Source: Phoenix dactylifera
Lineage: Eukaryota > Streptophyta > Magnoliopsida > Arecales > Arecaceae
NCBI RefSeq assembly: GCF_009389715.1
Contig: NC_052400.1
Coordinates: 20,243,674 to 20,307,673, forward strand
Direction of reading: 5' to 3'
Length of the DNA: 64,000 nt
A model generated the notes under the pieces. It was given only the letters and a program-made list of their open reading frames with translations. It searched no databases and was not told the DNA's origin. The position numbers and the translations under genes are program-made. Below, piece by piece: positions 1-64,000 of the stretch (its first letter is position 1; every line of letters begins with the position of its first letter).

Positions 1-36
1 GTAACCACTCCATTGCTGTTCAAATTAATCCCTGCA

Positions 37-240
37 GTCATCCATCTTGGTGTTCTGATGCGATGGTTCTCACCTGACAGCAGTCAAATGGAGGTAATGT
101 TTCATGTTCTTGAAATCACTAGTTGTGGTGCATGCTTATGCAAATTGATCGTGCGTAGTGTATTAATTAGTTATATTTCCAGATGGCATATAAAGGTGAG
201 CTCCTTCGTGCAGAGAGTGCTAATAAACGCGTTAACATGA
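37..240 (+). CDS. Possible 3'-terminal exons of an unidentified gene (partial)
   Basis: I do not recognise this protein. A good acceptor (pyrimidine-rich, ctgcag) ends at base 36 and a donor (gag|gtaatg) follows base 93, enclosing an open 19-codon stretch ending WFSPDSSQME. A second acceptor (tttccag) ends at base 182 and opens in the same phase with MAYKGELLRAESANKRVNMM, closing at a TGA at 238-240. The phase match across a plausible intron is the only support. The composition (charged, helical) looks like real protein, but an equally strong internal donor (AAAG|GTGAGC, about 195) argues that the second exon could be shorter. It could also be a chance pairing of splice-like sites. Confidence 0.3.
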   Translation, partial: VIHLGVLMRWFSPDSSQMEVMFHVLEITSCGACLCKLIVRSVLISYISRWHIKVSSFVQRVLINALT

Positions 241-249
241 TGGTCCAAG

Positions 250-2240
250 GCTCTCATGATTCATGAAAATGAAAATTTCAGGAAGTACATGATGCGAATT
301 AGAAATAGCAGATACAGCTACAAGCTTCTTGTTACTTACACGATTCAGGCAACCAAAGGAGATCTGACTGAAACCATGTTTTGTTAAAAAAAGTTTTAAA
401 AGGGAAAAAGAATTACATTTTGTCTTTGTTCCATGATCCAGACAAGCAGGAGTTGCTGAAAGGGGGAATTAGAGGCCAAGGAAAAGATTGATTCCATGGA
501 ATTTTGGCACATGATTTCTTTGAAGCTTGGTCCTTGATCACGTTGCATTGCTTCAACTCACATGCAGATTTTGTGTGAAGTACTTTGTGATGTATCTTGA
601 TTGATTGACTGTTCGAACTTGGAATTCCCATTGTAGTCTCTGAACAAATTGTAGAATGTCAATTGATCAAGGTTATTTGTGGGTGGCTCATTCATCTGGC
701 TTTGCTGATCATGCTTTCCATAAAATCAGTTACTTCAGCAACTTGTGGAGGTTCTCTCTGTTCTCTTGATTGGTAGCAGCTGGTGAAACAGCATCCTTGA
801 AGAGCCCCGTGAACCAGTCTTTCAGATCGGGTGCAATCACCTGAAGAAGTTGCGAATTTTTCTTTCGACTATTAGCATATTTTTTTGGCACCTCCTTCGC
901 CTTTGGCAGTGACAATAAATCCAGGGAAAGTTTTAAAATGATGAGACCTTGGAATGCTTGTGAGGCAAGTTTTTATCAGCTTTCGTTCACCTCTTGGCAT
1001 TTCTATTTTGGCCACAACTTCAGCCTTTGACAGTGATACTTAACCCGGGGATGCCTCGACCTTGGAATGGTCGTGGGACAGGTATTATTGGGAATTTGTA
1101 TGGTACATCAACATAACCGAGGAGCTACCAGAATTTAGTTGATGACGAGGCTGTTCATATTTTTCTTGCTTTCGAGTCCAGCTCCTTTCAATTTCAATGA
1201 GTTGTAATCAGGAGATTCATGACTCTGGGAGGTTAGGAGTTGAGCGTTGTGACACCCTCTGGAAAAAGATCATGGCGATGCAGGTGACTCAACACCGCCA
1301 GCCTCCTGCCTCCGGCCACTGGCATGTGTATTTGTGAATCCTTATTTCTTCTATACAAGATTCGGTGGGAGGATTATCTACTTCTCTACCAGAGAATATA
1401 GCTGAATACATCCAGATAGATGGTTTTTGAATAATTGAATGCGTAGTAGCGTAGGTGTATTACATCAAGGATTTTTTGCTTAATGCTTGAACCAGATGCT
1501 ATAAAAGAGACATCCATTTGGAGACCTCGTGATTATTTGGAGGAAAGTGGTTTGCACGGATATTTTTTTGTTAGGTAAGGAGACCTCGTGATTATCTAAT
1601 GATAAAGTGCTACCTCTGTATTCTCATTGAATGACTTATTGTTATCGTGCTTATGGTTACATCATCCCTGTGATAATTTTAACGTCAGCTTTTCTTTCAG
1701 AATGTACTTGTTTTGCCACCAAACGTGGTAATATGTTCTCATCGCCTCTTAGTGTGGGTAGTTCAAACGCTAACTAGCGGCTACGTTGCAGACTCCATCC
1801 TCGAACATCACATCGGAAAGAAGAGAGAACATCAGGGAGGGCGCCGGAGATTGATGATTATATTTCCAGAATGGTATGGGCGTATCAATATGTTGATTTC
1901 TCCATGCAATTATAGGTGGTCCCTTGCGACGTTGGAGACGTGGATTTGGAATCCACAAGGTTGGTAGTATCGACCATTATGGCTAGATCCGTGCGCGGAC
2001 ACCTCATCTTGACAGTTGACAGGTACATTTCATAAAGGACAGTGGTTGGCATGTCCGAATCCTTCAAATCTTATTAAATTAATTTGGTATAGAATTATCT
2101 ATGTTTTAAATGAGATAACGGAAGAAACACGGAAGTGTCTTGGTTTGTCCGTTAGAGGTCAATCAAAATTAGTGGTCCCAAGGTTACGCATGCCCAACGA
2201 TTCAGTGGACATGGGAGCCCACGCTAAAAACTGTGTTGAT
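250..2240. other. Non-coding stretch, no recognised gene
   Basis: Only short random ORFs are present on both strands and none has recognisable domain content. The sequence is AT-rich and looks like ordinary intergenic DNA. The stretch from about 1710 to 2070 stays open in more than one frame but has no family signature. Confidence 0.5.
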
Positions 2241-2332
2241 CGCCCCCCCCCCCCCCAAAAAAAAAAAAGCCCTCATCTTCTTTTTTTTTTTAAATTTCCC
2301 CCGCCCTCATCTTTTTTTTTAATTATTTTTCT

Positions 2333-2426
2333 AAAATTTTATACAATGATAGCTCACATCATCCACGTATGAGTACATTTAATTTTATACAATGGTAGCT
2401 CACACCATCCATGTATGAGTACATCC
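2333..2426. repeat. Tandem duplication of a 46-bp unit
   Basis: Two adjacent copies share the core tttatacaatg(a/g)tagctcaca(t/c)catcca and the end gtatgagtacat, with a few transitions between them. The unit lies in what would be the 3' part of the minus-strand LINE remnant. An oligo-C14/A12 run (2243-2268) lies just to its left. Confidence 0.75.
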
Positions 2427-3070
2427 ATAAGAATCAGAAAGAAGAAGTCAACTCGACTTAGGGGAAAGCAAATTTAGAACTTTTCCAACAGAACTCTTCT
2501 GAATAGTGCGCAGCAAAAGAGGCAACCCAGTCGGCAGCACTATTTATCTTTCGATAAACATGAGTGGCCCGGAACTCTCTCCTTCATATCTTTTATCCTC
2601 TCTGCCGATGATAAGTCAAAACATTCAAATAAGTAGGATGCGATGGTCTGCTTGTCACTTAACCAAATTCATTTCATATTTCTTTACCCCTGGAGAGCGA
2701 TCTCAAGATAGCAGGGGTAGTGCTACTCGATTTGGATTCTTGCAAACCTACAGCATAACGACCAACAAAATCCTTGACCAACATTCTCCTGGCAAGGTCT
2801 CCAAGACCACGCATGTTCCAGCATATCAGCGACATAAGAAAAATTAAGCAGCCATCAACATATAAGAACACCAGATGAGACACAGGAAGGTGTTCTGCAT
2901 CAACACAGGAAAAGCCAAAGCACAAGAAGAGCCAATCTAATTTTTGTGCATTCAACAGTAGGTGCATACGCGGAATACAAGGGAGACGGAGAGGCACAAA
3001 TAAAAACCAGGTAATAGAACATTGGACAACAACAGGGGAAGCACAACAGAAGCGATCCTAACAAGCATAG

Positions 3071-3150
3071 AAGAGAACAAAATCACTCCGGGATTGCCTT
3101 GTATCAAAAGAGAGGAGAACATAATTACTCCGGGACTGCCTTGTATCAAA
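3071..3150. repeat. Tandem duplication of a ~39-bp unit
   Basis: Two consecutive units contain actccgggattgccttg and actccgggactgccttg, each followed by tatcaaa. They lie inside the 5' part of the minus-strand LINE remnant. Confidence 0.7.
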
Positions 3151-3677
3151 CTCATCAAGCTACAGAAGAAGCACTCTCTTTCTCCAGAGATAGTAAGAGT
3201 TTTGCAAACCTATCTGACCTCATTTTCAAAAATCAGCACACCACACTTGCGGGCCCAATCCACAATGCATTCAAGAGGGAGAGAGTGGAGAATCAAGCCT
3301 CGGTCTTTTGATCCATTTTCTATTTCTACATTAGACTCAGCTGGGGTAGCAGCAATGGCACTCACAATCAGAATCTGACAAAACCATATTCTTTCTCCTA
3401 AGCTGACATTAATTTGGAAGTTGCTAGTTTGACGGAGCGAAGAGCCTTCTCTCTCAGCTTCCTTCTAGAACCCAATGATCACCCGAGGGACGGTAAGGCC
3501 GTAGAAGAGTCCATGTCTCGTGCAATCTGGCATCAAGTCACCAATATTTTTAGGCTGAACACGAGAAGAAGTATCAGGGATCTTTTCAGCCCAGCCCTAG
3601 TTCACATAATCCTGGGTCAGCCTAACTCTCACAACTCACAGGGGAGACAACAGGGCCATTTAGCTCCTCCAAGCGCG

Positions 3678-3860
3678 TCCGCTATAATGCTCCACGAGGC
3701 TGCAGGAAGCGCTGACGACCTTGGGGTTGGGCCTGCAGGCCAGCTCTATAGAAGGGCTCAGCGGATCCAAAGGCCCACTTCCGCTATAATGCTCCACGAC
3801 CTCGGGGTTGGGCCTGCAGGCCAGCTTTGCAGAAGAGTCCAGCAGATCTACAGGCAGATG
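3678..3860. repeat. Tandem duplication of a ~90-105-bp unit
   Basis: The segment beginning tccgctataatgctccacga near 3678 recurs near 3780, followed in both by ggggttgggcctgcaggcc and a related tail. The second copy lacks about 18 bp present in the first. It lies in the ORF1-side region of the minus-strand LINE and suggests slippage after insertion. Confidence 0.75.
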
Positions 3861-4544
3861 GACCAAGGGGGAATGCAGTGGGCCACACAACAAATCACTG
3901 TTGCTCGGGCGTGAGAGGAGGACCTCTTGCTCGGGCGAATAGGTCTAGGAGAAGCACTAGGGGTTTGAAAAGAACCCATCATTGCGAGAAAGGCACGATG
4001 GTGATTTGAGGTCAAAAACATCAGATCACTGTTGAAGAGGTCGATCAGGGGGGATAACCGTCGAACTGCGAGCGAAGAGGCCCTCACCTCCGATTGTACA
4101 GAGACAGGGCAGGACATTAATGGCGTTTGGCTTGGGTTCACCAGCTCCGTGTTAAACTTGCTGAGACATGAGAGCCACCGATAGAAGTGACGATTCCACT
4201 CATTCCTTACTGACGATAGAATCCGACGGGCCAGATACAGCCAGTGCCAATCCCCTAGCCCTCTGAAGGTGGTGAGCTCCGCCGAGCCTGAAACAGCAAC
4301 AAAAACAGTTGAAGATCTCCGGTGATGCAGAGAGATAGGTGCAGGAGGTGTTGGAGAGGTGGAGTCAGTTGCATTCTCTGCGGCATCAGCACTCGCCTCC
4401 CTAGGTTTAGGGAGGGGCCCAGGAGATGTTACGTACCGAGAGGAACTGGTTTCGATCTGAGGCCTATCACCGGATAAATCATCCCTTTAGATCAGGTTGT
4501 CTCCATAAGAACTAGGTTTTTCCTAATAACCGTATTCTTGCCTT

Positions 4545-5140
4545 CACCTGGGATGACTAGGGATATCTGGGGTACCCGCAGTGCTGTTTCAGCGCCCAGA
4601 TTTGCCATTGTTTCTTGGGTGCCCCCACCCCTTGGTTATCTCAAGATGAATTTTGATGGCAGTGTGGCGAAGGATGAGAAGTCAGAAGGGGTTGGATTTG
4701 TTATCAGAGACCATTTTGGGAGTTTGATTACAACGGGTGGCCGGGGCACGACAGGTCTCACTGTTGCTGGAGCAGAGCTGTGGGCAGCCTGGGCCGGCAT
4801 ATTCTATGTGAGGTAGGTGCTCGGGGCCGAGCGGGTGCACCTTGAGGGGGACTATTTTATTGTTATAGTTTGGATCCGGGGTGCGGATAAGTACGTAGAT
4901 AGTTACCTAATTATTTGGGAGACCCACAGGTTGGCTATGGAGATGGATAAGTTTCATGCATTACACATTTTTCGAGAGGCGAACAGAGCAGCAGACTGGG
5001 TCGCCTCTTATGTTGCACAACATTCCAGGGAGTTCCGCTTCCTATTTGTATTTTTTGTTTTCTTTTGACTTGGCAGGATGTACTCACGTTAGAGCCATAT
5101 GAATTGCCGTTTTTATCCCAAAAAAAAAAAAAAAAAGAAA
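4545..5140 (+). mobile_element. 5'-truncated LINE: RNase H domain and poly-A tail
   Basis: From 4555 the + strand encodes the RNase H domain found at the end of plant LINE ORF2. It reads KMNFDGSVAKDEKSEGVGF, then AGAELWAAW, an in-frame TAG at 4816, VHLEGDYFIVIVWIRG, and finally HIFREANRAADWVASYVAQH. The first catalytic Asp (NFDGS), the Glu (AELWA), the EGD Asp and the terminal D of AADW are recognisable. The stop codon and several substitutions make it a pseudogene. A 3' UTR leads to an A-run with a short A/G tail at about 5119-5147, as expected for target-primed insertion. It lies tail-out from the neighbouring minus-strand LINE, whose 5' side it abuts. Confidence 0.82.
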
Positions 5141-5491
5141 GAAAGAAATTCATGTTATTGGGCTGGGAAAAGGATCTCTACGGATCCCACATGAGTTGAA
5201 CCAACTCGGCCCAAATTTGACCTCCCGCTGCAGATTCGTCTTCGAACAATGCCAAATTCCAGCTTCTGATGTTAAAAGGTCAGCTAAAACTAATAATTCG
5301 GAAGAATCTCAACCGCACGATTTCGACCGTGCGGTCAGTAAGGGACAAGCCCGACGATTGACGAGGAAACCCATCCTTCCGCCTCCCCTCATCACCAATC
5401 AAACGGCTAATTTGGCATGGCATTCTCGTAAATTATCTCTTGTAAAGCATACAATAGGTCATTTCACATTAAAGTATATTAAACTAATGGG

Positions 5492-5537
5492 TAGTTCTAA
5501 ATACACCCCCCCGATTGCTCAGGACACCCCCCAAAAA
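5492..5537 (+). repeat. Left terminal inverted repeat of the MULE, perfect core
   Basis: Forty-six bases beginning TAGTTCTAAATACA, then seven C, GATTGCTCAGGACA, six C and five A. They match the reverse complement of 10878-10923 without a mismatch. The following bases (A-rich, then ctcagtacacccccc near 5600) are only loosely mirrored. Confidence 0.92.
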
Positions 5538-5749
5538 CCAAAAAAAAAATACCCAAACTAACCTTTAGTGTAATTACCATATTGCCCTTGAAATTTTCTC
5601 AGTACACCCCCCTTCCTCCTCCTCCATCTCCTCCTCCGTTTCGTTTTGAAAAGGAAAAAAAAAACCACCCCTCAAACCCCCCTTAAACCCCTCGATCCAT
5701 TTACATCGTTTAGGCGATCTTTGAAGGAGATTTAAGCCCCATTCGAAGC

Positions 5750-7460
5750 ATGGACAAGCAACTAGTGATTTGGGACGAAGAATCGGCCGCAAAGGTACAT
5801 GTTCCACCTTGTTTCGAAAGTTTTTTTTTTTCACGGTTCGTGCTCCGTTCGGCACTGGATCGCCGAACAAAAGGCTTCTGTTCGGCTGCATAGTGCCGAA
5901 CAGAAGCCTTCTGTTCGGCAACGCTCTACCGAACAGAAGGCTTCTGTTCGGCTGCACAGTGCCGAACATAAGGCTTCTGTCCGGCACACTGCAGCCGAAC
6001 AGAAGGCTTCTGTTCGGCACTCTGCAGCCGAACAGAAGCCTTCTCGTGCCAAATCGCGTGCCGTGCTGAATTTTGTGCCGAACAGATCCTCTGATTCATT
6101 AATTCTTGATGATAAATTATTTTATATGTAGGGCTATGCTACAACCGAATCTAGTATAATTGGATCAGAATTTGTACTGGATTACACAAGCGAATTTACA
6201 ACTTACGAGGTATTATAATATATTGTGCAATTTTGTATTAGTTTAGCGAGCTATTTTTACAACTGTGTACTTACATAAATTGTTTAATGTATAGATCTTC
6301 AAGAGTAGAGAGGACTTGTGTAATTGGTGTCGTGAAGCTGGGAGGCGAAATGGTTTTGTTGTTGTAATCAAATCATCCGATGCAGGTACCATTTCTAAGA
6401 AACCCAGAATTACGTTAGGTTGTGAGAGGGGTGGGACGTACCGAACCACAAAAGAAAAGCGAATAAAGACTGCCTGTGGGACAAAGAAGTGTGGATGCCC
6501 TTTTGCATTAAGAGGAAAGAAATTGGATACTGCCTGTGGGACATGTCGGGACGTGCCGTGCCGAGATGTGCCGATACGGGACATGTCGGGACGTGCCGTG
6601 CCGAGATGTGCCGATACGGGATGTGCCGTGCCGAGATGTGCCGACACGGGATGTGCCGTGCCGAGATGTGCCGATACGGGACATGTTCTGCCATTGTTAC
6701 ATATTTTCTATCATTTGATATTATTTGCAGATTTTTCGTACTAGAGCCCAGTCACATACGCCCATTATCTATATTGATGCTATTCCTTCTGCCTTGAGAC
6801 CATACATCCAGCATATCAAGGATGTAAAAGCTGATGGGAATTGCGGATTTAGGGCAATAGCTGACTTACTGGGATTTGGAGAAGATGACTGGGTGCGTGT
6901 TAGGAAGGATTTATTGCAAGAGTTGCAATGTCATTCGGACCACTATCGCACATTATATGGTGTGGAAGGGACGATTGCTGAGATCACTCATGCATTATCA
7001 TATTATGATGATTGTCCACCATATAACAGATGGATGACTATGCCGGACATGGGTCATCTTATAGCATCCTGCTATAATGTTGTCCTATACCATCTCTCGT
7101 TGCAACAATGTCTGACCTTCCTACCTCTCCGTTCTGTGCCAGTACCTCTTCTATCCCGCAAAGATATCGCTATCGGATTCGTAAATGGAAATCATTTTGT
7201 TGAGGTACTACGTTCACAACACTTGCGAATATTTAATTTTGCTTATTTATAATTTTGTAGCTATTAATATTTTCTTATTTCTAATTTTGAAGGTGTTCTT
7301 GTTGCCGGGACATCCCGTTCCGCCAGTAGCGACCAACTGGCGAAAATATCATCTTCCTTGTGCTACCGGATGGGAAAATTCATATGAAGCACGGATTCAA
7401 CAGTTCAAAGAGAGCATCTCACCTAATGTTATAATTAGCGAGACAGTAGAGTTAGATTGA
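5750..7460 (+). CDS. Transposon gene: FAR1-type zinc finger plus OTU cysteine protease, transposase core deleted
   Basis: Proposed exons are 5750-5794, 6132-6209, 6295 to about 6540-6690, 6731-7204 and 7293-7460; all junctions except the end of exon 3 keep frame with GT/AG sites. Exon 1 reads MDKQLVIWDEESAAK. Exons 2-3 give a FAR1-like DNA-binding domain: FKSREDLCNWCREAGRRNGF, LGCERGG, then CGCPFALRG, the zinc-ligand pattern of the WRKY-GCM1 class. In autonomous relatives a MULE transposase and SWIM finger would follow; here only a minisatellite is present. Exons 4-5 encode an OTU protease: DGNCGFRA carries the catalytic Cys with its Asp neighbour, NGNHFVEV the catalytic His, and a C-terminal LLPGHPVPPV-NW tail is typical of transposon OTU proteins. 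The 47-bp array-containing intron 1 region is long because it holds the palindrome array. The protein may still bind TIRs and cleave ubiquitin-like chains, but cannot transpose DNA itself. Confidence 0.72.
5835..6090. repeat. Left array of 25-bp palindromes (period ~33 bp)
   Basis: About six to seven units, each made of arm GCCGAACAGAAG, one central base, and arm CTTCTGTTCGGC, which is the exact reverse complement of the first arm. Units are joined by 8-9-bp spacers such as tgcatagt, aacgctcta and tgcacagt. Because each unit is its own reverse complement and the period is near 33, several frames on both strands stay open and give repetitive peptides, which I do not regard as proteins. The array falls inside the first intron of the FAR1-OTU gene and is mirrored at the right end. 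Confidence 0.93.
6538..6677. repeat. Minisatellite (40/40/30/30 bp) at the transposase deletion site
   Basis: Four head-to-tail units, two of 40 bp and two of 30 bp, share the core gtgccgtgccgagatgtgcc and end ccgatac or ccgacac. It starts at the second copy of a direct repeat (actgcctgtgggaca at about 6469 and 6529) and stops just before the OTU exon. It occupies the position where a MULE transposase domain would be expected. Confidence 0.9.
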
Positions 7461-7487
7461 TTATTTATATATGTACAATTTTTGAAA
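7441..7487 (+). repeat. Direct repeat A1 flanking the captured-gene insert
   Basis: A 47-bp segment from agacagtagagttagattga to tacaatttttgaaa recurs at 7963-8009 with one substitution, a 522-bp offset. It contains the stop of the OTU gene. The pair brackets the DRM/AGO4 fragments, as expected for template switching or an unequal repair event during capture. Confidence 0.9.
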
Positions 7488-7493
7488 GTTGTA

Positions 7494-7706
7494 AATTTTT
7501 TGGGGCTCTTAGAGTCATGTACTGTGAAACTCCATCATCAGCTGGGAATACATATGACGACTGTTGTTTCCGTTGAGATTTCAGATGTAAACAGAAACAT
7601 ACTTAAGAGCTGGTGGGAGCAAACAAATCAAACAGGGGAACTAATAGACCTTTCTGATGTACAAGAACTTAACGGTGACAAGCTTGAGCAGATGATTAAC
7701 ACATTT
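7494..7706 (+). pseudogene. Captured fragment of a DRM2-type DNA methyltransferase
   Basis: The + strand reads KLHHQLGIHMTTVVSVEISD, then VNRNILKSWWEQTNQTGELI, DLSDVQELNGDKLEQMINTF. From family knowledge this is the stretch of the rearranged DRM methyltransferase domain lying between the first SAM-binding motif and the GG-SPCNN catalytic loop; the VVSVE-SEVNRNIL and WW-QTNQTG strings are diagnostic. The match ends just before the loop, so the catalytic Cys is absent. The preceding FLGLLESCT may be a degraded version of the SAM-binding motif. It lies 34 bp after the OTU stop codon in the same orientation. I see no intron, and the fragment has no start of its own. An alignment to monocot DRM2 would settle it. 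Confidence 0.78.
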
Positions 7707-7736
7707 GTTGGAAAAGAGGGCTCTGTGATGTTCTTG

Positions 7737-7939
7737 GTTAAGAGGTTAATCGGCTGCCCTCTCCTTGCAAGGCCAGGTCTTGCCACTGGCACCCTCTTAG
7801 GCTTTGCTGCCTTTTTTGGAGGGGAACTTTGTCCAGGGTCAGCTTTGATTGGAACAACATTTGGAGGTACCTCAGGGGGAGGTGGAGGCAGAACATCAGT
7901 CGTATCAGATTCAGGGTCAAACCCCCCACGGGACTCCAT
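7737..7939 (-). pseudogene. Captured first-exon fragment of an AGO4-type Argonaute
   Basis: On the minus strand an ATG at 7939 opens MESRGGFDPESDTTDVLPPP, followed by PPEVPPNVVPIKADPG, KPKRVPVARPGLARRGQPI and NLLT. The order Pro-run, PPNVVPIKA, basic linker, ARPG, (R/K)GQ-I-LLT is the N-terminus of the AGO4/AGO6/AGO16 clade, where NHFKV would follow. The homology stops at NLLT, where the sequence joins the DRM fragment in opposite orientation. The ATG, frame and codons are intact over 68 residues. The orientation is sense for the PMD gene upstream on this strand. PAZ and PIWI domains are absent, so no Argonaute is made. Confidence 0.8.
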
Positions 7940-7962
7940 CTCCTTAGGGGGAGGTGGAGGCA

Positions 7963-8020
7963 AGACAGTAGAGTTAGATTGATTGTTTATATATGTACAA
8001 TTTTTGAAACTCCATCATCA
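7963..8020 (+). repeat. Direct repeat A2 plus 15-bp DRM-edge microhomology
   Basis: This is the second copy of the 47-bp repeat A1. It continues with gaaactccatcatca, which also occurs at 7526-7540 at the edge of the DRM-like fragment. The arrangement suggests the captured DNA was joined at this shared 15-mer. Confidence 0.88.
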
Positions 8021-8104
8021 ATATAAATCAAAAAATATCTGTCTTCGCATTGTTAGATTGATTGTTATGTGCACTGTTATATTTATGTAAAATAGAACGG
8101 GCCA

Positions 8105-8181
8105 GGCTTTACAAAGATTACACGTAAATGTACCAAAAATATATATTTTTCATTAATATCAAAGGCTTTACAAAGATTACA
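8105..8181. repeat. Short direct repeat in the inter-gene spacer of the MULE
   Basis: The string ggctttacaaagattac occurs near 8106 and again near 8164, separated by about 58 bp, and ctccatcatcaat follows the second copy, echoing the same string at 8010. This patchwork adds to the evidence for template switching near the captured fragments. Confidence 0.75.
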
Positions 8182-8193
8182 AAGGCTCCATCA

Positions 8194-10108
8194 TCAATCC
8201 CTATGACGCCATCGTCGACGCGTGTACTGCTGTACGTCCGAATGAGAGGGTCCTGGATCCAAATGAGAGGGTGCTGTACTCGGGCCAGGCTCATCACCCA
8301 GAAGTACCTGATGCATCTGAGAAATAGCATCATATAGGTGCCCGGCACCTAGTGACGTAGCCTCTGAGGGACCCATCCGTACAATGTCGGTACTGATACC
8401 GAGTGCAGCTGCATTACGCCGCCGGTGCATGTCAGCATCATCATGACCTCCCCTAGCTCCAGAATGAGTACTCGAGCGCAGATGAGGAGGCTGAACTGCA
8501 ACGTGCGTGATACGGAGATACCACTCCATGTATCCCGGTACGCTGTCTGATGGCCGGGTAACTGGGTGGCTCCTGCTCGCCTGGCTCAGCACGTGGTCCT
8601 CCCACCGCTCCCAAAGCTGATCCATATAGGAGTAATGTATCCGGTACGAGCCTGCTGTGGAACCTCTGTTGGCTCGCGTAGGGGCTAGTGGCGCTCGAGG
8701 GATGGTCTGAATACGACCAAACTGTCTAAGAACCCTTTCTGGATGATAGGGTTCTACGATATCAAGGCACTTGATGGAGCCACTAAAAAATGCGACGGGT
8801 ATATATGGGCGATCTCCCCGAAGCCGATGATGGGGATCCCAAATAACCTGTAAAACAAAAGGTCCATTTCAGTTTTATACTATATCGCATATTAAATGTA
8901 CTGACAAACACAAGCAAATGGTAATATGATACGTACCTCATCGATGCTCAAAAGGTCCAATGACTCACGTAGAACCACTAAATGGTCCATCGTGGTACGG
9001 GATGGAGTACCGGGCATCCAGCGGTGCACGCGGGGACTGGCATCAGTATACTCGAGCGACGGGTGAGGACTGAGTGCTGGAAAATGCTCATAAATCCATG
9101 CCTGCAGAAGCGTCATATAACCACTGATCTGTCTCACTGATGACCTCGACGCAATCCCCAACTGCCGATACAAATATGCTAAGGCAGTTGTACCCCAGGC
9201 ATATGTGCTCACCCTATCCAGATCCCGCAGTAAACACAGATACGCTATAGGCACCCTGGTCCCACTCTTATCAGCAAAGAGTGTGCAGCCTAACAAAAAT
9301 AACAAATAGGCTCGTGCTGCACACTCTATCCTCTGCTGCCTGTCTCTATCAGATACAGAGTGAAACTGAGTCCTCAGCCACTCCATCCTCACAGACTGAC
9401 CGCGCGATGACAGTACCTCCTGACGCGCGTCTCCAGCTGACACCCCCAACAACTCCACAAGTAGCTCCTCAGCATCCCGATCACTCATCCTCTCAGGAGA
9501 AACTGATACTGAGGAACCTGCGACAGGAATCCCTAAAATGGCGGATACATCATCCAACGTGATAGTGATCTCGCCAAATGGTATATGGAAGGTGTTCGTC
9601 TCGGGCTGCCATCTCTCTACGAAGCCCGAAATCAGAATCTTATCGATGAATCGATAAGAGCACTGTACTAACTCTACGAGGCCCGACTGCCTCAATAGTG
9701 CTCTGAACCTGGTATTTGGTTGGTTTGAAGACCACCACTTCCATTCACCAACCTTGGCAGTATGGTTCATGCACTTTAGTGGAGCTCGTTCCTGTAATAT
9801 AAATGTATAATTACTACTACTTTATAAAACATCAATAAACAAAATATAATGCTATAACAAATAAACAATACCTGTTGCCTCCAGATGGAAGCTGCTATAT
9901 GCGTCCTGAAACTGATCAGGACGGACTCATCCTCTGGACCTCCTGGACATGGTCCAACGGACTCATCGTCTTCGCCCCTAGCGGGCATATCATCATGCTC
10001 TGACTCAGGAGAGTCCGATGGCATATGAGCAGGCTCGGGAGAAGCAATCCTAGCACGACGTCTCCTAGCTGACGCCGTAGGTCTAACTCCGGCGGGACGG
10101 GGATCCAT
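8194..10108 (-). CDS. Plant mobile domain (PMD) protein carried by the MULE, 581 aa, intact
   Basis: Three exons on the minus strand, 10108-9872, 9791-8937 and 8847-8194, join in phase 0 with GT/AG sites and give 581 residues without a stop. Exon 1 is a disordered leader (MDPRPAGVRPTASARRRRAR, then an acidic stretch). Exon 2 starts ERAPLKCMNHTAKVGEWKWW and contains LVELVQCSYRFIDKILISGF, VERWQPETNTFHIPFGEITI and TLDDVSAILGIPV, the signature of the plant aminotransferase-like/PMD family also found in MAIN and MAIL1. YLLFLLGCTLFADKSGTRVP and a second helical half follow. Exon 3 has the family's terminal HPERVLRQFGRIQTIP block and a low-complexity tail. MAIN/MAIL1 act in genome stability and silencing of repeats; whether a transposon-encoded PMD antagonises or imitates them is unknown. 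It converges on the FAR1-OTU gene, like mudrB on mudrA. Intactness suggests recent or selected function. Confidence 0.85.
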
Positions 10109-10169
10109 GTCTGAAAATATAGAAATTCAATGTTAGGCTATATCAAAGAAAATAATTCAATTGCATACA

Positions 10170-10440
10170 TAAATGTTCGGCACAAAATTCAGCACGGCAC
10201 GCACCAGAACCCTTCTGTTCGGCTGCACAGTGCCGAACAGAAGGCTTCTGTTCGGCTTCACAGAGCCGGACAGAACCATTCTGTTCGGCACCGTGCAGCC
10301 GAACAGAAGGCTTCTGTTCGGCACCGTGCAGCCGAACAGAAGGCTTCTGTTCGGTTGAGTGTTGCCGAACAGAGGGCTTCTGTTCGGCACTGTTCAGCCG
10401 AACAGAACCCTTCTGTTCGGCGATCCAGTGCCGAACGGAG
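10170..10440. repeat. Right array of 25-bp palindromes (period ~33 bp)
   Basis: About seven to eight units with the same arms (GCCGAACAGAAG and CTTCTGTTCGGC) as the left array and spacers such as tgcacagt and accgtgca. Array borders are mirrored: gcgtgccgtgctgaatttt (about 6055) matches the complement of 10175-10200, and gctccgttcggcactggat (about 5840) matches the complement near 10425. The arrays are therefore part of the inverted ends. Unit number differs between sides, so they evolve independently by slippage. Confidence 0.93.
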
Positions 10441-10538
10441 CACTGGAGGCGGGGGGGCGGGGAGCTACCTCGACGTGGTCGTGGAGGCGCCGGCGAGGTG
10501 CTCGTTGCTCGGGAGATGGCTGGGGAGGTGGTTCCGGG

Positions 10539-10597
10539 AGAATGCCGGCGACGAGAGGGAGAAGGGGAGAATGCCGGCGACGAGAGGGAGAAGGGGG
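10539..10597. repeat. Tandem duplication of a 30-bp unit in the right MULE arm
   Basis: gagaatgccggcgacgagag with ggagaagggg is present twice in succession. It lies in a strongly G-rich, asymmetric stretch (10440-10850) with no matching GC-rich block in the left arm. Confidence 0.85.
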
Positions 10598-10739
10598 AAC
10601 GGGGGGGTTTTGGGCGAGGGAGAAGGGGGAGACGGAGGGGGTTTGGCCGCCGGCGAGGTGCTTGAGGTTCTTGAGGCGAAGTTTTTTGGGGGGAAGGGAG
10701 AAGCCGGCTGGAGTGGAGTTTTGGAGGGGAAGAGCGGGG

Positions 10740-10877
10740 TTGGGGGGGGTTTGGGGGGTGTAGAGAGCAATTTAGGTGAGGGGGTGGGGAGGGTGAAGGG
10801 TAATTTAGGATTTTTCAATTTTTTAGGGGTGTCCTTAGCAAATGGGGGGGTGTAGAGAGTATTTAATTTTTTTTTAA
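10740..10877. repeat. Subterminal TIR-like repeats inside the right end
   Basis: Besides the true end, shorter related motifs occur just inside: ggggtgtccttagcaaatgg followed by ggggggtgtagagagtattt (about 10826-10863), and ggggggtgtagagagcaattt near 10752. Both resemble the terminal order ggggtgtcctgagcaatcgg, ggggggtgtatttagaac. They could be extra transposase binding sites or remains of nested end duplications. Confidence 0.7.
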
Positions 10878-10923
10878 TTTTTGGGGGGTGTCCTGAGCAA
10901 TCGGGGGGGTGTATTTAGAACTA
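10878..10923 (-). repeat. Right terminal inverted repeat of the MULE, perfect core
   Basis: Reverse complement of 5492-5537 over all 46 bases, ending gtgtatttagaacta. The following genomic DNA (taagttcgaggcagg) leads within about 100 bp into the RGGA promoter and leader. Confidence 0.92.
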
Positions 10924-11023
10924 TAAGTTCGAGGCAGGTGCCTGCCCGATATTAGGCCGTCGGTATCGGCTAGGGTTCTTCACTTCTTCTCGTGCTCTCG
11001 CACGCTCCTGCCCGCCGCCCCAA

Positions 11024-11032
11024 AAACCCTAG
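11024..11032 (+). promoter_or_regulatory. Telo-box (AAACCCTAG) upstream of RGGA
   Basis: AAACCCTAG lies about 170 bp before the start codon, and a reverse-strand relative (ctagggtt) lies near 10970. Telo-boxes are common near the transcription start of plant translation and RNA-binding genes, which fits the gene downstream. No TATA box is evident. Function is inferred from motif and place. Confidence 0.45.
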
Positions 11033-11199
11033 CTCTGTCCAATCCAATCCGAAGGGAGCTTCTTCGCGTCGATCCTAGGATTTGATGGCGATCGATTCAT
11101 CCAGAATCATCATCTTCTCCCTCCGTTGATCCCTGCGTTGGGTTTCTGCGATCCCCTCCGATCCCGCCTGTAACCCCCCCCCCCTCCCAACCTTCGGAC

Positions 11200-14100
11200 A
11201 TGGCCTCCGCGAACCCTTTCGATCTCCTAGGAGACGACGACAACGACGATCCTTCTCAGCTGATCGCCGTCCAGCTGCAGAAGATCGCCACCAAGAAGCC
11301 CGCCCCCGCCGCTGCCCCTCCGGCGGCCGCCAAGCTTCCGTCCAAGCCGATTCCTCCTGTCCAAGCCGGTGGGTTCTATATGTCGTTCGAACGTTTCTGT
11401 GTCATTCTTTGTCAATGGGTTCTTCTGTGACAGTTTCCTAGTTTTTGTCGCTCGGAGCTATTTTTTAAATTAAATCTGGGATTTTTATTCTGGATTTTTT
11501 TGTTAAACCTTGCCGAGTTTTATATTCACGGTTACTTTCTGTTTTCCTTTTGGCGTGTTTGGATTTACAGTGAGGGAGGCGAGGAGCAATGCACCACCAG
11601 CACGAGGTGGTGCCGGTCGAGGTGGACCCGGGCGTGGTAGGGGTGGGCGTGGAGGTAGGGTTGGACCAAATAGAGAATTTGGTGATGGGAATGCCGATGG
11701 ATTTACTGGGACTTATGGCAGCGGCAGCATTGGCGAGGGGGGGGATGCTGGCAAAGCTTTTGAGAGGGAGCGTGGAGGTCATGCCTCACAAAGGCAGCCA
11801 TACCGTGGTGGTCGGCGCGGCGGATATGGCAACGAAGAGGCTGGGGTTGACTCTGGACGACCTCTACGGAGGGTTTATGAGCGACGCAGCGGAACTGGCC
11901 GCGGTTATGAGATGAAACGGGAAGGTGCAGGGCGTGCGAATTGGGGAACTTCGACTGATGATGCGCTTGCACAGTTAAGATGCATCTTTCATGGGATAAT
12001 GTTGTTTTTATGGGTTTTATTTAGATATGCCTTTTTCTTTATGGAGTTACACTCACTGCTATAAATGTTTGACGGAATAGGGTGACAGAGGGTAGTGTGA
12101 ACACTGATGAGAAGGTTGTAAGCCCTGAGAAGCAGCCAGAGCAGGAAGATGCACCATCCTCTGAGGCAAATAAGGATAACAAGGAGGGTGAAGTAAACGA
12201 GGCAGATGAAAAAGAGCCAGAAGAGGAGGTATGCCTGTCACCACTTTTATATCCGTTTCTTTATTTACTAGTGGATTATATGTTGGATGATTGGGCCCCA
12301 AAAACTCCTTTGGCAATGCAGCAAAGCATTTCTTTCTTTACATCCTATGGAAGCATTCACATGCCCAGTAATGTCATTAGTCTAGTTTGTTTCTTTGTCG
12401 GTGTATGGTATTTTTCTGACTCGAGTTTGTACCTAGCTGCAAATATGCTAGAACATCAACTTTGAGAGTCATCTCAAAGTTGTAACAACAACAAAAAAAG
12501 AAGTTAAAATGAAGTTAGTGTTCTTGTTGTTCAACAAAATGCATTTTGCATTGTCGAAATCAAGGTTCACCGTCTTGGAACTGAATCCTCTACCAGTGCC
12601 ACACTAGCATAGTGTCGGTACGGTACGATATGAGTATCGGTATCAAATCGATACGGTATGGTATGCTCCGTACTTTCTTGTTTGGGCTGGTTTGGCGTAC
12701 CATGGTTGAAATTGATCTTGTTTCAATGGTCTCAATGGTCTCCAATTTTTATGTATTATTTGGAGATCATACTTGAAGAATCATGCATTGGTCCAATCAT
12801 AACTTAAGTAGGATTTGAGTATGCGCTACATAATTTATGATCATCCTTCCAACTAAAACTAGCCTCACAAGCTAAAAGTGAAGGTAAAGAAAAGAGGAAA
12901 ATAGGAGGAAGATACAATAGCATTAAATTGAAAACAATGAGCTGGCACATAAATCTCCATAGCAACTTTGATTATGTTTTCTCATGAATCATTTTATATA
13001 TTAAAGAATTCAGGTAATTTACACTTGTATTTCTACCCAGGCAGCATGCCATTGACTAAGTGCATCACTGCAAACTTCACCTCTTTTTACCTCTCTTATT
13101 TCAGATATATAAGAGAAGACTATTTTTTGCTTTTTGACATGTTCTCCTAACTATAGTAACTAGATAGTTTTTATTAAGATTCACCAAAGCAGTACTAGAG
13201 GTCGTATTAGCTAGCGACCGGTTCGATGCGGTATCGATACGTACCATACCAATCCTAGGTGCACCGAACCATGGGGGAGGGGGGAGGAGAGGGAGGGAGA
13301 GAAGGAGAGGGAGGGAGAGGGGCTTATGGCGAGTGGGAAGAGGAGGTGTGGGAGGACAAGAGAGAGGGGCGGTGAGGGAGGGAGATAGAGAGAAAAAAAA
13401 GAGGAGGGCTATAAAGAGGGGAAGAGAGCTAAAGAGGGGCTTACCTTGCCAGTGGTATCAATCAAAGGTCTCAATTTCTAGCCCCAACCATCGATTGGAG
13501 GTGGAGATGATGGTGTGGGCTAGGGGTTCAAATGAGCCAAGTAGCTTGCGAGCTATCCAAGCTCAACTTGACTTGACTCGGCTATTACTGAGCTCAAGTT
13601 GAGCTCGAGTAGCAAAATACTTGGCTTGAAGGTTTGCAAACCTAGTCAAGTGTATATATATATATATTTAATAATATTATATTATATTTATAATATATAT
13701 TATTATTTTAATATTTTAAAAATACCATATTTGTTTTTTTTAATTTGACCGAATATCTAAATTTTAATCATATTTTGTAATTATGATTAAGGCTCAAATT
13801 TGAGCTCGAACTCAAGCTCGAGTATAGCTCAGTTGATATTCGAGTCGAGTCGAGTCAAGTCGATCTCGAGTATTACGTTTTTTTGACTGAATCGAGTTCG
13901 AGTTTGGATATTAAAACTTGATCAATCTCAAGTCGAGTTTTGAGACTGAATATTTTGAATTGAGTCAAGCCTCTAGCTACTTAACTCGACTTGATTGCAC
14001 CCTGTGTGAGGGTTTCTATGGCATCAATTCAGAATGATGATGCCATCTTCAGCATTGCTGAAGGACTATTGTGTTAGCATCGAAGAAGGGGACGAGAGCA

Positions 14101-17100
14101 AGTGCAGTCAAAGCGGCCGAAGAAAGGACGAAGAAGTTTTTATAAGCTAAACCAACCCAAATAGCCGAACTATCCTGATGTCGTGTAGATTTGGTGTGGT
14201 ACAAGACAAACTACCTAGATTTGGATCGCTTTGGAAATGTTGGTTCTCGTAGTTAGGGATATGATATGACATAGGAAGGAATGTATATTAAAACTTTGGG
14301 TCAGTCATCACCTACACTATGTTGGAGAGGGTTCCACAGAACAAGTGTTCTTGGAAATGCAGTTAGTAAGATGGAATTATATTAATAAAGAGTAACTAGA
14401 TAATCATTTAGATGATTCGGATGTTTATATTGGTTAGAGGTGAAAGATCTTTGTTTTCTTTTGTACTTAGCCATTTTTTGTACTTTTTAAAAGAAAATTT
14501 AAATTATCTTGTTTGTTATTTGCCAAAATTTTTATAGGTGGCTAATAGCATGATCCTTATTAGATATCAGTTTTGTATCATCAACAAAAAAAGGGTTGAG
14601 GAATATTTATTGTGGCATAGCAACAAGACTTATATGACATAAGGTAGTCTTTTGTTGCAATAATGGAGGGTGCTTTGATTAATTTCTGTTATGCAGCTCT
14701 ATGCTAACATGCATTTGACCCTATTGATTGCTCTACTTTTACATTTTACCTGCTTTTTCTTGCTCCTTTGGCTTCCACTGTTGCCCATCCATCAACTCTC
14801 AGATGAACAATCTCTGAAAACAGTGTTACTTAAAGCAACCCAAATTTCATCTCTGATGAAACTTTCTTGTCCATTGAGTCCTTCAAGAATAGGGTGACCT
14901 ATTCTTTTCTAAGATCATATATTCTCTATTAATTGTTACGCTCATGTGCTCCCTTGATTTTAGCCATCATCATTACTAGACCAATTTTTAACTGGGTAAT
15001 TCTATTACTTGCATAATTTTGAATTTTGCATTTCTAAAAGAACTCCTAGTGAAATGCATCATTTGGTTCTAATTATTATAGTACTTGTGCCTCATAGCCA
15101 CTTTAGTTCCGGTACATTTTCTTTGAAAAAACCTGACTAGTTTACTCTAAATCCCTCTAAAATGATGTCCTAGTTTTTCACTACAAAGCCTACTTTCAAC
15201 TCCTGTCCTAGAGAGGCTCCAGATTTGTCCATCAGGTTTGGAACATAGAATAAATCAAAAGATTAAACTCATGGCATACGAAGGGGTTGTGGATCTGAGC
15301 TGTTTCTAAATTTTTCCAGTGATCATAGTGCAAGCCACTGCCTCCCATATTTTTCTTCTGGCTCTTTCACGCGGAGGATCGCTGCTTCTTAATAAATTTG
15401 GAAACATGTCAATGGATCAACTGGACAACTACTTCTCATGTGTGGATTGTTCTTATGGGAAGTATCTGTTTGAGCTTATCTCATGAGATTGCTTTCATCT
15501 TATTTTGTACCTCATCTATTTTGGCACTTCAACTTCTTATGCAAGACTCATACCAACTTTTCACTTGTCACGCACCCATTGTTCATAGAACTAAGTCCAT
15601 ACTCTTTATTTTGCTTATGGGTATCTTTTTAGATCTTGTCTCATGAGATTTCGTTCATCCTATTTCATGCTTCATTTATCTTGTTACTTCAAATCCTTAT
15701 GCAAGGGTTATATCAACTTTTCACTTGTTACACACCCATTGTTCATAGAACTAAATCCATACTCTTTATTTTGCTTAAGGTTGTGCAGTTTGATTGAGGT
15801 ATCTTTTTCATTCTTGTCTCATAAGATTGCCTTCGTCTTATTGAATACTTCATTTATCTTGACGCTTCAACTTCTTAAGCAGCGCTTATATCAACTTTTC
15901 ACTTGTTACACACCTATTGTTCATAGAACAAAGTCCATGTTTGCTTATGGTTGTTAAGTTTGATAGGTAATGGGATTACCTGGTGCATTGATGTATACTC
16001 ATTACTTCATATAAAAACTACTTCCATGTAACTTGAGATGTGCTAGTTTAATACTTTACATTAATCTAAAACTTTTTTTAAGCTTGTCTTGAGGCAATGG
16101 TTTGTCTAAGTTTTCTTATAATTATTTTAAATTTCTCTTTAGGACTTGTGTACGGAATCCCAACTCTTTAAGCAAGCTTTCCAAGGTTCCAAGTGTGCAA
16201 TGCAATTCTTTAGGAAATGAATGCTCTTCATATCCTCTTCTCCTTGTCCGCTCATGTAAATTAATGGCTTCAATATACAAATCAACAATGTGGGAATCCC
16301 TTCATCTTGTTATAATATCACTTTGTGCAAAAAAACTCCTCTTGAAATGAGTGAATGGGTATGTAGCCGGCTTTTTAGAATCAGTAGTTTATTGGGATGG
16401 GGGGTTGGTTTTTGCAGATCAACTAACTTTATGTTGTGAGGGTGCCAACTAGTTTAGTTGGTGAAATCACCAGAGATTGGGGACCAGTCATTGAGTCCTG
16501 CCCTCACCTTGATTTTGGTCAGGTCCTCTTGTTCTAGTTTTCAGAAAACTAGTTTTATGTTGTACCAAATGTGAGAAAATTTTTACTATTGTCTTTGTCA
16601 CCTTGAACAAAAGTATTTCCCTCTATACTATTGTTGTTTGCAAGAAGGACCTTAGGAATTGTATTAAATTATTCTTTTGGTATAACTTCTCATTATGTCT
16701 TAGGAGAGAAAACATTATGCCTTTTCTTTTCCCCTTTATTCAATGCTTAGTATCTTGTATCGGGAGGTCACGTGGGAGGAGATTCATTAGGTTCAAAGTG
16801 GAGAACTGAAACTCTTGAAAGTTTTTTTGGGTAAGCAAACACCTGGGAAGTGGGGTTGAGAGTGAGTGTTTTCTGAAGTGGATGCGACACTGTAACAAAA
16901 TAGTGCTTCTTTGAATATTTGATATATCATCATTGATTAAGTTTTTGTTGAGTGAATGCTATACTTACTATGTCCTTCTGCCATAAGCAACAACTATTCT
17001 TAACTGTTTCATTATAAGTAAATGTACCACCATGATTTGCCATCTTGCCTTTGAGAGAATCAATTGGCCAGCTGGTTCATAAGCTTGGACGTGCTGCTTT

Positions 17101-20100
17101 GGTTCCATTGCAAGCATATATTAAAAACTTTCTAAAGCTCTCTATACTTGTTGCTGGTGAGAAGGGCCTTGAATATTGCATCTAGCATTTTGTTTTTCCA
17201 AATAACTTTTTATTTCTTTAGGGGCTGGGTTTTTATCTGTACCGTATATAGCCAATCTAGTCTTTTATGATGTGAAACCGGAGGTGCATGCATGCAGTTG
17301 ATTTTAAACAGTCCAATGGGCCCTGATTGAGCAACCGCTAACCCCTTATTTTGGGTTCTCATTGGATTGTAACTGGCCATTTTAATCCCGTTGTGGTGGT
17401 TTCAGCAAAAATTGACTGAGACTGATCATATTTGCCATTGCTATTCTATATATGGCTTTTGTGTCATCTTGGGATCATTTTGTCATTTTCTAAGTACATG
17501 TGAAAAATTAGTGTATATTTTGGGTTATATTTGTTTCTTTATGAATTTTGATGCATGTAGTGGCATTCCTCGTCAATGCAAGCTACACATTCGTAGTAAA
17601 TTTTTGGACTCACCAAGTCTTGGCAATAATTTGCTAATTATTATGAGTAATCTAAATAACCTGTATTTATCATCCTAAATTCAGAAAGATACAAGTTAAT
17701 GGAGGAAGAAACCTATTTTAATAGCAATTGCAAGTAAATTAAAAATCCAAAATAGAAGAAAAGTAAACCTTGATTCTACATATAATTGCTTTTCTACAAT
17801 AGATGGTGTGGAATGGAAATGAATTGTTTCTATTCAAGATTTGGACATTTTATTGTTAACAGGGCCCCTATGCTTTCTAGTACCCATGAAGTTTTTTCTT
17901 AAGATTAAGCATATAGACTCGTTTGGAAACTTTGGGAACATTAAAAGAAATTGGGTGTGTCAAAAAAATTGAGCTCGAATTAAGTTTTAAGCTTGGATCA
18001 TTGAGTTAGATGAGCTATATATAAATGCAGTCATATTTAGACTTTCTTTGAATGTAATTCATTTGATGGTAATCATAAAAAGTTCATAACCTTTTTTAAA
18101 GAAAAATCTTTTTACTCTGGATTGTTACACGTGTGTTAGATAACTAGTTAGCTATCAAGCGATTGGATAGTGCAGTCATACTTCAATTCTTCACCATATT
18201 CATTAGCTTTTAATATATATTTTTAAAAAGTACAGCCTTTTTAGCCGAAAAAACTGAATGGTACATCCAGTAAATCCAAACAACATACGCAAAATGTTTT
18301 AGTGTATGTTTCGTGGCATGCTTTAATTTTTCTATCATTGTCCTAATATTCATTGATATTTTGTTCAAAACTTTAGAACTCAAAGTAAAACTGTCAATAC
18401 TGCCTCGACTGTCAAGACCAAAAATGGATGGACCCAGATGATATAGAATCACGTTTCTATCTGTTGGCATACACTTAATAGTAGCTATGTTATGGCCAAT
18501 CCAAAGGGTCTTGCATAGTGCTGAGTCAAGTGCAATTGCAGGCACTCCATTTCACCTGGCCTACATATACTTTTTGTTGTGGCAACATCAAGGAATTGGC
18601 ACGCTCTTCATATCACGCACAATTCAGAAAACTGCCATACATCTCGGTGTCATGTATCATATGTAGAATATCTTATGATGTAGCTTTCAGATCTGGTGAT
18701 CAAACACATATTGGAACCTCTAGCGTATGCAAAAACCAAATCAAGACCATGAAAATGCTGAAGTCATGAAAATGGAATCAACAGGTCCTACTGAAAGCAT
18801 AAGTGAATTTTTGTGCCTTGGGTGCAATCCATATCTTCTATTACTTTGCGGCCGATCCAAAGGGGCTTGCATGGCATGAGCCAACAGCATATGCAAGCGC
18901 TCCATTTCACCCGGCCTAAATATACTTGTGGTAGCATCAAAGAATTGGCATGTTTTTCATGTTTTGTGCAATACAACAAGCTGCCATACATTATCAATTT
19001 TATATTATGTATATAATATGCTGATGTAGTTTCAGATCTGGTGATCAAACATGCATTGGTAGCTCTTGTTTAGCCTTGTCATTGAATTTTTCTGTTCATT
19101 TCTTGACTTAGTTGTTACATTTCTGTACTTCTAGATCCTATTCAAGATTTTTTTTTCAAGTATATATATTTTTAAGGCATTTTAGTTCTTCTAGATTCTA
19201 TTCAACAGTTTAGATTTCTTTTTCTCAACTTATCTTTAATTGAATTAGGTAGCGCATGTAAATTCCATTTTTCCCTGCTTTTGTGTATTTTTTATCATAT
19301 GTGCATGCATTCGTAAGTTTCATATATATGACCCCACTGCAGAATTATGATGTTATGATATTAATTATGTCCAGTCCATTTAAGTTGTGCTCTAGACAGT
19401 TTACTTCCGTGGCTAGGAGTCATTTATGGGGATGAACCAAAAATGATTTTTGGCCTACTTCCGCTACCTTTTATTACGACAAGTAGATGCTCCTTTGTGC
19501 TGCTAGAAAAGTGGCAGCAGGTTCCAGTCTTGACCTCTTCTTTCATTCACAATGCTTTCTCGACCATAGTCCAGAAACAAGGTATCCTTTATTTTTTATT
19601 CTGTGTAGAGAAGTTGGTAGGAAAACTGATAGAACCTTTTGCATATATGAAAATCACATGTACATTCCAGAATGAAATTATGACACTTGGAAATTGTTTG
19701 CTTGGCAGGCTTACTTAATAGGTTTACTCAAGACCTAAAATAAATGAATTATGGAAGGAAATTATCTAGTTCTTGTATTGGAAAATCTAATTGGTCTTAA
19801 AATCTGAAAAATGAGTATTATTGAAATCAGGTTTCACCCTTTTTTTTTTTGTAGCACTCTGGTCTCCATGAAACATTGCGTTTATGTTTATTGCATGACT
19901 GGAACAGACTGTTGAAATACCCCTCAGAAAACCACGAGAAGCAAATGAATTCAATTGTTGCTCATTGAAATCATTTTGCACTTATTGTATATGTTTAGTT
20001 TAAATTCATTCAATTTCACTTACATCTTACCATTTTGCACGTATGTAGTTCTCTTGGGGACTTTTTTTTCCCATTTGTTTCCAACATTGGTTCGTCTGCA

Positions 20101-20766
20101 CATGCTATATTCACTGGCTGAACTGGTTGGATAGGAGATGACCCTAGAGGAGTATGAGAAGATAAAGGAGGAGAAACGAAAAGCACTGCTTGCATTGAAG
20201 CCTGAAGAGAGGAAGGTTGAGCTTGACAAGGCCTTTGAGTCCATGCAGCAGCTTTCTTTGAAGAAAGGAGAGGATGTCTTTATTAAATTGGTAAGAAAGC
20301 TGATGCTTTTATTAAATTGTAGTCATTTTGCCCTTGCATATTCCATCCTATTGATGTGTCCAGTTTCTCATAGTTATAACTAGGTGTTCTAACATAAAAT
20401 ATGATCGAGATAGGGTACTGACAAGGATTCAAGTAAAAAGAGGGAGAATGCTGATCGAGGAGAACGAGCCAGAAAGGTAATATGTTTGACTATTGTAGTT
20501 GTCCTTTGCTTGGAATAATTTCCTGACTGTGTATAATTATGATTGTCGGGGTTCCTTGTCTATGTTAGTTTTTCAGCATCAATGAGTTTTTGAAGCCTGC
20601 TGAAGGAGAAAGATATTACAGTCCTGCTGGCCGTGGTCGCGGTCGCGGCAGGGGACGAGGTGATCGCAGAACATTTGGGGATGGTTTTGGCAGGGGAGGC
20701 ACAGTCACTGCTGCTGCCCTTTCAATTGAGGATCCTGGACAATTCCCCACACTTGGCGGGATATAG
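11200..20766 (+). CDS. RGGA: RGG-repeat nuclear RNA-binding protein (HABP4/SERBP1-like), 378 aa
   Basis: Coding exons are 11200-11368, 11571-11973, 12081-12228, 20135-20290, 20414-20476 and 20569-20766; phases agree at every GT/AG junction and total 1137 bp. The start MASANPFDLLGDDDNDD is the conserved Stm1/HABP4 N-terminus. Residues about 60-90 hold the first RGG cluster (ARGGAGRGGPGRGRGGRGGR). An acidic, Glu-rich region (VTEGSVNTDEKVVSPE) follows. The HABP4/PAI-RBP1 domain spans about 241-325 with MTLEEYEKIKEEKRKALLAL, a second RGR cluster and a C-terminal IEDPGQFPTLGGI. Arabidopsis RGGA/RGGB bind RNA in the perinuclear cytoplasm and relatives sit on ribosomes; RGGA affects salt and drought tolerance. 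Length fits the family (about 355-380). The third intron is 7.9 kb and filled with repeats; the others are 62-292 bp. The MULE end lies about 280 bp upstream of the ATG. Confidence 0.93.
12555..12700. repeat. GTACCG-type dispersed repeat (CAAGGTTC family), fragment
   Basis: Begins tcaaggttcaccgtcttgg and runs into cggtacggtacgatatg and gatacggtatggtatg. The same order appears, inverted, at 61242-61430. A further fragment (cggttcgatgcggtatcgat) lies at about 13213-13260. It is one of five or six copies in this window. Confidence 0.6.
13530..13980. repeat. CTCGAG-type dispersed repeat with AT-rich core
   Basis: Two flanks dense in gagctcaagttgagctcgag and cgagtcgagtcgagtcaag enclose an AT-rich core (about 13650-13790, containing tatatatatatattta). 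The flanks are roughly inverted relative to each other, which suggests a degraded miniature inverted-repeat element. No TIR termini could be fixed. Confidence 0.45.
15468..15957. repeat. Three tandem copies of a ~165-bp unit
   Basis: Each unit carries tgtctcat(g/a)agatt, a cttcaacttctt-type segment, caacttttcacttgt and cacccattgttcatagaac, followed by aagtccatactctttatttt. Copies start near 15468, 15635 and 15815, and the third is shortened. It lies in RGGA intron 3 and has no coding significance. Confidence 0.82.
16440..16535 (+). repeat. Possible tRNA-derived SINE head
   Basis: aactagtttagttggtgaaa resembles a tRNA A-box (TAGCTCAGTTGG) and gtcattgagtcctgccct resembles a degenerate B-box at the usual distance. 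No clear poly-A tail was found. It is too diverged for a functional tRNA. Confidence 0.35.
18492..19059. repeat. Tandem duplication of a ~220-bp segment
   Basis: Copy 1 (18492-18717) and copy 2 (18850-19059) share ggcc(a/g)atccaaaggg, ctccatttcacc(t/c)ggcct, a middle gaattggca segment and cagatctggtgatcaaaca. They are about 75-80 percent alike by eye and separated by 130 bp. Both lie in RGGA intron 3. Confidence 0.8.
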
Positions 20767-22020
20767 TGTGCTTGCAATCCACTTGCACTCGGTTTTTATC
20801 TGCCACTGTTTTAATTTAATCTTTTTTCAAATTTAGAGAGTTGATGTCTGGATTCAGTATGAATAATCTTTTGAGTATCAAAAAGAACGCTTTTTTAAAT
20901 CTCAGTTGCCTAATGTACTCCTTAGCATTATTACGTTTCCTGCAGCAAGTGCTTAACTTTGGTTAGAAATTTTCGTGCTTATGTTCCATAATTCAAAACC
21001 TATAGGACTGAAGTGTGTTGTTTTTTTTTTTTTTTTTCCGAAATGCCTTGTGCTGCTATCTTGCCGTATCCTGGCACTTGCAGACGGGTGATGTCCTTGT
21101 ATCTGTTATACTGGATGCTGGGATGGTCCCATCTTGATATGTGGAATCGTGCTTTGTCTCGATATCTTACTGTGACTTCAATTCTTGGTTATGGGCCAAC
21201 ATTGGGCTACTTGAGCATCCATTTTCAATGTTGTAGTAAATTCAGTTTGCTGGGTTGGTGCAAATCTTCCGTTTCAGCTTTAGTCATCTACCACAGTTTG
21301 TGTATCATAAAAAATTAATGAAAACAAGGGATTTTTATAGCTCTGATTTTAGTCTTATTATTTAGTATTTTATTCAAGGGATTGGAATAAAGCAAGGAGA
21401 AGGTACTTTTTTCCTCTTCCGAATTGGATCCAGAGAGGGAGCTGATTGGCATCTAGTTTGTATTTCCGTCACAGGCATTGGTTTTTTTGTTCGAGATTTG
21501 GGATGAAGATGCAGCCAGCTCTTACAGCAGTTGTCTTTTAGAAATGGTTATCTAGCCTGGCAAGAAGAAAGCATCCTACTGGGGAAATTGTTTGTTAAAT
21601 TGCAGTTGATGCATGTAGGCTTTTGGATTTTTCCTTGATGTTTTCGCATGATATGGAGAATGCCACTCCTCTTCCAGGCCCAGTTCCTCTAACCATCTGT
21701 GCTATCCTCAATAATCCCCTTTGAGAAGATGTTGCAGGGTTGGCAGACAAAGTTCAGGTGGGACTGGAAGCCACATCCCAAGTCTTGAACAAATTGCAAT
21801 CATGGGAGGAGTTGAGGAAAATGATGGAGTCACCAAGGGATGTGGAGTTCAATTGGTTGACAGCAACCTAGATTAAGAAGTCATGCAGAACTGCTTTGTG
21901 TTGTATGTCCTCCAAAACCGCTCCTTTGAATGCTCGTACCTACTTTCACAGTTATTGCAGCCTTGCATCCATGTTATGGCACGGCCAGTGAGAATGGCGC
22001 CCGAAGTCCTTTCAGTTATG
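20767..22020. other. RGGA 3' UTR and intergenic DNA, no further gene recognised
   Basis: The RGGA 3' UTR probably ends before about 21320 (AT-rich, ataaaaaattaatgaaaac), although no canonical AATAAA stands out. The block 21390-21880 has near-coding composition but is broken by stops in every frame and gave no family match. Confidence 0.45.
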
Positions 22021-22027
22021 TTTTTTT

Positions 22028-22058
<31 letters not shown>

Positions 22059-22062
22059 GGGG
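22021..22062. repeat. T17/G25 homopolymer at the 3' end of a minus-strand LINE
   Basis: Seventeen T are followed directly by 25 G. On the minus strand this is a C-run followed by an A-run, the position of a LINE poly-A tail. The G-run could form quadruplex structure or be an assembly artefact. Confidence 0.85.
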
Positions 22063-23110
22063 ACAATCGGCTTACATATTCGACGAGCGTGAATACGGTC
22101 AACAAAATCAAAAAAACATAAGACTATATAAAACTTCTGGTAGCGATTCGTGGTCTACTTAGACAAAGCCGATGAGCCATAAAGAAGGCAACCCAGTCGG
22201 CAGCACCGTTCGCCTTTCTGTATACATGTATGGCCTGGTGGGAGCTGCACTCTCCCAAAAGTCTGCAGATATCACGGACCATCAGTCTCTCCTCAGTGGC
22301 ACGTCTCCGTCGCCGGATCCATGCGATCACCGAAGCCAAGTCTCTCTCAAGTAGGATGCGAACCGCCCCCAATACCTGTCGGGCATAGGACAACCCCTCC
22401 TAGGCAACTCTAAGCTCTGCGCACGCAACAGACGTGTCGTAGATCTGCCTTCCTCCTGTCACCACAAGTCTAGCAGCGTGGTCTTTGATGATGAATCCCG
22501 CATCTCCGCAACTCCCATCTTCGCCCACATTGCCATCGAAGTTCATCTTGAGGAAGCCAGAGGGTAAGGGCACTTAGAAAACGCGTACAATCCTGAACAC
22601 TGCAAGAGTAGAATGGGAGCCCTAGATGTCCCTGGTCAATCCAACAGGTGAAGGCTCAGTAGTCATTGACCTCTGTCGCGTGAAATAGTGCTCTGGCCGC
22701 CGCCACCCTCGGATAAGAGCGGCCATCCTCAAATACCCAGGCATTCCAGTCCAACCAACAATGGTAAGCTAGGTAGACAGCACATGTCTCCCTCTCCTCA
22801 AGCTTGGGTCTCCGCACTGACGCATCCAAGAAGCATAGGAACTCCTCAATGGTCGTCCACCCCCTCCACTGGTTGGCCGTGGTACACTCCCAAATTTGCC
22901 CGGCCCGCGAGCACTCAATAAGAGCATAGTAAATGGACTCCTCTGTCTCCAGGCACACCACACAAGCTGTTCGAATCCTCACCCTCCACTGCACCATCAC
23001 TTCTCTGGTCAGCAAGCATCTCCAGGTCACCTTCCAGAGGAACAAGGCAATGCAGGGGTGAACGTGCATGCTTCAAATCCATCCTCCATCAATCTATCGT
23101 GTCAGAGGCC
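22021..23110 (-). mobile_element. 5'-truncated LINE: zinc-binding RT region and RNase H, minus strand
   Basis: Minus-strand codons from 23069 read FLWKVTWRCLLTREVMVQWR, then TACVVCLETEESIYYALIEC, the zf-RVT region that follows reverse transcriptase in plant LINEs (C-C spacing with downstream W-W). YLAYHCWLDWNAWVFED and a linker follow. RNase H pieces continue with RILLERDLASVIAWIRRRR and VYRKANGAADWVAFFMAHR. Frame changes between about 22400 and 22656 and the lack of any reverse transcriptase show it is dead. The tail is the homopolymer at 22021-22062. Confidence 0.85.
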
Positions 23111-24381
23111 GCTCAACTATCTCAGATATGCTCCGGGCACGCACCGCCGACCTCCCAATCGTGCTCCAAACTTGTTAGTGTTAAAGCATAGGGCGGGGTT
23201 TTTTGTTGGGAGCTTATTCCTACGCTGAATGCTATAAGTTTCGGAGTAAACACAGAAAAATCGCTGGGTGGACCCTTCAATGGCTCATTGTCCTACTCCA
23301 CCCTACCGGATTCTCTTGGCCCTGGAATCCCTAGTAAGGGATTTATATGACTCACGCACTGAGCATGAATTTGCAGTCCAAAAGCTTAAGCTATTAGGTA
23401 TAGAACTGTTCAGACCTTTGAACTCATACAGCACCTCCTATCTCATCGACATGGGTCTATGACAAGCAGCTTGAAATATTAAGGCTCTGTAATGAAGGTA
23501 GAGGAAGGTGAAGGTCGGCCTCAATGGCCATCTATATATTGAGTATTTGCCTTTCTTTTCAAACTTAATAATGTGTATAACAAACAATATAAAATTCTTC
23601 GAGGATCCGCCCGTCACAGAAGAAGGCAACGGTATGAATCGTGAGACAACAACTAATAATGAAAACTTTATAATCTAAACATTATTAGATTAGCTCATGT
23701 TTTTTTTTTCAGTTTTTGAGAAATGATTAATCCATGAACCTATGATCAGATTAAGAAAATGCAATCGAGTGCTCGTAGATACCAAACTTTAGTAAATAAA
23801 AAAATTTTGCCGCACAGAGCAGGGTTGGAGATTCTCTTGGACATGATTAGTGTTGCTTGCTCCGCGCTTCATAATACATTGGAAAAAGCTGAGATTTGTT
23901 ATGCAAGTGTTCTAAAGTTATCAATTGGCCACTTTCTTGCAAGTTCTCTACGCCATCATGGCAAGTGGTACCAATAAACCACTATCTGTTAGAAGTAATT
24001 TAGCCAATTGTGATTGGTTCCTCCATTCATTCAACATTTTCTCATGATTTAAATCTTTGACCCAATGAAGGAGGCATAGCACACATGGTTAGAAACTATA
24101 ACTTACAATCATTATATTGGTTGTCACGGCATTTATAGTTAGTCAGAAAAAAAAACGAAAGAAAAATCTCAAAAGTTCAAATAGGAATCATAATAATAAA
24201 GCAGGAACAATTACAATGAAGAACAAGAATCATTAAACTGTCACATTATACAACTTTTAAGCTTGACATCTACCTTTTCCATTCTTTGCTGCACCGCTTT
24301 ACATCCCTAATTCCAGCTTTTTTTATATACCATGAGACTAGCTTTCAAAATTTATCTATAAATTATAAAGCATCACAATCC

Positions 24382-24383
<2 letters not shown>

Positions 24384-24412
<29 letters not shown>
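24384..24412. repeat. (AT)n microsatellite
   Basis: About 15 uninterrupted AT dinucleotides. Likely polymorphic; no other content. Confidence 0.9.
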
Positions 24413-24416
<4 letters not shown>

Positions 24417-25084
24417 AAATTTGATAGCCATCACAAACAAGATAGGAGCTGTCTTGGAGCAGGATATCAGAAGTGATTTTGTTCTAATGGTCTATACCTT
24501 CCCTCACTGCTTGGATTAGGAAGAAACTTAGGAGTTCAACTCAATGAGGCGGCTCTCTCACTGATCACCGTTATTCAAAAAAAAAAAAAAAATCATCAAG
24601 CAGTTTGCAAATTAAATAAGATAATTTAACAATGTTTGATATGAAGTCCAGCTATGAAGAGAAATCTTTGGCTGCTTTTGATTCAGGAACAAAAATTGGA
24701 ATAAAAATAGTTATTCCTTTTGAAATATTTATTCCACTAGTTATTTTTGTTTGGCTAAATATTCCGAAATAACTCTTGATTGATCAAAGTGCTTTTGTTT
24801 ATGAAGAAACAAAAGATGTGGGATTAAAAGAGGGTCTTACTCTAGGACTATTCGAACTCTTTATTTTGGTAGAAAATAGGATTACAGAGTTCTCAAGTAA
24901 GTACAGTCACTCCTATCGGCAAGCATAAGTCAGTCCTCGAAACTCCATGGCCAAGCATCATTCCAAATCCTAGCAGTCAGATGATCTACTGCATATATAG
25001 CAAGCCAATCAGTACAATTGTTTCCCTACATTAGTAGGGTTGCGACTTAGGTTGGCTGGGTCTGCTCAGGGGCGAAACCTGATC

Positions 25085-25680
25085 TAACCCACCCACTAAT
25101 CTCTCAGCTCTAACACAACCCAACCCAACCCAACCTAGTCTCAAGTTGAGATTTTTTTTTTAACCCAACTCAATCAAAAGCTATTTTAAGCTAAATTCCA
25201 GTTGCATAGGGTTAGCTAGGTAAGGTTGAGTTAGATTGTGCCATGTAATTTGAGTTAACCGGTTTTCATAGAAATTTTAAGATAAGAAAAAGTTTTGGAT
25301 TTTTTGTTGCTTTAATATTGTTAATTCGAATTCTCAATCATTCGTGAATTTTAATGGTAAAGTTATACACAATTTAATAAATTTAAATATATATTACATA
25401 AATATAAATAATCCATATAAAATATAGATATAAATTATTTATTTACATAGTGGGGCAAATCGAGTTAAGACAAGTTATGTTGGTTTAGATTGTATTTAGC
25501 TTGGATAAGGTCAAGTTTGGGTTGGGTTGAAGGTCCATCCTATCCCAACCATAATTGAGGTGGAGTTGGAATTTTCGAGTCTGAGCCAACTTAAATTTAT
25601 AAATCATAATCTAATCTAATCTAATGAGCAGGTTAAAAAACATGGGTCCGGGTTGAGTCCAACTCAAGCTACACCACTGC
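25085..25680. repeat. AACCC-rich dispersed repeat with inverted flanks
   Basis: The left flank has aacacaacccaacccaaccc and the right flank has gttgggttgaaggtcc and gggttgagtcc. The AT-rich centre (25330-25450) contains only short A/T words. The inverted arrangement suggests an old miniature element. It is not telomeric, because the unit is AACCC and not AAACCCT. Confidence 0.4.
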
Positions 25681-25926
25681 ATCGGTGTCTGATAGGTTCA
25701 TGAAACTTTGCCGATGTGCAAATTAGGAGTTTCTAAACACTGACAAATTTAACCAAGATAACTATTTGACCCTTATTTAGTTTTTTTAACATGCTTGACT
25801 CTGATTTTTCGTGCCTTGTTCTGACGCTTGCGTCGCCTCTTGAGGACACCAGCGAATTAAAACAGTCTTTCTTTTAATTTGGAGAAAAAAAAAGAGGAAA
25901 GGCAATGCACGGATGGATACTGAGAT

Positions 25927-26320
25927 TTTTTTTTTTTTTTTTAAATGGTATTGAGTACATCCTGCCAAATCAAAAACAAGTAAAGACTACAAACGAGGGG
26001 GAATATTCCCATGAATGTTCAGATGATCTTCTGAAAGTGTCGGATAACAAAGAAGGCGATCCAGTCTGCGGCACTGTTCGCCTTTCGGAATACATGTACT
26101 GTCTGAAAAGAGCTCAGCTCCTGAATCAGTTTACGGATATCACGAATAAGAGGATAACCATGACCATATCTGTTCACTCCCTGCACCCAATCAATCACAA
26201 CTGAAGAATTCTCCTCAAGGCAAATGCACTTAGTACTAAGTATCTGTCTCGCAAAAAAGATTGCCTGTAGCTCCGTTCCAACTACAATAAGACCGGGCAT
26301 GCAGTGACCTGCAGTAGGAC
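25927..26320 (-). mobile_element. 5'-truncated LINE RNase H fragment, minus strand
   Basis: Minus-strand codons from 26300 read MPGLIVVGTELQAIFFARQI, KCICLEENSSVVIDWVQGVN and VHVFRKANSAADWIAFFVI, the second half of a LINE RNase H domain. The E of TELQA and the terminal D of AADW are kept, but the EGD Asp is replaced by Asn (EEN). A T-run at 25927-25943 is the poly-A tail on this strand. The insert is only about 390 bp, a typical dead-on-arrival copy. Confidence 0.82.
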
Positions 26321-27135
26321 CAGGCTACCCTCTCGTGATTTCTCTCGGCGGCACAAAGGATGGGTGGAGCGTCCACAGAAAAATAAAATAAAAAAAAGAA
26401 AAAGTTCTACCCATGATTGTAGCTGAATCCAAGGAACCAAAACGTACGGAAGCCTTTACGTTAACTTTTTAGATCTTTTTACTTACTTTGGGGCATAAAT
26501 TATTGGACACATACATCCAGCCAAAGAACACATACATCCAGCTATTGACCTATGTAAATTATTGTACGAGAGATGTATAAAAAGTCCAAGAGCAGAGTCC
26601 CAGAAACACTGCACAAGTAAGTCAAAATTCAGGAGAACACAGCGGCCCGCTTATCCTTCCAGGAAGAAGACGCCCAAGTTCGCCTCAGCTTGCCAGGTAG
26701 AAACTCTCATGCTTGCTTGCAATTCAACTATACCACACTTGTCCCTTACTCCACATCCGTATGGACTCTCTCTCTAGGATAACTTATTCTATGATTCAAT
26801 TTGACCAATTTATAACATAGATGCCTTGGAATATAATATCAAATAATTGCGTTTGTTTTTTTTTTCTTTTGATATTTTTATGGCAGCAAGGCTGCATGAC
26901 GGGCTTGCCTTTTTCTTATGAATATCCATGCAAACCCTTATAATTTCTACTTCATTCCATATGTTTCCATCGTCATACTTGAATTCAAAACCTATTGCAA
27001 ATTAGCAAGCTTCAACTCGTGTAATCTTGCTGCTAATCCATTCATTTGCTATGTTTTTTGAATTTCTTTTTTTTTTTTTACTACAAGGTGACAAGAAATG
27101 TGGAGCCTAAGGAATTTTTAGTTTAAACTAGAACA
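26320..27135. other. Intergenic spacer between two LINE fragments
   Basis: AT-rich with no recognised gene. A small direct repeat (acatacatccag) occurs at about 26511 and 26530. Confidence 0.5.
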
Positions 27136-27139
27136 ACAA

Positions 27140-27910
27140 AGGCAGGCGGGGAGTGAGGGTTCCTGCCGGATATGGAGCTTGTCAGGCGATGGAGAAGACC
27201 ATCTACCATGTTCTTTTTGGGTGCCCGAGAGCCAGTCAGATATGGAGATGTGCTTCAGCTCAGCCTGACCAGAGGCAGATGTAGGCGTCCACTAAGGAGT
27301 TCCTACGACATTTGGAGGTCTCGATCTGGGGGTCTGTACAAGAGGAGAGGGGGACTCGTGATGCCTATCTGGCCTATCACTGTGGGCTGGAGAGAGATGC
27401 ACGGGTTTTCGACGGCGAGAGCCTCCATTCGAGGGTGGTGGCGGACCGAGCTCTACGGCATGCGGCGGAGATCATCGGTACTATTGAGGCTTCATCTACT
27501 GGGTTGGTCAGGGACATCTGGGGCCCCCATTCTGCTCTTGCAGCGTCCATGACGATATTGGTATATATCCTAGGTGCCCCCACCTCCTGACTTTCTTAAG
27601 GTGAACTTCGATGGCAGCGTAGCAACGGACGGAAGTTGCGGAGGTGTGGGATTTATTATCAGGGATCATGACGCCAGACTTGTGGCGGCAGGTGGGCGAA
27701 GGATTTTTGATTCATCAATGGTGACCGCGGAGCTTCAGGCGGCTTAGGAGGGTGTCTCCTATATGAAGCGGGTACTAGGTACGGATCGCATCCTTCTCGA
27801 GGGAGACTCGACCATGGTGATCAAGTGGATCCGGAAAGAGAGGTGCTCAGTTGAGGACCGGTCACTGCTCCACGATATTCGCAGAACTTTGGGGGAGGCT
27901 GACTCTGGTG
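27140..27910 (+). mobile_element. LINE fragment truncated at both ends: zf-RVT and RNase H
   Basis: From 27165 the + strand reads, with frame changes, CQAMEKTIYHVLFGCPRA, then YLAYHCGLERDARVFDGESL, and an RNase H with KVNFDGSVATDGSCGGVGF, TAELQAA, ILLEGDSTMVIKWIRKE and LLHDIRRTLGEADS. Several stops interrupt it (for example TAG near 27747). It ends before the usual VYR-ANSAADW segment, so the 3' end is lost too. It is closely related to the copies at 4545 and 22021. Confidence 0.82.
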
Positions 27911-28706
27911 TGAGTTCTATCCTCAGCGCGAAGAGAAATAAGAATACATAAAGATTGAGCATCAGAAAGAGAGGGAGAGAGTACGTGTGTGGTCAAGAGA
28001 ATATTTGGGCTTCTGAACTAGTTCCTCCGCACATCCTAGTAGAGTATTATGTATTCTTGGACAGCTATCATCAGAAGATGGACGGTCATAAAACAATGTA
28101 CTTTTTTTATGGCAGCCATCGACGGCGGCACAACACCCTATCCATGCACGTGTACTCGTAAGGTTCTACTCCCCACCTTCCACCCCCTCCCTCCTCCGCT
28201 CACATGATCCACGAACCTACAGCTCTGCCCTTCCGGTTCCGGCGAAAGCGACAATGCTCCCAATTTAGCCCCCTTTGTCTCGAAATCACCGTAGATTTGC
28301 TCTCAGATTTGCATGCTCGTCCTCTTGACCGATAGAGCCCGATTGGCCCGAACCCTTTTGCTACTCGCCACTAGGCCTTCATCTCAATTTAGTTGAGGAC
28401 TCGTTCCTTTCCAACCACGTACTACTTCTTTGCCTTTTTCTAATCCCCCAGCCCGCCCCTAGTTTTTAAACTTTGGTAAGGGGCATTCCCCACCTTACCA
28501 CTTCAAGCCAAAAAAGAGTCTTGCAACTTACATACAATAAAGAAATTCTAGTTATTGCATCGTATATTCGTACATACGCAAGGGCATATCAGTCTCTCCA
28601 GAAAAAAAGAAAAAGAAAGGAAAACAAACAAGCCTCTACATAAAGAAGTTAACTATCTCTTCCCCCTCACCTCTCAAAGTCCCAAGAGAAGAAGAAGAGC
28701 TTGCCC
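27910..28706 (+). promoter_or_regulatory. Upstream region of the PYL2-like gene
   Basis: About 800 bp separate the LINE fragment from the start codon. A CACGTG G-box within gcacgtgt stands at 28147-28152; this is also an ABRE-type core, which would fit feedback by ABA on receptor expression, but a single core is weak evidence. A pyrimidine-rich leader (cctctcaaagtcccaag) precedes the ATG. No clear TATA box was found. Confidence 0.35.
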
Positions 28707-29267
28707 ATGGAGCCTCACAACATCACTCCTCCACAAGGGCTGACACGGGAGGAGTTTGCCGGGCTGGAGGAGGTCATCCGGGCGCACCACTCGTTCCCTC
28801 GGGCTCCCGGGACGTGCACGTCTCTCATCACGCAGCGCATCGATGCACCGCTCCGGGCGGTGTGGCCCATCGTCCGGAGATTCGACCGCCCGCAGCGGTA
28901 CAAGCACTTCATCAAGAGCTGCAACCTCACCTCGGGGGATGGTGGCGTGGGGAGCGTACGGGAAGTGACTGTGATCTCCGGCCTCCCTGCATCGACGAGC
29001 ACCGAGAGGCTGGAGATTTTGGACGATGAGCGGCATATACTTAGCTTCAGCGTCATGGGCGGAGAGCACCGCCTCAAGAACTACCGCTCGGTCACGTCGG
29101 TGACCGAGTTCATAAGGGACGACGGGAAGCCATATACGATCGTTCTGGAGTCGTACGTCGTCGACATACCGGAGGGAAACACGGAGGAGGATACCAAGAT
29201 GTTTGTCGACACTGTCGTGAGGCTCAACTTGCAGAAGCTTTCAGCGGTGGCGATGGCTTCCGTGTAA
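28707..29267 (+). CDS. PYL2: PYL2-like abscisic acid receptor (PYR/PYL/RCAR), 186 aa, intronless
   Basis: START-fold soluble receptor that binds ABA in the cytosol and nucleus and then inhibits clade A PP2C phosphatases. The ATG at 28707 lies in a good context (gcccATGG) and the frame is open for 186 codons, the family size. The gate loop is SGLPA (91-95) and the latch HRL (121-123). Lys66 in RYKHFIK is the ABA carboxylate contact. Glu100, Tyr126 and Asn174 match the water-network residues of PYR1/PYL1. The strings CTSLITQRIDAP, GDGGVGSVREVTVISGLPA and DIPEGNTEEDTKMFVDTVV point to the PYL1-3 group, closest to PYL2, which are homodimeric without ABA. All key residues are present, so it should be functional. 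The GC-rich coding sequence contrasts with its AT-rich surroundings, normal for monocot single-exon genes. Confidence 0.95.
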   Translation: MEPHNITPPQGLTREEFAGLEEVIRAHHSFPRAPGTCTSLITQRIDAPLRAVWPIVRRFDRPQRYKHFIKSCNLTSGDGGVGSVREVTVISGLPASTSTERLEILDDERHILSFSVMGGEHRLKNYRSVTSVTEFIRDDGKPYTIVLESYVVDIPEGNTEEDTKMFVDTVVRLNLQKLSAVAMASV

Positions 29268-32200
29268 GAAGGAATACTTGACGGTGGTGATGTTGATGAT
29301 GATGGCAACATGATAGAGGTCATGATGGGTTTCTTCTTTTCCCTTTTTCTTGTATAATTTTTTTTTTTTTTAACCTAAAAGTTTTATTCTGAATTCGAAT
29401 GTCTAGTGTTTGAGGAGGGGGAAGCAAGTGGGTTGGTCTTCCAATGCAGGTTTGCTGTGTATATTCCTAGTTTGGTGGGTTCTTGTTTTAATTTGGTGTA
29501 GCAAAATGTTAAGGGAAGAGTGGATCTTTGCTTCAGACTCTCTCCATCTCTCTTTCTAAATTGAGTGTAAACCGTGAAAGCTCTTAGGATATGAAGCCCA
29601 ATTGAAGGCCGTCGATCCTCCATGATGCACCATCAGCTTTCCACCTAGAAACCTACTCCGTTATATCTTAGGTTGGGCCACGAGAGAGTAAACCATTTAT
29701 TGGACGGTCAAGAGCCTATGCAATATTGGAGGTGAAGCGGTTGGTGGGCTAGGTAGACAGGGACGGTGGCCTTTGAGAGGCTTGAGATGAATGAGGGGGT
29801 CAGAGTGAGGGAAGCCGAGAAAAGTTTGGTTGGCGAATTGGAAAGGAAGCTAGAGAGAGGCGTGGGTGGAGGAGCCTGCAGTAAGAGAAGAACGAGGCTT
29901 CTTTGGACGTAAAAAAAGCGCTGATATCGACGGACAGGCACAAAGGTGAGGCTTGGGCCTGGGAGACATGTGAAGGGACCTTGGGAGACATGTGACACCA
30001 GCCCCAGAATCTCCTTCTTTGGTTGTGTGCCCCTCCACTTACCAAGCTCTCCTCCTGGCAACAGCTAACAAACTCGAAAGGGACCACCCTACTACTCTCT
30101 CCTGAACTCGCCCTCCTTCCAGCCTCGGAATTGCTGTTCCACGACAAAGAGCGTTGGAATCATAACCCACGGAAGGGCCCCCTCTTAGGATGGCTAAAAT
30201 TTCATCTGAACAGCCTAGAATGATGCCCAGTCTGCATGGTTTTTTCTTTTTTTCTTCTTTTTTTTTCGTGGGGTTCGATTCGTAGCATGCATTTGTGCTC
30301 TTGTTTTGGTTTTCCTTGGATGGGTTTGTGGCTGGCCATATTAGCTCCTTTTTTTTGCTCCCTGTAGAAGATCTAACGCTTGTTTCTGTTTCCCTTGCAC
30401 AATTTGTAAATAGAAACAAGGCGGGCTGCCACCTTTTCTTAAAAACAAAAAAAAACAAAAAGTAAAATCGTTGTGTTATTCAAACTTAAGATCAAAAAGT
30501 TATAGAAGGTAAAAGAGTTAGAAGTGTAGAAAGTTCATGTTCAGATCACGATGCTTCACCCACCAAGCTCTGTACCACAAACGATACTGAATTGTCTGTA
30601 TATTAAATGGCTGAGTATATTAGTCAGAAAAATTAATCCCCAAGTATTAAGGGAAGAAGGTTTAGTTTTTAGCTAAAAGACTGAAAAAATAGGCTGGAGC
30701 GATGCAAGGAGGGTCACGGTCCTAGTCCAGGATGAAGGCAGAGCCGCGACTTGTGGCGGGTAGAGGGAGGACCTCCTTTTCATCTCATTTGCGTGGCGAA
30801 AGCCCATCCGTGCGTGGAAAGAAGAAGTTGCAATGAAGACGGCATGGGACCCCAAAGGTTCCCATGCCCGCGGGCACTAGAGCTCCACGAAGGTGGACGC
30901 TCTTGGGCGATGCCGGGAAAAGCGTCCTTCCGTGAGTAAACCCCGCGAGGTCAAGCAAATAGTATGGGAAACATCCGTACAAATATGTATTTAGTTACAT
31001 ATCAATATTGGATAGACCTGTGATATTTATAGAAATCCAAATAGTATTTTCTTATTAGAAATCTAAATACTCCAATACTATTTTTTTCCCTTATAGCAAG
31101 GTTCATAATTAATTTCAAAAGGCCCACAAGACCTCATGGGTTTATACATGGATCCTTTGACAGGCTCGGCTCTCTCAGGATATTGGATAACAGCCTGCAT
31201 TCTCTCATTGGCTCAAATACCTCACCGTCTATTGGAACTAAAATCATAGATACCTTCTTCGTTTAGCCATTTTGCCGCCAAAAATACTTGGATTTCCTTC
31301 GGAGAGAAGGTTGGAGAATCGGCGGCCTCTCTGACCTTGGCTTGCTTACAACGACCGCCTAGACCGACGGCGCGACGGGTGGTGGACAATCAATGACCAC
31401 CCAGTCGTCGGTTCTAAGGTGCTCCGATGAATCCATTGGTTAGGGTTTGCGTTATTGGCGGAAAGCTCGTGGATAGGGACAGGTGGTGGGAGTGTGTAGC
31501 ATCTACTGAGGCCGCGTGGGCGGCGAGAATTCCAAGGGTAAAGATGAGAGAAGAATGCAAAGAGCACGACACCTAGCGAATATTTTTCTCTAGACCCCTC
31601 GTTGAACTCACAATTATGCAATATTTTTATTGAATCTAATAATCCATTGGAGGGAAGATTACACTTAAATCTCTAAGCAATATACAAAATATTCAAAGGC
31701 TCCCAACAAGTTGTAAGCTATGTAGGGACCGCAAATAGTTCTCGGTCAATACCGTATTTGTCGGAAAAAAATCTTAAATCCACAAAAGCATTAAAGGCTC
31801 GCTGGGGTACTCCTACAAAAATTAGGCACGTTAGTCCATCCAAGCCCGAGCCTATAGTCCACCAAAGTCCGAGATATTTGGCGATAACTTTGTGCCTACT
31901 TAAAAAGATCATCATAAATTATTAAAGTAAGTATTATTATGAAGTAAGTGAATCCCATTCAGCTACAACTATGATGTATTCCATCGTCTCTTAGTTTTGA
32001 AAAGTAGTCACCATTTAAGCCATATAAGATGCTTTTTGACCGATTGTTGCATAAACACATCACATTTTACCCTTTTTTTAGTTTAAAAAATTTATATATG
32101 TCGCTATTTTTGTTATTCTGATTCGATAATTAATTCCATCTAACTGCATCCTAATACAAGCCCGCATCTCAGGACAGCATGAAGAGAAAAAAAAAGAAAA

Positions 32201-33909
32201 AGATTCGAGCTAGCCCAATGTCGAATTGATATGAGCCAGTCCAAATTGGCTGCCCAATCTAATATCTAGTAATTAGATCTGCTAGATTACTTAAACAAGC
32301 CTCAAATATCCACAAGTTCCCATTCTGTAACCTCATATATGAATCACAAGAATTTAAGAGACATGGTAATTTGAATTAAAAATTATTGTTTTAATTAAAT
32401 AAATAGTCAAATTGCCAAACTTCTACCACTGTTCAAAACGCACCATCACAGCTGGGTAACGGCTAAGACCGAGTTTAATCAACTCACAAGCCACCTATCA
32501 CGAGAATACACCAAAAGCCAAGCCAAGGTAGGTTAACAAGAGGGAAGGGAGTTAGGATGATGATGATTATTCAATAGCTACTAAAATCGCATGACACCTA
32601 AATTAGAGGTCTGCTATCTCACGAATCAAAATATCAACTGAAATCATTGTTTTCAAGGGAAAGAGTAGGATAAAAGACTTCAACGAGGCTCCCTTGAAAT
32701 AACATCCAATGAAGATTGGCTCAACCGCATATGGTTCAGCTTTAAAGGTGACGGAAACTTAAAGTGGAAAGAAAATTCTTCTCTTCCAAAGCCTGGCAAT
32801 AAAAATATTACGAAGAGAAAGATAAGAAAAGAAATAAAGGGCCCAAGTGTCCTCAACACAGGCATAAGTTTTTATTTTTAGTCACCACAAAGCAAAAGGT
32901 TGTGATCTTATTTACTAGGGCTCCTCCATCTTCCTCTTCTTTCTCCTCCATCCTATCTCGGCAGCCAAAACAGGGCAAAGTTTGATGACAATAGACTATC
33001 TCCACACCTTTCATTAACTTATCTCTTTTCTTTTCTTTTCCAAAAACACAATAAATATATGATGAAAATATACATGTACAAACTGTGCCGGCCCAAAATT
33101 TAAAACAAACACCAAACAAAAAATAAAAAAATAAAAAAAATAATTAAAAAAATATTTTATTAAAAAAAATTGAGCCACACAATGAAATAGACAATTCTCA
33201 CTCTCTCCTTTCCCCCCCCCCCCCCGCGTTAAAGAAGACAGCCAAGTTCCCTAGAGCATCGTATAGACAGAATGTTTGATTTTCACCTAAATTTAAAAAT
33301 CAACACCAATTAAAAGATAAAACTTGATAACCACTAAAATATTCTGAAAAAAAATAATTAAGTAGAATAAAATTATAAATAAAACCATGACCAACTAAAC
33401 AAAAATATTAATAGAACTAGAATTGGCAATGAATCTTAACAAAACTGCCCCAAGTCGGCCCAAACCAAAAGCTACTTTAAAGATGTCTGGCCTTGATACC
33501 AAACCAAAGGTTGTGCATTGCTTAATGAGCCTTTTTGCTTTTCTTTAGTTCTCGAGAAAACATTGCATAAACCTGTGAATCATCAATACCCCATTTTTAG
33601 TGGGATTCTTCAAATTACAGCTGCCTTCCTGGGATAACATTCAGGCTGCACCAAGGAACACACTTGTTCGGCCCTGAACTCATTATACAAGTTCTGAATT
33701 GTTCCAAATTCAGATGGTCAACTAAATCACCTAATTTTCAAGGACCGTAATCCACACCGGTCTCAAGCAACCGCATTGATCCAATCAAACAAGCAAAATA
33801 AAGATGAATTCACGATAAACTTACCTTCGAGATCAGATGAACTGCCATAGAACATCTGCCTGATTAGCGTGCTGACACTAAATTACAAACAAGATTTAGA
33901 CACCTCGAT
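29268..33909. other. Intergenic region, no recognised gene
   Basis: The PYL2-like 3' UTR runs into 29370 or beyond. GC-richer islands at 29700-30240, 30680-30960 and 31280-31600 look like old insertions but have no readable protein family on either strand. A C14 run lies at 33212-33225. The last 400 bp should contain the 3' UTR of the BEL1-like gene transcribed from the right. Confidence 0.5.
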
Positions 33910-36771
33910 TCATTTGAACCATTGACTGCCAATGTTTCCATGGACTCTGGTTTCACCATCTGATCCTTCAGTTTGATTCTTCTTTTTAAGTTCGGAGTAC
34001 ATTTCGTCTATCATCGGCTTCCACAGACGAACTCGTGCATTTATAAACCAGTTGGACACCTGATATTGCAACATGGAATAATATAATGAGCAAAGGAAAA
34101 TACATCACAGGATACATTCTTAGCCACCCACTCTGCTGGATTGCCCATCAGAGTTGATGAAATCCATCTTCCAGTGTGCCATGCAAGTATAGGAACAAAA
34201 TGATCAAACCTCTAAAGTGAAGATATAAACAGAAGATTTCAAGTACCTGGCTTCTTGTCAAACCACTTTTGATCGCGAGCAAATGCTTCTCATTGTCTTT
34301 TGGGTACCTGAAATCATTATTGTAAAAGACATGCAGTAATCAAATATACTGTCTTTTGTCATGAAATGCCTTCTATTCAAGATTACCAAGTGACAAGCAA
34401 CTCACGGGTGCAGGAAGTTCTGAAACATCCATGCCCGTAGAACCGAGACAGATTTTTCTGGCAAGCCCCTTTGAGGCCTCCAAGATTGCTGATGGCTCCT
34501 ACTCAGCTGCTGCAATCCCCATTGTTTCTGGATCAAAGAAGATTCAAAGCTTTTCTCCTCTCCCAACCATAAGGTGCTACATTGTTGGGCAATCAAAAGA
34601 ATCTGACTGGTAATTCTCTCCCTCAAGTTTTTATAAACGGAAGAAATTTTATGAAGAGCAAACTGCGCATGCATGTGAGAAGTGCCAGACTCAGTTGCAC
34701 AGAATGCGGATATGACATTATGGATCTGGTCTATGCATTGGTTATATCTTTGGTCAACCTATAATTCAAGATGCAAATCATGAAAAAATTAATAAAGGGA
34801 AAGAAAATTTTAATAAGAGAACTACATTGAAATAGTGAGAAATAAGTTGCACGGTGGAATAAGTAATACACAGATGACATGATTCTGTGCTACTGGAAAA
34901 TGAAAATTTTACAAGTTTAATGTTTCTTCATTGCTTCTTGCTATTTCTCAGTTGCACATGCAATGTTAGAAAGCCAGGATTGTACTTACTTTGGCTTTTT
35001 GACGTTTCATGACCCAAAGATGAAAGCAGTTACCCACATCAAACCATGTAGTCTTTTTCTGGTTATAAGTTTTTCTATTTGATAATTTTCCAGATAGTCT
35101 AGAGAAAAACTGATTTTGGCTAGTGAAAAATCACGACTGCACTATTTTTACAGAATCAGAAACCCCCAAACTTGACTAAATTGAACCTAAGAAAATAAGA
35201 TGCAAAATGTACTTTATGATATAAATCAACAGTAATTTCGAGGCAAGAATTTCACCGACATAAGAAACAAATGAATCGTACTTTATGATATTGAGTTAGC
35301 ATGATAACAAATTCAGCGCATGATCTAAATATATAGGAACAAGAATCTACTGATGGAGTTCGCAAAATACTCACAAGATATCTGTGGTCGCTGAGGACCT
35401 TGCACAACTTACAAAGTAAAAAACCTCAAGCGACATCGAGTATGACCATGGAAAGCATTGTAAAGAAATTCCACGTACCAGATGAAGCATTGTTACTAGC
35501 TCGGTTTTCTTTGCAGAAACTTCCTGACATTGTTGGCCATCAACATGGCCTTGAGATTTAATTTCTCCAGAAGAAAAAGGAAATTCATCAGACATTGAAA
35601 GTTCTCGTAAATTAGAGCAACCTGAAGAAAAAGACAGCTTTTGCTCACCCTCAATTCCACCAAGAGAGAAGTCACCGTTCATCTCGTTCGAATCTGCAAC
35701 TGCATAGGTTGCAATTTCAGCAAGTATTTGTTGGGTCATATGGAGATATCTTGATCCTAAAAGCACATAGGAAAAATGAACTGGCCTAGAAGATCTATGG
35801 TACAGAGAGAACTTCTCATTGTTAGGAAAGGTCATCAGCCCCAAGCCGACATCATGGGAAGAATTGCGCAAAGAATGAGAGCAGGCTGGCAATTCAGCAG
35901 AAACTGGACATCCACTATTGTTTGATGTAACTTGAGTCATGCCAGGGCTGCTTGCTTCCAAGCACTTCTCCGGGACATTAGACATGCTGATAATAGAGGG
36001 CTGGTCGGAGCCAAGACTCAGAGACGGCTGATTAGTTGGCACACGGTTATCGAATAAATAGGGAAAATTTAAACTAGACTTCCAGCCAGGCTCTGAGCTT
36101 TCTAATTCATGATAAGATGGACGAATTGAGGTCAATGTTCTACCGGAAGGCACCTCATGACCTAGAACTTCATCATAGCACCATGAACAATTTAGTTGCC
36201 CATTCAAACAAGCATCCTTTTCAGATGTCAGAAGGCCTGCATCATCTTGTGACTCAAATTCACAGTTTACTGAAACCGTCACGGATGAATTTATAGTCTT
36301 GCAGCAATCACTAGAAATAGAGGTTCTCATCTCTTTAGATGGTAATGAGGAAGTTGAAGCAGCATTAACACTGATAATATTTTCCTGTAAACATTTGGTG
36401 TCAGAAAAAAGGTTGACAAGTGAAGTGGCAGGTAGGGAAGTCCCCATGAAATGTTCCCTCAAGTCAGCATTTCCACTGGAACCATCATATGAAATATTTC
36501 CAACATGAGGCATATGTCTAGAATATGACACATTGCCATTGACCATATCAACATTATTTGCTAAATAGGGAATGCTCAGCGCTTCTTCTTGCGCTTCTTG
36601 AAATGTGGACAGCAGTGGATCACCAGCCATTATTTGTCTATGGTTGTTGCGGCCTGGAAAGCTCGACTGGATGAACGGATCTGAAAACATATGGAGGAAA
36701 GCTGATTCAATGACCATTTCATTATGATTTGGTATTGATAGCGAGGCATTAAATGCATCATTCTCCATCAT
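33910..36771 (-). CDS. BEL1-like TALE homeodomain transcription factor, 618 aa
   Basis: Coding exons on the minus strand are 36771-35479, 34758-34406, 34307-34247 and 34059-33910; GT/AG sites and phases agree and give 618 residues. The first exon encodes a long disordered N-terminus and then the SKY box ([15 protein letters not shown], about 339-353). The BELL helix begins in [11 protein letters not shown] (421-431) and continues in [19 protein letters not shown]. The homeodomain starts near Trp524 ([20 protein letters not shown]), with the TALE loop PYP at 549-551 and recognition helix [16 protein letters not shown] from 570. The 3+1 exon split with a 61-bp exon inside the homeodomain is the family's standard structure. 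Such proteins pair with KNOX partners in the nucleus to control meristem and organ patterning. The N-terminal half is poorly conserved, so I cannot name the subgroup. The 5' UTR is not resolved. Confidence 0.93.
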
Positions 36772-39700
36772 AGCAGGGTGTCAAAAATTCGAGTGAGTCA
36801 TAAAACTACTAGAAGACTGTTCAGACATCTCTTCATCTCTGGCAAAGATTTAACAAATCGACAACCAGTTCTAATAGTTCATAAAATTGCCAATATCCAA
36901 ATCAACTTTAACAGTATTACCTATCGGCCATTTTAGGCCGTTCACTACTAGTATCCAATTTATAGACGCATCTGAAAGAAACTAGCAGCAGAGTAATGTT
37001 ACTTTCCTGCAGTCTTCCAAAAGGAGCCAGAAGCAGGAAAGCAGGGAGCCTAACTTCGAATAAAAGAGATAAGATATGGCATCTGCTTCTTACATAAAAG
37101 ACTGGTAGGAGCCATAAACTTTTCCAATGTGTTTGATCATATTGTTCAATAAGCTAAAGAGCAATGATTCAAGAAAGTCATGTGATGCATGCACAATCTC
37201 CATTCACATCCTCATCTTGGTCCTAATGAGTTGTATCAGCATATGCACTCGGAGGTAATTGAGAGTTTGCTAGAACATTATGGATTTTACCAACAATATG
37301 AAAATTCTGACTTAGTCTTTATTCTTATCCTTCGAAATTCCATTAACATGTAGACAGACAGACCTGAGATATCAAAGGCTAGAGTCATTCAAAACAATAA
37401 TACCAAGAAATATTTAGAAGTACAAGAAATATAAATATGTGTTATCATCAACAAACTCGATAATGAAAAAATTCAGGACAAATGCTCCAGAACAGGTAAA
37501 ATAACCTAGAACGCATATTTTTTTAAGCAAAGCAAAACTAATTTAAAATAAATGTAATTTTCTAGATGGAGGTTATTTATATGGTTAAAATATTTGTTAA
37601 ATTGGCTTCCCAGATGTGGTTTAGTACAATGCTATTGCAATGAGAGTCTCTCCACAATATATTGATGTTTGTCAACTCCCAGAAATTAATAGAACTAATG
37701 GCCTCCACGATGTTTTGTTTTCTCGCAGATATAGAGTTTGCAGAGGATGGTCTTACGCCAACAATAAAGCTGACCTCATATGTACAGCAGCAAAACAGGT
37801 TAATTAAGGTTAACTTAGTGCTGCAGTGGCAATATTTGAGCTGGCATGGGTGCTAAAAAATGCGTCAAGATCAGAGATTGTTTAAAACAAAATAGGACTC
37901 AGATAAGCTTATTTGATGAGAAAATGCATGGAAAAGAAAATTAGCCTATATTGATTGGCCAAAAAGGGAACTGTCAACATTATGATTGCAATCGAACTGA
38001 ATACCAACTGCCCAGAGTCACCTTTAGGAATCATTCTTCTCCAATTATTTTTTACCAATCTTATACTTACCACCTTCACATTCATGCAGGGACCTGTGGT
38101 TCAGCACAGGAATAAGCCCATAAATTACATTAGGACCAAGGCCGACTATCTTGTACAATACATTTTCCAATATGTACATCCTGGATATCATTTATTCAGT
38201 CCAAGTTGAAAGCATGGGACATACATGCACTAGAATCCATTTATGGCATGATTTTTTTGAGCACCAAATTGGTAGTGATTTAAGGGTCATGAACTTATAT
38301 ACAATAACATAAGATCCATCTGCTTTAGCAACAGTAGCTTTTGAACTGCGTTGAACATGCTGTCAACTAGTTGAAACATGCAGGAAAAAGTGTCATGCTG
38401 AAATGTTTTCATTATTAAGATCAAATGTTATGTGCATAAGGTAGCGCAATGAAACAGATACAATCAAAGTTCCATAAGAAGGAAAACAAAGAAGACTTCG
38501 CATCAGTTTCAGACATTAAGTTTGACATTTTTGAGATAACATGAAATAAGAATGAAGAAGCGCAATGTTCATAAGCAAATTATGAATCAAAGCTGAGATC
38601 AAAGGGGGTGAAAGAATCATCCCAATTTGATCACATTCCCAGATTGGCAGTGCTGAGTATTTGATCATGAATAAAGCCTTGTCATGCAACTCCAAGTTTA
38701 TTTCGAAGAGGGTGGAGGAAATCAAAGGGCAATGGAAGGCCACAACTAGATCTATAAACAGAATCACTAGCTTTTGAGCTGGTTGGCTCGAACTTCCTAC
38801 AGATGTTAAGAAGGTGACATTGAAGAAGAAAAGCTTCATTTACAGTAAACTATCAGAGACTAGAGTAAAAGCTTCTTCTCAAGAATACTAACAGACTACA
38901 AAAAGGGATAAGAATGCATTCACAAGTAAACAGATAGAGCTTCCCAGAAACCAACCTCCAAGTGTGCATGGAAGTGCTGAAACCGTTAGGCACCAAATAA
39001 ATAGGCACAGGTCGCCTCGTCCACAGAAGCTGAAGCAAAACCAGAACGATGGAGCTCAGAACCAGAATAAAGGATCGACATCTCCCCAACTTCTTTCTCC
39101 AAATTTCAGAGAGAGGTCTCCTCTTTTACGGCCAAAAAGGGAAAGAGGTTCCTTTCCTTATAAACTGCCTACAAGAGAAGGATTTCTCATCATCCCAGAG
39201 CAAGCAAGAAAACAACGGGGCACAGAGTTTACCAGGCATCCATCATTTTCAAAACTTACACATCTAAGAGTCACCAGAAGTGTCTGTTTGTTTGTAAGTG
39301 ATCAGGGAATTGGGATTTCACTCGGCACAGGAACCAAGAGAATGGGCCCCCGGAGCCAAAGGAGAATTATGCCCTTCCCCTGTTCTGATAGCATGAGGCC
39401 AAAGGCTATAGGCAACAACCAAGTGGGATTCTCTCAGATTGACCGGAGGAGCGGTGTTAACAAAGGACAAAAAACGCCAGACTTCGAAGTTTAAACACCT
39501 AAACAATCCATGGATTTTTCTCTTTTTATGATTGATTAACTTTAGAGAAAACAATAGAAAAGGATTTGATTATCCTCCCTCCCATTCCTCAATCGTAGTC
39601 GCAGCAACCACAGCAGTTCTCTTTTTCTATATAAATCTTTTGAACCGAAGGGCTTTCTTCGCCTCTCGTCCCAGCCCACAAAATCCAACCAAACTAAACT

Positions 39701-39860
39701 TTGTTTTCTTATCTTTCTGCTTTGCCATGGAATGTTTTCTTACCTGCTTGAAACCCACAGCGGTTGCGTTTTGAGGGATGGGTCCAAAAAACTTGAAAAA
39801 GAGGAGGTACGAGGCCCATCGAGGGCATGAAATTGAGAAGGGAAAAGAGAAGGGAGGAGG
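36772..39860. other. Probable 5' region of the BEL1-like gene, no other gene recognised
   Basis: BELL genes often have a long leader intron, so promoter and leader exons may lie anywhere here on the minus strand. Sequence near 38960-39500 is less AT-rich and may be a transcribed leader, but no splice chain can be proven. No independent coding region was recognised. Confidence 0.35.
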
Positions 39861-39863
39861 AGC

Positions 39864-39870
39864 TATAAAA
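39864..39870 (+). promoter_or_regulatory. TATA-like box (TATAAAA), plus strand
   Basis: gctataaaaagac is followed about 75-95 bp later by a CT-repeat leader (ctcctctctctctctctta). This layout resembles a plant core promoter reading rightward, divergent from the BEL1-like gene. What it would transcribe is unclear (see the short ORF at 40001). Confidence 0.35.
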
Positions 39871-40000
39871 AGACAAAGGGCTGGGGATGGAGGGAGCGTT
39901 GCACCTTTGGCCAGGCTTTTGGGACCCATCATTCCCTCTCCTCTCTCTCTCTCTTATTAATGCTCTTTCCTTCCTTTATCTCCATCTGCCACTCTCTGCA

Positions 40001-40096
40001 ATGATGGTGGCAACAAAAATATCTGAGATTTTTCGTGCAGGTCTCCTGTTTTTGGCAGCTGTTCTCAGCTACACCTCCAGCAGAGGAACAGCTTAA
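40001..40096 (+). CDS. Candidate 31-residue hydrophobic peptide ORF
   Basis: ATGATG opens a short frame MMVATKISEIFRAGLLFLA followed by AVLSYTSSRGTA and a stop. It has the shape of a secretion signal (charged start, hydrophobic core, small residues) and lies downstream of a TATA-like box and CT-rich leader. A splice from within or after it to a larger secreted peptide is possible, but I could not establish one. A 14-codon ORF precedes it. This may be no more than a leader ORF. Confidence 0.25.
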   Translation: MMVATKISEIFRAGLLFLAAVLSYTSSRGTA

Positions 40097-40869
40097 TCTT
40101 CTTTTTTTTTCCTTCTTTCTCAAGTTTTTTAGCTACATCAGGAGGAAGGAGAGGACAAGATGATGTCAGCACAATCTAGCGGGGAGATCTCAGTCAGATT
40201 TAATGGGGTCGGTCAGAAACAAGGAGTTGCTTATTTACTTGCACAGGTCCATCGAGCACCCACGTCTCGACTCCAACGACGGAGCCCCAAGAAGCCTCGG
40301 TGTTCAGCCTCCAGAGTTCAGACAAACCGGAGCTCTCTTTGTTTGGTCCTTGGAAAGTGAATTAAGACAACATCTCTCTCTTACGCTTCAGCCATTAACA
40401 TATCATCATGGAGCTTATAATACAGTAAAGAAATGCAGATTAAAAAAAAGTACTAAAGTAGGAATACTGCATTGAAGGCAGTAATACTCCAAAACTGGAG
40501 AGTTCTTGGGAAAAGGAAGAAAAAGCTGATCCTGCCTTTCCGAGCTACCCATCTGAGAACGCTCGGGGCTCGGATTCTTTCCAAAAGTGAGACTGCACGG
40601 ACTCGATGGATCGCAACCCCTCGCTAATGATCCGATACCTGATAAACTAGTCGAGAAAAAAATAAGCTTTTAGGAGGGTTGATGAGCGAAATGGAAACCA
40701 TAACGCGTTTGGGTTTAGATATGCAACAGAGAGAGAAAGAGAAGGTAACGATGTTATGGACAATAGTTTATTTTTGGCATAAGCAAATTTTAAAATATTA
40801 AAAAAATAGTAACACATTCTGTAATCAACAGTTATCTCAAACAGCAGTTGTTATTATTTGGATAATGGT

Positions 40870-41090
40870 GAGGGACAGGAAGCTTTCAGGCTAAGCATGT
40901 TTTCTGTGAAGCTGATGGGGCTGCAAATTGGATGACCGATTATGTAGCTAGTCACTCCAATAGTACCCTATGGGCCGGAGATAGGAAGTTGTCCCTAACA
41001 CTTTAAGGTATTTTATTTTTTTATTTTATTGGATGTATTCATACCCATGAGATATGATCCACCCGTCTTAAAAATAATAATAATAATAAT
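40870..41090 (+). mobile_element. LINE 3'-end fragment
   Basis: The + strand reads AKHVFCEADGAANWMTDYVA then SHSNSTLWAG, the last segment of a LINE RNase H (HVFREANGAADWVA-YVA in better copies). It ends in a 3' UTR and an (AAT)n tail at about 41068-41090. All other parts are lost. Confidence 0.62.
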
Positions 41091-42240
41091 AAAATAGTTG
41101 TTATGAGTATGCTCATAAAAATGATAACATGTACCTAGAAAGTCCAATTAACATAGAATCAAAGATGATCAAATGTTGGTAGAAACATAAGATTATAATC
41201 TAAGAGACATTATTCACTGCCATAAGCTCAAAGACCTAAAAGGTGAACATTTTGTGAGTCCACTCAAAATTCAATATTAGCCATCTAGTATTTGTTACAC
41301 AGACCTAAGTGCATCTTTTTATATGAATTTAATGTTACTAATATTATTTATTTTTTGCAATGCGGTCAGACTTCAAACTCCAGTGCATTCTAAAAAAAAA
41401 AAAATTATAGCATTATCGCTTCAACTTTTCACAAAAAATATTTACATCCTAAAATTTTTAATTATTTCAATTAAACCTTAAAACTTAGATTTTAATTATA
41501 ATGCAGTGCAACCGTTCATCCAAACTCTAACATCATTAACACCACATGTGAAATAATTAATTTATCTTCCAAGATTTCTGGTGTAATAAAAAAAAAAGTC
41601 ACATGATAGGGTCTCCTTCCATTTTCATTAAAACTAAGTCCCCTTCTAATTCGGTCAAGAAGTATATTAATGAAATCCTATGTCTAAAAATATGTGGCAT
41701 GGCAATTACGTGCTCACAGATGCTAAGATGAATGGGGGGATCATATTGCAATCAAAATTAAATTTTAAGATTTAATTAAAAAACTAAAAATATAAAAAAA
41801 AAAAACAAAATCGAAGGTGCGTTGCTGTAATTAAAAAAAAAAAAAAGTTGAAGCCAAGCAGACAAGTTAGTGCCAATAACCGGTTTGATCCTTCCAAGGA
41901 CAAGTTGCAACTGTTCAAGGATATCAAATCCAACATCCTGTTTCTCCAGCACCCGGTGCCGGCATTGCTTCCAGGAAAAACAAAATGATACAGTTGATAA
42001 GACTAAAAGAAGAAAAAGAGAAATAAAAACACAACATAAGGAGAGAAAGATCTCAGCATACTGTAAGGCATGATCGCGATATTAAAGATTGTTGCCTACA
42101 TTTCATTTGAGAGCTTTGGAATTTGAATAATAACATGAGAGGAAACAGAATCGAAAATACGAGAGGCGATACCTTGATCGAGGGGAATTGCGAACAACAT
42201 ACAATTAATACATGGTCACAGTATCAGAACTCTCGGCTGG
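41090..42240. other. AT-rich intergenic DNA
   Basis: No recognised gene or element. Several A-runs and short random ORFs only. Confidence 0.5.
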
Positions 42241-42662
42241 TGTAAGGATCCATGCGGACGTGTGTTTAGCCCCATATCGGTTATTCGCTGGGTAGATCTT
42301 GGGTACTTATACAGGATCAAGGAATTCAAATAATATTTTCCGGCTAGCCATTTTGGGTAAAATCCTGGGTTGTTACAAATGGTATCAGAGCGGACCCGGC
42401 CCATAACTTATGTGGACTAGGGGACACTGCAACGCAGATCCAGTGGGGTTGACCACGGACTGATCGTGGTGTTTCTGATTAAATTTGAATGGATTTGAAC
42501 CCTTAGCCTGACGAAAACGTCAGGACTTGAACGGGAGGAGTATGTGAGGACCCGTGCGGGCGTGTGTTTAGTCCCACATCGGTTATTCGCTGGGTACAGG
42601 ATCAAGGAACCCAAACAATACCTTTCGGCTAGCCATTTTGGGTGAGGTCCTAGGTTGTTACA
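42241..42662 (+). mobile_element. TRIM-type LTR retrotransposon in miniature, copy 1
   Basis: Two related terminal repeats, 42241-42377 (137 bp) and 42543-42662 (120 bp), both start TG and end TTGTTACA and share gtgtttag(c/t)ccca(t/c)atcgg and ggctagccattttgggt. The 5' LTR is followed after two bases by TGGTATCAGAGC (42380-42391), the standard primer binding site for initiator tRNA-Met. A purine tract (gaacgggaggag) precedes the 3' LTR. The internal part is only 165 bp and non-coding. Flanks gctgg and actgg form a 5-bp target duplication with one change. This is a complete TRIM, which must use enzymes from other elements. Confidence 0.9.
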
Positions 42663-43341
42663 ACTGGCCTCGGTAAGTTTTCAAATTCATGTCATGGAAT
42701 CAAATATCTTGACAGGCTTTAGGCACATTTGTCATGTGTACAACATTCAAAAGTTTACTTTGGCATAAAATGAGTAATTCCGATATGGTTTGAACTTTGA
42801 AACCAAGCCACACCGAATGAGATGAGTCATGTCCTCAAGAAGATTTCCGTTAAATTGAAGTACTCTTGCCGCAGGATGAAGTTTAATTCTAGCGAAGTTC
42901 AGAAAGAAATATATCCGTTTAAATGCTAATTTTCGAATTTGAATCATTTGATTATGTTTTATGTATGCTACAACAGGCAACAGCTTCATTTTTTGTCACT
43001 CAAGCGACTGAAACGCCTGAGGTACCATTCATGATCCAATGGTCTTCTTCTACTTCATCAAAATTCGATTCCAACCGGCAACTTATAACCAACCGATGTC
43101 CGACCCATATAGACAGCCCAATCCATTAGCAGCAACTTTCTTTTTTTTTTTTTTGATGATGATAAGGAAGGCCGGGGAGCCACCCAATTTTATTAAGTTG
43201 TGAAAGGAAGGAAAATGTACAATAAGCATTTTCTGATCAGCTCTTAGGGTAAGCTGAATACAGTATGAGTATTATATGATCTTTTTTTTTTTTTTTTGGA
43301 AAAGTCAAAAAACCAACCAGATGCTATCCTCTCTTTTCTTA
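42663..43341. other. Spacer between the TRIM copies with a retroelement-like tail
   Basis: At about 43140-43160 a T-run is followed by gatgatgataaggaaggcc and ggggagccacccaatttta. On the minus strand this is a short 3' end with a poly-A tail, as in a LINE or SINE remnant. Nothing else is recognised. Confidence 0.35.
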
Positions 43342-43728
43342 TGAGGATTCGTGTGAGCATGCGTTTAGTCTTACATCGGACGTATACACGATTAAAGAAT
43401 CCAAATTATACTTTTCGGCTAGCTTTTTTGAGTGAGGTCTTTGGTTACTACAAATAGTATCAGAGCGAACTCGGCTCATAACCTATATAAACTAGAGGAT
43501 ACTGCAGCACGGATCCATGGAGCAAACCACAGGCCGATCGTGATATTTGTGATTAGATTTGAATGGATTTGAATCCTTAGCCCGACGAGCATATCAGAGC
43601 TTGAACGGAGGGAGTATATAAGGACTCGTGCGAACATGTATTTGGTCCCACATCGATTATTCACTGAGTAAATTTCAGATACTTATACAGGATCAAGAAA
43701 CCCAAATAATACTTTGCAGGTTGTTACA
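43342..43728 (+). mobile_element. TRIM-type element, copy 2 (diverged)
   Basis: Same order as copy 1: 5' LTR about 43342-43452, PBS-like tagtatcagagc at 43456-43467 with one change from TGGTATCAGAGC, purine tract gaacggagggag, and 3' LTR about 43617-43728 ending ttgttaca. The 5' LTR lacks the ttattcgctgggtagatc segment and both LTRs differ more than in copy 1. No target duplication was found. It is older than copy 1. Confidence 0.78.
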
Positions 43729-44410
43729 CTTCTCATTAGCACTAACCAGATAAAAAGGAATCTTTCCTTCACTTGGGTTGTTTACAAAGATCTCTTGTCT
43801 CTCTTTCCCCTTCTTTTTTTGCTTATTTTTCCTCTGGGTTTTTCTCTTGGTTGTTTTACAACTAACCTCTACTAGTAAAAAAAAAAAAAAAAATAGATAA
43901 CATGTAAAAAAAAAAAAAAAATTAGATAACAACATATATATGACTGTGATTTGGTATAATTTAATTTCAAATGATGATGTAGTAGCATATGATAGCCAAT
44001 TATCGGAACAAGGAGCTGCAACGCATTAACTTGGTCGAAATACAAAATATTGCTCCACAATTATTACTCTACCAATAACATCTGAAAAGTTGACATTGCC
44101 CACCACTTCAGCAACTTGGGCTTCTCAATTGACTATTACCAGTTATATGTACAAGATGCGTGCTCTAATTCAACAAGAGCTCCCAACAAATATAAATGCA
44201 ATCAAGGAGAACAATATGTACCTACAGAATGAAGGTAAACTGCACTAAAGGCAGGAGTTCGATGAGAATCTTGGAGGTGAGCCTTGATGACGAATGTGTC
44301 AAAAAAGTGGTCACCCAGAGCGGAGGGAGGGTGGATGGTTGCGTCTTTCTTAAACCACAACTTCATCACATCGTGGACTGTTGACCCTATTGCCACAGAT
44401 GGGACGACCT

Positions 44411-44446
44411 ATACATACGTACATACATACGTACGTACGTACATAT
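44411..44446. repeat. ACGT/ACAT tetranucleotide microsatellite
   Basis: Alternating acat and acgt tetramers from tacatacgtacatacatacg onward. Likely polymorphic. Confidence 0.85.
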
Positions 44447-45269
44447 TCTTCCAATGCTAGGAAAGGTAAGTTTTGATGGGAAGAAAAGGCATGGCATTGG
44501 ATTCTATATGTGTACACACACATATTAATCATGATAAATCTCATAACTCGTATTATTAATCATAACCAATCTCATTATTCGTATAGATATGTTTAGATTA
44601 TCCTGGAATGAATGGGCTAACAGTTAATGGGCTGGGCTGGCCCGAGCAGCCCAAACACGCAACCAGGCTGCGATAAAACAACTCAGGCTGGATTTTTTAG
44701 CCCACAAGTTAAACTCGGCCTGATTCTCAAAAAGCAGCGTGGTTGTTATGTTCCGGGCCCAGGCTGAAATTTTGGCAGAAAAGAAATACTGGCTGGTTTG
44801 AGTACAGCTCAGCCCGAAAAGAGATGCTGATTTTGGTTGACTTGGTCCTGGTTTAGCTTATTTTTTCTTTTTTTATATTTTTAAAGTGAGATGGAAACGT
44901 TTGCCCTCATGGCAAGCTATCATAGGCCCGGTCTACAGCCAAGCTGGTAGACTACTGAATCTAGGTAACAATTTCTTAGAATGCTGAAGGTTTGTACGTG
45001 CCAGCTCGCCACCTCAGTACAAGGGGCGAAAAAAAGGAGGAAAGCTTTCTGCCAAGCGCTTCGACCCCTCTCCCAAGCCAACGGAATCCTAGCTGAGGCT
45101 CCACCGCTCTTCCCTAAGCAAATGAACCTTCCACTGAGTGCTTTGCCGAGCTAGCACAGCCCACATCTTGATTTCCGCCCTCTTCCGAGCATCCTTCACC
45201 TCCTGAGTGTCGCACCTCTTGAAGCGCTAATCTCATTCCTCTGCTGATCCCAAAAATGGGCTATCTAGG

Positions 45270-45680
45270 AGAACGTAGGGTGAAAGAGGAGGGCGGTGGC
45301 GACCACGAAGGCAGCACTAAAGAGGAGAACCCAGAGGGAGATGAGCATAAAGCCTTGCTAGAGAGCGTGATGGCAAGTGCGAGGAGGATCCAAGTGGCTA
45401 TGTGTTAATGGCGATGACAGAAATCGCCATGCTGTCGAGGTCGATGGTGAAAAGCTTGAGCTCGGCAATAACTCAATAAGGATGCGGACAAGGATGAGGA
45501 AGGCGGTCATGGAGAGGGTGATGCTCATGAAAATTGAGGGAGGAGGCGTCAACAACGCCTGTGGCGATGGTAGCACGAAAGGTGAAGGAGGTGACGATGC
45601 CCATGATGAAAAGGAGGGAGATGCTGGCGATGGCGATGATGAGAGCGCGCCGCCGGTACAGCTTGGTCGTTGGCTATGAA
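45270..45680 (-). pseudogene. Possible decayed membrane-protein gene
   Basis: On the minus strand hydrophobic, membrane-like segments occur one after another in different frames: LYRRRALIIAIASISLLFIM then GIVTSFTF, next SITLSMTAFLILVRILIELL, next SMAISVIAI, and last MLISLWVLLFSAAFVVATAL. The GC content is higher than in the surroundings. Jumping between frames suggests frameshifts in a multi-pass protein. I do not recognise the family, and low-complexity CT-rich DNA could give the same look. Confidence 0.25.
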
Positions 45681-47425
45681 AAGAGAAAAGAGGGAGGGAG
45701 AGATAAAAGGAGAAACATGAGCACATAGAGATAGGGAGAGAGATAGAGAAAGATGGATGACACAGTATTTTTTTTTCCATAAAGATATCTGTTGCATGTT
45801 ATGCATGTAACTTGTTCGATGAAGCATTTTGATGGATTGTAAATGGTTATGTTTCTATTAATCATGTATTTGAATATTTGGTAAATATACTTAATACCTA
45901 TTCATGTACTTTTTTTTACTTTTTAAGGAATTATTAAAATATTATTTATCTATCTAATTGAGTTACATTATGACTCCAAGAAGAGGATATTTAGAAGAAA
46001 AGATAGATACACATATATTTGATCTAAATGAATAGGATGGCACCATCTTATCTACAACTTTGCAACCATGCTGTGCTTTTGCATGCCATATAGATGGTAA
46101 AGATACATACTAAAAAAAAACCATTGTTATTTGGCTATTATTTGTTATCCTTTTCACCATACTGCAGACAGTCTACTAAAGAAAGAAATAAGTCTAAAAT
46201 CTCAAATCCCCTAACCGGTTTAAAGATAATATAAATTATGAAAACAATGACATATTAAAATAAAATAGATACCACCAATGCCACATACTATTTTCTTTTA
46301 TAATTGCTAGCAACAGCTGTTAAAATAGTTCATCACTTTATCTAAAAAAATCAAATCTTTCTCTTACTTCTTTTGGTTGAGAAGAGCACGTAATTTAGGG
46401 GTTACAACGTTTTGGTTGGGGGCTTTTTTTTAGAGCAACTTATAACCTGCTGTATACCAGCATGACCGTGCATTATGCTAATCAGCTTATCTTCTTTTTG
46501 TGGGACAATTATTTAGATAAGCATATTATGAATAGAGCTCGTAGAAAGGAGATTAAGTGATTGGCATGGTGTATGCCATATAGCATATGTGGTGTAGGGT
46601 TTTTTTTTTTATTATTATTCAGACCTTGTCTGGGAGAGCATTCTTCTCTGCTCAACCGGCAGGTTTAGCAGTTTAGGATTTGTGTGATGTTTTCTGGTAG
46701 AAAGGAATTGTATGATGTGATCGCATACTTGATTTCAGAAGCAAAACCGGTCAGGCAGCCTATCAATTTCTTCTCTAATCTTTATTGGAATATTTTTTTT
46801 GTGTCTGGAGTCAACGCGTCGAGAGGATCTTATAGCCTACAGATTAGAAATTTTTTTGCAGCGTTACGACGTTCTCTATGGAAGCCAAATGCTTTGGGGC
46901 TCGATGACTCAATCCTACCTCCGTTTTCTTAGAAATTCTTGCAACCATGTGGCACCAGACTATTGGTGCATGGCACCATGAATCACACTGACCAATGAAC
47001 GGCACCAATCTCCTCGTGCCATGTAGGTCCGGACTTTTTTTGGTTGGAAAGTTATGCTCTTTTACGACTGGGGAAAAAGAAAACGCTGACTTATTATTTG
47101 AATTCAGGATTCGTTTATAAGTTCTAATCTTGAATTTTAATCACGACCAAGTCCACATACCATAAACGCCGTTCTATGAAAGATCACATCCGTCGATCAT
47201 TCTTTGTCACAGCTCCGTCAGAAGTTTTCACCGTTTGACTTTTATAAATAAACGGTCGGGGTGAGGGACCAGGTCTAAAGTTTTACCCAATCAAAAAGTC
47301 CAACCCAAGCCTATTGACAGGTTCCACAGCTTTGACTTCGCTGAATTCTTGAATTGTAACGTTTAAACCGTAAACCAAGTCGGTCAGCAATGTCCTCCGA
47401 ACCAAGACTGGAATCATACCCAGGG

Positions 47426-47436
47426 CTATAAATATA
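47426..47436 (+). promoter_or_regulatory. TATA box of the downstream single-exon gene
   Basis: ctataaatata is a near-ideal plant TATA box 156 bp before the ATG at 47582. Transcription would start near 47460, giving a leader of about 120 bp rich in A and C. Confidence 0.7.
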
Positions 47437-47581
47437 GCCGCAAGCTTCCCATCTCACCAACAAACTAATCCACCAAAACTTCCCCATTAGCTCTTCTTAC
47501 GTCCCTCAGCAGCACAAACAACTCCTCCAAAGGAAGAAGAAAAAAAATCCGAACTTGAAAAGCCAGCAGCAACCCAAAGAG

Positions 47582-48865
47582 ATGGCAGCCCTTCAAGCCC
47601 AGAATCTATTACCATCAGCGGCGGCGGCGGCGGCGTCGCGAGTCCCATATGGCCGCAGGTTATGTGCGAGTGTTCATGCCCCCTCTAATGTCAGAATCAA
47701 GCGTAGGATCTCTCTTCCAAAGCTACCAACCAACATCGCCATGGGGGATTTGATCCTGAGAGAAGAGAGCACAGCCACCAGGCAACGTCAAACACATACT
47801 GCGACCCATGACAAATATGAAGATCTGATCATCACCAAGCTTCATGCCATAGCCGAGGCAGTTGCCGATCGAGCAGAGATGCACGCAATCATCGGAGCAC
47901 AGAGGAATAACTGGAATCACCTCTTCCTCCACTCCATCAACTCCATTAGCCTCACTGCATCCCTCATGGCTGGAATCTCATCTATCCCCGTGGGAGAAGC
48001 CACACCCCACCTACTAGCCTTCAAGCTCTCTTCCGTGATCTTGTTCACTGCTGCAACCGGGATGATGCTGGTCGTCAACAAGATCCAGCCTTCCCAGCTA
48101 GCCGAAGAACAAAGGAATGCGACCCGGTTGTGGAAGCAGCTCGAGAGATCGATCCATGCGACTCTCGCCCTCCGAGCCCCTACCGAATTGGATGTCGAGG
48201 AGGCCATGGAGAAGGTGCTCGCACTCGAGAAGGCCTACCCACTGCCTCTGCTCCCCGGCATGCTCGAGAAGTTCCCTGAAACCGTAGAGCCTACTCGATG
48301 GTGGCCCAAACTAAGGCGGCAGGAGAGACGTCGACAATACGTTAACGGCGTGGAAAGGAATGGCTGGAGCAAGGAGCTGGAAGAGGAGATGATGGGCATC
48401 CTGAGAGTACTGAAGGTGAAAGATGAGGAGCAGTACGTGAGGTTGGGCAAGGTGGTCTTGAACATTCATAAGACTTTAGCCACCTTGGGCCCTCTAGTCT
48501 CTGGCCTGGCCGCGCTCGGTGCCGGTTTGATTGGCTCGCCGGCTCTTGGGCAATTGCCTGTCTTGCTTGGGGTCGTCGGAGGGGCACTTGCAGCTGTAGT
48601 GAATACATTGGAGCACGGCGGACAGGTCGGAATGGTGTTTGAGCTGCTCCGCAACTGCGGCGGCTTCTACAGGAGGCTACAGGAAGAGATTGAGTCAAAT
48701 CTGGGGGAAAGAGATGCGGAGAGGAGGGAGAATGGGGAGTTGTTTGAGATGAAGATGGCATTGCAGCTAGGAAGGAGCCTCTCTGAGCTAAAAGACTTGG
48801 CATCATATGCCTCTTCCTCATGCAAGGATGAAGACATTGGAGAGTTTGCTGGGAAGCTGTTCTGA
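47582..48865 (+). CDS. At4g22030-like protein (often named probable F-box), 427 aa, single exon
   Basis: I chose ATG 47582 (MAALQAQNLL) because relatives start this way; an in-frame ATG at 47555 would add nine residues. The N-terminus is rich in Ala, Ser and Arg without acids (LLPSAAAAAASRVPYGRR), like a plastid transit peptide. A conserved block follows: IITKLHAIAEAVADRAEMHA, IIGAQRNNWNHLFLHSINSI. Hydrophobic segments lie at SISLTASLMAGISSI, FKLSSVILFTAATGMMLVV, TLGPLVSGLAALGAGLIGS and LPVLLGVVGGALAAVV, so a membrane-associated protein is likely. An R/K/E-rich middle and a helical C-terminus (LQEEIESNLGERDAERREN) complete it. The family name includes F-box, but I see no F-box motif, so I would not infer ubiquitin-ligase function. 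Biochemical role unknown. Codons are GC-rich and the frame is undisturbed. Confidence 0.85.
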   Translation: MAALQAQNLLPSAAAAAASRVPYGRRLCASVHAPSNVRIKRRISLPKLPTNIAMGDLILREESTATRQRQTHTATHDKYEDLIITKLHAIAEAVADRAEMHAIIGAQRNNWNHLFLHSINSISLTASLMAGISSIPVGEATPHLLAFKLSSVILFTAATGMMLVVNKIQPSQLAEEQRNATRLWKQLERSIHATLALRAPTELDVEEAMEKVLALEKAYPLPLLPGMLEKFPETVEPTRWWPKLRRQERRRQYVNGVERNGWSKELEEEMMGILRVLKVKDEEQYVRLGKVVLNIHKTLATLGPLVSGLAALGAGLIGSPALGQLPVLLGVVGGALAAVVNTLEHGGQVGMVFELLRNCGGFYRRLQEEIESNLGERDAERRENGELFEMKMALQLGRSLSELKDLASYASSSCKDEDIGEFAGKLF

Positions 48866-50890
48866 TCGTATCTTCCTCCTTTTCCGGACTGTCAAAGTGT
48901 AGATTTTGTTCGGTAAAGATAAAATTAACTTACTGTGGATAGATTGATTTTTAGAAGCCATGTATATGCTTAGCGTTTTTGTTCAAACAATGTGTATATG
49001 CTTAGAGAGGGGTTCTGCGATGAAAGGAAGTTGCCAATGTATCGGTTTGTAAAATGACAATCTTTTGGAGTTAAATTTCTAATATGTGGGTCAGAAAAAA
49101 ACAGAAAGTATAAGTTAGCACTTCCATCCCTTCGTATATAGATTCTCGGATGTTTTGATAAATTATTCAAACATAGTAGCTTGCATATTTGTCTAGGTAC
49201 AAAGTAGCGGTTGCTGCTAAATTCTGAACCGTGGTTGAGATGCCGCCCGTCTTGTTTTAAGGTCGGTAAAAACCAAACTGGTCACCTTCAAAACTAACCT
49301 GCAAGAAGTCTACTTGTTGAAAAGTTTTAGACGAGGGATACTCCGATGCTTAAGTCAGAATAGTAGAGTAATAATGTGAAAAGGAAAAAATTTATAGAGA
49401 AGAACCTCTAAATAAGCTTACATGAAGATCCTCGGACCATCCTTTTATATAAGATAGAATATCGATCCGTTATCTAATTTTGTGCGATGTGCCTTAACTA
49501 TATAGTAACGGTCAGCTGCACGTTAACAACATAGTAACCATCCTACATAAGTAACACACGGCGGCAATTATACTGATTGTGCATTGATTGCAGTGTCGCC
49601 ATAACTGCCAGCCTTAGATTTTATTAGTATGAATAGAGTGGCATCTCGGTTTTTATCGAAATTGTTTATCTAAGTTAATTTGGTCTAGGCTATGCAGAAA
49701 TAATACCAATATATCTATATTAGTTTCTACCACTGTCCACGTGAAATGCAGTTCGATATTATGAAACATCTTTCGAAGAGACCAGAGGAGGCAATGAATG
49801 AAATGCAGCTGGAAGACATGAATGATGACAGCCCCGGACTAGTTAATGGAACAAGTGAGCAAATGGCCTTATTTTAAAAGCCAGGGTGCATCGATGGATA
49901 CCCAATTTTGTACAAGATTATCTAACAACATTTGTATGTTGCATTTCACAAAAATGCCATAATACAGTAAGTCCAAGACTGAATAGCATCAGATAGATCA
50001 CAGCACTAAGTGTTTGGACATGACTCCAGCATTATTCCCCTTAGCGAAGGATCCCCCTGCATCACTTATTCGAGGCCATATCTCTACCTCTAAGGTTTAG
50101 AAACATTTCCCACAGATAAACCAATCTCTCAAATAAGATGATAGAAGGATAAAGATATGTTTGGTTATAGAAAGTTGGATTGACATGAAAATGAATAACT
50201 TTCGTTAGATTAGGAAAAGTTCTATTTCTATTCTGATTCAAGAAAGAAATGAGAATATCTTAATTCTGTAAAATCCAATCACTATTTTTCTCTAATACTT
50301 CAATTCTATTCGGATTTAGATTCCGACTACGAACCATATACGTACTTATGGCCATTCCTATTTTTATTCTAATCCATTATTGCAAACAAAACAAGCCCTA
50401 CAAGAAGTTGCCCTAAGATCAAAATCATACACAAAAAAAAACAACAAATAATAGTATAAATAATTTTAAAAATATAAGCTTATTTTTGGTTAAAAAAACC
50501 TTAGCGTTTCCTCTCAGTCTAGATCATTTTACTTCGAGGGTTTTGGAAAACAAAAACAGAACATAAGCAACACTAGAGAAGCACAGCCAAAAAATAACAA
50601 AAAGCTGCACGCGATTGCAACAAATTATACCGCTGATCACCCAGATTTAGCTCTCATAAGCGAGCGGGCAAGGGAGACATGGTCCCGGTTCCACCGGAAG
50701 AAGTCGCGTGATCCAAGAAACCTTGGCCCGTAACACTCCGAACCAGCCCAACAACTCCACATGAGATCTTTACCGTTGCTTCCGAATCTGATGGTATGTT
50801 TTCAGCCGTACGAAGCTAAATAACAACATTGCCTAAATTCATTCACTAAAACGCATTAAAAACCCGCACAGGGTTCAAGCGCGCAGAGCA
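48866..50890. other. Intergenic region without recognised gene
   Basis: The 3' UTR of the preceding gene probably ends before 49000. The remainder is AT-rich with short ORFs only. The last 250 bp should contain the ERDJ2 promoter. Confidence 0.5.
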
Positions 50891-50990
50891 AATCGGTGGC
50901 AGGATCGACTCCGAGCCGTCTCCCTCCCTCCTCCTCAAAGGAGGAAAGAAGGAAGGCTGAAGGCGACGCCGCGATTCGAAACGCAAGAAG
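50890..50990 (+). other. Candidate non-coding first exon (5' UTR) of ERDJ2
   Basis: A GC-richer stretch (gtctccctccctcctcctca, then aggcgacgccgcgattcg) ends at a possible donor caagaag|gtccgt and is followed by CT/T-rich DNA typical of a leader intron. The coding start is 3.2 kb further on. This is inferred from composition and not from a proven splice. Confidence 0.4.
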
Positions 50991-53900
50991 GTCCGTTCCT
51001 CTTCTCCTGCCTCCTTTTGCTTTCGATTTGATCTCTCTCTTCCTTCTTGTTGTGATCTCTCTTTCGATTCGATTCCGCGGAAACCAAAATCCTGTGCTTT
51101 CCGTAATCTCTGGTATTTCTGTTCTTGTTCTTCTTTGATTGTTTCTCTCTCTTTATCTCATCCCAAAACCAATCTTTCTTTGTTCAAGAACCCAATCTTA
51201 ACATTGATCTCCTCGGATCTGAATTCGGCGATGGGCGCTCGGTGTCGGGAGCTGAGGGGCCAATTTAGGAACTGGGAGACCAAGGCTATTGGGTTTGTTT
51301 GGTTGTAGTTCGGATCACGAATTCTTGTTTTTCAAGTTCTAAAGAAATTTCATGGAATCGGGTTTCATGTTAATGTTCAAAATCTTGCTGCGATCATAGT
51401 TCTTGATTTATATCGTAGAGTGTTTGTGTTCTCTGGGCAGTTTTTGATGCTTTTTTAAGCAAAAGTTCTTGATGCTTGTATTTTTGTTTAATAAATGGTT
51501 AACCCTGGAGTTTCTGTAGGTGCTATTTCGAATCATGGATTGAGTTAGTCTAGTGCTTATTTCTTGATGTACAGTATGAAAATACATGTTTTTTTATGTG
51601 TGAAGTTAGTCTGACCTGAACATTTTTCATGAATTATTGCTTATAGAATTTCTTTTTGTTCTCATTGGTGTTATCTCTAGGACTCATGTGGTTCGCGGGA
51701 AGAACTTTTCCTCATTGAAATATTTTTTCATGAGAATATGATGCCTAATTATTTTGGCATGTTTGGTTGACCAAGGAAAGTGGCCATTCTAGATTGGCTT
51801 ATGTTTGGTTGAATATTTACTTTTCTAAAAAAGCTGAATGAAATATCTATTATACTCTTAATAAAAAAAATGCTTTATCCATGGATTTTAATGGCTTAGG
51901 ATAGTTTTGAAAAAAAAATTCAATTTTCAATTGGTGGGAGAGTAGCTTTTCTATGTCTCTCATGGGTTTTTCTTTCCCGTAAAATATGAAAATCTTATTC
52001 CTATGGGAATGCTATTTTTCCATCCCTCTTCTTTGAAAGCTCCAACCAAACAAGAGGTCTTTCTTCATTTTCGCGTTGACTACACTTTTCCCCTTCTTTT
52101 TCCGCAAACCAAACGAGTTCCTAATGTCCGTTTCTAATTTAGGTTAATTAATTTGGCATATCATGTTTTTTCCTTAGTGATGTTTACTTGAGGGCCCGAG
52201 GCACACTCGGGAAGATCCATAGTATCTGATGCAACCATGGGAATCAAAGATGAAAGCATTGATTCGTTGAAATAAAACTAACTAGGATGGTATAAATTGG
52301 ATAAGCAAAGTTTTCTTTTCCCCTTATCTGATGCTGCATGGTGTATCTTTAGAACTCATGCAAACAAGATTGTGCATCTTTCTTATTTAGTGAGTGCCCT
52401 GTATGACAGTGTCAATGTAGTTTGTCTCAGGATGCATGATACTGTAAACTTGATCTCATCTGGCTCCAACTTCCTACTTAGTTCTGTTAAATGTCGCATG
52501 GTGTATCTTGTATATGTTAGGCATAATTCGATTGAATTGCAACTCACTCTTTTATTTATTAATTCCTGTAGTTCTTTACATTGCAGTGTTTAACCCAGTA
52601 TGCAAGAAGAGGAACCCCTTTTCCCCTGGGTGATAAAACCACCATCAAACCAATTTAGGTTCTTTTCTTCCTTACTACTATACCCATGCCACATCTATGT
52701 CTACGTGCATGTGGTATGACAGCAAGTTCTGTGGATAGTAAGGCTTGTGTGCAACATATTGTGCTCTTCAAAGGTCTGCAATCCATGCAAGATCCATGCA
52801 ACTATCGAATAATTTGGGATGTTGTCAGGACTGGTGGCAATGGGTAGGCAAGATGTTGGCTTAATTACCACTGTGATCAAACATGCATGATGTTGGCTTA
52901 ATTAACCCGTGCCCCTCCCTCTGTTTTGGGTGCATTGAATGTGCTACAGGATCATATAGTATTAAGGTACAAAGGTCTGCAGTCCAAGTACACAATCAGG
53001 CAATACAGGCTGATTTGGACAACATCCACCCACCATTCCCCTGTGGATAGTAAGGTTTGCATGTAACATATTTTGGTTGTGTTATTCAAAGCCACAACAC
53101 CAATGAAGGGGACTTTTATTTACTTGGACAACCATGTATGGAAATATGAATAAGATTCATTTAATTATTATGATTTGGAGAAGGAAATGATCTTTCATAT
53201 GTTGACAGAGTTCACAAATTGAGGATACTAAAACAGCAAGGTCTTCTGATTAGGAAACTTGTATATATTTAAAGGAATAAAAAGGCGTATTGAGATTCAA
53301 AGTGCAAAGAAATTCAGTGGCATGAAAATTTGCATATAACCGAGGTTCTTTTACTACAACAACCAGTGCATGAATGAGCATTAAATTTATGTGGAAAATT
53401 GACATGTTATGGAGGGTGGGTTAAAAACAAAGTTGATCTTGTGAAATTAACATATAAGATGAGAATCTTTATGATTTTAAGCTCATGGGTGGACCTTTTC
53501 TTGATGGGCCTGACTTCTTGATTTTTTGCTTCAAATTGGCTTGAAAGGAATTTTAATGAGGAGATAAAGGAGCCGATGCATATCATTGATAGAGATAAAG
53601 ACTTATGCCTCTAGTCATGATGGCTTCAACTTCAAAAGGAAGCATTATGAGTTAAGAAAAGTTTGGACAGGTAACAAAGTGAATCTACATCCATAAATTT
53701 AAATAGGAGGAAAAAAAAACCCTGTTCTACTTACTAGCGGGTAAAGTTATCTTTCATAGATTGGTTAGACACTTGATATTGCTGCTTGTGAAAGTTGTTC
53801 ATTTCTTTTCCTTCCATTCTCCCTCCTTACTCTTGCATTCTGCTTCAATTTTCTCATGCTCTCTATTTCTCTTTTTTCCTTTTTCTCCACATACAATCAC

Positions 53901-54180
53901 GTCAATCGATTTCTTTTATAGTTGAATGTTTTCTCCTTGAATTAGAACCTTTAAAAGCTGCTATCTGACCTGTCAAGGAATGATCTAGTCATTTGCAGGT
54001 CCGCTCAGCTTAGAATTGTTGACTTGATGATCTTAATTTGAGATTATGCATGATAGAATAAACTTTTATTCATCTAGAATTATGTGCAATTTTCTTTATA
54101 ATTAAAGGCAACTATTGCATGGTATTCTTGTTATGGTTGCAGATCATAGTAATGTCATTTTTTTCCTCTTGGCATTCAGC
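50991..54180 (+). other. Likely leader intron of ERDJ2
   Basis: AT-rich and T-rich on the plus strand, with no coding signal in any frame. Minor duplications are present, for example gtggatagtaagg(c/t)ttg at about 52733 and 53044. A good acceptor (cattcag) ends at 54180, just before the ATG exon. Confidence 0.5.
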
Positions 54181-54191
54181 AATAAGCATCA

Positions 54192-57100
54192 ATGGCTGCT
54201 TCGGAGGAGAACAATTCACTTTTCCTAATTTTCATCTTAACCATGATTGCACTACCTTTAGTGCCTTACACAATATTGAGGTTATGTCATGCTGCAACTA
54301 GGAAAACAAGGACAATCCATTGCCAATGCTCTGTATGCTCACGTTCAGGGAAGCACAGAAAATCCATATATAAGCGGGTAACAATGATGCTGTAATGACT
54401 TTCCTTTTTTATAGCTTAAACCCAAAGATTGTTCCACTTGTTATAGCACAATACTTCTTAAAGCAATAACTATTTTACCTTTAATTTTGTTCTTATCTTC
54501 TGGTTTACTTGCAGATTTCAAACTTTTCGACATGTAGTAATCTTACCACTTTGCTGCTTTGGGTTGTCATGGTGATTCTGGTTTACTACATCAAACATAT
54601 AAGCCGTGAGGTATTTCGAGATATATTATTTAATTGGTTTTACCTTTATTATTTATCAATTTTTATTGTTGTCTATATATTTCTTTATAACTTTACATCC
54701 CATCTCTTGGAAAGCAGATAACAACCTTACACTTCTTCACGGTATTATTACTCTATAGTTGAGTTCACCCACTGCATTATTGTATTTGTGATGGAAATCC
54801 ATTATGTCATACATCTTATGTTTGGCCATGAGATGTGTGCTCCTAAAAATGTTCTTGACTTGTCATAGTAAACATATAGTTTTCAACAATTATGTTTTTA
54901 TCAAGCTTGAAGGCTGCACGGTATGCACAGAATCACGGGAACTGCTAGCAATACTTAAACTACATGCCCGTCATGCTATTAGATAGTTTGCCTAATGAGT
55001 GCCAACTTTTATTTTCATTTAGTTTGATTGAAAAAAGGGGAAATGCTTACAAAACAGAAAACAAATAAATTTGATTTACCAGCCGTCATAGAATTCTACT
55101 ATCCTGGAATTAAATTGATGAATCATTGTATAATGGAGAGATCGGCCTGCAAACAAATGGAGCAAGAGCTTTGAGCTGTTAGGGCTAAAGAGGGTGCTTG
55201 AATGGTATTACCTGGACAAAATTTCTATTCCAAGAGGTGTCTAACACTTGGCAACTGGTGACGCTTTAGGAGACTCCTTGAAACTAGAAATCAAGACTAG
55301 GTGTCATCACAATTACATGAATGCACTGGCACGAAGTTCTTAAACTCCAAAGAATAGTTACCAAAGGTTCTATCATAAAATTTTAGAGCAACTAGTCTAA
55401 CTACTATTGATTGTGCATACATCTTTCTAGTATATATGTCATCTCTGGCAATGTGCCTATTGGTGAGATGTGTCCGACCATCCATGTTTTATCTCTCTGC
55501 ATTCCCATGTCCCACACTATATCCCTACATCTCCATACTTTTAAGACCACGTGCTCAGCATAGCTTAGTTGGTTAAAGCGCGTCTGTTAACCATAATGTA
55601 GAATATGCCCCAATGTTGGGTTTCTTAAAGGTTATCATGTTTGATTCTTCTTGACGCTTAAACATTGGACTCCTGTGCCAAGTGTCTGAGTAACATCATG
55701 TTCAAGCCCAGCCCAAGCTCAGCATGTTCTGTTCAAGCTCAAATCATGTGCCACTCGAATGTGCCAATTATTGAGCAGATATCCAACCTATAATTATTTC
55801 TGTGAAGCAGCTACTATACAAGTTTGGCTGGCCCTTGACAGAGCTTGAAAATGCGTCATTTGTTGCCTTGTATTTTAATTGAATGAGCATCAATGTGCTG
55901 GCAATCAAGCAGAACTCAACAGTCACAGATCCATGGAGGAGGCAGTAAAACAAAGAGAGAGCCAATTGACATAATGCTAGAAATGTTAATAGTCGAGGTT
56001 GTAGCTATGTTTAGACAAGGTTCAACCATTTGTCTTGTGGGATATCATCTGCTCTAAGTTAAATTGTGATGGAATTTATGTAGAATGTTTGTATGTTAGG
56101 TGTCTATTTTTAGTTCGCCATCCTTACCATGCTTTCTGACTTTATATATATATATATTAAAATTATTATTTTTTATTTGAAAGCATAGATTGTAATATAG
56201 ATTTTGGATTGTATTAGGTGCTTCTTGTAACTTTCTTTTAGCAGTGAAGTTGTCTGAAATTTCTTGACTATTGTGGTTTATTTTAAGCTTGTGCTTCCCA
56301 CCTTAACACGTATTGGTGCATTCATGGTGTTTCTCTCTGCACATGGAAGGCTCATTCTCTATATATTTTATTGCATTAGTTTTTATTGGGCTAGTAGAAA
56401 ATCAGTTATAGAAGAAATATGAGATTTTTGCGATTTTCATGTTTTCTCTTGCCTCTTGGTCTCTCTCTTGAGGTCATTGACTGGTTACCAACAGATCCAA
56501 GAACATTCAGAAAAAGGAAACTTTCTATTTCCTAGCTCAATAGTCTTTTCTCAATTGTTTCAGCTTTCAGCAATTTTTTGCAACAATTGACGCCATGAGG
56601 GAGTGGGAGAAGTCGGTCTGAATGCCTAGTTTTTCTTTCAAAATTCCAAATTTAACATTGAATACCACGTACAGGCACAATTAGATTTTTTTCAAAAAAA
56701 TAATTACAGAAGTTTTTAGTCACTATTTCTGCTTTTCATAAGACATCTAGCTTTTCATTTGGTTACTTATAGTCCAAGTCAGAATACCTTTTGGAGAGAG
56801 AAGACGTGATAACATATAAGCATGAAAGAAAGGATTCACACAAAAAAAAAATGCATGCAAGGTAGTCAGTAGTATGTGAGCTTTTAGGTAAGCTGCTTGT
56901 AATCGATGAACATGTTTATTTTTCTTGTTCCTTATAGTTAATGATTTGTGTGCAATAGTTCTTTGTTAAAAATTATCATGTTCGTTATTTGATGATCCTC
57001 TGTTTCAGCGAATGAGAATCTTGCTTAATAATTTTATAAACATATCTGATCTTTTAATCTGTTTTTGTTTTTTGAGAAAAATATTTTGGTCTGGTATTAG

Positions 57101-60100
57101 TAACATTGTACTGTAGACATTATGCCAGGCCAGCATTGTTTTTTTATATATCTACATTGTGTGACCAAGTTATTTTCTCTGCCTTCACCTTCAATTAATG
57201 CTGTGTACACTTATGCCATTTGTCAGAATCAGCCATTTGAGCCATTTAGCATTCTTGGATTAGGGCCAGGAGCTTCAGAATCAGACATAAAGAAGGCATA
57301 TCGAAGACTCTCTATTTTGTACCATCCTGATAAAAATCCCGATCCAGGTTGAAGGAGTCCTTGTGTTCTTCCAAATCTCATACCATAACTTGAGCTTTAA
57401 GAAGAATGTTTGTTCCTTTTTCTATTTTGACTTACACTACAGTCATTTGTTTCAGAGGCCCACAAGTACTTTGTAGAATTTATATCCAAGGCATATCAGG
57501 CTTTGACTGATCCTATATCTCGTGAAAATTATGAAAAATATGGTCACCCGGATGGCCGGCAGGTAGTATAAAACTCCCCTTCCTTTTATGGGCGTATATA
57601 TACATCGTTTGTGTGAAAACTGGAAACCTACCTCTGTGACCTAATATAATATCTGCAACATGGCTCAGTATCGGACAAAATTCTTAAATTATTAATACCT
57701 TGATGTGGCTGTGATCAGGGATTTCAAATGGGGATTGCTTTACCTCAGTTCTTGCTGAATATTGATGGAGCATCTGGTGGAATACTTTTGCTTGGGATTG
57801 TTGGAGTTTGCATTCTCTTGCCTTTAATGATAGCAGTTATATATTTATCAAGGTCTTCAAAATATACTGGGAATTATGTCATGCATCAAACTTTGTCAAC
57901 ATACTACTATTTCATGAAACCTTCTTTGGCTCCAAGGTTTGAAACTTTGCTTTTATCATGGTTTTATATTTTTTTCATAATTTACATTGCCATTTTGGTT
58001 AATTTTTTTTTTTAAACGAACTTCTGAATGCTATATATGCACACATTTATCAGCTATTGAATAATAAATATTATAGTCCTTTACGTTAAACTTTGATCTC
58101 ATTTCATTATACTTGTTTTTGACGTTGTTTCAGCAGGAGGAAAAAAGTAAATTTTTAGTCAAAATTCTACATAAATGTTTGGACCTTTCAAAGCTTGAGG
58201 TAGAAATGAAACAAATGTCTCATTGCAATATTTTGGCCTTAGTTTGGAGCTAAAAAGTACATGAATTTAGGCCTCTTTGAGTAAATAGGGCATAATCAAG
58301 TCACTATCGGAAAACCAGTTGAAAGGACTTCTTGGTGAAGACATTGAGATCATGCACAAGGACATCGGGTCCCATAAAAGGCACCAGGAAGGTGGCAGAT
58401 ATAGCTCAGAGGATTTGTGGAAGGCCAAGGAGATTTCATTATGGTTCTATTGGATTTTTATGTTAACATGGTGGTGATAAAGGGAATCCTCAGTTTATTT
58501 TCCCAAAAGTTATCGTGGTTTCATTTTTTTCAAGAAACTGCAAATAAAAACTGAAATTTCTGATTTCTTTCATTATGGATTTAAATATAAGGAAGCAAAA
58601 CAATATAAGCTGAAGGATAAACTTGATGAACCTCAAATTTGTTTTGTCTAAAGAAATTGTATCTTGGACATTTCAAATTGGGATAAATTCTCACCATCCA
58701 TTATGTTGGCCTCTCATCAAAATTATTCTTTAACAAAAATAAGAGAATACTACCCTCATTATGACCATAAAATTTGTTCTAGTACATGAATATGGCCCCC
58801 TTTATAACCAAAACTATATGTAAAATACCTATCCTGTAGCAAACTCTCAACATCACCAATAGACGGCCCACCTTACCTAATCTAAGACACCTAGGATTAA
58901 GGTTTTAAATCTTGCCACATTGGCCTATACTGGCTGGTACATACCACACCTGCTAGGGCTAGTACACAGCAAACATTGGGAAGATTCCACAAGCCAACTG
59001 ACTTGAGTCGCCATGTTGCCCAAAAAACTAGACAAAACTGCCCCATACTGACCCTGTAGCTCAATATTAGCTTTAGGTGTTTTATATCTCTTTCTTTTGC
59101 TACTTATTAACACCCTATGCAGGTACCATGCATAAATATCAATCACAAGAGTTATGGGGTTCTAGGAAACGAGAATACCATGCACTCTCTTTTAAAACCT
59201 TGCTCGGTATGCATTCAACTTCCCTCCACATTTTTACATCAGAAACGAAAATAAAAAAGAGAGTGCTAACAAAAACAGAAACAAAAAAAAAGATGAGAAA
59301 CGAGAAACAGGAAGAAAAAAAATGAAAACAAGGATTACTTAAGTTGTGGATCCTTTATCACTTAAGTGATGAGATGAATACAAAGTTCATATAGGTTGAC
59401 TGTTAGTATGGACTATTTTTGAAATACCACTCTTCAGCCTCCACAAGTACTACAGAAAGTTCAAGAAGATATCCAGGAGAAATCAGATGCTAATGCATGC
59501 TTTTTGTAGTTGACCATCCTGTTGGTTCTACTGGAAGTATGCAGGATTTTACTTCCCAAGGAGGGGGGTCATTTTCCAACTTCAGAGGATTGATGGTATG
59601 AAATAGGTCACCATGCTTTTCAATAAGAATAGCCATCTATTCGGATGTGATCTGATTGTTATCCCCATCCTCTCCCTCCTTCCCTCCTCGGTCTCCTCCT
59701 CCAATGAGTTGAAGACATTTTTGATAGGATGGATCATCATCATCTATTTGCTGTCCTCTTTAACTCTCATGTGATTAGAATTTAGGTTTCTATCTTTGCA
59801 TTCTTATGTCTGGTCGAGTCTTCTTTCCTAGTTCATAAAGAATTCTAACAATTATGCAGACGTAGGTATTATCATACCATCCTGCATGAGCTTAAAGTAC
59901 ATTATACTTTCATCCAAGTAGATAAGCCTGATGGTCAATGGAAGAATCATCTCTTAACAAGCTTTTCAGAAACAGAGTATCCAAGATATGCAATTCTAGA
60001 AGCAATTGCTGCACGCAACATGGTTTGGCTTGACATGGCTTTATGCCTTCTACCCAAGCTTGCACATTTGACTCAACATTCATAACACTCCTGCCATCTT

Positions 60101-63100
60101 GTTGATCAGGGTTCTTTCCAACAACGATCACATATGTCATGAAAAATACCATTTTTTTTCATTGTAGGGGCAGTTGATTCAACTGTGAACTTCAAGAAAA
60201 ACTATGGCCAAATTTATTTTTGAACTTCAATAGTTTCTCAATGTTATTTTTCCACTCTTGTTCTAGTAGTTTGTCACAAGCCTCTGGTTGTTTTTCTTTT
60301 AAAGGCGTATCTTAACAAAGTGTTCTTTTTTTTTTACTATACATGCAGTTTAGTTTCTGTCCTACCTTCTTGGATTCTTAAACTCAACACACTTTGGTTA
60401 CTTCTATTACTTTCCTGTAACATTGGACATCGCTTCATTAAGGGTTGCATGAAACGCAAGATGAAGGTTGAGTAATGACAGACCTACACAATCTTCCTCT
60501 GTAAAGTGCTACCTTGTTGGCCTTGTCATACTCATGATTGTGAATGATTTGCTTATGAGATTCAAGAAAAGCCATTACTCGTACAACTATACCCAAGTAA
60601 CCCAACTGTAGATAATTTGCTTGAAGGAAGTGCCTTTTAATTTTAACCTTAATTTCTTGTCATGGGAGAATGCCTGGTCAGCCAATCCTTTACATCTGGT
60701 ACTTAACACTATAGTACTAAAGACCTGCTGTTCCCTTGATTCGGTCCTTGCCAACTTCACAAATTTTCTTTCTTTCAAGCATATGATGCCAGTCAATGTA
60801 ATATTCTTATGCATAACCCAATCAGGTAACTGATAGGACTTGCCCTTTTCCGAGCAAGCTCTGGTCATACCTTTTAGAGAATCTTCAATTCATATGTTTC
60901 AATGGTTTTCGAGACTGTCAGTGACTCAATCAATCATCCTAACAATTTATTTCTTCCTTATATTTGAACATGATGAATAAAGATAGTTACACCTGTCTAT
61001 CCTTCGACAGTACTTAATTGTATATGCCCAGGTTTTCTACATGTTCTTTGAAACATGTGAAAATTTGCACTGCACCTCCAATAGCAGTTTGCTCGAGATA
61101 ACTTATATTGACATTGTGTCCTAAAGCATGTTTTCATCTGCGAACAAGATCTAGAACACTTTTTTCATCATAAGAGGCGAATCCTTGAGAATGTTCTCAA
61201 TTTGATTCCAAACCAATGCATAAAATCCTCAATTGTATCCTCCAAGGTATGCCATACTGGTCCGAACCGGACGATAAAGGGCGTACCGTACCATACCGGT
61301 TCGGTACCGATATCCGATATGGGTGGCGTACCGATTCGGTCGGTACGCCAAAAAAATCTCATACTGTACCGTACTGACATTGTGCTAATGTGACAGGTAC
61401 GGGTTCTGGTACCGAGACGGCGAACCTTGGTATCTTCCATATTAGAGTTCTAGATTTTTCTTAAAAGAACAAAAATAAAAATGAAAATTCCTTATTCTCC
61501 TCCTTTAAAATCTGAATTGTAGCAATAGTTTATTTTATACACTAATATAAGCTATGTAAAAAAAATTCAGGAACCGTGCCAAAATTTGGAGCAGGGAGAC
61601 ATCTTATCCATATTCTAACTTAAATCCATGACTGAATTTTACTGTTGGAAGAGAGATTGATGTCCCACTAGTGATGTTCTTCCATAAGTAGAGAAATTAT
61701 TTTTTCAAAAAAAAAACAGATACTTTGATAAATTATTGTAGAATTTGATCCAAAACATTAATCTTAAAGAAATAAAACTTCATAATTGATGCCCTAACTT
61801 AACTCTGTGGCAATCCTAGTCTCATGCAGACTCCTCTTATGAAGATACTCTAGTGTCAAAAAAAAGGTAGTGGATCCAAATTACTTGATAAAGACCATAT
61901 CAGTAATGTAATTTGGTTTTCCAGGGCCATTTGCTGCTAATTAGTCAAGGTTTGATTTTGAGCTGACTACAAAGTCTTCATACCCCTTGTCTGATGGATA
62001 ATTTAGCATATTTCAAATTATATTGAAGTCCTGCTTTGTTTACATTGGTTATATCAATTTTGTTATCTAAGGACAGTGCATTTCCTTTCCAACCTTTTTT
62101 GATATATTGGATTTTTTTCTACATCTTAATAGGAGATCATGTCTCACATTATTTATTAACACTCATGCAAGCTACACCAGAATTTTTCACATTTGTAGCT
62201 GACCAAATATTAATGAATACAGCAAGGTTATGGATGTCTTCATTAAGGCTGCGGAATATATGGAAATGCCAGTTCGTAGAAGTGATGCTGAACCCCTCCA
62301 GAAACTTTTTGTGGCAGTTAGAAGTGAGTTAAATCTGGACTTGAAGAACATCAGGACAGAACAAGCAAAGTTTTGGAAGCAACATCCTTCCCTAGTTAAG
62401 GTAGTTTTCTGTATTTATAATTATAGTTAATCATACTTTCTTGTTTTATTACCAGTTAGAGACTTTGCATGAAGTCCAGTCATCATTGGCTCACATTCAT
62501 GTTAATTTTGTGAATCTCAGATGGAATTGTTGATTCAAGCTCATTTAACTCGTGAATCAGATGCTTTATCTTCAGCTTTACAGAATGATTTTAAGCACAT
62601 GCTTGAACTTGCACCTCGTCTTCTTGAAGAATTAATGAAGGTCTTGTAGAATCTTTCCTTCCCTCTTTTGACTTTTAACATGCAAGTCTCTTCCACACTC
62701 CATTACTGAAGTCAATAGCTACTCTTATGAGGATGTTAGAGGCGTCATACTACATTTTTTTACTGCAAGAATAGTATATTATATTGTTTTCAGTATAATT
62801 TTGTTTTGCATTAAGAGAAAAGATTTGGTGGAAACTGAATATTTTTTTATGTTCATCACATTGAAAGTTTCTTGAAACACTTCCAGCACTCTGTAATAGT
62901 CTTGTCCCTTTTTTTGGATGTTAGCACAGGAATCTAATAATATTTGTCTACTTGGTTTTACTTGATTCTTTTTAGATAGTTCATGACAGCAACAAGTTGC
63001 AGGCTAATGGCCAGGGTATACTGTACCAGTCCGTATTGGCGCATGCCGGGCAATATCATAACATACCGTACTAGTATCAAAGTATCTATATGCTGAACCG

Positions 63101-64000
63101 ATCCTGATACTGGGCATACCGACAATGTACCAAGATGGTATCAGTATCGGATCCAGCACTGAGATTGCAAATCTTGTTAATGGCTTTTAAGGAAATTAAA
63201 ATTTTAAGTCTGCAACTCTTGTATTGCAAATGACAGCAAGAAATTTGCGAAATAGTCAGATGAACAAAATGAACATGCCACAATCAAGGGTTTGAAAATC
63301 GGGCGTACTAGTCTGTACCATTTGTACCTCTGATCACACACATTAGGTACTGGTACATCCCTGTACAGGTACTGTACCAGTCAATATGACACCAGTAAGG
63401 TACTGATATAAGTACAGATACCTGTACTTCGAACCTTGGCCATAATTTTATGAATGTTTTTTTTTTTGGTTGTGGGACATTCGGATGTGATGAATTGTAT
63501 GAAAATTTTACTGGGAGGATTTTCTTCCCTCTTTATTAACCTCGGTACAATTAGTTAATGAATGATTCTATTTTCTTCATTTTCTTTTCATGTTCTTGGC
63601 ATCCCATAGGTTGCTTGTTATTTAAAATGCTTGGCCTCTTTGTTAACTACTTTTGTTTATACATAAAGTTGCGGTCTCATTGGGGTGGGGTTAAGGGGAT
63701 AGGAGCCATTTCTTGTCACAATCAGTTTCTTTAGCTTGATTCAATCATCCAAGAAGAAATGGAAGAATCCAAATTCTGTTTATGTTCGACAATTCAAAAT
63801 CTGTGTTTGTTCGACAATCTAAAACATAGAGAAAATCATTTACTATTCTATTGAAGAAAGTAAAAAGATATTCCAAAATCCATAATCAGTTTGAACTGCA
63901 AATTGGTTGAATACTTGTCTGTCCGAAAGGGTTTTTTCTCTTGGATGGAAATGACAATATTCAGAATCACTCAAAGCACCAGTTACTATTCTATCTTTTT
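54192..64000 (+). CDS. ERDJ2: ERDJ2/Sec63-type J-domain ER translocon protein (N-terminal half, runs off window)
   Basis: Visible coding exons are 54192-54377, 54515-54610, 57227-57347, 57456-57562, 57719-57936, 62223-62400 and 62521-62640; all phases agree and give 342 residues, about half the usual 680. Transmembrane helices are near 9-31 ([18 protein letters not shown]), 73-88 ([17 protein letters not shown]) and 192-213 ([20 protein letters not shown]). The J domain (about 98-160) holds YHPDKNPD with the HPD triad at 127-129 and faces the ER lumen, where it would recruit BiP. The Sec63/Brl region starts with [19 protein letters not shown] and [20 protein letters not shown]. The protein assists translocation at the Sec61/Sec62 channel; losing its Arabidopsis counterpart ERDJ2A affects pollen. 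Remaining exons must lie past 64000, since 62641-64000 has no in-frame continuation. Confidence 0.93.
54611..57226 (+). other. ERDJ2 intron (2.6 kb)
   Basis: AT-rich, no internal exon found. A tRNA-Asn-like fragment lies near 55560-55620 and a (TA)n run near 56144-56156. Confidence 0.6.
55560..55625 (+). repeat. tRNA-Asn-like fragment
   Basis: catagcttagttggttaaag and gcgcgtctgttaaccataat resemble the D-arm and the anticodon arm of tRNA-Asn, with GTT in the anticodon place. The acceptor stem and T-arm do not pair, so this is not a working tRNA. It could be a decayed tRNA or the head of a SINE. Confidence 0.4.
58903..59206. repeat. Miniature inverted-repeat element in ERDJ2 intron
   Basis: Starts aaggttttaaatcttgcc and ends ctcttttaaaaccttgc, so the outer 11-12 bp are inverted. 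The interior includes actggctggtacatacc and gcaggtaccatgc, akin to the GTACC-rich family seen at 61242. The flanks gave no clear target duplication. Confidence 0.5.
61242..61430. repeat. GTACCG-type miniature element (CAAGGTTC family) with 8-bp target duplication
   Basis: Ends are ccaaggtatgcc and ggcgaaccttgg, inverted to each other. The interior is dense in ggtaccg and cggtacgcc words. Flanks TATCCTCC (61236-61243) and TATCTTCC (61431-61438) look like an 8-bp target duplication with one change, partly overlapping the left end. An 8-bp duplication would fit a hAT-type non-autonomous element. Confidence 0.6.
63010..63180. repeat. GTACC-type repeat, degraded copy
   Basis: Contains agggtatactgtaccagtcc, gcatgccgggcaatatc and gatcctgatactgggcatac. 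Same vocabulary as the copy at 63285; ends not resolved. Confidence 0.45.
63285..63439. repeat. GTACC-type miniature element (CAAGG family)
   Basis: Begins caagggtttgaaaatcggg and ends acttcgaaccttgg, inverted to each other. Flanks CCACAAT (63278-63284) and CCATAAT (63440-63446) may be a target duplication with one change. Confidence 0.55.

Follow-up and report, generated by a model that had tools for sequence, protein, structure and literature searches.

How transposons escape RNA-directed DNA methylation (RdDM) is a long-standing question for which there are few worked examples. DRM2 is the de novo methyltransferase of this pathway and AGO4 is its siRNA-guided partner. An earlier note on a 64,000-nt stretch of the Phoenix dactylifera genome (contig C9 of the 773-Mb assembly that was searched here; hereafter the window) had described fragments of both genes inside one transposon, and proposed that they act against the silencing of the element. 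How did two pieces of the same pathway come to lie side by side in a transposon, and do they serve it? The observation in that note was confirmed and is made much stronger by the wider genome. Its interpretation as a whole is partly supported.

The carrier element

The transposon spans positions 5489-10923 of the window (Table 1) and is a MULE, as the earlier note had stated: a MULE-type transposase occurs in the family, the ends are terminal inverted repeats (TIRs), and copies of the family show target site duplications. The start of the left TIR, GGGTAGTTC, was deduced from related copies with target duplications. Nine of 10 left-end pieces of chimera copies (those with both gene pieces) contained the left TIR, and all nine shared 9-12 nt with the right flank; these nine target duplications all differed from one another. 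The trinucleotide CCC follows the right TIR in most fetched copies and is missing from the window copy. Comparison of the flanks of 5489 and 10923 gave no clear 9-bp target duplication for the window copy, and an altered right end with a rearranged right border is suggested for it. No further copies of the element were detected in the window.

The transposase gene of the window copy lacks the transposase core that is present in the empty relatives L075 and L076, two copies without the insert in which this gene is longer; the alignment breaks at 6533/6538. In L076, the MULE transposase domain (PF10551, E 5.6e-27) and FAR1 (E 3.2e-6) were identified by Pfam. The OTU-like segment matched the Pfam family Peptidase_C65 at E 0.021, below the cut-off, and we take it to be OTU-like from its DGNCGFRA motif together with this weak match. 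The aligned part of 6719-7249 was stop-free in 21 of 21 copies. A tandem repeat, GTGCCGTGCCGAGATGTGCCGATACGGGA, lies at 6537-6690 between the transposase remnant and the OTU-like segment; the alignment suggests that it probably has other lengths in L031 and L075. The second gene, encoding a plant mobile domain (PMD), matched PF10536 at 8895-9821 (E 4.2e-57) and 8197-8868 (E 2.1e-10). The DRM2/AGO4 insert is located between the 3' ends of these two convergent element genes.

Table 1. Features of the transposon and of its insert, in window coordinates
Feature	Position	Strand	Details
Left terminal inverted repeat, GGGTAGTTCTAAATACACC...	5489..5551	+	60-nt arms 5492-5551 / 10864-10923, 95% complementary
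Left subterminal 33-bp repeats, GCCGAACAGAAG units	5840..6044	.	88% complementary to 10239-10443
FAR1-like N-terminus remnant of transposase gene	6295..6533	+	AFT E 0.0033, below cut-off
OTU-like C-terminal part of transposase gene	6719..7460	+	open 6719-7249 and up to stop 7458-7460
Left copy of element stretch duplicated around captured DNA	7438..7540	+	50-nt direct repeat 7438-7487 / 7960-8009, 96%
Captured host DRM2 exon piece	7536..7707	+ (sense)	173/176 nt identical to host L029 over 7536-7711
Stretch found past the stop codon of DRM2 in L030/L031	7704..7738	+	joined to exon through internal deletion
Captured host AGO4 exon piece with start codon	7734..7944	-	210/211 nt identical to host gene L050
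Second AGO4 snippet, about 21 nt	7942..7962	-	repeat of 7870-7890 region, 88%
Right copy of duplicated element stretch	7960..8021	+	about 42 nt lost through TGAAA repeat; fuller in L048
Plant mobile domain (PMD) gene, ends approximate	8194..10126	-	convergent with transposase/OTU gene
Right subterminal repeats	10239..10443	.	88% complementary to 5840-6044
Right terminal inverted repeat	10864..10923	-	60-nt arm, 95% complementary to left arm

The DRM2 and AGO4 pieces

Both gene assignments of the earlier note were borne out, as was the opposite orientation of the pieces. The DRM2 piece matches the last exon of a gene in the same genome (L029, C1:6487156) and is identical at 174 of 176 nt (7536-7711) to the family copies L030 and L031. 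In the PDB, the plus-strand frame 7461-7979, which contains it, matched DRM methyltransferases of plants: tobacco DRM at E 9.3e-20 and Arabidopsis DRM2 at E 1.6e-16. The host gene L029 scores as a C-5 DNA methylase (PF00145, E 9.9e-16), and its frame is open through the PCNN motif, which we take to be catalytic, to the stop codon. The captured piece includes the VVSVE and DVQ region and ends before PCNN.

The coordinates first given (7494-7706 for DRM2, 7737-7939 for AGO4) needed correction: the two pieces are present, 7494-7535 is element sequence, the DRM2 exon reaches about 7707 and the AGO4 match runs to 7944. The short stretch between the two pieces is missing from the host copy L029.

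The AGO4 piece has its ATG at 7939-7937, lies antisense to the transposase/OTU gene and spans roughly the first 68 codons, start codon included, of its parent L050 (C1:27568700-27569700). The paralogue L049 is identical to it at 178 of 211 nt. L050 was presumed to belong to the AGO4 clade from its identity to the Arabidopsis AGO4 N-terminus (50% and 56% over two exons). A PDB search with the AGO4 piece gave no relevant match, unrelated chains alone appearing at E 0.62 and 1.2, and the names DRM2 and AGO4 rest on the PDB matches of DRM and on query sequences. A viral collection searched for relatives of the DRM2 and AGO4 pieces contained none. The snippet that follows the AGO4 piece, a version of which with CCTCAGGGGG is found in L048, is probably a template-switch scar.

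Distribution of the chimera and of empty copies

The earlier note had asked for the same chimera in other copies of the family, and it was found. A 601-nt query (7400-8000) gave 183 candidates, 40 of which were scored; 39 of these 40 places contained the full interval at 99-100% identity and the remaining one was partial. There were also seven short extra matches among the 40 scored places. At seven places, on C118, C13, C29, C236, C18 (two) and C5, the extra match, of query positions 39-141, adjoins the main one; these places keep a longer second flank copy and may represent an earlier offshoot of the window type.

With the DRM2 query, 78 of 79 scored candidates matched: two host genes, two rows that were second pieces of a place already in the count, and 74 remaining places. 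The second host gene (50%) was labelled DRM3-like in our analysis. Among the matches listed, the 74 DRM2-bearing places outside host genes divided into 43 window-like, 19 long and 12 other. The AGO4 query gave 52 matches among 73 scored, seven rows of which fell in other genes, and 41 of the 45 further AGO4-bearing places were within 2.5 kb of a DRM2 piece (among the matches listed). Seven window-like DRM2 places had no AGO4 row in the match list. Since the regions at C7:10653557, C18:7945609, C18:9808125 and C22:2638379 have no AGO4 row yet carry the full 601 nt, the match lists are limited by their threshold.

A 45-mer located just before the insert occurred 162 times at up to three mismatches, with zero occurrences in the reversed control. 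Sixty of the 100 exact 45-mer places listed were not near a listed DRM2 or AGO4 piece. In all 20 of these 60 that were fetched the insert was absent, hence no other gene occupied the site. The sequence was continuous through the site in 19 of these empty copies, and L061 was without a short stretch there. The L061 deletion lies between the same TGAAA repeats as that in the right flank copy of the window type, and this deletion seems to recur.

Sequence of the transposase region was present in 19 of 20 fetched chimera copies and absent from L025 (presence was scored, intactness of the frame aside). The copy number was judged not to stem from a redundant assembly: of 18 right flanks that could be read, only those of L010 and L012 shared a stretch (75 nt, 97%). 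As the chimera copies have target duplications of their own and right flanks that, this pair apart, are not shared, they represent separate insertions. In L012, a related element with the TIR GGTTCTATATACACCC (about 4729 and 5776-5818) directly adjoins the end of the chimera copy.

As a control gene, an intact frame at 28713-29264 (+) of the window, presumably encoding a PYR/PYL-like ABA receptor, had 18 matches in the genome, one of them to itself (100%) and the remaining 17 at 40-66%. It was thus without a near-identical dispersed set, and one gene makes a weak control. Another frame of the window, at about 4630-5070 (+), resembles what we take to be the RNase H tail of a plant LINE.

Stepwise capture at one site

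Within this one family there is a series of empty copies, copies with DRM2 only, copies with DRM2 and AGO4, and copies with a trimmed DRM2. L031-L047 displayed a longer DRM2 piece, from the exon to the stop codon and beyond, and the AGO4 piece was found in none of these 17 copies within the ~3.3 kb fetched. In L031, a 63-nt duplication of element sequence flanks the DRM2 piece. L048 has both the long DRM2 piece and AGO4, the latter identical to the window at 211 of 211 nt, and in it the flanking element stretch occurs a second time over 103 nt (99/103). In the window type, a deletion joins DRM2 at about 7707 to the stretch past the stop codon, and the second flank copy has lost ~42 nt. L052, a further derivative, also has both genes.

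The presence of DRM2 without AGO4 in L031-L047 and of both in L048 indicates that DRM2 came first, and rules out a single insertion bringing both pieces. The earlier note had thought a joint acquisition by chance unlikely; the two gene pieces are there, and they arrived in two sequential events and not in one. We regard it as close to certain that the element has the structure given in Table 1 and captured, stepwise and at one site, first a piece from the 3' end of DRM2 and later an exon piece of AGO4.

Overlaps of 3-5 nt were observed at four of the five joints: CATCA (7536-7540) between element and DRM2, TTTG between the exon and the downstream stretch, TTGGT between the downstream stretch and AGO4, and CCT, in L048, between AGO4 and the snippet. 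The fifth joint, from the snippet to the element, showed none. Such overlaps, together with the flanking duplications, are marks of template switching, and we infer that the captures originated by template switching during the repair of DNA gaps. Template switching has been proposed for gene-carrying TIR elements and is described for Pack-TIR elements in animals (PMC8277862).

L030 (C1:10480585 onwards, extended by L073) is a 3-kb Pack-MULE of the family with no transposase and with a perfect 9-bp target duplication, AAGATGAAT, on both sides. It contains the 3' end of DRM2 with ~1.3 kb of sequence downstream of the stop codon, and matches host DNA up to ~1.7 kb past the DRM2 stop codon. Because L030 holds sequence from beyond the stop codon, DRM2 was most likely captured as DNA rather than as cDNA. 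A 233-nt stretch after the stop codon is common to L030 (oriented ~1913-2145) and L031 and absent from the host L029; therefore, the DRM2 piece may have passed through a Pack-MULE like L030. An intron was rejected as the identity of this stretch, the reading frame of L029 ending before it.

Divergence and traces of methylation

Over the shared flanks, mean pairwise divergence was 0.57% in the window type (21 copies), 1.05% among other DRM2-bearing copies (17) and 2.06% among empty copies (20), with a bias in favour of a low value for the window type, whose copies were picked by identity to 7400-8000. The larger part of the sequence compared (8021-8300) falls outside that query. The 17 other DRM2-bearing copies include L048 and L052, and two of 19 rows, those of L037 and L039, were left out because of insufficient length. 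On these values the chimera subfamily is apparently young and the least diverged of the three groups.

Segregating columns numbered 2/176 in DRM2, 3/211 in AGO4, 11/501 in the OTU-like segment, and 27/927 and 19/672 in PMD; the low variation of the insert is not free of bias, since identity to the interval decided which copies were taken, and for this reason selection on the insert is not claimed from the segregating sites.

Transitions at CpG sites and at other C/G positions were 9/1216 and 10/4637 in the chimera (21 copies), 5/959 and 12/3535 in other DRM2-bearing copies (16/18 copies), and 12/1186 and 23/4150 in empty copies (20 copies). Over 8022-10120 of the chimera, they were 24/3526 and 40/14846 (18 copies). 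The excess at CpG suggests that the chimera copies are still CG-methylated, as it seems. CG methylation is not a mark specific to RdDM, so this decay weighs little against counter-silencing.

Possible function of the insert

The interval 7490-7962 yields 453 21-mers; exact matches to host DRM2 number 110 and to the AGO4 parent 170, compared with two and zero for two other AGO genes. Exact identity to both host genes over 21-24 nt makes an action of small RNAs in trans possible. The two convergent element transcripts, if long enough, would cross both pieces, so that plus-strand transcripts would carry AGO4 antisense and minus-strand transcripts DRM2 antisense. Read-through or RDR copying could then yield dsRNA across the insert, and 21-24-nt products of it would match host DRM2 and AGO4 exactly. 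Many copies might jointly lower both RdDM proteins, by cleavage of the mRNAs or by methylation of the parent exons, and the silencing of the element might be eased. The pieces would act as RNA and not as protein; RNA action, if there is any, is favoured by the position of the frames behind the stop codons of other genes and by the TAG within the DRM2 match of L032-L047. A hairpin or miRNA source of the miR820 type was rejected, as 7488-7963 has no stable hairpin on the plus strand (z -0.07) and 5400-11000 no Rfam match.

Judged from sequence, a selected counter-silencing function of the DRM2 and AGO4 pieces has, in our estimate, slightly under even odds. The fuller reading, that the lineage built a two-gene RNA cassette piecewise against the de novo methylation of the host and was helped by it in its recent spread to dozens of loci, is more tentative, with a probability of a little under 0.4. 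Transposon siRNAs usually silence the transposon itself, which counts against counter-silencing, as does the fact that empty copies of the family also remain numerous.

The pieces might instead be passenger DNA, copied by template-switching gap repair, DRM2 and later AGO4, into an untranslated and tolerant site, without consequence, in a lineage that multiplied through its transposase genes. This has somewhat less than an even chance, and we rate it about level with counter-silencing, both being plausible. The joint overlaps, flanking duplications and snippet repeat are repair scars that need no selection, and L030 shows that another member of the family also acquired DRM2 DNA. The decay at CpG suggests no escape from CG methylation, and empty copies persist. 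However, two successive captures in one lineage hit the same pathway, which we take to comprise ~40 genes among some 35,000, no other insert occupied the site in the 20 other copies sampled, and the chimera subfamily is the least diverged. The chance that a second capture would hit the RdDM pathway is estimated at about 0.1%; given how many chimeric captures plant genomes hold in all, chance is still a plausible explanation. Even as passengers, the pieces provide an unusually clear record of the stepwise capture of host DNA by a MULE.

Decoy proteins, in which a translated ATG-led AGO4 N-terminal piece or the DRM2 piece would interfere with host proteins, are improbable. All 21 copies have a stop-free 66-aa AGO4 frame and 20 of the 21 an open frame containing DRM2, but the copies are too similar for an open frame to carry much weight, and the stop codons of the element genes lie upstream of both frames. 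The DRM2 piece is also without the PCNN motif, and the TAG interrupts it in 16 other listed DRM2-bearing copies (L032-L047), indicating that no protein is being kept there. Least probable of all is a benefit to the host, by which siRNA from the many copies would adjust DRM2 and AGO4 in a dosage-dependent way, braking over-methylation, and would be retained by the host rather than by the element: it would draw on the same sequence facts as counter-silencing, namely exact 21-mer identity, but the spread to separate target sites is explained by the activity of the element itself, and no single domesticated locus came to notice.

Since one genome holds both the natural series and the host genes, trans-silencing of the parents and its effect on spread can be tested directly.

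Relation to known elements

The open-access literature searched contained no description of an element that carries DRM2 together with AGO4 pieces. The nearest precedent, by analogy, is miR820 in rice CACTA elements, which possibly originated from OsDRM2 and lowers OsDRM2 through a small RNA (PMC3459959). In both cases a transposon carries sequence that is, or in miR820 may be, derived from DRM2. The rice carriers belong to the CACTA superfamily, whereas the present element is a MULE without a hairpin or foldback precursor and has AGO4 as a second RdDM gene. The presumed miR820 target site was absent from the window at up to three mismatches.

VANDAL elements of Arabidopsis are MULE-type and, like the element proposed here, are DNA transposons that counter epigenetic silencing. 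Their VANC anti-silencing proteins oppose it, with RdDM as an opponent (PMC10398659). VANC is encoded by the element and binds the element, whereas the candidate agent here would be RNA homologous to host genes.

The name Pack-MULE, used in the earlier note, fits in part. As in Pack-MULEs of rice and other plants, pieces of host genes lie between MULE TIRs, often in many copies. In contrast, 19 of the 20 chimera copies retain transposase-region sequence, and the pieces lie between the two genes of the element instead of replacing them; transposase is lacking in the window copy, L025 and L030. OTU-like and PMD cargo is common in MULEs, and the present element shares with such MULEs the FAR1/MULE transposase, the OTU-like tail and the PMD gene, to which the DRM2/AGO4 insert is an addition.
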